A stretch of DNA of 32,167 nt from a virus. The stretch's first letter is position 1. Every line of letters starts with the position of its first letter. Positions 1-32,167 of the stretch are shown here, one piece after another. The translations under genes were made by a program, and so were the position numbers. The notes beneath the pieces were generated by a model. It did not search any database. It was given only the letters and a program-made list of their open reading frames with translations, and was not told where the DNA came from. Location of the stretch: the IMG/VR virus record IMGVR_UViG_3300042868_002475, positions 1 through 32,167 of that record; one strand, 5' to 3'.

Positions 1-50
1 TCCTTGTGTGCGTGTCCGCAGTTCAAAACCCTTGAAGGTATGCTGGTTGT
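1..50. other. Left end: short non-coding lead before terminase; possible part of a cos region
   Basis: Fifty bases with no gene precede the small terminase. A weak AAGG at about 35-38 is the only ribosome-binding-like sequence. Together with 32084-32167 at the other end this would make about 134 non-coding bases between the HNH endonuclease and TerS if the molecule is circular or joined at cos ends, the usual place for a packaging start. I see no terminal direct repeat shared by the two window ends, so long terminal redundancy is not supported. The cos role is inference from position. Confidence 0.35.
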
Positions 51-491
51 ATGCCCAACCCACCTAAGCCAGCCGAGCTAAAAATGCTAATCGGTAATCC
101 TGGCAAAAGAGCCATAAGAACTAACGATGCCCTAGCCCCACTTGAGTACGGCTACATCGAGCCACCTGTCGAACTTGGCGAGGTAGGCAAGCGATTCTGG
201 GATTCAATCTTTGGAGCCGGTGAGCTTTGGATCAGCATTAAGACCGACACCCAACTTGTCCAGCTTGTCTGTGAGCAGCTAGACCGGCGCGAGCTAATCA
301 AGGAACAGATAAAGGCTGACCCAACTGACCCGACCTGGTACAGACAAGCCAACGAGGTTGAGAAGGCTATTGTGACCGGACTTAGCTTGCTAGGCTTTAG
401 CCCTGCCGATAGAACTCGCCTTGGCTTAGTGTCTGCCAAGACCAAAACTAAGTTAGAGGAAATCATTGCTAAGCGACAAGCCAAACAGTAG
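51..491 (+). CDS. terS: Terminase small subunit (P27 family)
   Basis: A 146-residue protein, the expected size for the P27 family of phage terminase small subunits, which recognise the packaging site and load the large subunit. The N-terminal signature GNPGKR with preceding Pro/Lys-rich residues (about residues 2-20) is typical of the family, followed by a helical body and a Lys-rich C-terminus. It lies immediately upstream of, and overlaps by 26 bases, the large terminase gene, as expected for a translationally coupled pair. The ATG at 51 is the only reasonable start. The call rests on motif and position; sequence divergence in this family leaves small doubt. Confidence 0.85.
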   Translation: MPNPPKPAELKMLIGNPGKRAIRTNDALAPLEYGYIEPPVELGEVGKRFWDSIFGAGELWISIKTDTQLVQLVCEQLDRRELIKEQIKADPTDPTWYRQANEVEKAIVTGLSLLGFSPADRTRLGLVSAKTKTKLEEIIAKRQAKQ

Positions 492-2001
492 CTGGCCTCC
501 ACGCTGGCTGACACCTGTACCAGATGAAGCTATTGAGGCTGGTGACGGCGAGTACGCCATTGAGTTTGCTGAAGCCTTTGGCACTATCGGTAAAGATGGC
601 ATAGCTGGTAAAACAGGTCAGGCACTACGCCTTAGACCTTGGCAAAAGGAGCTAGTAAAACGCATCTTTGCTAGAGATGCCGATGGTGGACTAAGGGCGC
701 AAGTAGCTTTAGTCGGAACTCCACGCAAATCAGGCAAATCAGCCCTTGCGTCAACGCTGGCTCTATACAGTCTTATCGCTGAAGGTATTGAGGGTGGTGA
801 GGTTGTAGTTGCCGCTGCTGAAAAGGAACAGGCTCGCATTATCTTCGGTGAGGCTAAGCGCATGGTTGAGGCCAGCGAGCTGTCTGAGATGTGTACCCTT
901 TACCGCGATGCAATCTTTGTGCCATCAACCAACTCAGTAATGAAAGTGCTATCTGCCGAGGCTTACTCCAAAGAGGGTCTGAATGTTAGCCGAGCTATTG
1001 TGGATGAGATTCACGCCCACAAGAACCGAGAGCTGTTTGATGTGCTTTCACTCTCGATGGGTAACAGAGGCAAGCTGGCTCAGCTACTAGCAGTTACCAC
1101 AGCAGGTCAAAAGCAAGACATGACCGGACAGGACTCCATCGCTTACAGCCTCTACCAATACGGCAAGCGCGTGTCAACAGGTGAGATAGATGACCCGACT
1201 TTCTTTATGTCTTGGTGGGAAGCAGAGCCAGAGGCAGACCACAGACTTGAAACAACTTGGGAATCAGCTAACCCTGGCTACAACGATCTAGTATCTAAGG
1301 ATGACTTTGCCTCAGCAGTCAATAGAACACCTGAGCCAGAGTTCAGAACTAAGCGACTCAACCAATGGGTAAGCTCGCTAAACGCTTGGCTACCAACTGG
1401 CAAGTGGGAGCAGTTAGATGCAGACATCGAGCTTGACCCTGACCAGCCAGTGATCGTTGGTTTTGACGGCTCGTTCAATGGTGACTGCACAGCCCTTGCT
1501 TATTGCACAATACCTAAAGAGGATGAGCTGCCTCATGTCGGATTGATTAGGGTTTGGGAGAAACAGCCAGAGGATACCGATGACTGGCGTGTTAGCACCT
1601 CAGAGGTTGAGGATGAGATTATCCAATTTTGCCAGAAATACAATGTAAGAGAAATAGCCTGTGACCCTTTCCGATGGCAACGCACTATGGAAGCTATGCA
1701 AGACCTTGGCTTACCTGTTGTGGAATACAACTCAAGCTCACCTAGTCGCATGGTCCCAGCTTGCTCAAAGCTCTACCAAGCTGTTACTGAAAGCCAGCTA
1801 ACCCATGACGGAAACCCAACGCTAACCAGGCACTTATCCAACACAGTTATTAAGGTTGACCGCTTAGGTCCAAGAATTGTAAAAGAACATCGAGGATCAC
1901 CGCGCAAGATTGACGCTGCTGTCGCGGCTGTCATAGCCTTTGATAGAGCAACTGTTGGTAGAGTAGAGGATGAGCAACTGACTCCTCAATTCTTTATTTA
2001 G
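466..2001 (+). CDS. terL: Terminase large subunit (HK97-like ATPase-nuclease)
   Basis: The 511-residue motor that pumps DNA into the prohead and cuts concatemers. Visible motifs: Walker A GTPRKSGKS at residues 84-92, Walker B AIVDEIH at 177-183, then the RNase-H-like nuclease with acidic residues in GFDGS (D334), CDPF (D400) and KIDAAVA (D483). Order, spacing and length fit the Terminase_1/HK97 type. The start is TTG at 466, inside the end of terS; no in-frame ATG lies close enough to keep the N-terminus, so coupling to terS is likely. HK97-type large subunits are commonly found in cos phages, which bears on the genome ends. Confidence 0.95.
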   Translation: MLSDKPNSSWPPRWLTPVPDEAIEAGDGEYAIEFAEAFGTIGKDGIAGKTGQALRLRPWQKELVKRIFARDADGGLRAQVALVGTPRKSGKSALASTLALYSLIAEGIEGGEVVVAAAEKEQARIIFGEAKRMVEASELSEMCTLYRDAIFVPSTNSVMKVLSAEAYSKEGLNVSRAIVDEIHAHKNRELFDVLSLSMGNRGKLAQLLAVTTAGQKQDMTGQDSIAYSLYQYGKRVSTGEIDDPTFFMSWWEAEPEADHRLETTWESANPGYNDLVSKDDFASAVNRTPEPEFRTKRLNQWVSSLNAWLPTGKWEQLDADIELDPDQPVIVGFDGSFNGDCTALAYCTIPKEDELPHVGLIRVWEKQPEDTDDWRVSTSEVEDEIIQFCQKYNVREIACDPFRWQRTMEAMQDLGLPVVEYNSSSPSRMVPACSKLYQAVTESQLTHDGNPTLTRHLSNTVIKVDRLGPRIVKEHRGSPRKIDAAVAAVIAFDRATVGRVEDEQLTPQFFI

Positions 2002-2008
2002 GTTGGTA

Positions 2009-2146
2009 ATGACAGCGACAATACTTCAAGCGACAGGCGTATTTGCCATCGCACTAGGGGCTTCTTTTATTTATCCACCAGCAGGGGTAATTCTGCTCGG
2101 TATCGGCTTGCTCGTATTCGGTATAGCTATTGAAAGAAGTAAGTAA
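2009..2146 (+). CDS. Small hydrophobic protein (45 aa) between terminase and portal
   Basis: A 45-codon frame filling the gap between terL and portal. Its TAA overlaps the portal ATG by one base (TAATG). The product is almost entirely hydrophobic: residues about 5-20 and 26-42 could form two membrane segments around a Tyr-Pro-Pro turn, ending in IERSK. No family is recognised. Tiny membrane proteins at this position occur in other actinophages, but their function is not known to me. The tight coupling to the portal gene and the absence of any other use for this gap support a real gene. The SD is weak. Confidence 0.6.
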   Translation: MTATILQATGVFAIALGASFIYPPAGVILLGIGLLVFGIAIERSK

Positions 2147-3486
2147 TGCTCGGTAATCTTTTTGAACAACGCGCTGTAAGTTTTCAGACTGTTTGGGGTG
2201 CAGGTGAGCCTTGGGGTTTACAATCTGAGGCTGGCGTAAATGTCACAACTAAAAAGTCTTTTGAGATTGTTGCTTTCTTTTCAGCAGTCAGCCTAATCTC
2301 CGACACCATTTCAACTTTGCCATGTGGGGCTTATCTAAGGATTGGTGCAACACGCCGCCCTTTGAACCCTAGACCAGTTTGGTTAGACCAGCCAGATGTT
2401 GACCTAAGCACAAGAGCAGCGTTCTTTCAGCAGGTCTTTTCTAGCTTGTTGGTACATGGCAACTCTTACACCAGAGTCTTTAGGGATGCACAAGGACAGG
2501 TTGTAAACCTAGTAAACCTTGATCCTGAAAAGATTGAGATTGAGCGCTCTAGGATCGGCCGCAAGATTTACCGCTACCAAGATGAGTCAAGACCCCTAAA
2601 CAACGATGAGGTAATACACATTGTTGACTTGATTATGCCGGGTGAACTAAAAGGCTTGAGCAGGGTAGAAACTCTAAAGCAAGCACTAGGACTAAACATC
2701 GCGCTAAGCGATTACGCTGCTAGATTCTTTGGAACGGGCGCATCAGCCGCAGGTGTTATTGAGTTCCCAGGCAACCTAACCTCTGAGCAAGCTAAGCAAT
2801 TAGCTGACGGCTTTGATGCAAGACACCGCAATGGAACAAGACGCGCACACAAGACAGGCGTTCTATCCGGTGGAGCTAAATTTGTTTCTACTCAGACTGA
2901 CCCAGAATCATCTCAGGCTCTAGAGTCACGCAAGTTCGCAGTCGAGGAAATCGCTAGAGCTTTCAATGTGCCTCTGCACTTGCTAGGCGTACCAGGAACC
3001 GCAAGCTACGCATCTGTTGAACAGAACAACCTTCAGTTTGTATCTATGACCCTAAGACCATTGGCTGAAAAGGTTGAGGCTGCTTTCTCACGCCTACTAC
3101 CAGGCGATGCCTTTATCAAGTTCCAGTTCAATGACCTACTGAGAGCAGACCTAGCTTCAAGAGTCCAGTCCTACTCGGTTGGAACTCAGGCAGGTTTCTA
3201 CTCAACCAACGACATCCGCAGACTTGAGGACATGGAGCCAGTAGAGCAAGGCGATCAGTACAGAGTGCCACTCGCTAACATCGCGCTTGCAGACACCCAA
3301 ACAATTACTGACCAAAAGCGTGTTGCTATGGTTCAGCAACTTGTCATCTCAGGCTTTGACCCTGCCGAGGCACTAATCGCAGTCGGTCTGCCACCGATTG
3401 AACACACCGGACTAGCAAGCACTCAGCTTCAGCCAGTTTCACAAATAGACCCTGCCAATCCACAATCCGTCTATGAGGTCGAGTAA
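2146..3486 (+). CDS. Portal protein (HK97 family)
   Basis: A 446-residue protein of the HK97-type Phage_portal family, which forms the dodecameric ring at one head vertex through which DNA enters and to which connector and tail attach. Support: length, position directly after terL, the N-terminal part with SAVSLISDTISTLPC, the LLVHGNSYTR segment, and FNVPLHLLGV followed by a polar helical C-terminal half. The start codon overlaps the previous stop (TAATG), and its own stop overlaps the next ATG in the same way. The C-terminal 40 residues, rich in Pro and Gln, are probably flexible. No anomalies seen. Confidence 0.93.
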   Translation: MLGNLFEQRAVSFQTVWGAGEPWGLQSEAGVNVTTKKSFEIVAFFSAVSLISDTISTLPCGAYLRIGATRRPLNPRPVWLDQPDVDLSTRAAFFQQVFSSLLVHGNSYTRVFRDAQGQVVNLVNLDPEKIEIERSRIGRKIYRYQDESRPLNNDEVIHIVDLIMPGELKGLSRVETLKQALGLNIALSDYAARFFGTGASAAGVIEFPGNLTSEQAKQLADGFDARHRNGTRRAHKTGVLSGGAKFVSTQTDPESSQALESRKFAVEEIARAFNVPLHLLGVPGTASYASVEQNNLQFVSMTLRPLAEKVEAAFSRLLPGDAFIKFQFNDLLRADLASRVQSYSVGTQAGFYSTNDIRRLEDMEPVEQGDQYRVPLANIALADTQTITDQKRVAMVQQLVISGFDPAEALIAVGLPPIEHTGLASTQLQPVSQIDPANPQSVYEVE

Positions 3487-3841
3487 TGCAAGCACCAGCA
3501 ACCCTAAATTTGACAATGTTCCAAGGCGCATCTTTCGATTACAACCTTGTCTGGAATACAACCGCAGGAACAGTAACCACACCAGTAAACCTAACTAACT
3601 GGTCAGCTCGGATGCAAGTAAGAAACAGCTACGATGCTTCCGAGGCTGCACTTTCTTTGACTTCAGGCACAGGCATTACTTTGGGTGGGACCGCTGGTTC
3701 AATTCTGATTGAGGCAACAGCGACTCAAACCGCTGCTATCCTTGCTGGCCCCTATGTCTATGACCTTGAGATGGTAAGCCCAGCCTCAGTAGTCACAAGA
3801 CTTGTAGAGGGAACAATCATTGTTGATCCAGAGGTCACTCG

Positions 3842-3845
<4 letters not shown>
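3486..3845 (+). CDS. Phage structural accessory protein, 119 aa, partner of collagen-like fibre
   Basis: A 119-residue beta-rich protein. It has a pattern seen in many tailed phages next to fibre genes: an N-terminal [10 protein letters not shown] segment, a central [11 protein letters not shown] strand, a YDLEMVSP strand and a C-terminal VDPEVTR ending. Function is not established; a virion surface or fibre-base role is likely from context. It is coupled on both sides: its ATG overlaps the portal stop by one base, and the downstream fibre gene starts at a TTG overlapping its own TGA. Its place between portal and protease, away from the tail genes, points to the head rather than the tail. That last step is inference. 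Confidence 0.6.
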
Positions 3846-5238
<1,393 letters not shown>

Positions 5239-5239
<1 letters not shown>

Positions 5240-6747
5240 TGCCCTATTTCATTTCAGAAACAACTGATTGCCCAGGCTGGGCAGTAGTCAAAGAGGATAA
5301 CTCGGTTGTATCCTGCCAAGACTCAAAAGATGACGCTATCGCGCAGATGGTCGCTCTATCCCTAGCTGAAAACCTTGAGCCAGGTGGAGAGCTTGCTTCA
5401 ACTAGAGAGCTACCTGACAATTACAGACCGGCACTTGCCGAGGATGTCCCAGAGGGTAGAGCCTGTGGCAACTGTTTCTTTTACAATGAGGAACGAGTCA
5501 ACGAGGCTGGCGACAAGGCTTGGTGTGAGCGCTGGGATGACTTTGTTGATGGTGGTTTCTACTGCAACGCTTGGGAACCTGATGATTCTAATGATGATGA
5601 CCTTGATGATGACATAGATGACCAGCTAAGGGCTATCAATCAAGAAGCCCCTGCTTACATGAGAGCAGCAGCTCGCCGAGGTCTTGAGTATTACGCGGAA
5701 GGTCTTGCTGGTGACGGCGTAACTCCTAAGACAATCAGAGAAGCTAGAGAAATGGCTGAGGGTCGCGTAAGTGATGACAAGTGGATAAGAATAGCTGCTT
5801 GGATTGCTAGACACCTAGTTGACCTTGACTCACCTGATGCAAACCCAGAATCAGACAACTACCCATCCGCAGGTGTAGTGGCCCACTTACTTTGGGGATC
5901 AGGTCCAAGCAAGAGAGCAGCAGAACGCACCAAAGACTACGCTGATTCAGTTGTTGCTAGAATCAGAGCAGAGGAAACTAACAGCATGGATAACAAAGAC
6001 AAGTGGCTAAAGGTTGCGAGAGCAATCGCCCTAAAGATTGACGGCGTTGAGCTTGAAGCTAAGCAGCCAGAGATAAGAACCAACAGCGTTGACTTCGAGG
6101 TCAGGGCTGAGGGTGACGGCATGACATTTACCGGCTACGCCTCTGTGTTCAATTCCCCATCCGAGGATTTAGGTGGTTTTATTGAGTATGTTGCGCCAGG
6201 TGCTTTCAAGCGTTCTTTGCAATCTCGCAACGAGGTCAAGCTTCTTTGGAACCATGACTCAGGTGAGCCTCTGGCTTCCCTAAGAGGTGGCACTATGCAA
6301 CTTGTCGAGGATGAGCGTGGACTAAAGGTTACGGCTCAGCTCCCTAACACAACAAGGGGCAGGGATGTGGCTGAATTGTTAAGAACCAATGTGATCAACG
6401 AGATGAGTTTCGGATTCAATGTCATCAAAGATTCATGGTCAAGAGATGGACAAACAAGAACCCTAGAGTCTGTCAGATTATTTGAGGTCAGCGTGGTTTC
6501 GTTTGGAGCCTATAAGGCAACAGAGGCAGCAGTTAGATCACAGCCAACCATCAACCCTGACCAACTAGCAGATGCACTTCTAAAGCTAGAGTCCGGTGAG
6601 GAACTTGACGAGGCCAATGCCACTTTGATTACAGATGTAGTAGCCAAGCTCAAGGCACAGCCAGAGGTTCAAGAGGCTGAGGACAACGGCTTGTCAATCC
6701 TTGACATAAAGCAAAAGCAGTTCGACCTTCTAATGAAAAGGATATAA
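5239..6747 (+). CDS. Prohead protease (HK97 family) with long Cys-rich N-terminal extension
   Basis: A 502-residue protein, more than twice the length of a bare HK97-type prohead protease. The protease part is residues about 280-440: FTGYASVFN, WNHD with the likely catalytic His339, and EMSFGF with the likely nucleophile Ser390. It should cleave the capsid delta domain during maturation. The N-terminal 270 residues carry a four-cysteine cluster (C76, C79, C96, C109), an acidic run of mostly Asp at about 115-130, and a helical segment with WIARH and LLWGSGPS that resembles segments of other phage head proteins. The 70-residue tail ends in basic residues. ATG overlaps the fibre stop. The function of the extension is unknown. 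Confidence 0.85.
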
Positions 6748-6749
6748 AG

Positions 6750-6926
6750 ATGGCTACTAAAGACGACATCAAGAAAGCAATTCTAAAAGCTGCCGGAAAC
6801 CCAACTGTGGGTGTAATCGCTGAAATGGCAGATGAACTTGCTAACGCAGTATTTCAATTAGACAACACAAACTCATACAACCCAGCCAAAGAAGCAAGGG
6901 TTGTTGAAAGTAAAGAAACCCGATAG
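6750..6926 (+). CDS. Small conserved-type head-region protein, 58 aa
   Basis: A 58-codon frame two bases after the protease stop. It begins MATKDDIKKAILKAAGNP and ends with a KEARVVESKETR-like tail. A short protein with this helical N-terminus and basic KExR...ETR tail often sits between protease and major capsid genes in actinophages. Its function is not known to me; scaffold-like or capsid-associated roles are possible. The terminator at 6938 follows 11 bases after its stop, so it is the last gene of the first head transcript. Position, length and the pattern of its ending support a real gene. Confidence 0.65.
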   Translation: MATKDDIKKAILKAAGNPTVGVIAEMADELANAVFQLDNTNSYNPAKEARVVESKETR

Positions 6927-6937
6927 AGTTTCTTTAG

Positions 6938-6976
6938 CCCCAGCTCAACCCCCTTTCTGAGCTGGGGTTTTCTTTT
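6938..6976 (+). terminator. Rho-independent terminator after the protease operon
   Basis: A perfect 10-bp stem, CCCCAGCTCA (6938-6947) with TGAGCTGGGG (6958-6967), a 10-base loop, and the tract TTTTCTTTT at 6968-6976. It separates the portal-protease transcript from the capsid gene, which then needs its own promoter or read-through. Confidence 0.9.
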
Positions 6977-6979
6977 GCC

Positions 6980-7041
6980 TATAAACTTATTGATAGCAGT
7001 TGAGTGTAAGCACCGCTGTATCTGTTGAGTGTCAGCACCGC
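6980..7041 (+). promoter_or_regulatory. Capsid gene upstream region: TATAAA element and two 18-bp direct repeats
   Basis: Non-coding stretch between the terminator and the capsid gene. TATAAA at 6980-6985 could be a -10 element. Two copies of an 18-bp sequence, GTTGAGTGTaAGCACCGC at 6999-7016 and GTTGAGTGTcAGCACCGC at 7024-7041, differ at one base and are 25 bp apart start to start. Each contains TTGAGT, which resembles a -35 box, but no well-placed -10 follows at 16-18 bp. A paired operator or activator site for strong late capsid transcription is the likeliest reading. That is inference. Confidence 0.45.
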
Positions 7042-7073
7042 AGGAAACCCATTCAATCATTTATAGGAGAATC

Positions 7074-8216
7074 ATGTCTGATTTCATCAAATCTCAGATG
7101 GATGCTCGCAACAACCTCATCGCACAGGCAAGAGAAGTTCTTGACTTTGCTGAGGCTGAAAAGCGTGGTCTATCTGCTGAAGAAAACCAAAAGATTGCTC
7201 GTATCGAAGCTGACATCGACTCAGCCGACACAGCTATCGAAACCGCACGCAAACTAGCAGACCGCGAAGCTCGCGCTTCCGAGGCTGCTGCTTCATTCAC
7301 CCCATCAGCTTCAGTTCCACAGAACACCGATGCTGACATCCTTCGCTCAATCGCTATGGGAGAAATTCGTGGACACGAGTTCGGCCGTGAGGCTCGTACT
7401 CTAGTTCCATCCGCTAACACAGTTGGACAGAGCTTCTACGACCAGGTATTCGAGATTGCTCAGCTAGTTGGCCCAATGCTAACTGTTTCTGAGATTTTCA
7501 ACACCACCTCCGGCGAGAACCTAGTAATCCCAACTGTTACTGCAACCTCAACTTCTGGTTCAGTAGCTGCTGGCGGAACTATCTCCGAGAGCAACCCAAC
7601 ATTCTCATCCATCACTCTTGGTGCTGAGAAGTATGGTGCGCTTGTACAGGTAGCTCAGGAACTTGTTTCTGACGCTGGATTCAACATCACTAGCTACATC
7701 GCACAACAGCTTGGAACCTCTTTGGGTCTAAAGGTGAACGATGTTCTAACTACAAAGCTATCCTCACAGGCTGGCTCAGTAGTTCGTGGAACTGCAACCA
7801 ACTTCGCTGCTACTTACGAGGACTTGATTGACCTTGTTTACGGCATCGCAGATGGCGCTCGCGTACTACCAGGTCTGGGTTTCCAGATGTCAAAGACTGG
7901 TATTGCTGCTGCTCGTAAGCTAAAGGATCAGTCAGGTGCTTACATCTGGACCGATTCCGCAGTCCCAGGACAGCCAGCAACCTTGCTTGGCTACCAGGTA
8001 TTCGAGAACCCGAATGTTGCTGCTGTTGGAACTGCTGCTAAGTCAGTATTGTTCGGACACCTTCCATCATTCAAGGTTCGTGTAGCTGGCGGTATGAGAG
8101 TTGACCAGTCAACCGACTACGCGTTCAACACAGACACTGTGACTTACAGAGGACTGATGCGCGTTGATGGTGGGCTAACAATTTCTAGCCACATCGGCTT
8201 CTTCCAGGGTAAGTAA
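7074..8216 (+). CDS. Major capsid protein (HK97 fold)
   Basis: A 380-residue HK97-type major capsid protein. The first 100 or so residues are charged and helical (MDARNN..., RIEADIDSADTAIETARKLADR), fitting the delta domain that acts as internal scaffold and is removed by the protease. The shell-forming part follows, with NLVIPTVTATSTSGSVAAGG, TLGAEKYGALVQVAQELV and a C-terminal VDGGLTISSHIGFF. I chose ATG at 7074 because AGGAGA lies seven bases before it. A longer frame from GTG at 7029 would run through the upstream direct repeat and has no SD. Terminators on both sides make it a single-gene transcript, typical for the most abundant virion protein. Confidence 0.95.
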   Translation: MSDFIKSQMDARNNLIAQAREVLDFAEAEKRGLSAEENQKIARIEADIDSADTAIETARKLADREARASEAAASFTPSASVPQNTDADILRSIAMGEIRGHEFGREARTLVPSANTVGQSFYDQVFEIAQLVGPMLTVSEIFNTTSGENLVIPTVTATSTSGSVAAGGTISESNPTFSSITLGAEKYGALVQVAQELVSDAGFNITSYIAQQLGTSLGLKVNDVLTTKLSSQAGSVVRGTATNFAATYEDLIDLVYGIADGARVLPGLGFQMSKTGIAAARKLKDQSGAYIWTDSAVPGQPATLLGYQVFENPNVAAVGTAAKSVLFGHLPSFKVRVAGGMRVDQSTDYAFNTDTVTYRGLMRVDGGLTISSHIGFFQGK

Positions 8217-8235
8217 TAACACCCAGCTAAAAGCT

Positions 8236-8277
8236 GAAAGACCCCAAGCGTGTAGGTTCGCTTGGGGTCTTTCTTTT
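8236..8277 (+). terminator. Strong terminator after the capsid gene
   Basis: A perfect 15-bp stem, 8236-8250 pairing with 8259-8273 (core AAAGACCCCAAGCG / CGCTTGGGGTCTTT), with an 8-base loop and a CTTTCTTTT tract. The symmetric A and T runs mean it could act in both directions. Confidence 0.92.
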
Positions 8278-8279
8278 GC

Positions 8280-8285
8280 TAGGAT
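8280..8285 (+). promoter_or_regulatory. Possible -10 element TAGGAT after the capsid terminator
   Basis: TAGGAT matches the actinobacterial TANNNT -10 pattern and sits two bases after the CTTTTG end of the terminator, the same arrangement as at 6980 and 12831. No clear -35 box is visible 16-18 bp upstream. It could start the glycosyltransferase transcript. Confidence 0.3.
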
Positions 8286-8311
8286 TATGGCAACAAAGGG
8301 AGAACCTACAA

Positions 8312-9499
8312 ATGGCAAAAATCAAAAAGAAAATCAAAGGCACAGTATCAGTCTTTAGCAACTCACCAGGTCAGCCAACCGGATACGGACAGGCAACTGA
8401 GGCTCTAGTCAAATTGCTAAAGCGCGATGGCGCAAATGTCGCATCTCTGTCTAACTATGGACATGAGGGCATCAACACTATCTATCACACCGAGTATGGT
8501 GAGATTCCTATTTACGCTAGGGGTAGCGAGGCTTACTCTAACGATGTCACGCCAGCTCACCACAAACATTGGAAAGCACTAAACGCTGACCAGCCAGACT
8601 TGCTGATTACACTTTACGATGTTTGGGTTCTAACCTCTAAAGCTTTTGACTCAATCAACATCGCAAGCTGGACACCGATAGATCACAACCCTGTTCCACC
8701 TGGTGTCTTGAAGTGGCTACAAAAGGAAAATGTCACACCTCTAGCCATGAGCAAGTTTGGTTTACAGCAAATCAACAAGGCAGGAATAGAAGGCCACTAC
8801 ATCCCTCACAGCATTGACACAAAGGTATTCAAGCAGACCGACAAGATTGACGGCCTCAGCGTTAGCGAATACATGGGCTTTGGTGAGGATCGCTTTGTTG
8901 TCGGTATGAACGCTGCTAACAAGTCATCAGGTATCTTGCACCGCAAGGCTTACTCAGAGAACATGATGGCCTTTGCTATGTTTGCGCGCAAGCACCCTGA
9001 CGCGATGCTCTACATTCACGCAGACCCTACCTCACAGCATGGCTGGAACCTTATGGCGCTAGGTCAGTTGCTAGGTATTCCTATTGACAACATGACCTTT
9101 CCTGACCCTTTGGCTTATCGCTATGGGATGCCTCAATCAACCATTGCTGGTATCTACTCGTCTTGGGATGTGATGCTTGCAACCAGCTATGGTGAGGGCT
9201 TTGGTATTCCAACAGTAGAAGCTCAGGCTTGTGGTGTTCCTGTTATTGTCAGCAACTTTGCTGCAAGTCCAGAGCTAGTGGGAGATGGTTGGGTAATCGG
9301 TGGTCAGCCACTTTACGATCCAGCGCAACACTCTTTTTGGCACATTCCATCGGTTCCAGAGATTACCGAGGCACTAGAGCAAGCCTACGCAAAGGGCAAG
9401 GGTAAGTCAGCTAAGGCTATTGAGTTTGCTCAGGCTTTTGACCATGAAAAGGTCTGGCAAGAAAATTGGATGCCAGTGCTAAAGAAACTACTGAAATGA
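8312..9499 (+). CDS. GT-B fold glycosyltransferase (GT4-like)
   Basis: A 395-residue glycosyltransferase of the GT-B fold. The N-terminal half has the nucleotide-fold start GTVSVFSNSPGQPTGYGQ, where the GYG turn is typical of GT4 enzymes. The C-terminal half has the family signature EGFGIPTVE at residues 295-303 (E-x7-E) followed by GVPVIVSNFAASPEL. Such enzymes move a sugar from a nucleotide donor to an acceptor. ATG at 8312 is preferred over TTG at 8276 because AGGGAGA precedes it at 8297-8303. It heads a three-gene glycosyltransferase set directly after the capsid gene. Glycosylation of capsid or tail proteins by phage-encoded enzymes is known in mycobacteriophages; the acceptor here is inferred. 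Confidence 0.85.
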   Translation: MAKIKKKIKGTVSVFSNSPGQPTGYGQATEALVKLLKRDGANVASLSNYGHEGINTIYHTEYGEIPIYARGSEAYSNDVTPAHHKHWKALNADQPDLLITLYDVWVLTSKAFDSINIASWTPIDHNPVPPGVLKWLQKENVTPLAMSKFGLQQINKAGIEGHYIPHSIDTKVFKQTDKIDGLSVSEYMGFGEDRFVVGMNAANKSSGILHRKAYSENMMAFAMFARKHPDAMLYIHADPTSQHGWNLMALGQLLGIPIDNMTFPDPLAYRYGMPQSTIAGIYSSWDVMLATSYGEGFGIPTVEAQACGVPVIVSNFAASPELVGDGWVIGGQPLYDPAQHSFWHIPSVPEITEALEQAYAKGKGKSAKAIEFAQAFDHEKVWQENWMPVLKKLLK

Positions 9500-10236
9500 T
9501 TGCTTGGGTTTCGCATCACCTTCCAGATAAAGACGGAAAGCTAATCGGTGGTGCTGAGATGAGCGATGAAACCCTGCTCAAAGACCCACCAGTCAAGCTA
9601 GACATAATCACTCCTGACAGGTGGAAAGAGGCGATGGCTTACGATCAGGTCATCATCACCGGCACAGACTTGCTATCGCCTTATGCGATGAATCAGTTGG
9701 CTAGAAAGAAACCTGTGGTGGCAGTTCGACACTTACAGACGCAAAGTGAGGAGCGAGCCACTCTAATCAACTCAGCTAAGGTCTTGATTGCTCAGACACC
9801 AAGGCACTTGGAGCTAGAGCTGTCTTGGACCAAGCCAAAGAAAAGCACCTGGATACTTTCATCGCTTGACCCTAGCGAGATGAGTGTCAAGCCAAAGGAA
9901 AACTTTGCGCTATGGGCAGCAAGGATGCACCCACAGAAAGGGCCAGTTGAGGCACAGGCTTGGGCAGACGAGCAAGGAATACCGCTGGTAATGATGACCG
10001 GAAAGCCAAGGGCTGAGGTGCTAGAAACAATGAGCAGAGCCAAGCACTTTGTCTTGTTGCCTAACGGCTTTGATGGTGAGCCAAGGGTAATCATCGAGGC
10101 TGTGCTATCAGGTTGCGAGGTTCACACTAACGACCATGCCGGCATTACCTCAGTCCCAAACTGGCGCGACCCAGCAGTCTTGACCGAGCTAATCACTAAC
10201 TCAAAGGAATTGTTTTGGGAAACAGCCCTAGCCTAA
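9496..10236 (+). CDS. Second GT-B-type glycosyltransferase, short
   Basis: A 246-residue protein with a reduced GT-B layout. An N-terminal Rossmann-like half contains the GGAEMSDE segment. The C-terminal half carries ALWAARMHPQKGP and the E-x-x-x-x-x-E type motif EPRVIIE at residues 195-201 followed by AVLSGCEV, as in GT1/GT4 donor-binding domains. It is shorter than usual (350-400 residues), so acceptor binding may be minimal. ATG at 9496 overlaps the previous stop as ATGA; a TTG 30 bases upstream is less likely. The ATGA junction suggests coupled synthesis with the first enzyme and a joint glycan pathway. The substrate is unknown. Confidence 0.72.
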   Translation: MIAWVSHHLPDKDGKLIGGAEMSDETLLKDPPVKLDIITPDRWKEAMAYDQVIITGTDLLSPYAMNQLARKKPVVAVRHLQTQSEERATLINSAKVLIAQTPRHLELELSWTKPKKSTWILSSLDPSEMSVKPKENFALWAARMHPQKGPVEAQAWADEQGIPLVMMTGKPRAEVLETMSRAKHFVLLPNGFDGEPRVIIEAVLSGCEVHTNDHAGITSVPNWRDPAVLTELITNSKELFWETALA

Positions 10237-10907
10237 CCATCGGGGTTGGTGTCAGCTTATTCGGGACAGCTTACAGCGAGTTCATGCCTCAATGGTGGGA
10301 AGGTGTCAAGAGCCTAAACAGGCAACCCGATGCAATCGTTATCTGCCATGACAGCCAGAACAAAGACTATGTTCAATCCCTTATCCCAGATGCCTACAAA
10401 GCCATAACCAACCCAATCGAGATGGAAGGTGAGTTTGCTGACTTCATGCTGGCTATTCAAGCCAGGCAGACTACCGACTGGATTTCAGTTTGTAATGTTG
10501 ACGACCACTATCTACCTGGTGCCTTTGACGAGCTAGAGCAAGCAGATCAAGAGGGCTGTGACATCTACATTGACAAGCTACAAATCAAGCACAATGGCTC
10601 AATCATGGAAGGTCGCTGGATACCTGAAAAGCTACCCTATGAAATGACCTGCCCAGGTGCTGCACCTATCAAGCGTGAGCTGTTTGAGCGCACAGGTGGA
10701 CACACCAAAGGTGCTATCTATGATGACTGGGAGCTTTACATTAGGTGTGTCGCTGCTGGTGCTAAACCCTTCCACGCTTCAACAGTTAGAATTGTCCATG
10801 ACTTAGGTCACGGCAGGGTCACAATGAGTGGCGTTGGTAGGCCAGCCTCAAACGACCAAATAGGTTTCGCACACATCGCTAAAGTCAGACAAGAGCTAGG
10901 CTTTTAG
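10215..10907 (+). CDS. GT-A fold (GT2-like) glycosyltransferase
   Basis: A 230-residue protein of the GT-A type. It starts with a beta strand (LTIGVGVSLFGTAYSEF), has a DXD-like metal/nucleotide motif NVDDHYLPG with D96 and D97 at the end of the predicted donor domain, and a later YDDWELY segment (D170, D171, E173) like the catalytic ED/DD region of GT2 enzymes. TTG at 10215 is favoured because AAAGGAA lies at 10203-10209; it overlaps the previous gene by 22 bases. As third member of the cassette, it probably extends the glycan begun by the GT-B enzymes. Donor and acceptor cannot be told from sequence. Confidence 0.72.
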   Translation: MGNSPSLTIGVGVSLFGTAYSEFMPQWWEGVKSLNRQPDAIVICHDSQNKDYVQSLIPDAYKAITNPIEMEGEFADFMLAIQARQTTDWISVCNVDDHYLPGAFDELEQADQEGCDIYIDKLQIKHNGSIMEGRWIPEKLPYEMTCPGAAPIKRELFERTGGHTKGAIYDDWELYIRCVAAGAKPFHASTVRIVHDLGHGRVTMSGVGRPASNDQIGFAHIAKVRQELGF

Positions 10908-10925
10908 AGCGTACTCAACAAGCAG

Positions 10926-10931
10926 TAGAAT
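10926..10931 (+). promoter_or_regulatory. Possible -10 element TAGAAT before the connector genes
   Basis: TAGAAT lies in the 34-base gap after the glycosyltransferase cassette and 10 bases before the adaptor ATG. A TTTAGA sequence (4 of 6 match to TTGACA) lies 17 bp upstream. If used, the leader would be only about three bases, so the adaptor mRNA would be nearly leaderless. There is no terminator in the gap. Confidence 0.35.
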
Positions 10932-10941
10932 AGAGAACATT

Positions 10942-11541
10942 ATGGCAATCACAAATGGCTACGCCACACTTATTGAAGTCAAAAACTCACTCAGAATCAC
11001 CGATGGTATTGACGACTCAATGCTAGAGCTTGCTATCGAGTCAGCCTCTCGCATGATTGACGGATACACAGCAAGGACTTTCTCTAACGCTGGGTCTGCT
11101 GTTAGAAACTTTGCTGCCACCGATGATCTAAACCTAATCATTGACGATGCCATCTCAATCTCTGAGGTAGCTTCGACTGATGAAATCGGTGACACTTACA
11201 CAGTTTGGAAACCAACAGACTTCCAGCTTGAGCCACTAAACAGTCGCTCTGACGGCTTGTATATGCCATACACCGGCATCAGGGCTATCAACGATTACGC
11301 TTGGCCTGTTGTTGACCAGCAAGCTCTTTGTCGCATCACAGGTGTTTGGGGCTGGCCTGCCGTTCCAACCGCTATCAGACAAGCCACGATCATTCAGTCA
11401 TCAAGACTATTCAAGCGCCTTGACTCGCCTCTAGGTGTTGCCGGCTTTGGTGACATGGGAGCTATCCGAGTTGGTCGCTACCTTGACCCAGATGTTGAGC
11501 AACTAGCTATGCCATTCAGGATTATGAGGAACTTCGGCTAA
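10942..11541 (+). CDS. Head-tail adaptor (HK97 gp6-like)
   Basis: A 199-residue connector protein. The start MAITNGYATLIEVKNSLRI...DDSMLELAIESAS matches the gp6/YqbG-like adaptor family, helical proteins that bind the portal and begin the neck. The family core (about residues 1-60) is followed by a longer beta-rich part, VWKPTDFQLEPLNS and CRITGVWGWPAVPTAIRQA, common in actinophage versions. The stop overlaps the next start (TAATG). No typical SD precedes the ATG. The family identification is good; the C-terminal half is less certain in role. Confidence 0.85.
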   Translation: MAITNGYATLIEVKNSLRITDGIDDSMLELAIESASRMIDGYTARTFSNAGSAVRNFAATDDLNLIIDDAISISEVASTDEIGDTYTVWKPTDFQLEPLNSRSDGLYMPYTGIRAINDYAWPVVDQQALCRITGVWGWPAVPTAIRQATIIQSSRLFKRLDSPLGVAGFGDMGAIRVGRYLDPDVEQLAMPFRIMRNFG

Positions 11542-11942
11542 TGAGCATCACCGCTATCAGGACTGCTCTAGCTAACAACATCGGAATTATACCAGGCTTA
11601 CGCACTGCCGCCGAGGTCCCTGATCTACCTAACCCACCTATTGCCATTGTTGCCTTGAATAATGTCAGCTATGACAGAGCCTACGCAAACGGCATGACTA
11701 GCTATACTTTTGTCGTTACTGTGATTGTTGGCAGGGCAGCCGAAAGAGAAGCCCAAAGGCGACTCGACACCTACATTTCTACTGGGTCTAGTAGTGTCAA
11801 GTATGCAGTAGAATCAGATAAGACTCTTGGTGGTAATGCCTACGACTGCCGAGTAGTGTCTATGGACTCAGTTGGGTCTTTGACAATCAGCGACACCACA
11901 TACCTGGCTGCTGACTTTACAGTCACAGTCATAGCAAACTAG
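11541..11942 (+). CDS. Probable tail terminator / head-tail joining protein
   Basis: A 133-residue protein placed between the adaptor and the tail tube gene. It begins with a helix (MSITAIRTALANNIGIIPGLRT) and continues with beta strands such as YTFVVTVIVGRAAEREAQRRLD, a pattern of gpU-like tail terminators that cap the tube where it meets the head. A separate head-closure (stopper) gene is not seen between this gene and the adaptor, so this protein could serve either role; the strand-helix pattern favours terminator. The ATG overlaps the adaptor stop. The call is mostly by position and predicted shape. Confidence 0.6.
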   Translation: MSITAIRTALANNIGIIPGLRTAAEVPDLPNPPIAIVALNNVSYDRAYANGMTSYTFVVTVIVGRAAEREAQRRLDTYISTGSSSVKYAVESDKTLGGNAYDCRVVSMDSVGSLTISDTTYLAADFTVTVIAN

Positions 11943-11952
11943 GAGAAATAAA

Positions 11953-12369
11953 TTGGCTAAATTTTACGCACAAGACTACAAGGTCACAGTTGGCACAACT
12001 GTACTAAGCGACTCAATCGCTTCTGTGACTCTTGACATCACAACAGACGAAATTGAGGTCACCTCATTCGGCAGCACTTACAGATCCAGGATCGGGGGCC
12101 TTCGCGATGCATCAGTATCCCTAGACTTCCACCAAGACTTCGGTGCAGGTTCTATTGACGCTCTATTGTTCCCTCTTATGGGTTCAACTGTTGCTGTCAG
12201 AATTGCACCTACCTCTGGAACTGTAACCGCAACTAACCCTGAGTACCGCTTCACAGCTCTAGTAACTCAGTACCAGCCATTCGCCGGTGCTGTTGGTGAC
12301 CTAGCCACTCTTTCTGTTACATGGCCTGTATCTGGTGAAGTTGTGCGCGGCACAGCTCCAGCAGCGTAA
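11953..12369 (+). CDS. Major tail tube protein
   Basis: A 138-residue beta-rich protein with the major tail protein pattern: an N-terminal strand (FYAQDYKVTVG), then DITTDEIEVTSFGSTYRSRIGGLRDASVSLDF, where TSFG..R...GL.D..VSL is typical of the tube fold, and a C-terminal YRFTALVTQYQP strand. It should polymerise into hexameric rings around the tape measure. The start is TTG at 11953, with AGGAGAAA at 11941 providing a good SD. It stands directly before the tail assembly chaperones, the standard order. Confidence 0.88.
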   Translation: MAKFYAQDYKVTVGTTVLSDSIASVTLDITTDEIEVTSFGSTYRSRIGGLRDASVSLDFHQDFGAGSIDALLFPLMGSTVAVRIAPTSGTVTATNPEYRFTALVTQYQPFAGAVGDLATLSVTWPVSGEVVRGTAPAA

Positions 12370-12374
12370 TCCAC

Positions 12375-12380
12375 TAGGAT
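12375..12380 (+). promoter_or_regulatory. TAGGAT -10 element for a possible leaderless chaperone mRNA
   Basis: TAGGAT is separated from the ATG at 12387 by exactly six bases (AAGAAC), so transcription starting seven bases past the -10 would begin at the A of the ATG. Leaderless mRNAs are common in actinobacteria. The same six bases contain a weak AAGA but no real SD. No convincing -35 box is seen. Confidence 0.35.
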
Positions 12381-12386
12381 AAGAAC

Positions 12387-12653
12387 ATGAAAATAAACCT
12401 ACAACTAGAGTTCAGTAACAAGCCAGGTGAGCCTCAAGAGGTAATCTGTCTAGCATCCGACATGGTAAAGTTCGAGTCAAAATTCGACCTTTCAGTTGCG
12501 AATCTAGGCAGCGAGCTAAAGATTACTCATCTTTTGTTCCTAGCTTGGGCAAGCCAAACACGCACTAAGGCAACCACTAAGTCATTTGATGAGTGGGTGG
12601 ATGAGGTAGAAAGTATTGCTGCCGCTGAAGACCCAAAAGCATCAAAGGGCTAG
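12387..12653 (+). CDS. Tail assembly chaperone, short form (gpG-like)
   Basis: An 88-residue protein read in the normal frame, rich in charged residues, in the classical place between tail tube and tape measure. These chaperones hold the tape measure protein during tail building and are not usually in the virion. Near its end, codons CCA AAA preceded by C form the slippery heptamer CCCAAAA at 12632-12638, in the correct phase. The frame ends at TAG 12651-12653. Ribosomes that slip back by one base make the longer product described separately. Identification rests on position and the frameshift site, since the sequence itself is poorly conserved in this class. Confidence 0.85.
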   Translation: MKINLQLEFSNKPGEPQEVICLASDMVKFESKFDLSVANLGSELKITHLLFLAWASQTRTKATTKSFDEWVDEVESIAAAEDPKASKG

Positions 12654-12802
12654 GTGATCAATCCGCACATTGGTTCATCGCTTCACTAGCAGTTGAGTCG
12701 GGCATCAGTCCACTTGAGCTAATGAAGTTGGACGAGCGAATGTTGTGGACTATAAGCCGGTATCTAATTTCTAGAAACCAAAGCCATACTCCGAAAAGAT
12801 AA
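12387..12802 (+). CDS. Tail assembly chaperone, -1 frameshifted long form (gpGT-like)
   Basis: Reading shifts at 12638 into the -1 frame and continues to TAA at 12800-12802, giving 84 + 54 = 138 residues. The extension contains HWFIASLAVESGISPLELM and then LDERMLWTISRYL, which strongly resembles the T-domain of other phage chaperones (the SGISPxELxxLDERML-type pattern). There is no plausible separate start for this frame, so frameshifting is the best explanation for it. A candidate stimulatory stem begins 11 bases after the slippery site: 12649-12657 with 12683-12690, eight pairs and one bulged G. In other phages a minority of ribosomes make this form, and the ratio matters. Confidence 0.88.
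12632..12638 (+). other. -1 ribosomal frameshift slippery site CCCAAAA
   Basis: The heptamer fits X XXY YYZ with zero-frame codons CCA (12633-12635) and AAA (12636-12638). After re-pairing on CCC and AAA, the next codon is AGC at 12638. The zero-frame stop follows 12 bases later. Confidence 0.85.
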
Positions 12803-12827
12803 GCCCCCGAAAGGGGGTTTTTCTTTT
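12801..12827 (+). terminator. Terminator after the tail chaperone genes
   Basis: Stem CCCCC (12804-12808), GAAA tetraloop, GGGGG (12813-12817), extendable by G-T and A-T pairs, then TTTTTCTTTT. The stem begins within the TAA stop of the frameshifted frame. Short stem but very GC-rich with a tetraloop and long T tract. Confidence 0.85.
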
Positions 12828-12830
12828 GGG

Positions 12831-12836
12831 TAGAAT
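12831..12836 (+). promoter_or_regulatory. Possible -10 element TAGAAT after the chaperone terminator
   Basis: TAGAAT follows the terminator end CTTTTG by two bases, as TATAAA and TAGGAT do at the other two late terminators. It could restart transcription for the tape measure operon. No -35 box is evident. Confidence 0.3.
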
Positions 12837-12866
12837 TATAAGAGTTACCCACTCTAGGAGTTTTTT

Positions 12867-13496
12867 TTGATTGCCCCAATACAACGCGTAAGAATAACAG
12901 GTGTAAAGGAAACCCTGCAACTTCTTGACGCTTTGCAACCAGGCTCAATCACGGCTCTTAGAAAAGACATTAGGCGTATCTCTCAGCCAGTAGTAACTGC
13001 TATCAAATCTAACTTGCCAACAACCGCACCCTTATCTGGTATGAACCACTATGGTCGGACTAGGTTTGCCGGCGCTAAAGTAAGCGCCCAGCTTATGCTA
13101 AGAGGTTATGCAAATAGCGATGTAGAGCCACTGGCTCGTATTCAGGTGGTATCACCAGGTGATGCTGCTGGTCTTGAAATTGCTGACATGGCTGGTAGAA
13201 AGTCAATGATGAACGGCCCAGCTTTGACCTACGAGTACAAAGGTAGAGGTCGAGTTGGTGGCAAAGGTCGCCAAAGACCTACAAAATCAAGAGCTGTTGT
13301 TAGGCGTGGAAACACAGCACCTTTCCAATACAGAATCAATGGTCAGGGTAAGGGTATGACTGACAACCTGGGTGGCTTACCCTCTCGCTATGTTTACCCT
13401 GCTCTTGCAAATAGAGAAGATGCCTTGGCTGCTGACATGCTCAAGACAATCGAAAGCTACACCGAGCGAATCAATCAGAAACTTAAGGTTATGTAA
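12867..13496 (+). CDS. Tail or neck morphogenesis protein, HK97 gp10-like (uncertain)
   Basis: A 209-residue basic protein. Visible pattern: an N-terminal ITGVKETLQLLDAL helix, LSGMNHYGRTRF at about residues 50-65, EIADMAGRKS at about 105-115, a Gly/Arg/Lys-rich loop, and SRYVYPALANRED near the C-terminus. These are features I associate with HK97 gp10-like or minor tail proteins in actinophages, usually encoded before the tail tube gene; here it lies after the chaperones. The start is TTG at 12867 with AGGAG at 12856-12860. Its stop overlaps the tape measure ATG (TAATG), so the two are coupled. The family call is tentative; a structural role is likely. Confidence 0.5.
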   Translation: MIAPIQRVRITGVKETLQLLDALQPGSITALRKDIRRISQPVVTAIKSNLPTTAPLSGMNHYGRTRFAGAKVSAQLMLRGYANSDVEPLARIQVVSPGDAAGLEIADMAGRKSMMNGPALTYEYKGRGRVGGKGRQRPTKSRAVVRRGNTAPFQYRINGQGKGMTDNLGGLPSRYVYPALANREDALAADMLKTIESYTERINQKLKVM

Positions 13497-15388
13497 TGGC
13501 AATTAGAATTCCAATCCTCACCAGCTTTGACCCTAAAGGTCTCAAGCAAGCTAACGCGTCTTTCGCTACCCTGCAAACTCAAATGGGTTCACTAGGTCGC
13601 AACTTCGCTGCTGCTGGGGCTGTGATTGCCGGGGCCTTTGTTCTAATTGGTAAAGGCTTGGCTGATGCTGCTGAATCCCAAAAAGTCTTTACGCAAACCG
13701 AAGCTGTATTACGCTCCACGGGAACCACCGCTAATGGTACAGCTACTCAAATTGCTGAGATGGCATCGGCATTGCAAGCAAGCACCGCATTTAGCGATGA
13801 GGCAATTCTTTCAGGTGCAAACCTTTTGCTTACTTTCAAAAACATTCAGAACCAAGCTGGTGAAGGTAATGACATATTCGACCAGACCACCGAAGCAATG
13901 CTTGATGTTGCGCGCGCTATGGGAACTGATGCCAGCACTGAAGCCATCAGATTAGGTAAGGCTCTCAACGATCCTGTTGCTGGAATCTCAGCCCTTACTC
14001 GCGTTGGTATTCAATTTACCGACCAGCAAAAGGCGCAGATTGAAGCTCTAGCCGAGTCCGGTGACTTGATGGGCGCGCAAAAGATTATTCTTGCTGAGTT
14101 GCAATCACAATTCGGTGGTTCTGCTGCCGCTTACGCTGGAACTTTTGCTGGACAAGTTGAAGGTCTAAACAATGATCTAAACGACTTGTCTGAAGAAATC
14201 GGCTTTGCTGTTATGCCAGCGGTTGTAATTTTGATAGAGGAAATTAGAAAGCTTATTCCGGTTATCGGTCCACAGCTAAAAGAAGCTATTGAGTCTGTTG
14301 ACTGGGCAGGACTTGTCACTGCTGTTGTCAATTTAGCTACATACTTTGCCGAAAACGCTGAAGCCATCGTCATTACTGCAACAGCATTGTGGAGCCTATC
14401 AACAATGATTAAGACAGTTACTACTATTGTGGCCCTCAGTAAATTAGTTATTGATCTTTATACATGGTCAATGGGTGCGCTAGCTACGGCTACTGGTGCT
14501 GCTTCAACAGCCTTACGAGTATTTAGAACAGTCTTGATTACTACTGGTGTTGGTGCAATTTTAGTTGGTCTAGGTTTCCTAGCTGAGATGTTTATCAACA
14601 GCGCCACTGCTACTGACATTGCTACTGACAGCCTTGAAACATACGATGACCAACTGGGTATGACGGCTGACCAAATTGACAGATTAAGAGACTCTAGGCT
14701 TGTCATGCCTAATTTCAACCTGCCCTCAATGCCTAGTTTTGGTGGTAGTGGCCTTAGTAAAGCTCAAACTGCTGCTGAAGCTGCTCGCAAAGCAGCAGAG
14801 GAAGATGCTCGAAGGCGAGCTGAAGAAGCAGCGCGAGCTGCTGAAGAAGCAAGACGAATTGAAGAAGAAAGACTTAGGAAAAGAAGCGATGCATTTAAGT
14901 CTTTCGCAGATGCGGTAGCCAGCACATTCGGGCGAATAAAAGATTCAATACTTTCTAGCTTTAACTTACCAACCCTAGGTAATTCCGTAAACTCTATTAC
15001 GCGTAACATTGCCAAGCTATTTGAAAAGACAAAAACCTTTGCCAAGAACATTACTGAGCTTTCTGGCTTAGGTCTAAACTCGGCCCTACTTCAGCAGGTT
15101 ATTCAAGCGGGACCAATCGCCGGAAGCCAGCTAGCCTCTGCAATCGTTGGTGGCGGTAGTGCCTTCATTAGCCAGCTAAACTCTGCTTACGGAGAGTTTG
15201 GCAACCTGGCCTCTGGCATTGCTGGTGTAGGCACAGACAGGGCTTTTGCTAATCAAGAAGTAATCAACAACTACTACCAGATTGAGGTAAGTGGTGGGGT
15301 TGGCTCTGGACCTTCAATCGGTAAAGCAATCGTTGACGCTATCAAGTCCTACGAGCGAACCTCTGGTGCTGTCTGGCAGGGCGCATAA
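13496..15388 (+). CDS. Tape measure protein
   Basis: A 630-residue protein, the longest in the genome, directly downstream of the chaperone region. Residues 1-240 resemble the TP901-type tape measure start, with alternating helices (TEAVLRSTGTTANGTATQIAEM and later NDPVAGISALTRVGIQFT). Hydrophobic stretches at about 280-365 could help membrane passage during DNA entry. An Ala/Glu/Arg-rich coiled coil at about 420-465 has AARKAAEE-like repeats. At roughly 0.15 nm per residue the tail would be near 95 nm. No lytic transglycosylase or peptidase domain is seen. Confidence 0.93.
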   Translation: MAIRIPILTSFDPKGLKQANASFATLQTQMGSLGRNFAAAGAVIAGAFVLIGKGLADAAESQKVFTQTEAVLRSTGTTANGTATQIAEMASALQASTAFSDEAILSGANLLLTFKNIQNQAGEGNDIFDQTTEAMLDVARAMGTDASTEAIRLGKALNDPVAGISALTRVGIQFTDQQKAQIEALAESGDLMGAQKIILAELQSQFGGSAAAYAGTFAGQVEGLNNDLNDLSEEIGFAVMPAVVILIEEIRKLIPVIGPQLKEAIESVDWAGLVTAVVNLATYFAENAEAIVITATALWSLSTMIKTVTTIVALSKLVIDLYTWSMGALATATGAASTALRVFRTVLITTGVGAILVGLGFLAEMFINSATATDIATDSLETYDDQLGMTADQIDRLRDSRLVMPNFNLPSMPSFGGSGLSKAQTAAEAARKAAEEDARRRAEEAARAAEEARRIEEERLRKRSDAFKSFADAVASTFGRIKDSILSSFNLPTLGNSVNSITRNIAKLFEKTKTFAKNITELSGLGLNSALLQQVIQAGPIAGSQLASAIVGGGSAFISQLNSAYGEFGNLASGIAGVGTDRAFANQEVINNYYQIEVSGGVGSGPSIGKAIVDAIKSYERTSGAVWQGA

Positions 15389-16635
15389 TGCCAGCCCCAG
15401 TAGTCAAGGTTGAACTTGGTGCTGACCTAGGTGCTAGAGATCCGAACTCATTTATTCTTGATAACGCAACCAGGGGTGTATTAGACAACACTTCTTTTAC
15501 TTTATCTGGTGACAGATTCTTTGACATTACTGACCGACTTTTATCTGCTTCTACATCAAGGGGTAAGAACCAAGCCCTAGACCGCATTGACGCAGGAACC
15601 CTAAACATCGTTGTAGATAACTTTGACCGGTTATTTGACCCACTTTACGAGAATGGCTTTTACTTTGGTCAGCTAATTCCTGGTAAAGAAATCAGAATAA
15701 GCTGCAATGACTTTTCTGTTATCTATGCAACTGTTGATGACATTGACATTGCATACGAGCCAGGCAATCGCTCTATTGCAAACTTCAAGGCGAGTGATGG
15801 ACTAAGCACCCTGACTCAAAACAACTTGCCGGAGGTATCCCCAGATGTTGAACTGTCTGGTGCTAGGGTGACTCGCATCCTTGACTTGCCAGAGGTTGAC
15901 TGGCCTGTCGATAAGAGAAGCATTGACACAGGTAATAGCCTAATGTCAGACACCGATATCAGCGAAGGAACTCAGGCGATTGGCTATCTACAACTTGTAG
16001 CTACCAGCGAATTTGGCGAGGTATTTGTATCGAAAGATAACAACTTTGTCTTTAGGGAAAGAAACTCCACGCCTAATCTGTCAGACATTATCTTTACCGA
16101 TGAAGGGTCTATCCCTGGCTTTACTGTTATACCTTTTGCCGAGCTGGGCGTGGTTTATGGCACTGAAGAGCTTTTTAACCGCATAGTCCTTACCAACAAC
16201 TTCCCTTCATTCCCTGATGAAGTTACTGTCGAGGATTTAGACTCTCAGGTTTTGTATGGTCCACGCTCTTACAGCCAGAGTGGGCTGCTAAACAACGAGG
16301 CTGCTGATCTAGAGTTTCTTGCCAATTTTTTACTGCTTAGATTCAAAGAGCCACAGTACCGATTTAACAGCCTTTCGGTTGTCATGGACATCTTGAGCGA
16401 GGCACAGCAAGACGAGATTCTTGACCTTGAAATTGGGGATATTGTGCAGGTTAGGTTTACCCCCTCAAATATTCCCCCAGCCATTGAGCAGTATGTCCGA
16501 GTGATCGGTATAAGCCATGACTGGCAAAACAACGAGAAGCGTATTAACCTATCCCTAGAGCGCCTTGACTTCAGCCTATTTGTCCTTGATGACTCTGTAC
16601 TTGGTGTCTTGGATGAGGACCGCCTAACTTACTAA
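15388..16635 (+). CDS. Distal tail / baseplate hub-like minor tail protein
   Basis: A 415-residue protein that follows the tape measure in the place of Dit/Tal-type tip proteins. It has beta-rich segments (ALDRIDAGTLNIVVDNFDRLFDP; IYATVDDIDIAYEPG) like the hub or gp27-type domains, and a C-terminal half ending FVLDDSVLGVLDEDRLTY. This repeats the idea of NATRGVLDNTSF near the N-terminus, and such LGVLD elements are common in minor tail proteins. It probably forms the ring joining tube and tip. A single protein seems to carry both the distal tail and hub functions here. Separate Dit and Tal genes are not seen. Confidence 0.72.
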   Translation: MPAPVVKVELGADLGARDPNSFILDNATRGVLDNTSFTLSGDRFFDITDRLLSASTSRGKNQALDRIDAGTLNIVVDNFDRLFDPLYENGFYFGQLIPGKEIRISCNDFSVIYATVDDIDIAYEPGNRSIANFKASDGLSTLTQNNLPEVSPDVELSGARVTRILDLPEVDWPVDKRSIDTGNSLMSDTDISEGTQAIGYLQLVATSEFGEVFVSKDNNFVFRERNSTPNLSDIIFTDEGSIPGFTVIPFAELGVVYGTEELFNRIVLTNNFPSFPDEVTVEDLDSQVLYGPRSYSQSGLLNNEAADLEFLANFLLLRFKEPQYRFNSLSVVMDILSEAQQDEILDLEIGDIVQVRFTPSNIPPAIEQYVRVIGISHDWQNNEKRINLSLERLDFSLFVLDDSVLGVLDEDRLTY

Positions 16636-16670
16636 CTGCTAAACTACAATCAACACAACTAAGGAAAACA

Positions 16671-17057
16671 ATGCCAAGAAAAGTATTTACCGCTGGTGAA
16701 GTTCTCGCCGCTGCCGATGTCAACCTTTATTTATCTAATGAGGTAGTTTTTGCTAGCGCCACCGCCTCAATGACTGTTGCACCAGCAGATCGCTACGAAA
16801 CATTGCTTGTCAACTCAGCCGGTTCAGTTACTGTGACTTTTTCAACCGCTACCGCATTTCAGGCTGGCGAGCGCATAGACATCTTCCGCGAGGGTGCTGG
16901 AACAGTAACGATTGCTCGTGATGGCACAGTTGTTTCCTTGGCAGGTAGAGGCACAGCAGCTTCCTCTTATCAGATTGCTCAGCGTTACGATGCTGTATCT
17001 GTTGTCTGTGTCGGTACAAACTCCTACCGAGTTATCGGTAACGCTACGGCGGTCTAG
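16671..17057 (+). CDS. Minor tail protein, 128 aa
   Basis: A 128-residue protein starting MPRKVFTAGEVLAAADVN, an N-terminal pattern widely found in small phage tail proteins (xxFTAGEVLTAxDVNxxL). The rest is beta-rich and Thr/Ala/Val-rich, with IDIFREGAGTVTIARDGT as in beta-helix or jelly-roll tip parts. AAGGAAAA before the ATG is a good SD. A TACAAT sequence at about 16646 could be a -10 element. It opens the run of four small tip genes and may attach the next three proteins to the hub; that role is inferred. Confidence 0.65.
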   Translation: MPRKVFTAGEVLAAADVNLYLSNEVVFASATASMTVAPADRYETLLVNSAGSVTVTFSTATAFQAGERIDIFREGAGTVTIARDGTVVSLAGRGTAASSYQIAQRYDAVSVVCVGTNSYRVIGNATAV

Positions 17058-17059
17058 CT

Positions 17060-17632
17060 ATGTTGATTCCTTTTGGGATTCTTTCAGCAGCAGGGGTATC
17101 GGCTGCGCCTACTGGTGCTTATGAGCTAATCTCTACAACTATTTTGGGAACAGCTACTTCCTCTGTTACTTTCAGCAACTTAGGCGATTACTCATCTACC
17201 TACAAGCATTTACAACTTAGAATCTCATCAAGAACAACCAGCACTGAAGTAAATGGTTCTTTCTTGACTCTAAGATTCAATGGGATTAGCACCACTACTT
17301 ATGACAATCATCATCTTTTCGGTAACGGATCAGCTGCCGGAAGCTTTGCTCTGACTACTCAAGCTGAAATATACTTACAACGAACGACTAACTCGAACAG
17401 CGCAGCGAACGCTTTCGGAGCTTCTGTTGTGGATATTCTTGACCCTTACAGCACAACAAAAAATAAAACAGTAAGATACCAAGGTGCTTCAAGCGTTTCT
17501 ACTGGTTTCTGGAATGTCACCCTAGGTAGCGGTTTATGGAGAAATACCAGCTCGGTAACTTCAATCACAATCGCAGGTGACGCGACAATGGTTAGTGGTT
17601 CGCGTTTATCGCTTTACGGAATAAGAGGATAA
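17060..17632 (+). CDS. Tail tip protein, paralogue 1 of 3 (190 aa)
   Basis: First of three consecutive related proteins. It begins MLIPFGILSAAGVSAAP, a hydrophobic N-terminus also seen in tip proteins of other environmental phages, and probably a virion attachment segment rather than an export signal. The shared core is ISTTILGTATSSVTFSNL, then YKHLQLRI, LFGNGSAAGSF in the middle, and ITSITI...LSLYGIRG at the end. The core is predicted all-beta (jelly-roll-like), suitable for host surface binding. Only this paralogue has the N-terminal hydrophobic segment, so it may anchor the other two. No family name is known to me. Confidence 0.65.
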   Translation: MLIPFGILSAAGVSAAPTGAYELISTTILGTATSSVTFSNLGDYSSTYKHLQLRISSRTTSTEVNGSFLTLRFNGISTTTYDNHHLFGNGSAAGSFALTTQAEIYLQRTTNSNSAANAFGASVVDILDPYSTTKNKTVRYQGASSVSTGFWNVTLGSGLWRNTSSVTSITIAGDATMVSGSRLSLYGIRG

Positions 17633-17634
17633 CT

Positions 17635-18117
17635 ATGCCAACACAAACATACACACCATTAGCTACTGTGACACTCGGTAGCTCGGCAAGCTCCGTGACA
17701 TTCTCATCTATTCCTGCAACTTATCGTGACTTAGTGCTTGTGGTGCAAGCAAACCAAGCTTCGGGTACACCAGTGGCTTTATGGATGTCTATAAATGGCG
17801 GTGGAACTGATGCCGGTAGCACAGTATTTATGAACGGAAGCGGATCTGCTGCTTCGTCTTATACAAGTGCCAGGCTAAACATAGGCGACCTTGTAACTGG
17901 GGTAGGGCAAATGCACAGAGTGGACATTATGGATTATTCTGCGACAGATAAGCATAAGACTTACTTAGCTAGGTTTGACAGAGCAGACTATGGAACTATT
18001 GCTATCGCTGGGCGCTGGACTAGCACAAGCGCTATTACTTCTATTCAAGTTGTGCCTGAATCATTCCGTTCTTTTGCCTCTGGTGGTACTTTCAATCTTT
18101 ACGGAATAGCGAGCTAG
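17635..18117 (+). CDS. Tail tip protein, paralogue 2 of 3 (160 aa)
   Basis: Second paralogue, two bases after the first. Core matches in order: LATVTLGSSASSVTFSSIP, YRDLVLVVQA, MNGSGSAASSY, VDIMDYSATDKHKTYLAR, ITSIQVVPES and the C-terminal GGTFNLYGIAS. The DYSATDKHKT segment corresponds to DPYSTTKNKT in paralogue 1. It starts directly with the beta core and lacks the hydrophobic N-terminus. Divergence between copies is high at the DNA level, so duplication is old or the copies have diversified under selection. A receptor-binding or glycan-binding role is inferred. Confidence 0.65.
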   Translation: MPTQTYTPLATVTLGSSASSVTFSSIPATYRDLVLVVQANQASGTPVALWMSINGGGTDAGSTVFMNGSGSAASSYTSARLNIGDLVTGVGQMHRVDIMDYSATDKHKTYLARFDRADYGTIAIAGRWTSTSAITSIQVVPESFRSFASGGTFNLYGIAS

Positions 18118-18120
18118 ATA

Positions 18121-18657
18121 ATGACGATGCAACTAATAGAAACCAAGACACTAGGAACTGCTACTGCTTCAATCACTTTTACATCCATACCGCAAAACGG
18201 AACAGATCTTGTGCTTGTTGGTTTAGTTAGAACAGCTAGAGCTTTAGTGAACGATTTTGTAGATTTAAGATTCAATGGTGATAATACAGACGGCAATTAT
18301 TCAGCAAGAGTTCTTTTTGGTAATGGCTCAAGCGCCAGTAGCTTCACTGAAAACTCATACATTGGTGATGTAAACGGAGATACCTCAACCGCTGATACAT
18401 TCTCCAGCATAAAGGTTTATGTGCCTAATTACACAGGAAGCACTACTAAATCTGGAAGCGTTGAAACAGTTTCGGAAGCCAACGCTACTGCTGCTTATCA
18501 GAGTTTGATTGCTAGACTTTGGAACAATACAGCTGCCATAACTTCTATGGAAATAGGATTTACCGCTGCTGGGTCTAACCTAGTTGCTGGAAGCACTTTC
18601 TCTCTTTATAAAATTACAAAAGGCTCTGACGGAATAGTAACCACCAGCACTAGCTAA
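18121..18657 (+). CDS. Tail tip protein, paralogue 3 of 3 (178 aa)
   Basis: Third paralogue, starting two bases after the second ends. Shared elements: IETKTLGTATASITFTSIP, TDLVLVGLVR, VDLRFNGDN, VLFGNGSSASSF, VPNYTGSTTKSG, ITSMEIGFTAAGS and STFSLYKIT. The region between FGNGS and the VPNY strand is the most different from the other two, which fits a variable surface loop. A GSDGIVTTSTS tail extends beyond the shared end. It is the last structural gene before the lysis region. The function is probably host contact at the tail tip, by analogy of position. Confidence 0.65.
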   Translation: MTMQLIETKTLGTATASITFTSIPQNGTDLVLVGLVRTARALVNDFVDLRFNGDNTDGNYSARVLFGNGSSASSFTENSYIGDVNGDTSTADTFSSIKVYVPNYTGSTTKSGSVETVSEANATAAYQSLIARLWNNTAAITSMEIGFTAAGSNLVAGSTFSLYKITKGSDGIVTTSTS

Positions 18658-18673
18658 CAAGAAAGAAAAGAAA

Positions 18674-18907
18674 ATGACAGATACACCGATGAAAGTAGTC
18701 GTAGATTGTGCCACAGGCGAATCTACAACAGTACCTCTGACTGAGGAAGAACTAGCTCAGCGCGAGATTGACAGGGTAGCTTACGAGGCACAGCAAGCAG
18801 AACTTGAAGCTGCTCAGGAAGCACAAGAAGCCCTTAAATCCTCTGCCAATGCCAAGCTCCTAGCTCTAGGTCTAACCGAAGCTGAAGTAGCAGCTCTAAC
18901 CGCATAA
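18674..18907 (+). CDS. Small acidic helical protein, 77 aa, between tail and lysis genes
   Basis: A 77-residue acidic protein, mostly helix. It starts MTDTPMKVVVDCATGESTTVPLTEEEL, continues with a Glu/Ala/Gln coiled-coil stretch (AYEAQQAELEAAQEAQEA), and ends AKLLALGLTEAEVAALTA. Small proteins with a VDxxTGE...LTEEE start and a KLxxLGLTxxE end are frequent beside phage tail fibre genes. Their role is not settled; chaperone-like assistance in fibre assembly has been considered for similar ones. A purine-rich AAGAAAGAAAAGAAA precedes the ATG. Its stop overlaps the next start (TAATG). Confidence 0.55.
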   Translation: MTDTPMKVVVDCATGESTTVPLTEEELAQREIDRVAYEAQQAELEAAQEAQEALKSSANAKLLALGLTEAEVAALTA

Positions 18908-19152
18908 TGGCTGAGGAAACTACCTCAGTTCGCATTACGCAAGCTGACATCTACAAGAAGCAACTTGAGCATGGTGAGATTCTAGTTAAGGTATTACAGA
19001 AACTAGATCACCTTGACGATGTGCCGGAACGACTTAGAGAAGTAGAGCTAACGCTTGCCAGGCTTGCTTGGATTGAGCGCGTTGCCTATACAGGGCTAAC
19101 AGCAGCAACAATCGCAATCATCGGTTTACTAATTAGCACACTAGGAAAGTAA
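18907..19152 (+). CDS. Coiled-coil membrane protein, possible holin-type (XhlA-like topology)
   Basis: An 81-residue protein with an N-terminal charged coiled coil (residues about 10-55, HGEILVKVLQKLDHLDDVPERLREVELTL) and one C-terminal membrane segment (TGLTAATIAIIGLLIST) followed by a Lys. This soluble-coil plus single C-terminal helix layout is that of XhlA/hemolysin-type phage proteins that act with holins. It lies four bases before the endolysin ATG. It is probably part of the lysis system, though attachment to the tail tip or other membrane roles cannot be excluded. The ATG overlaps the preceding stop. Confidence 0.55.
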   Translation: MAEETTSVRITQADIYKKQLEHGEILVKVLQKLDHLDDVPERLREVELTLARLAWIERVAYTGLTAATIAIIGLLISTLGK

Positions 19153-19155
19153 AAA

Positions 19156-19905
19156 ATGTCAAAAGCACAGCAAGCAATAGACGGCGTACAGGGTAAAGAC
19201 TGGAAAATCACCAGCATCATGGGTAACCGCATCCACCCAGTAACCAAAGCCCCTAAGCATCACAACGGCACAGACATCTGGTCGCCACATGAGCCTTGCT
19301 GGATTGAAGCACCTTTTGATGGCGTAATCACAGAGGCTAAGAAGTCAACTGCCGCTGGTGGTGGCTTTGGTAACTATGTAATGATTGCTCACAAAATAAA
19401 TGGGGAGCAGTACACAACTGTTTACGCTCACATGCAGGATGACAGCGTGAAAGTCAAGATTGGTCAAAAGGTCGAGGCTGGTACACCGCTAGGCAAGATG
19501 GGAACTACCGGAATGTCAACCGGTAAGCACCTTCACTGGGAGCTACACAAGGGCAAGAAGTACGAGTGGAGTGCCACAGGTCTAAACTTCATCGAGCCTG
19601 TTGCTTTCTTTGACGCTCTTTCTAAGCTAGAGGCAATCAAGGGAACAGCCAAGGATGAAACCCCTGCCGATGCCCCTGCCGCACCTGCCCCTGTTCATGG
19701 CAGAGCTAAACAAAAGGCTGTTGCACCTAAGCCTGTAAGTGTTGCACCTACTCCACCTTTGGCTGGAACTTACACAGTCGTCAAAGGTGACAACCTAACT
19801 CGTATCGCTTCACGCAACGGCACTACTGTTGCCGAGCTGGTCAGAATCAATGGACTAAAGAACGCAAACCTAATCAATGTTGGTCAGGTACTAAAGCTTC
19901 GCTAG
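19156..19905 (+). CDS. Endolysin: M23 metallopeptidase with C-terminal LysM
   Basis: A 249-residue cell-wall hydrolase. The catalytic part is a LytM/M23 zinc peptidase with H36-x3-D40 (HNGTD) and H125-L-H127 (HLHWE), matching the zinc ligands and general acid. It should cut peptide cross-links of peptidoglycan. An Ala/Pro-rich linker (about 160-200) leads to a LysM domain, TYTVVKGDNLTRIASRNGTT...LINVGQVLKLR (about 205-249), which binds the glycan chain. No signal peptide is present, so release needs a holin; candidates lie on both sides. AGGAAAG before the ATG is a fair SD. Confidence 0.92.
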   Translation: MSKAQQAIDGVQGKDWKITSIMGNRIHPVTKAPKHHNGTDIWSPHEPCWIEAPFDGVITEAKKSTAAGGGFGNYVMIAHKINGEQYTTVYAHMQDDSVKVKIGQKVEAGTPLGKMGTTGMSTGKHLHWELHKGKKYEWSATGLNFIEPVAFFDALSKLEAIKGTAKDETPADAPAAPAPVHGRAKQKAVAPKPVSVAPTPPLAGTYTVVKGDNLTRIASRNGTTVAELVRINGLKNANLINVGQVLKLR

Positions 19906-19916
19906 ACAGGTAGAGT

Positions 19917-20753
19917 TTGCTAAAACAACTTTCAAAAACAAAAAGCCTACGGATAATCTCTGTGGGCTTTTTTGTTTTCTTTATGGTCTGGCAGCCCTTA
20001 CCTGCCTACTCAGCTCAAGCATCAGCCCTTGTAACTTGTCAAAACTCTCTTGGGGAAACTCAGCAGTTTGGAATTGGATGGAACAATGAAAACGACTACT
20101 TCTTGGATAAAGGCAACATTCCCCAGCACTTTTGCGAGGGTGGTTTTGCTGGTGATTTCACCGGCTTTGTTAGCGTTCTATCTTTTGACGGCGGTGAGTT
20201 GGATCCTGCTTTGCTTTACCATCCTGGTTACAGTCCTAATCCCAGCCCTAGTCCTGAACCAAGTCCTACGCCTAGCCCAGAGGATACACCTAGCCCTGTA
20301 CCAACACCTGATCAGGTAGAGCCAACCCCTGAACCTAGTGTCGAGCCAAGTCCTGAACCCACATCGGAACCCACGCCTGAGCCAAGCCCTGAGCCTACTG
20401 TTGAACCTGAGCCTGTTGCACCTGCCCCACCAGTTCAACCCACGCCAGACCCAGAACCTACTCTAAACAGCCCTGTAAGCCCCGTAGAGCCGATTATGCC
20501 CGAAACAAGCCCATCACCTACCCCTACACCTGAAAACACGCCTACGCCTGTTCTAGAGCCTGAAACTGAGCAGACTTTGATTGAAAACATCGCAGCCTTA
20601 CCTTTACTAGCGTTAGAACAGATTGCTAAACTTGGAGAGAACCTACGCTCAATCGGCTCTGATTTAAGTCCAGAGGTAAGAGAACAGGCGCAACAAGTGA
20701 TTGTTGCCTCTGTGATTGTTACCCAAGTGGCATTGGCAGGTAGGAAGTTTTGA
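19917..20753 (+). CDS. Secreted proline-rich protein with possible C-terminal membrane tail, unknown function
   Basis: A 278-residue protein built like an exported surface protein. Residues 1-37 are a clear signal peptide: Lys/Arg-rich start, hydrophobic SVGFFVFFMVW, and an AYSAQA-type cleavage site. The mature N-terminal domain (about 38-104) has two cysteines, C41 and C73, able to form a disulfide. Residues about 105-217 are a Pro/Glu/Ser/Thr stalk with PSPEPSP-type repeats. The C-terminal 60 residues are helical and end in VIVASVIVTQVALAGRKF, a marginal membrane helix with basic end. The start must be TTG at 19917, since the first ATG (19982) would destroy the signal. It lies between endolysin and holin-like genes. 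Confidence 0.65.
   Translation: MLKQLSKTKSLRIISVGFFVFFMVWQPLPAYSAQASALVTCQNSLGETQQFGIGWNNENDYFLDKGNIPQHFCEGGFAGDFTGFVSVLSFDGGELDPALLYHPGYSPNPSPSPEPSPTPSPEDTPSPVPTPDQVEPTPEPSVEPSPEPTSEPTPEPSPEPTVEPEPVAPAPPVQPTPDPEPTLNSPVSPVEPIMPETSPSPTPTPENTPTPVLEPETEQTLIENIAALPLLALEQIAKLGENLRSIGSDLSPEVREQAQQVIVASVIVTQVALAGRKF
19940..19973 (+). terminator. Terminator-like hairpin inside the signal-peptide codons of the secreted protein
   Basis: AAAAAGCCTAC (19940-19950) pairs with GTGGGCTTTTT (19962-19972), 11 pairs with one G-T, an 11-base loop, and a T tract. It has all parts of an intrinsic terminator for the endolysin transcript, yet lies eight codons into the next reading frame. It could attenuate expression of the genes downstream. 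Confidence 0.6.
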
Positions 20754-20908
20754 AGTTTCTAAAGGATCAGCTCGACCAGTCTTGGACCATTCTCGGCTTA
20801 GGTATCGCTTGGGTAGTGCTTGAAGGCTCTGCCAAAGACTTTGTGGGTTGGGCAATACTGGCAACAATACTTATTTGGGCAGCAACTTACCCTTTACGGA
20901 AGGACTAA
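20750..20908 (+). CDS. Small two-helix membrane protein, holin candidate (52 aa)
   Basis: A 52-codon frame starting at TTG, overlapping the upstream stop as TTGA, so coupled to the secreted protein. Residues 11-27 (SWTILGLGIAWVVLEG) and 31-47 (FVGWAILATILIWAATY) form two membrane segments joined by a short charged turn; the ends are KFLKDQLDQ and PLRKD. Two short helices with charged ends match class II holins in size and layout. The neighbouring 82-aa protein is another candidate, and two holin-like proteins often work as holin and antiholin. No sequence family is recognised. Confidence 0.6.
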   Translation: MKFLKDQLDQSWTILGLGIAWVVLEGSAKDFVGWAILATILIWAATYPLRKD

Positions 20909-20911
20909 CTT

Positions 20912-21160
20912 ATGTGGTTAGACATCATTAGACGCACCTTTGCGGTCATCATCTTGAAGGTCACCGGTATCTTTGTCGGTGGAGCCGTCATCGGTCTTGA
21001 GGTTATCCAGGCTGTTGCTATGGCTGCCTTTGCCGGTGTGATTGATGTGGCTCAAGAGCTATCTCGCTCATACCTTGCAGACGGCAAGCTAGACCCTGAA
21101 GAACTAAACAAGAGCTTTGGCAAGATTGCCGATAAGTCAGGTCCTAGCTCGAAGCCCTAA
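20912..21160 (+). CDS. Membrane protein, holin candidate (82 aa)
   Basis: An 82-residue protein with a long hydrophobic part (residues about 9-47: FAVIILKVTGIFVGGAVIGLEV, then AVAMAAFAGVIDVAQELS), probably two membrane helices, and a charged C-terminal tail with DGKLDPEELNKSFGKIADK. This VTGxxVGGxxIG...AAFAGV layout with a DGKLxxEE tail resembles membrane proteins found beside actinophage endolysins and often listed as holins. It is the last rightward gene of the late region; its 3' end overlaps the convergent whiB gene by 17 bases. No terminator separates the two. Confidence 0.6.
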   Translation: MWLDIIRRTFAVIILKVTGIFVGGAVIGLEVIQAVAMAAFAGVIDVAQELSRSYLADGKLDPEELNKSFGKIADKSGPSSKP

Positions 21161-21419
21161 GCTTTACCCGTTCCTCATGGGTAGTGCCACCCCAGATGCC
21201 CTGCATCCCTGCTGATAAGGCATAGTCAAAGCACCTTAGCCTGACTGGGCAATCATTACAGACCTCTTTGGCTACCTTGACCATTGACTTACGCACCTCA
21301 AGGTCATGCTCATCCTCTGGGAAAAAGACCTCTGGGACTGAGGCACATTGGACCCCATCATTGTTTCTTATTGCTTCTTGCAACTCAATATATTTGCGCT
21401 CAATCTGGCGTAATGTCAT
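21144..21419 (-). CDS. whiB: WhiB-family iron-sulfur transcription factor
   Basis: A 91-residue WhiB-like protein. Four cysteines C25, C54, C57 and C63 (C-x2-C-x5-C core) bind the [4Fe-4S] cluster, followed by the G-[IV]-W-G-G turn (GIWGG, residues 74-78) and a basic C-terminus EERVKLRASS for DNA contact. WhiB proteins occur in actinobacteria and their phages and act with the primary sigma factor; the WhiB of mycobacteriophage TM4 represses host whiB2 and causes superinfection exclusion. ATG at 21419 is chosen because TATGGT lies six bases upstream with TTGCTA 18 bp further, a leaderless promoter; a longer frame upstream has no start signal. It is the only leftward gene. Confidence 0.93.
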   Translation of the reverse strand: MTLRQIERKYIELQEAIRNNDGVQCASVPEVFFPEDEHDLEVRKSMVKVAKEVCNDCPVRLRCFDYALSAGMQGIWGGTTHEERVKLRASS

Positions 21420-21425
21420 AGGTAC

Positions 21426-21455
21426 ACCATAGAGTGAAACCAAGACAAATAGCAA
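21426..21455 (-). promoter_or_regulatory. whiB promoter, leaderless type
   Basis: On the minus strand, TTGCTA (21455-21450), an 18-bp spacer, TATGGT (21431-21426), then six bases to the ATG at 21419. The -10 fits TANNNT and predicts transcription from the A of the start codon. Confidence 0.5.
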
Positions 21456-21485
21456 AGCCACGCCGAAAGAGTTAGCGTGGCCTTG
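21453..21485. promoter_or_regulatory. Inverted repeat in the whiB / exonuclease divergent region
   Basis: CAAAGCCACGC (21453-21463) and GCGTGGCCTTG (21475-21485) form an 11-bp inverted repeat with one mismatch around an 11-base centre. No T tract follows on either strand, so it is not a good terminator. It overlaps the -35 box of the whiB promoter and lies just before the exonuclease start, which suits an operator controlling both directions. The regulator could be WhiB itself or a host factor. This is inference. Confidence 0.45.
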
Positions 21486-21509
21486 CGACAAGGAAAAGAG
21501 AGGGAAACC

Positions 21510-22400
21510 TTGCCAGTAAACAAATTACCAGCAGAAACAAATGAGTTGTTTGATGCAGTCCTACTAGGCGACTTTGCCAACGGCAGTCAAGAGTGGCACG
21601 ATCTACGCAACGAGCCAGGCTCAGTAGGTGGCAGCGACATTGCACCAATCGCCGGACTTAGTTCTTGGGAGTCATGCATAACTAAGTGGGCAAAAAAGAC
21701 CGGTCAGATTCCTGACGAGGTAACGCCGAATATGAGTATGAAGCTCGGCACAATTCTTGAAGCACCTATCTTAAGTTTGTTTGCAGACGAGCATCCTGAG
21801 TTAGAAATCTATGAGACAGGAACATGGGCAAATAAAGAAAACCCTTGGGCTAGGTCTAACCCTGATGGACTTTACAAAGACGCTGACGGCAACTGGGGAA
21901 TCGTTGAAGTCAAGTTCTCACGCGATTACTGGTCAGGTGTTCCACAGGCCTACCGCGCTCAAGTGCTTTGGTACATGAGAGTCTTTGGAATCAAGCAAGC
22001 TAAGTTAGTTGCGCTCGCAGGTTCTAGCTACATGGAGTTTGACATTGAGTGGGATGAGTTTGAAGCGCAGACACTTTGGGATGCTGCTGTCAGATTTAGA
22101 CAGGCTTGCCTAGACATGAAAATGCCTTACTGGGATGGAAGCAACTCAACGCTAGAAACCATCAGAGCCTTATCACCTGGCATCGTTGACACCGAGGTTG
22201 ACCTTGACGATCTAGGGATGCACTACCTCAACTCGGTTGACGAATTAGAAAAGGCTACTGTCAAAACAACAGAGCTAAAGGCTAGGGTTATACAAGCAAT
22301 GGATGGGGCTAAGCGAGGTCTAGTCTTTGGTGAGCATCTGCTCAGCCTTAGATCAAGAGCTGGTGGCGCACCCTACCTACACCACGAGAAAGGGAAATAG
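21510..22400 (+). CDS. YqaJ-type phage recombination exonuclease (PD-(D/E)xK)
   Basis: A 296-residue alkaline exonuclease of the YqaJ/lambda-Exo family, which resects double-stranded ends to give 3' single strands for annealing. Motifs: SQEWHDLRN near residues 26-34, GGSDIAPIAGLSSW, then NPDGL with D119 and VEVK with E133 and K135 forming the PD-ExK metal site, and QAYRAQVLWYM, the Gln-Tyr type motif. TTG at 21510 is preferred, with AGAGGGAAA just upstream; GTG at 21477 lies inside the inverted repeat and has a weaker SD. It starts the early rightward operon and is paired with the next gene, a candidate annealing protein. Confidence 0.9.
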   Translation: MPVNKLPAETNELFDAVLLGDFANGSQEWHDLRNEPGSVGGSDIAPIAGLSSWESCITKWAKKTGQIPDEVTPNMSMKLGTILEAPILSLFADEHPELEIYETGTWANKENPWARSNPDGLYKDADGNWGIVEVKFSRDYWSGVPQAYRAQVLWYMRVFGIKQAKLVALAGSSYMEFDIEWDEFEAQTLWDAAVRFRQACLDMKMPYWDGSNSTLETIRALSPGIVDTEVDLDDLGMHYLNSVDELEKATVKTTELKARVIQAMDGAKRGLVFGEHLLSLRSRAGGAPYLHHEKGK

Positions 22401-22402
22401 AA

Positions 22403-22939
22403 ATGTCAAACAACTACAAAGGTCCATTGGACTACATTGATGTAGCAACACGCATAGTCGAGTTTAGGGAGAAGTTCCCACAAGGCTCACTTCAGCAAGT
22501 TAGCTATGAGTTTGTAAATGTAAACGGCAAGGATTGGATAATCTACACCGCTGCCGCTTATCGCTCACCGGATGATGCGCGACCAGGTATCGGAACAGCT
22601 TGGGAGCCAATCCCAGGACCGACAAACTTTACAAGAGATAGCGAAGTCCAGAACGCAGAAACCGCAGCATGGGGTCGCGCTATGGTTGCAGCTCTAGCTG
22701 TTGATACTAAGAAGGGGATTGCCTCATCTGAGGAAGTTCGCAACAGACAAGTCAAGAGTTCGGCAACCACTAAGGATTGGCTTGCTATGACTGACGCATT
22801 AGGGAATGACATCGAGGGTTTACGATTGTTATACAGCCAAGCTAAAACAGGTGGCGCAACCGATGACACACTCGACAAAATAAAGGCAATCGCTAATGGA
22901 CTTACAGGCAAAGAGGATTCTTCTAGCCTCAATTCTTGA
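22403..22939 (+). CDS. Candidate single-strand annealing protein (recombinase partner of YqaJ)
   Basis: A 178-residue protein, two bases after the exonuclease stop. It shows YIDVATRIVEFREKFP at 11-26, a strand WIIYTAAAYRSP, then NAETAAWGRAMVAAL at 84-98 and IASSEEVRNRQ. The N-[AE]-ET-A-x-GRA pattern recalls the K-A-x-TDALKRA helix of Rad52/Erf/Sak-type annealing proteins, and the pairing with an exonuclease is the standard lambda-Red or RecE/T arrangement. The C-terminal third is polar and likely flexible. The exact SSAP family cannot be fixed by eye. Confidence 0.65.
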   Translation: MSNNYKGPLDYIDVATRIVEFREKFPQGSLQQVSYEFVNVNGKDWIIYTAAAYRSPDDARPGIGTAWEPIPGPTNFTRDSEVQNAETAAWGRAMVAALAVDTKKGIASSEEVRNRQVKSSATTKDWLAMTDALGNDIEGLRLLYSQAKTGGATDDTLDKIKAIANGLTGKEDSSSLNS

Positions 22940-23111
22940 AACCCAAGAGTGCCTACAAGAGCAATTTGAGATAGGCGACTTCGATCTAATAAGTATCATC
23001 TGGAAGTTACAAAGAGAGAAAGCAGAGAGGCTAAGAAATGGAGATTATTACACCAGGCCACATAGTCGAGGAATTACAAAGGCTGACGAAAGAGATGGAC
23101 AAGGGAGCTAA
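22896..23111 (+). CDS. Hypothetical small protein, 71 aa, overlapping both neighbours
   Basis: Begins MDLQAKRILLASILETQECL and continues with a helical, acidic middle (QEQFEIGDFDLISIIWKLQREKAERLRNG). It overlaps the annealing gene by 44 bases and the next gene by 74. Without it about 98 bases would be empty in an otherwise packed region, and its first 45 residues look like ordinary protein. The last 25 residues (RPHSRGITKADERDGQGS) are low-quality and read through the start of the next gene. AAAGGC before the ATG is a modest SD. Possibly a real small helical protein; no family is recognised. Confidence 0.4.
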   Translation: MDLQAKRILLASILETQECLQEQFEIGDFDLISIIWKLQREKAERLRNGDYYTRPHSRGITKADERDGQGS

Positions 23112-23376
23112 CGCTCTCTACGATGCCGAGTGCAAGCTGGCAGATGCTGAGTCAGCTTATGACAGGGCAATCTCGCTGTCCTTCATCAACAACTCTGGGA
23201 CTGTGGCAGACCGGCAAGCTGTGGCTAAGTTGCAAGCAGTAGACGAGAAGCTCAAGGCTGACCTAGCAAGGGCTGAATACAACAGGATCAAGACCAAGAT
23301 GAAAACCCTGTCAGACCAAGCAACCATGATGGCTGTAATGAGCAAGAATGTCGAACTCCAGTGGCGGCATGCCTAG
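23038..23376 (+). CDS. Coiled-coil protein, 112 aa, recombination region
   Basis: A 112-residue, almost fully helical protein with heptad-like stretches: IVEELQRLTKEMDKGANALYDAE at residues about 9-30, ADAESAYDRAIS, and VDEKLKADLARAEYNRIKTKMKTLSDQATMMAVM near the end. Small coiled-coil proteins of this kind are often found after recombinase genes in actinophages, without known function. GAGAGGCTAAGAA precedes the ATG and gives a usable SD. It may assist the annealing protein or bind single strands; that is speculation from location only. Confidence 0.6.
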   Translation: MEIITPGHIVEELQRLTKEMDKGANALYDAECKLADAESAYDRAISLSFINNSGTVADRQAVAKLQAVDEKLKADLARAEYNRIKTKMKTLSDQATMMAVMSKNVELQWRHA

Positions 23377-23392
23377 CTGGTAGCCTTATCGG

Positions 23393-23617
23393 GTGATAGC
23401 CGAATCCTGCTCTTGTGGGGCCAAAATTAGGACTGATGATGCTCAGGCAATCAAGCTTGTCCGAGAGTGGCGGCGTAAACACACCTGCATAACCGACAAC
23501 ACTGACAACACCGACATTGTTGAAGCAGTCAATGGTGGCGTTTCTGACAACACAATAGCTTTAGGATTTCAACCTGGTGAGATGCCAGCCAAGATTTACG
23601 ATCCATTTGATGACTAA
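23393..23617 (+). CDS. Small zinc-binding type protein, 74 aa
   Basis: Starts at GTG 23393. It begins MIAESCSCGAKIRTDD with a C-x-C pair and has HTC further on (C6, C8, H31, C33 by count), a compact CxC...HxC arrangement of a zinc knuckle. The remaining 40 residues are acidic with repeated TDNTDN, and end PAKIYDPFDD. Short SCSCGA...HxC proteins occur in several actinophages; function unknown, nucleic-acid binding likely. It overlaps the following HNH gene by eight bases, so coupling is likely. No ATG start is available and the SD is weak. Confidence 0.5.
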   Translation: MIAESCSCGAKIRTDDAQAIKLVREWRRKHTCITDNTDNTDIVEAVNGGVSDNTIALGFQPGEMPAKIYDPFDD

Positions 23618-23951
23618 AAAACAGTTCCAGAAATACCTAGAGCGCGACTTGGGATGTTGGCACTGTGGCACTCAAGGCGATGACCTGATTCCACATCACC
23701 GGCTCAATCGCGGTATGGGCAGTAAGAATCACCTGGCTAGTCAACCGAGCAACATCATCGCGCTTTGCGCTCAGGCTAACTTATTACTTGAGAGTAATGC
23801 TGATTTCGCCGAGCTAGGTCGCAAGCTGGGCTGGAAGCTAAGAAACCATGAAACGCCTACTGAAGTGCCTATCTTTGGGCATGGTGGCTGGTGGCTATTA
23901 AATGACGACTTTACAAAAGACTTGCTCGAAAATGAGCCAGAATACTTTTAG
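23610..23951 (+). CDS. HNH-type nuclease-like protein
   Basis: A 113-residue protein with an HNH-like core: CWHCG (C16, C19), PHHRLNRGMGSKNH (H29, H30), and NIIALCAQAN with the final Cys/Asn region, followed by GRKLGWKL. This HHRxNRGMG...NxxxLC...N signature is common to small actinophage proteins annotated as HNH endonucleases. Start at ATG 23610 rather than upstream in the frame, because it gives the usual short N-terminus and overlaps the preceding stop region. It may nick or cut DNA during recombination or replication. The C-terminal 35 residues (GHGGWWLLNDDF) are Trp-rich and of unknown role. Confidence 0.75.
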   Translation: MTKKQFQKYLERDLGCWHCGTQGDDLIPHHRLNRGMGSKNHLASQPSNIIALCAQANLLLESNADFAELGRKLGWKLRNHETPTEVPIFGHGGWWLLNDDFTKDLLENEPEYF

Positions 23952-23984
23952 AGTGCTACTGTAAAGCTATAACTGAATAAAAAA

Positions 23985-24047
23985 GATGCCCCCTAGAAGG
24001 TGAACTCCTAGAGGGCGTTGATAACCAACAATCGAGCTGTTGGCATC
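23985..24047 (+). promoter_or_regulatory. Structured leader: possible three-way junction RNA
   Basis: The 140-base gap after the HNH gene can fold into a compact element. Closing stem GATG (23985-23988) with CATC (24044-24047). Hairpin 1 is 23989-23999 with 24005-24015 (nine pairs, two mismatches, 5-base loop). Hairpin 2 is CCAACA (24025-24030) with TGTTGG (24038-24043), 7-base loop. Upstream, TATAAC at 23968-23973 could be a -10. It resembles no riboswitch class I can name. The loop ATCGAGC is tRNA T-loop-like, but no anticodon arm exists. Confidence 0.4.
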
Positions 24048-24060
24048 ATTACTAAGTGTA

Positions 24061-24088
24061 GTGTGCCAACCTAATTTAGGAGGCACAT
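24061..24088 (+). promoter_or_regulatory. Shine-Dalgarno-sequestering hairpin before the replication operon
   Basis: TGTGCC (24062-24067) pairs with GGCACA (24082-24087), and CCTA (24070-24073) with TAGG (24077-24080), around a 3-base loop with a small AA/A internal loop. The strong SD AGGAGG (24078-24083) is inside the paired region, eight bases before the GTG at 24092. Translation of the next gene should be low unless the hairpin opens. Confidence 0.55.
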
Positions 24089-24091
24089 TTA

Positions 24092-24289
24092 GTGTTTAAC
24101 TGGGACAATTTAACTCTCGCTGAGATTCTGCCGCACTATGGCGACAATATTTTCATGGCTGAGATGGACTACAAGGCTATGGGCCTTGATGCCGGACAAT
24201 GGGCAATGCTAGTCAAGGAAGCCTTTGACTCTAAAGTAGTCAGCGCAACTGTATTGATGGTCATGCTCGACAGAGCAAGTGTCGCATGA
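24092..24289 (+). CDS. Hypothetical small protein, 65 aa, first gene of the replication operon
   Basis: A 65-residue acidic helical protein (MFNWDNLTLAEILPHYGDN..., MDYKAMGLDAGQWAMLVKEAFDS). The start is GTG at 24092 with a very strong SD that lies in a hairpin. It overlaps the initiator gene as ATGA, so its translation probably controls the initiator by coupling. That makes it a candidate regulator or leader cistron for replication. No domain is recognised. Length and composition are those of an ordinary small globular protein. Confidence 0.6.
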   Translation: MFNWDNLTLAEILPHYGDNIFMAEMDYKAMGLDAGQWAMLVKEAFDSKVVSATVLMVMLDRASVA

Positions 24290-24948
24290 GCATTGAAGCC
24301 GTATCGCTAGTTCTAAACCAATCCAAAGCAACTGGTAGGGCAAAGCTTGTCTTACTTGGAATTGCTAATCACCTTGGAGATCAGGGTGCTTGGCCTTCCA
24401 TAAGCACATTAGCCAGGTATGCCAATGCATCAGAGCGTTCGGTCAAGCGTGACATTCAAGAACTGATTGAGCTTGGTGAGCTAAAGGTCGAGGTGCAAAA
24501 CGCACCAACTCGAACTCAATACAAGACAAATCTCTACTGGCTGACAATCGGGTCAGGGGTGACAGATTCGGCATCAGGGGTGACAGACTGGGTAAGCAGG
24601 GGTGACAGCTCAGGTAAATCAGGGGTGACACCTGTTGGCACGCAAAACATAATATTAACCATCAAAGAACCATCAATGAAACAGGCTGATATTGACTTTG
24701 ATAATTTCTGGAAACTTTACCCAAAAAAGGTAGCCAAAGCTGATGCTCTAAAAGCTTGGAAAGTTGCTACTAAAAAGAAAACCGCTGATGAGTTGTTGAA
24801 GCTGACCAAAGCCTACGCTGAGGGAAAATTGCCAGAGGATAAATACATTCCCTACCCAGCCTCATGGCTAAACAAGGGACTCTATGAGAGTGTTGAAGTC
24901 GCTGAGGCCAAACCATTGCCTAAGCTATTCATCGGGAGGGTCAAGTGA
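24286..24948 (+). CDS. Replication initiator: winged-helix protein with DnaD/lambda-O-like C-terminus
   Basis: A 220-residue two-domain initiator. Residues about 10-85 are a winged helix-turn-helix of the HTH_36 type (AKLVLLGIANHLGDQGAWPSI, then ASERSVKRDIQELIELGELKV). Residues about 90-115 are a Ser/Gly/Thr linker encoded by the iteron repeats. Residues about 127-200 are the helicase-loader-like domain with FDNFWKLYPKKVAKADALKAW and YIPYPASWLNKG, a pattern found at the C-terminus of many phage initiators. ATG overlaps the upstream stop, and its own stop overlaps the helicase GTG (GTGA), so all three are coupled. It should bind the iterons and bring the helicase to the origin, as lambda O does. 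Confidence 0.85.
   Translation: MSIEAVSLVLNQSKATGRAKLVLLGIANHLGDQGAWPSISTLARYANASERSVKRDIQELIELGELKVEVQNAPTRTQYKTNLYWLTIGSGVTDSASGVTDWVSRGDSSGKSGVTPVGTQNIILTIKEPSMKQADIDFDNFWKLYPKKVAKADALKAWKVATKKKTADELLKLTKAYAEGKLPEDKYIPYPASWLNKGLYESVEVAEAKPLPKLFIGRVK
24554..24630 (+). repeat. Four iterons CAGGGGTGACA: probable phage replication origin
   Basis: Exact copies at 24554-24564, 24575-24585, 24597-24607 and 24620-24630, with starts 21, 22 and 23 bp apart, near two helical turns. Copies 1, 2 and 4 are read in one phase as SGVT; copy 3 is in another phase and reads SRGDS. The DNA, not the protein, is therefore what is conserved. An AT-rich stretch follows at about 24641-24720. Iterons within the linker of the initiator gene plus an AT-rich flank reproduce the lambda origin layout. 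Confidence 0.8.
24641..24720 (+). other. AT-rich stretch next to the iterons, possible DNA unwinding element
   Basis: Runs such as AAAACATAATATTAACC, GATATTGAC and GATAATTT make this segment clearly more AT-rich than the surrounding gene. It directly follows the fourth iteron, the position where an origin is expected to melt. It is also coding for the initiator. Confidence 0.4.
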
Positions 24949-26174
24949 CACAATTTGAGCAATCAGTAATCGGGTCAATCCTGCTGACTAATGGCAAGGC
25001 ACTAGAGGAACTAACTCTCAGCCCAGCAGACTTTGACGATCTCCAGAATGAGCGCATCTACAAAACCCTGCTAGAGATGAAGGCAGGTCGCCAACCGATT
25101 GATGTGATGACAGTCGGTGCAGCTCTGCCAAAGTTAGCCAGCTATCTCCATGACATCGTTACGGCAACACCAACAGCAGCCTCGGTCAAGTTCTATGCCA
25201 GCAAGGTAATCGAGGAAGCAACCAGGCGGAGGTTAGCTGTCGCCGGCACAATGATTCACAGCAAGGCTCAGCATGAGGATTTGGCAACAGTCTTTGACAC
25301 AGCCAAGAAAGAGATTGATGACCTTATTGATCGCAACTCGGCAGTCAAGCCAAGCTATGTTGCTGATGAGCTACTGCCTTACCTTGATGAGATTGACAAG
25401 CCAAAGCATTACCCAGCAAGCCCTTGGCCTTTACTCAACGACATCATCACAGGATTCCGACCAGGTGCGCTTTACATCATCGGAGCGCGACCAGGCGTGG
25501 GTAAAACTATTGTTGGCTTACAGATTGCTTGGGAGCTTTCTAAGCAAGGGCCTGTATCTTTTCACAGCCTTGAGATGGGTAAGAGCGAACTCTACAACCG
25601 CATAATCAGCATGGAGGCTGAGGTTTACATTGGCAACATTGAGAAGGGTAACTTGCAAGAGTGGGAATGGGACAGGATTGCCAAGGTCAGGCAAGACATT
25701 CAATCTCACCAACTAGCTATCCATGACAAGTCAGGTCAGAACCTCTTACAGATTCGGGCGCTCGCGAATAGCGTAAAGGGCAACAACAGACTCGAAGCGA
25801 TTGTCGTGGACTACCTAGGACTAATTCAAGACACCGAGAAAGGCCGCAAGCGTTACGAGATGATTACTGACATCTCAATAGGACTCAAGAACCTAGCCAG
25901 AGATTTGAATGTGCCGGTAATCGCACTAGCCCAGCTAAACCGAGGACCAGAGCAGCGCAAAGACTCACAGCCTGACATGGCTGACCTAAGAGATTCAGGT
26001 GGCATCGAGCAGGATGCTGATTCGGTTATCTTGTTGCATCGTGTTCAAACTGAGGATGACCAGTTTGAGTGGCAAAAGAGCCAGATGATAATGAAGGTAG
26101 CCAAGAACCGACATGGTGGACTTGGAGAAGTCGCACTCAAGTTCGAGGGTCACCTTTCCAGAGTGATTGGCTAA
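24945..26174 (+). CDS. Replicative DNA helicase (DnaB-like)
   Basis: A 409-residue DnaB-family helicase. The N-terminal helical domain (about 1-100, TQFEQSVIGSILLTNGKALEEL) is followed by a RecA-like motor: Walker A GARPGVGKT at 180-188, Walker B IVVDYLGLI with D289, IALAQLNRG, and DLRDSGGIEQDADSVILLHR, the H4 motif that contacts single strands. It is slightly shorter than cellular DnaB. GTG at 24945 overlaps the initiator stop by four bases. It should form the hexamer that unwinds the fork after loading by the initiator; primase and polymerase are not seen here, so these would come from the host. Confidence 0.93.
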   Translation: MTQFEQSVIGSILLTNGKALEELTLSPADFDDLQNERIYKTLLEMKAGRQPIDVMTVGAALPKLASYLHDIVTATPTAASVKFYASKVIEEATRRRLAVAGTMIHSKAQHEDLATVFDTAKKEIDDLIDRNSAVKPSYVADELLPYLDEIDKPKHYPASPWPLLNDIITGFRPGALYIIGARPGVGKTIVGLQIAWELSKQGPVSFHSLEMGKSELYNRIISMEAEVYIGNIEKGNLQEWEWDRIAKVRQDIQSHQLAIHDKSGQNLLQIRALANSVKGNNRLEAIVVDYLGLIQDTEKGRKRYEMITDISIGLKNLARDLNVPVIALAQLNRGPEQRKDSQPDMADLRDSGGIEQDADSVILLHRVQTEDDQFEWQKSQMIMKVAKNRHGGLGEVALKFEGHLSRVIG

Positions 26175-26183
26175 GCTTATGGG

Positions 26184-26459
26184 GTGGATGACAATGTGGC
26201 CTTATGCTGCCGATGTGGAGCGACCTGGAAGGTCAACACCCATAAGCGCAAGCGCAAAGACCTCAAGTGCCAATCCTGTCGGATGCATCGAGCATTGGTG
26301 ATTAAGTATGGATCAGAGAAGTGCATACCTTGGCAGGGTGACTTTGATAAGGCTACGCTTACTATCCCAGTCTTTAATGGTCAGGTATTCCTACCTGGTG
26401 AACGATCTTGTGGACACCTTGACTGCACTAATCCCAATCATGTCTTAGGTAGCCACTAG
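26184..26459 (+). CDS. Zinc-binding, HNH-like small protein, 91 aa
   Basis: A 91-residue protein with two metal-binding looking parts. The N-terminal zinc ribbon has CCRCG and CQSC. The C-terminal CGHLDCTNPNHVLG is the hallmark ending of HNH proteins (C..DC.NP.H). Between them lies a WQGDF...LPGERSCG stretch. Start at GTG 26184; an in-frame GTG at 26196 is an alternative. The His-rich first HNH motif is not obvious, so nuclease activity is doubtful and it may only bind DNA. It follows the helicase by nine bases, in the same operon. Confidence 0.6.
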   Translation: MDDNVALCCRCGATWKVNTHKRKRKDLKCQSCRMHRALVIKYGSEKCIPWQGDFDKATLTIPVFNGQVFLPGERSCGHLDCTNPNHVLGSH

Positions 26460-26491
26460 AGTAAAACAACAAATCGAAAGGAAATAAAGAG

Positions 26492-26821
26492 ATGGCAATA
26501 ATCAAGGTAAAGGGCGCAATCACCAGAGTCTTTTATGAAGGCAAAGGCATCGAGGTAACCGAGTCCTATGAAACCAAAACAGGCGACACCATCAACAAGC
26601 GTTATACAGTTTGGCTAAAGCAGCCAACCACGCTTGAGGCTGGCGACACAGTTCAAGTCGAGGGCTTATACAGCTCAGAGATTGACAACTGGACCAACAA
26701 AGAAGGCGAAGCAAAGCAGTCCATCAAGGTCAGCATAAACAACCCTCAAGTAGTTCCTGCCGAACCTGTGGCAATTATCAAGGGTATCTTCGAGCCGACA
26801 CACGAGCCAAGTCCCTTTTGA
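26492..26821 (+). CDS. Probable single-stranded DNA-binding protein (OB-fold type)
   Basis: A 109-residue protein predicted to be one OB-fold: strands IIKVKGAITRVFYEGKGIEVTE, KRYTVWLKQP, LEAGDTVQVEGLYSSEI and SIKVSINNPQVV, followed by a short Pro-rich tail ending in EPSPF. A C-terminal Pro-Phe recalls the SSB tip that binds partners, though the acidic residues are few. The location between helicase and RusA resolvase fits single-strand protection during replication. AAAGGAAATAAAGAG gives the SD. I rate the OB-fold call higher than the SSB function. A four-base TTGA overlap couples the next small gene. Confidence 0.65.
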   Translation: MAIIKVKGAITRVFYEGKGIEVTESYETKTGDTINKRYTVWLKQPTTLEAGDTVQVEGLYSSEIDNWTNKEGEAKQSIKVSINNPQVVPAEPVAIIKGIFEPTHEPSPF

Positions 26822-26985
26822 AAAATCTCCGTTGGTTATTCCCAGCCGCTACCGCCGGCATACTAATAAACCTATCTACGCACTCAACAAGCGGATTAGA
26901 TTGGCTGGGAGTAACCTTCGGTTTGCTTTACACCTGGGCTGCCATAATGGGAGCATGGGAGCTGTATGGCAGAGGTAAGCCTTAG
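26818..26985 (+). CDS. Small membrane protein, 55 aa
   Basis: A 55-codon frame starting at TTG in a TTGA overlap with the OB-fold gene stop. It begins MKNLRWLFPAATAGILINLS and has a second hydrophobic stretch LGVTFGLLYTWAAIMGAWELY, ending GRGKP. Two membrane helices with Arg/Lys ends are likely. It overlaps the RusA gene by 20 bases and fills an otherwise empty 144 bases. Function unknown; it is not near the lysis genes, so a role in membrane attachment of replication or in superinfection exclusion is possible but unsupported. Confidence 0.5.
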   Translation: MKNLRWLFPAATAGILINLSTHSTSGLDWLGVTFGLLYTWAAIMGAWELYGRGKP

Positions 26986-27364
26986 CGTCACAGGCGACCC
27001 AGCCAGCCAAGGATCACACGCCATAATGCATGGCAGGATTGTCCAAGTCAACGGCTCTAAGCACAAGGCATGGCGTAAGGCCATAGTCCAAGAAGCAATC
27101 GAAACCCTGCCAGATGACTGGCAACCCATAGATGAACCCTGTGAGCTGATAGTGGCCTTCTACCTACCTAAGCCCAAGACAGTAAATCGCCAGCTCCCAA
27201 GCGTAAGCCCAGACCTAGACAAGCTCATTAGGGCAGTAGGTGACAGCCTGACCGATTCAGGCGTGGTGGCAGATGACAGCCGCATTGTCCGAATCTCAGC
27301 CCGTAAGCTTTACGCCGAGGGAATCCAGCCAGGGGCCACAATCCTTGTCAAAACCCTAAACTAG
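26966..27364 (+). CDS. rusA: RusA-type Holliday junction resolvase
   Basis: A 132-residue RusA-family endonuclease that cuts four-way junctions made in recombination and replication before packaging. Features: N-terminal strand VSLSVTGDPASQGSHAIMHG, FYLPKPKT, then the acidic cluster PDLDKLIRAVGDSL with D83 and D85, and VVADDSRIV with D103 and D104. These match the conserved aspartates of RusA. Length is near that of E. coli RusA (120). The start overlaps the membrane-protein gene. It is the last gene before a non-coding gap, so probably ends the first early operon. Confidence 0.9.
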   Translation: MAEVSLSVTGDPASQGSHAIMHGRIVQVNGSKHKAWRKAIVQEAIETLPDDWQPIDEPCELIVAFYLPKPKTVNRQLPSVSPDLDKLIRAVGDSLTDSGVVADDSRIVRISARKLYAEGIQPGATILVKTLN

Positions 27365-27477
27365 CCCTTTAGCGCGACACGCCGAAAACAGGCAAAAAAC
27401 TCAAAAATTCCCCGAAAAAGGTCTAAATCTGTGTATGCTTTAGTTATAGCCCAAGGGGGGCTAGATAGGAGCAACAA
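27365..27477 (+). promoter_or_regulatory. Promoter region of the small-gene operon: phased A-tracts, -10 and leader hairpin
   Basis: 113 non-coding bases. Four A-tracts begin at 27385, 27394, 27403 and 27415 (spacing 9, 9, 12), which should bend the DNA. TGTGTATGCT holds a possible extended -10 TATGCT at 27434-27439; no -35 match is seen. A 6-bp hairpin follows, TAGCCC (27447-27452) with GGGCTA (27458-27463), just before the SD AGGAGC and the ATG at 27478. Confidence 0.45.
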
Positions 27478-27639
27478 ATGAAGATGCTGTTTTACTTTTT
27501 ATCATTAGGTGCTGTCTTGTTTCTTAGCTGGAAAATCCAAGAAATACACCTTGGCTTTGGTTATGCCTTGGGCACAATGGGAATACTCATTGTCTTTCTA
27601 ATTACAATCAACGCACTAACAAAGGACTCTCGCAAATGA
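27478..27639 (+). CDS. Small two-helix membrane protein, 53 aa
   Basis: A 53-codon frame with AGGAGC seven bases before its ATG. It begins MKMLFYFLSLGAVLFLSW, then a short KIQEIHLGFGY turn, and a second hydrophobic stretch ALGTMGILIVFLITINAL before a charged TKDSRK end. Two membrane helices are likely. It is the first gene after a promoter-like region, so it is probably well expressed. It overlaps the next gene as ATGA. No family recognised; membrane-located early phage proteins often act on host physiology or exclude other phages, but nothing here shows this. Confidence 0.6.
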   Translation: MKMLFYFLSLGAVLFLSWKIQEIHLGFGYALGTMGILIVFLITINALTKDSRK

Positions 27640-27818
27640 ACGAGAAAGAACTAGCTGAGCGCATTATTGCAGAGGCTCAAAAATGGACTGAGGCACAGTT
27701 CACACTTCAAGACGGAGTGCCAGGTATGACGGCACAAACACGCAACGAAGCCAAAGCTCGCATTGAGCTAATCGAACACATCAAGCAAACCTACAAAGAA
27801 ATGAGAGCAAATGCCTAA
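27636..27818 (+). CDS. Hypothetical small helical protein, 60 aa
   Basis: A 60-residue charged helical protein (MNEKELAERIIAEAQKWTEAQ..., NEAKARIELIEHIKQTYKEMRANA). Its ATG overlaps the upstream stop and its end overlaps the next start by eight bases, so it is in a tightly coupled string. It looks like a helix-turn-helix hairpin or short coiled coil, with a Gly/Pro break (QDGVPGMT) in the middle. No motif for enzyme or DNA binding is seen. Function unknown. Confidence 0.6.
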   Translation: MNEKELAERIIAEAQKWTEAQFTLQDGVPGMTAQTRNEAKARIELIEHIKQTYKEMRANA

Positions 27819-28053
27819 CTACAATCCAGAGCCACTTGAGTTTGCAGTCAAGGACTTCCACCCTCACCAGTACAACTTTGCTGTTGCAAAGTCAGATGGG
27901 ATTCACACCGGCAGGATGCTTATGAAGAACGAGGTGCTAAGTCTAATCAAGGCAGCGTACCCAGTCCCAACAAAAGCAATCGCTAAAATCATTGACATCG
28001 TGGACAGCATTGAAATCTATGTTGACCCTCAATACAACATCTCATCGAGGTAG
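27811..28053 (+). CDS. Hypothetical protein, 80 aa
   Basis: An 80-residue mixed alpha/beta protein starting MPNYNPEPLEFAVKDFHPHQYNF, with a GRMLMKNEVLSLIKAAYPVPTK helix and a last strand DSIEIYVDPQYN. The composition is balanced, suggesting a folded protein. No family recognised. It sits in the small-gene operon with an eight-base overlap to the previous gene and two bases before the next. The repeated His and aromatic residues near the N-terminus could bind metal, but this is weak. Confidence 0.55.
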   Translation: MPNYNPEPLEFAVKDFHPHQYNFAVAKSDGIHTGRMLMKNEVLSLIKAAYPVPTKAIAKIIDIVDSIEIYVDPQYNISSR

Positions 28054-28055
28054 CC

Positions 28056-28250
28056 ATGCAGACTATTTACACCGAGGGCTTTAGAGCCGGACTTAGATAC
28101 CAGCGTGAAAACATCTTGGACTTTATCCGAATCCATGCTGAACAGGGTGTTGAGATAACAGTTCAAGACATTGCTGATGAAATCAACGGGCAATACAAAA
28201 TGGACATGGAAGCGAACCTTGCAGAAATGAGGCAATCAAATGGGGCCTAA
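28056..28250 (+). CDS. Hypothetical protein, 64 aa
   Basis: A 64-residue acidic protein: MQTIYTEGFRAGLRYQRENILDFIRIH, then VEITVQDIADEINGQYKMDMEANLAEMRQ. The YTEGFRAGLRYQR start recalls the GFxxGxxxER helix of many small phage proteins, and the related GRGFAKGYEQG stretch occurs in the protein encoded at 28380. The two may share an origin. The EITVQDIADEIN helix could be part of a small HTH. Overlaps the next gene by 11 bases. Function unknown. Confidence 0.55.
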   Translation: MQTIYTEGFRAGLRYQRENILDFIRIHAEQGVEITVQDIADEINGQYKMDMEANLAEMRQSNGA

Positions 28251-28383
28251 AGAACTAGACATAAAACTAGACGAGTTCGAAGCAAGGCTAACCATGCTTA
28301 GTCGAGAACTTGATGAGCTAGTAAAGACAGCAAAGGACATTGAGTTCAGAGCAAAGGCAATACTTGGGGAGCTAGAAGAATGA
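28240..28383 (+). CDS. Small coiled-coil protein, 47 aa
   Basis: A 47-codon frame starting inside the end of the previous gene (11-base overlap) and ending in an ATGA overlap with the next. Sequence is nearly all helix with heptad spacing of Leu: KELDIKLDEFEARLTMLS and RELDELVKTAKDIE. It probably forms a dimeric coiled coil. Both junctions are of the translation-coupling type, which is the main argument that it is real. No function can be assigned. Confidence 0.55.
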   Translation: MGPKELDIKLDEFEARLTMLSRELDELVKTAKDIEFRAKAILGELEE

Positions 28384-28616
28384 TGCGATGGCTAACCGAT
28401 AAGTATGAGCGCAAGGCTAGCAGATTGAGCTGGGCATACGGCAGAGGCTTTGCTAAGGGGTATGAACAAGGCGCAAAAGAAATGGCTGATTACCTTACTG
28501 AGCAGACAATCTACTCAATCAATCAGGATGCAGTCCTAAGAATGAACGCAGATGTTGACACTCTTGAAAGAGTCGTTGAGATTATTGAGGCGGTGAGGAA
28601 CATTGGCAAAGCATAG
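28380..28616 (+). CDS. Hypothetical helical protein, 78 aa
   Basis: A 78-residue helical protein. MMRWLTDKYERKASRLSWAYGRGFAKGYEQGAKEM forms a basic, Gly-containing first helix; a second half, RMNADVDTLERVVEIIEAVRN, is acidic. The GRGFAKGYEQG segment resembles GFRAGLRYQR in the protein encoded at 28056, a type often seen in small phage proteins. Its ATG overlaps the upstream stop. It overlaps the next frame (TTG at 28603) by 14 bases. Function unknown. Confidence 0.55.
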   Translation: MMRWLTDKYERKASRLSWAYGRGFAKGYEQGAKEMADYLTEQTIYSINQDAVLRMNADVDTLERVVEIIEAVRNIGKA

Positions 28617-28725
28617 AGCTGAGAGGCAACCAATCAACTGGCGCATTATGCGAGTTCACTGGGCTTACAAGACACTTAGGATTAGGCGAGCCTTTTGGAC
28701 ATTCCTATACAAGGTGTCAAGATGA
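28603..28725 (+). CDS. Very basic small protein, 40 aa (tentative)
   Basis: A 40-codon frame from TTG at 28603 to TGA 28723-28725, the stop forming an ATGA overlap with the next ATG at 28722. It is extremely basic and Trp-rich: AKHRAERQPINWRIM, then VHWAYKTLRIRRAFWTFLYKVSR. It could bind nucleic acid or membrane. GAGGAACA upstream may serve as SD. The frame fills the gap between two neighbours and is coupled at both ends, which is why I list it; chance cannot be excluded for a frame this short. Confidence 0.4.
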   Translation: MAKHRAERQPINWRIMRVHWAYKTLRIRRAFWTFLYKVSR

Positions 28726-29045
28726 CTCACTTTACAAACTTAGACGAGCGCGAAATCTTTGACGCTATCTTGCTGCTTAAGGACGACGAGCGAGAGTGGT
28801 CAAGCGAACTAGAAGCAATCAGGCGCAACCTTGCCGGATTGATGGAAAGAATTATGCAAGTTGAGTGGCACTACCTTGAGCCGGAAATCGGAGACTTGGC
28901 TCTAAACTTGATAAGAGAAACTGAAAGGGGCAACGATGCTAGAAGGACTGACACCAAAGGTGAGGAAATCATCCTGCAAAGTAAGAACAATCTTGGAAAC
29001 TCTGGACACGAAGGATCAAGCAATTCTTGTAGATGCCATAGCTAA
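28722..29045 (+). CDS. Hypothetical acidic helical protein, 107 aa, with long overlap to the next gene
   Basis: Starts at ATG 28722; an earlier frame start at 28695 is not needed. Residues 1-70 look like a normal helical protein (NLDEREIFDAILLLKDDEREW, RRNLAGLMERIMQVEWHYLEPEIGDLAL). The last 37 residues are polar and Cys/Ser-rich, typical of a frame running through another gene. It overlaps the next gene by 110 bases, unusually long for this genome. Either the true protein has an unstructured tail or an upstream stop was lost. No function recognised. Confidence 0.55.
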   Translation: MTHFTNLDEREIFDAILLLKDDEREWSSELEAIRRNLAGLMERIMQVEWHYLEPEIGDLALNLIRETERGNDARRTDTKGEEIILQSKNNLGNSGHEGSSNSCRCHS

Positions 29046-29157
29046 CCAGGCATGGACATCAACTGCATTAGCAAGGGAACTAACGGCAAGGGGCATCGCA
29101 ATCAGCGATAAGCCAGTTATGTTACATCGAAGGAAAGAGTGCAGTTGTGCTAGATAA
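28936..29157 (+). CDS. Small HTH-like protein, 73 aa, partner of the phosphoesterase
   Basis: A 73-residue basic protein with AAAGGGG five bases before its ATG. The middle IANQAWTSTALARELTARGIAIS resembles a helix-turn-helix, and the end HRRKECSCAR carries a His/Cys cluster (HR...C.C), a small signature I associate with short DNA-binding proteins of actinophages. The preceding KVRTILETLDTKDQAILVDA is helical. It overlaps the phosphoesterase start by 11 bases and is probably co-translated with it. A regulator or DNA-targeting subunit is possible. Confidence is in the frame more than in the role. Confidence 0.65.
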   Translation: MLEGLTPKVRKSSCKVRTILETLDTKDQAILVDAIANQAWTSTALARELTARGIAISDKPVMLHRRKECSCAR

Positions 29158-30292
29158 CTTAGAACCGGCACCAAGAGTAGAAACGCCTAAAGAGTATCGA
29201 CCTGCCTTTGAGTTTGACGGCAACGAAGGCTGGGCACAGCTACCAGCAACATCAGGCGTACCTAGCTTTGATGACTTCCTAACACAGCAGGGCTTCGACC
29301 CAGATGAGTTCGAGGTCACAGGAACACCACGCACATCACGCTGGCAACGCTATGACGGCGAGTGGCTATCGAGCTATCGGTTTACCTTCAGGCGAAGGGT
29401 TGCAAACCTTGACCTGCCATTGCTTTACTCACAAGCCAAGAAAGCCCACAAGCCTAAGAAAGAACTCAGAACAGATTCTGAAAAGGCTTTAGTTATTCTT
29501 TGGTCTGACTTACAGGTTGGCAAGGTTGACCACCGAGGCGGCATCGAAGCCATGATTGCCAGAGTCGAGGAAACAAAAGAAAAGCTAACTGCCCTGCTCA
29601 AAAAAGAAAAGCCAGCCAAGGTTATCTTTGTTGACTTAGGCGACACAGTAGAGGGCTTCGACAACGCAGGTGGCAATCAACTTCAGAGCAACGACCTTAG
29701 TCCAATGCAACAGGTAGACATCGCAACAACCCTAGCTTGGGATCACCTGAAGCTATTAGCCGGATACAGCGATGACATTACCTATGCCTCAGTTGGCTCG
29801 AACCATTGCCAATGGCGTGTTAGGGGTAAGCAGCAAGGAACACCAACCGATGACTGGGGTATTCACATCGGGCGCACACTTGCAAGGCTGGCAAAAGAAA
29901 CAGAGATGCCTATCAAGTTCTATGAACCTCAAAAGCATGACGAGTCTTTAGCCATAGACATCTTTGACGACCAGTTCCACATACTCGGTATCTGGCATGG
30001 ACACCAAAGCCCAAGACCAGACCAAGTGCCTACCTGGTGGAGACAGCAAGCCTTTGGTAAGCAGCCTGTTGGGGATGCAACCATCGGAGTATCTGGACAC
30101 TTTCATCACCTCAGAGTGCTAGAGCTTGGCTCAACATCAAGAGGGTCATCGCGCTTTTGGATTCAGGCAAGCACCATGGACAACGGCTCAGGCTGGTGGA
30201 GATTGCGCTCAGGCGAGGACTCAGTGCCAGGCTTAGTTACCTTTGTGCTTGACAAGGGCGTTGACTTCACCGGTACTGTTTACAAGCTGTGA
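29147..30292 (+). CDS. Calcineurin-like metallophosphoesterase
   Basis: A 381-residue protein. The N-terminal 110 residues are an extension of unknown fold (VPSFDDFLTQQGFDPDEFEV, RWQRYDGEWLSSYRF). The metallophosphoesterase core shows the expected blocks in order: SDLQ (D121, Q123 in place of the usual His), GDTVEG (D166), GSNH (N219, H220), HGH (284-286) and GHFHH (318-321). Such enzymes hydrolyse phosphomono- or diesters with two metals; MRE11/SbcD-like nucleases belong to the superfamily. The phage substrate is unknown, perhaps DNA ends or nucleotides. The start is GTG at 29147, overlapping the HTH-like gene, and its stop overlaps the methyltransferase GTG (GTGA). Confidence 0.85.
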   Translation: MLDNLEPAPRVETPKEYRPAFEFDGNEGWAQLPATSGVPSFDDFLTQQGFDPDEFEVTGTPRTSRWQRYDGEWLSSYRFTFRRRVANLDLPLLYSQAKKAHKPKKELRTDSEKALVILWSDLQVGKVDHRGGIEAMIARVEETKEKLTALLKKEKPAKVIFVDLGDTVEGFDNAGGNQLQSNDLSPMQQVDIATTLAWDHLKLLAGYSDDITYASVGSNHCQWRVRGKQQGTPTDDWGIHIGRTLARLAKETEMPIKFYEPQKHDESLAIDIFDDQFHILGIWHGHQSPRPDQVPTWWRQQAFGKQPVGDATIGVSGHFHHLRVLELGSTSRGSSRFWIQASTMDNGSGWWRLRSGEDSVPGLVTFVLDKGVDFTGTVYKL

Positions 30293-30921
30293 CCCTAGAC
30301 CTACACACGCAGGGATTCCTAGATGCCTTGGCTCGCATAGATGAAAGAAAGAAGAAAGGGAAAATGAAAATCGGCAGCTTATTCAGCGGTTACGGCGGTC
30401 TTGACTTAGCTGTAACAAAGCTGACAGGTGCTGAGGTTGCTTGGCATTGTGAGTGGGAAGATGCACCAAGCCAGATACTTGAGGCACACTTTCCAGGCGT
30501 TCCAAACTACCGAGATGTTAGCAAGGTTGACTTCACCCAAGTTGAACCTGTTGACATACTCACAGGCGGCTTCCCTTGTCAGGATTTATCTCTGGCAGGT
30601 AAGCGAGCAGGATTACAGGATGGGACTCGCTCAGGCTTATGGTCAGAGTTCTACCGAGCAATACAAGAAATAAAACCAAAGCTAGTTGTCATCGAAAATG
30701 TTAGGGGTTTACTAAGTGCAAAAGCCAACAATGGTATGGAATACACAGATGAAGTATTGGGAACACTCAACGGAAAGCCAGCTCTTAGAGCTATCGGAGC
30801 CGTTCTTGGGGACTTGGCAGACATCGGGTACGATGCTCGATGGTCAGGTGTACGAGCTAGTGATGCCGGAGCAGCCCACCAAAGATTCAGAGTCTTTATC
30901 ATTGCCTACCCCAACAGTTAG
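30289..30921 (+). CDS. C5 cytosine DNA methyltransferase, catalytic N-terminal part (motifs I-VIII)
   Basis: A 210-residue protein with the catalytic half of a C5 cytosine methyltransferase: motif I SLFSGYGGLDLA (AdoMet binding), motif IV GGFPCQDLSLAG with nucleophile C97, motif VI IENVRGLL (E136, N137), and motif VIII GAAHQRFRVFI. It then stops at TAG 30919-30921, before the target-recognition domain and motifs IX-X, which are encoded in the +1 frame by the next gene. Start is GTG at 30289 (GTGA overlap); ATG at 30364, after GAAAGGGAAA, is an alternative that keeps motif I. Alone it should be inactive. It resembles the alpha subunit of split enzymes. Confidence 0.85.
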   Translation: MTLDLHTQGFLDALARIDERKKKGKMKIGSLFSGYGGLDLAVTKLTGAEVAWHCEWEDAPSQILEAHFPGVPNYRDVSKVDFTQVEPVDILTGGFPCQDLSLAGKRAGLQDGTRSGLWSEFYRAIQEIKPKLVVIENVRGLLSAKANNGMEYTDEVLGTLNGKPALRAIGAVLGDLADIGYDARWSGVRASDAGAAHQRFRVFIIAYPNS

Positions 30922-31591
30922 TGATCAGTACACAGCTAACCTTTCAAGCACACAGCAAAAGCCAGGCTCAATGCACTCAGTCACGCTGGCTCAGGTATTC
31001 CATAAGCCTGACCTATTCCCAACACCAACTACAAGGGATTACAAGGATGGCTCAGAGCCACACGAGAGAGATGGCAAGGTGCAGACAGACACAGTAGCCA
31101 GAGCAGTATTCAATAGCGGTGAGGTATTACTTGGCACACCAAGAGCTAATGCTGCCAACTCATCAAGCAAGCAAGTAGAGCTAGGCGCACCTAAAGCTCG
31201 GATTGAGGATCAAGTCAAGATGTTACCCACCCCACTTACAACGGATTACAAAGTAAACAATTCGCGAGGTGCTTGGAATCGCAAAGACCCTGGCTTAGGT
31301 ACTATGGTTCATCACACCAACTGGGGTAAGTTCGAGCCAGCCATAAGACGATGGGAAGCAATAATTGGCAGACCTGCACCAGAGCCAACCAAGCCAGACG
31401 GCAAAGAAGGAAACCATAGGCTCTCATCCAAGTTTACAGAGTGGATGATGGGACTACCTGACGGCTGGATAACAGACATCGGACTAAAGCGTAACGATGA
31501 GCTGAAAGCCTGTGGCAACGGAGTAGTGCCTCAGCAAGCAGAGTTAGCCCTTAGCTTGCTAGGCATCAAGGAAATACTAGAAAGAAACTAA
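30863..31591 (+). CDS. C5 methyltransferase C-terminal part: target recognition, motifs IX-X
   Basis: Reads in the +1 frame relative to the catalytic part. From ATG 30863 it gives 242 residues (MPEQPTKDSESLSLPTPTVSD...); the frame is open back to GTG 30716. It contains repeated LPTPTVSD/FPTPTTRD/LPTPLTTD segments, a variable target-recognition region, then KFTEWMMGLPDGWITD (motif IX area) and ACGNGVVPQQAELAL (motif X), which completes the AdoMet fold. It therefore supplies what the upstream protein lacks. Overlap is 59 bases from ATG 30863. Either a natural beta subunit or the rest of a gene broken by one base. The start has a weak SD. Confidence 0.7.
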   Translation: MPEQPTKDSESLSLPTPTVSDQYTANLSSTQQKPGSMHSVTLAQVFHKPDLFPTPTTRDYKDGSEPHERDGKVQTDTVARAVFNSGEVLLGTPRANAANSSSKQVELGAPKARIEDQVKMLPTPLTTDYKVNNSRGAWNRKDPGLGTMVHHTNWGKFEPAIRRWEAIIGRPAPEPTKPDGKEGNHRLSSKFTEWMMGLPDGWITDIGLKRNDELKACGNGVVPQQAELALSLLGIKEILERN

Positions 31592-31764
31592 TGCCTACAT
31601 ACGATTACAAGTGCAAGACCTGTGACCTCAAGATGTCTGTCATAAGAAAGATAGACGAGCCGGATAGAACACCACTCTGTGCTAACTGTGTCAAAGACTT
31701 AGTGAGAGTGTACGACCCACCAGCAGTAACCTTCATGGGTATCGGATGGGGTAAGGATGGGTAG
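31591..31764 (+). CDS. FmdB-like zinc ribbon protein, 57 aa
   Basis: A 57-residue protein with the FmdB/CxxC-ribbon layout: MPTYDYKCKTC at the start, a second CANC at about residues 30-33, and a PAVTFMGIGWGKDG end that matches the Pa..FkGsGWY..d tail of this family. Two CxxC pairs bind one zinc. FmdB family members are listed as putative regulators in bacteria, and short copies are widespread in actinophages next to HNH genes. Its ATG overlaps the methyltransferase stop (TAATG), and its end overlaps the HNH gene by eight bases. Confidence 0.8.
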   Translation: MPTYDYKCKTCDLKMSVIRKIDEPDRTPLCANCVKDLVRVYDPPAVTFMGIGWGKDG

Positions 31765-32083
31765 GTTCCCCAAGCCCTGCCTTATCTGTGGCGAACTAAC
31801 AAAAGGTTTAAGCAGATGCGAGACACATCAAGCTGAGTGGCAGGCGGTAGAGAACATAAGACTTAAAGAGATGAAAGCAAAACGACCAAACCTTTACGAT
31901 AATAATTACCGGAGGAGGGCTAGGGGGGTAAGGGAGGCGGCGGTGTATTGTCACCTATGCGGTGAACCAGCAAGACCAAATGATCCTTTTACAGCAGACC
32001 ACCTCATTGCCGGAGATAAAGAAAGCCCATTAGCTGCCGCCCATAGGTCCTGTAATAGCCGTAGAGGTAACAAGCCCCTATGA
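31757..32083 (+). CDS. HNH endonuclease, probable packaging-associated
   Basis: A 108-residue protein with an N-terminal zinc-like CLICG...CETH and a C-terminal HNH core: CHLCG at about 65-69, FTADHL with the catalytic His, and AAAHRSCNSRRGNKPL with the ending C-N..R-x-x-G typical of phage HNH nucleases. Genes of this type usually lie directly before terS; here the terminase is at the other end of the window, which fits a circular map. In HK97, the HNH protein gp74 is needed with the terminase for cos cutting. ATG at 31757 overlaps the FmdB-like gene. Confidence 0.88.
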   Translation: MGRFPKPCLICGELTKGLSRCETHQAEWQAVENIRLKEMKAKRPNLYDNNYRRRARGVREAAVYCHLCGEPARPNDPFTADHLIAGDKESPLAAAHRSCNSRRGNKPL

Positions 32084-32167
32084 CTAGCGTGTTAGCCCCT
32101 GTACAGACCCCCTATACGCCTTCATGGGGAGTGGGTAGGAACTCCACAGAATACAAACATGTATCAC
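32084..32167. other. Right end: non-coding, candidate cos/packaging sequence
   Basis: Eighty-four bases after the HNH gene with no frame. They contain C-rich and G-rich runs (ACCCCCTATACG, CATGGGGAGTGGG), TGTACA, and a small inverted repeat GGAGT / ACTCC around 32127-32144. This is the most likely part of the genome for the packaging recognition site, next to terS if joined. I see no shared terminal repeat with the left end. Confidence 0.35.

Follow-up and report, generated by a model that had tools for sequence, protein, structure and literature searches.

The stretch of viral DNA analysed here, which we call the window, comprises the 32,167 nt of IMG/VR virus record IMGVR_UViG_3300042868_002475 (positions 1-32,167), and it carries on its forward strand two overlapping genes, named here α and β, with the second being read in the +1 frame relative to the first. 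The features of this locus are the following:

30289..30921, + strand: α gene, predicted catalytic part of a C5-methyltransferase with motifs I-VIII, ending in TAG with an adjoining TGA
30703..30707, + strand: AGGGG, Shine-Dalgarno-like, 8 nt before the β GTG and within the ENVRG codons of α
30716..30718, + strand: GTG start codon of β, directly 3' of an in-frame TAA (30713-30715)
30716..31591, + strand: β gene in the +1 frame, with an N-terminal domain, four LPTP cassettes and motifs IX-X
30716..30921, + strand: dual-coding overlap of 206 nt, α codons 143-210 (motif VIII region) and β residues 1-68
30734..30844, + strand: N-terminal signature of β, W-N...W ... W-x-x-S-G...G, LGDLADIGYDARW, overprinted on α
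30902..31015, + strand: cassette 1 (family 41), LPTPTVSDQYTANL..., a family found at position 1, 2, 3 or 4 in other arrays
31016..31129, + strand: cassette 2 (family 43), FPTPTTRDYKDG..., 26 copies at positions 1-4, its start repeated at 31223
31130..31222, + strand: cassette 3 (family 22), LGTPRANAANSS..., 24 copies at positions 2-5
31223..31321, + strand: cassette 4 (family 52), LPTPLTTDYKVNN..., 3 copies at positions 3, 4 and 6
31322..31363, + strand: conserved WGKFEPAIRRWE block 3' of the array, nearly invariant in all β proteins
31418..31468, + strand: motif IX region, RLSSKFTEWMMGLPDGW, near-invariant across relatives
31505..31561, + strand: motif X region, KACGNGVVPQQAELALSLL, near-invariant across relatives

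The α frame opens with a GTG at 30289 that shares bases with the upstream stop (GTGA), and the ATG at 30364 may be the likelier start, given that most homologues begin there. Motif I was located at 30373-30411, the PCQ of motif IV at 30565-30600, the ENV of motif VI at 30685-30708 and motif VIII at 30877-30909, so that these four motifs, by which a C5 cytosine DNA methyltransferase is recognised, all lie in the single frame ending at 30921, as the earlier note had read it. In profile searches, α matched Pfam DNA_methylase (PF00145, E 1.2e-37) over positions 1-163 of 324, that is, over the first half only, and it also matched TIGR00675 (dcm) above the cut-off and PHROGs 363 and 116 (E 3e-67 against phrog_363), while PADLOC returned generic methyltransferase matches only. 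The recognition region and motifs IX and X had been placed in the +1 frame, and there they were found, within a frame open from 30716 to 31591 and beyond the point where the PF00145 match stops. The β protein has relatives in IMG/VR at 60-80% identity and matches phrog_1008, “DNA methyltransferase” (E 4e-56), with no Pfam or NCBIfam match in the profile searches and none from PADLOC. Judged from their sequences, α and β together are a C5 cytosine methyltransferase, with its catalysis, dimerisation and specificity remaining inferences.

The start of β is an internal one. The GTG at α codons 143/144 is kept in 63 of 84 split loci (defined below), with AGGGG or AGAGG ahead of it in 59 of these 63, and the codon of α Arg139 is AGG or AGA in 78 of the 84. 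As for the 21 split loci without this GTG, in 17 its place is taken by an in-frame ATG that lies six codons further upstream without an intervening stop, and the remaining 4 have other upstream starts. We infer that β initiates inside α, probably coupled to the translation of the latter.

The conservation of this arrangement was followed through about 110 distinct α loci gathered from IMG/VR and phage records, where a locus was taken as split when α ends at most 60 nt after motif VIII. Eighty-four distinct loci are split in this way, and wherever motif IX/X could be read in them, it was nearly always in the +1 frame. Cultured phages keep the split as well: two overlapping methyltransferase genes are annotated in the Arthrobacter phages Andrew (43/44) and ArV1 (067a/067b), in the Mycobacterium phage Phanphagia (65/66) and in GigiOuiOui (65/66), and in the Arthrobacter phage Jinkies (L163), β is annotated as “DNA methylase” with α present, unannotated, in the 400-nt gap upstream. 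A scan of bacterial genomes added 80 loci, all with actinobacterial record titles among those listed.

When bacterial, phage and IMG/VR loci were classified together, three layouts were obtained, which we call split, nested and partly fused. In the nested layout (41 loci), motifs IX-X are in the α frame and the cassettes are in a +1 ORF wholly inside α. Substitutions between motifs VIII and IX of nested loci number 2934, 1164 and 1005 at α codon positions 1, 2 and 3, and the split loci have the same pattern (952, 358 and 309); because these substitutions fall on the third positions of the +1 frame, the nested cassettes are translated in that frame. The α frame nevertheless stays open through the cassettes in 41 of 41 nested loci vs. 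8.1 expected. In L051, L052, L056, L057 and about 37 more, it runs open for 300-1000 nt through the +1 cassettes before reaching IX-X, and this stretch looks like non-functional filler. In the partly fused layout (19 loci), most cassettes are in the α frame (substitutions 313, 187 and 448), yet 14 of the 19 retain a +1 ORF containing the WPxSG motif, vs. 0.3 expected from synonymous resampling, and many of these +1 ORFs also carry a first cassette. The common denominator of all layouts is, then, an out-of-frame subunit that starts inside α, upstream of motif VIII. We also considered the “fused” relatives as simple intact ancestors and rejected the idea, since most of them are nested, with their cassettes in the +1 frame and only IX-X in the α frame. 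One natural fusion, L013, whose α is 92% identical, carries both halves in a single chain and, therefore, these halves work together and can act as one chain; the separation of the two is not indispensable, given that L013 and the fused-type loci place cassettes in the α frame.

From all of this, we consider it very probable that the overlapping genes α and β encode a heterodimeric C5 methyltransferase of the M.AquI type, although there are no data on expression, complex formation or activity. Such a phage-borne two-subunit enzyme was the first of the possibilities raised in the earlier note, and it is the one that the comparative evidence supports. A second possibility raised there, that a programmed +1 frameshift somewhere along the overlap (near CCC AAC, for instance) yields a single polypeptide with α alone as a minor product, we regard as unlikely. 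It has in its favor that a shift at many places along the 206-nt overlap could yield a fusion, that fusions such as L013 exist in nature, and that the false positives of PRFect in SEA-PHAGES genomes include methyltransferase genes (PMC10885494). Nevertheless, no shift site is apparent, the C-terminus and the stop of α vary among relatives (3-60 nt past motif VIII), the N-terminal 60 residues of β, which precede any late shift, show conservation at the protein level, the internal start with its Shine-Dalgarno-like sequence is conserved too, and the nested relatives would need two shifts instead of one.

The overlap itself provides the remaining support for two genes. At the join, the same bases do read as AYPNS in α (30904-30918) inside LPTPTVSD in β (30902-30925), as had been remarked; the overlap then described is real, but its extent was understated, for it reaches over the 206 nt from 30716 to 30921. 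When the α codons of the window were resampled synonymously, the +1 frame was left open in 0 of 200 resamplings, and over codons 144-209 it is open in 84 of 84 split loci vs. 3.4 expected (39 of 39 vs. 2.4 after clustering at 80% nucleotide identity). Loci collected with α alone are likewise all open, 67 of 67 vs. 1.6 expected, or 28 of 28 vs. 0.7 when clustered at 80% nucleotide identity, and for this reason the openness of the +1 frame is not a product of having searched for β. In parallel, the synonymous conservation of α rises from a ratio of 1.22 upstream to 1.77 in the overlap (P = 3.6e-10), with peaks at L176, I179, G180 and R189, where β reads W-x-x-S-G and E-L. On the side of β, W8, W15, G38 and G43 are invariant, and N9, W34 and S37 are conserved at 90% or more (62-66 β sequences). 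The synonymous constraint and the invariant W8, W15, G38 and G43 lead us to conclude that the N-terminal domain of β is overprinted on motif VIII, a feature missed in the earlier note; both reading frames are, by these sequence statistics, conserved and under selection.

It might still be argued that β is real but starts downstream of the overlap, the +1 signal being a by-product of α conservation and codon bias, and for this there is the strong conservation of the α motif region itself, as well as the presence of the +1 motif in loci whose cassettes are in the α frame (the 14 of 19 mentioned above). We find this very hard to sustain, because after synonymous resampling W-x-x-S-G...G appears in only 0.3-0.8 loci per group vs. 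14-29 observed, because the openness in all 84 loci far exceeds the 3.4 expected, and because the invariant W8 and W15 fall outside the conserved α motif. Lastly, a sequencing or assembly error (the single wrong base of the earlier note) or a decaying pseudogene is practically ruled out, for even though a one-base change would look alike in one contig and the poly-G of some relatives is error-prone, the split is shared by 84 distinct loci and by the genomes of cultured isolates, both frames are under purifying selection, and the window gene has no long homopolymer.

The two genes being, as we hold, separate halves of a heterodimer, the mechanism that we propose, in which separate translation, in-trans assembly and methylation are all inferred, would be as follows. 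The α subunit, with motifs I-VIII, would be the AdoMet-binding and catalytic half, and β would be made independently from the GTG within α, in the +1 frame. The N-terminal domain of β, overprinted on motif VIII, would be its probable docking part on α, and β would further contribute the exchangeable recognition cassettes, set in a row, and motifs IX-X. With several sequences thus marked on the phage DNA, host restriction might be escaped. In a structure model of the fused L013 protein, the catalytic core is predicted with confidence and finds a match in M.HhaI (Foldseek E 3.6e-13), the cassettes being at pLDDT below 50, and β modelled alone (mean pLDDT 57.5) is poor except for the N-terminal hairpins and the C-terminal helices, the N-terminal signature being modelled as small β hairpins at pLDDT of about 61-76. 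Given the low model confidence of β alone and of the L013 cassettes, a target-recognition domain fold is not demonstrated.

The recognition region, which the earlier note had treated without noticing its repeats, is a cassette array. In the window, β carries four “LPTP” cassettes of 31-38 residues each, and 68 complete arrays contain 225 cassettes, grouped into 56 families by average linkage (single linkage merged cassettes) and arranged in 55 architectures that vary in position and number. No family occurs twice in any array, compared with 7.8 of 55 expected, and zero was never reached in 5000 shuffles. Loci with α 93-98% identical to that of the window have different arrays, and when they are aligned with it, identity in the flanks is about 86-95%, and the array aligns only in patches. 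These sequence comparisons show a recognition region built of modules that are being exchanged, and it fits the definition of a multispecific methyltransferase in having several exchangeable tandem recognition modules. The cassettes, which have no match to a curated family beyond PHROGs, are probably exchangeable target-recognition domains, and each may read one target, an inference from the non-redundancy of the arrays and from the multispecific enzymes of Bacillus phages. An extra LPTP cassette of the PTVSDxxT family is also found 3' of motif X in L027, L041, L089, L105, L120, L123, L150 and others, a place in which a C5 enzyme would not be expected to have a recognition domain.

Homopolymers set several relatives apart from the window. 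Runs of at least 8 G/C occur at 0.187 per kb inside the methyltransferases of the family vs. 0.023 outside them, that is, eight times more densely, and 26 of 27 such runs are G on the coding strand. They are placed at the cassette boundaries: at the α/β junction, between cassettes, and before the extra cassette 3' of motif X, with G7-G12 tracts at the junction in L010, L013, L037, L137 and L195/L198, and after motif X in L039, L043, L089-L091, L105, L108, L120, L150 and L185/L190. In IMGVR_UViG_3300042154_000539, the junction is present at both contig ends, identical over 106 and 99 nt except for G9 vs. G11; the G9 form leads α straight into the cassettes, and the G11 form leaves them out of frame. 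Similarly, the cassette after motif X is in frame in L185 (G9) and out of frame in L173 and L190 (G10), with near-identical flanks, and a G13 tract is found in this same region in the record of a bacterial isolate, Saccharopolyspora kobensis (L276). What identifies a phase-variable methyltransferase, an in-frame homopolymer of variable length, is therefore met in relatives but not in the window, whose gene (30289-31591) has no G/C run of 7 or more and no A/T run of 8 or more. These length differences suggest phage-encoded phase variation in the relatives, with the reservation that homopolymers are where assemblies of metagenomes can be trusted least.

The window phage probably infects an actinobacterium living in water, one of the Microbacteriaceae or related to them, as deduced from its terminase, which is closest to that of Pontimonas phage phiPsal1 (54.8%). 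No C5 methyltransferase is annotated in the stretch of phiPsal1 that was examined, and for this reason the gene pair looks like accessory cargo. Downstream of the methyltransferase and near the contig end are an FmdB-type zinc ribbon protein (31591-31764) and an HNH endonuclease (31757-32083), the latter probably the packaging-associated one, since the first genes of the contig are the terminase; in L006 and L009, the distance from β to the zinc-ribbon gene is 1.4-1.6 kb longer than in the window. Elsewhere in the window, before the tape measure gene (13496), there is a typical tail-assembly chaperone at 12387-12653, whose reading probably slips near CCCAAAAG into the -1 frame, which extends to about 12806; a sequence resembling a terminator, GCCCCCGAAAGGGGG-T, comes next, and all of this is ordinary.

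Taken more widely, actinobacteriophages and prophages may possess a C5 family in every member of which, be it split, nested or partly fused, the catalytic gene carries the overprinted recognition subunit, the cassettes being shuffled between phages and, in many members, switched by poly-G slippage between fused, separate and out-of-frame forms, amounting to a phase-variable, multi-specificity self-marking; we put this forward tentatively, giving it somewhat less than even weight. Cassette shuffling, together with the poly-G of the relatives, would make the escape of the phage from host restriction rapidly switchable. A natural split methyltransferase with a long conserved overlap, one of its halves being overprinted on a catalytic motif, is also a case for studying how two domains share DNA, and the pairing of a separable recognition subunit with cassettes that can be interchanged hints at a natural toolkit for programming cytosine methylation, for which the split C5 enzymes have so far been engineered. 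On the practical side, annotation pipelines overlook or mislabel one gene of the pair, as with the α of Jinkies, and the annotation of PHROG 1008 (β) and PHROGs 363/116 (α) mentions neither the overlap nor the division between catalysis and recognition.

The multispecific C5 methyltransferases of Bacillus phages (SPR, phi3T, rho11) are single chains whose variable region contains recognition domains of about 40 residues each in a row; these domains are exchanged between phages and serve self-protection. The likeness, noted here without sequence comparison, lies in that row, which in the actinobacteriophages is on a separate out-of-frame subunit. Another out-of-frame, GTG-started ORF inside an actinobacteriophage methylase gene has been described in ShiLan in 2025 (PMC11855218), but there the inserted ORF is a homing HNH endonuclease, whereas the hidden ORF described here, β, belongs to the enzyme proper; an overlapping recognition subunit goes unmentioned in the passages of that report consulted. 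In the Gordonia phages Bibwit, Sitar, Lennon, Keitabear and Ailee, annotated HNH/LAGLIDADG insertions break up the same methyltransferase, in agreement with that homing element (PMC11855218). In the open-licence literature, we found nothing on overlapping phage C5 methyltransferase subunits, nor on poly-G phase variation of phage methyltransferases.

Two split enzymes had been offered as analogues in the earlier note, and only one of them stands. In M.EcoHK31I (YGGCCR), the large subunit combines motifs I-VIII with the TRD and motif X, which leaves only motif IX to the small subunit (PMC3404938). It has in common with our pair, for which this is inferred, the need for two polypeptides in one C5 enzyme, but was rejected as the same split, β here having the recognition region, IX and X; the nested relatives come nearer to it in spirit, with a long chain containing IX-X and an out-of-frame helper, except that this helper carries the TRD. 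In M.AquI (CYCGRG), the large subunit has motifs I-VIII and the small one the distal variable region and motifs IX-X (PMC3404938), a split within the variable region much as between α and β, and this layout, with I-VIII in one gene and the variable region and IX-X in the other, is met here and kept in 84 loci. The kind of enzyme is thus already known. Nevertheless, the α of M.AquI holds part of the variable region, whereas here the whole recognition region is in β, and the phage pair, without its sequence having been compared with that of M.AquI, adds the N-terminal overprint of β on motif VIII and the multi-cassette array, besides being phage-borne and widespread in actinobacteriophages. New, as far as the searched literature shows, are the overprinting of motif VIII, the out-of-frame cassette array, the nested form and the poly-G variation.
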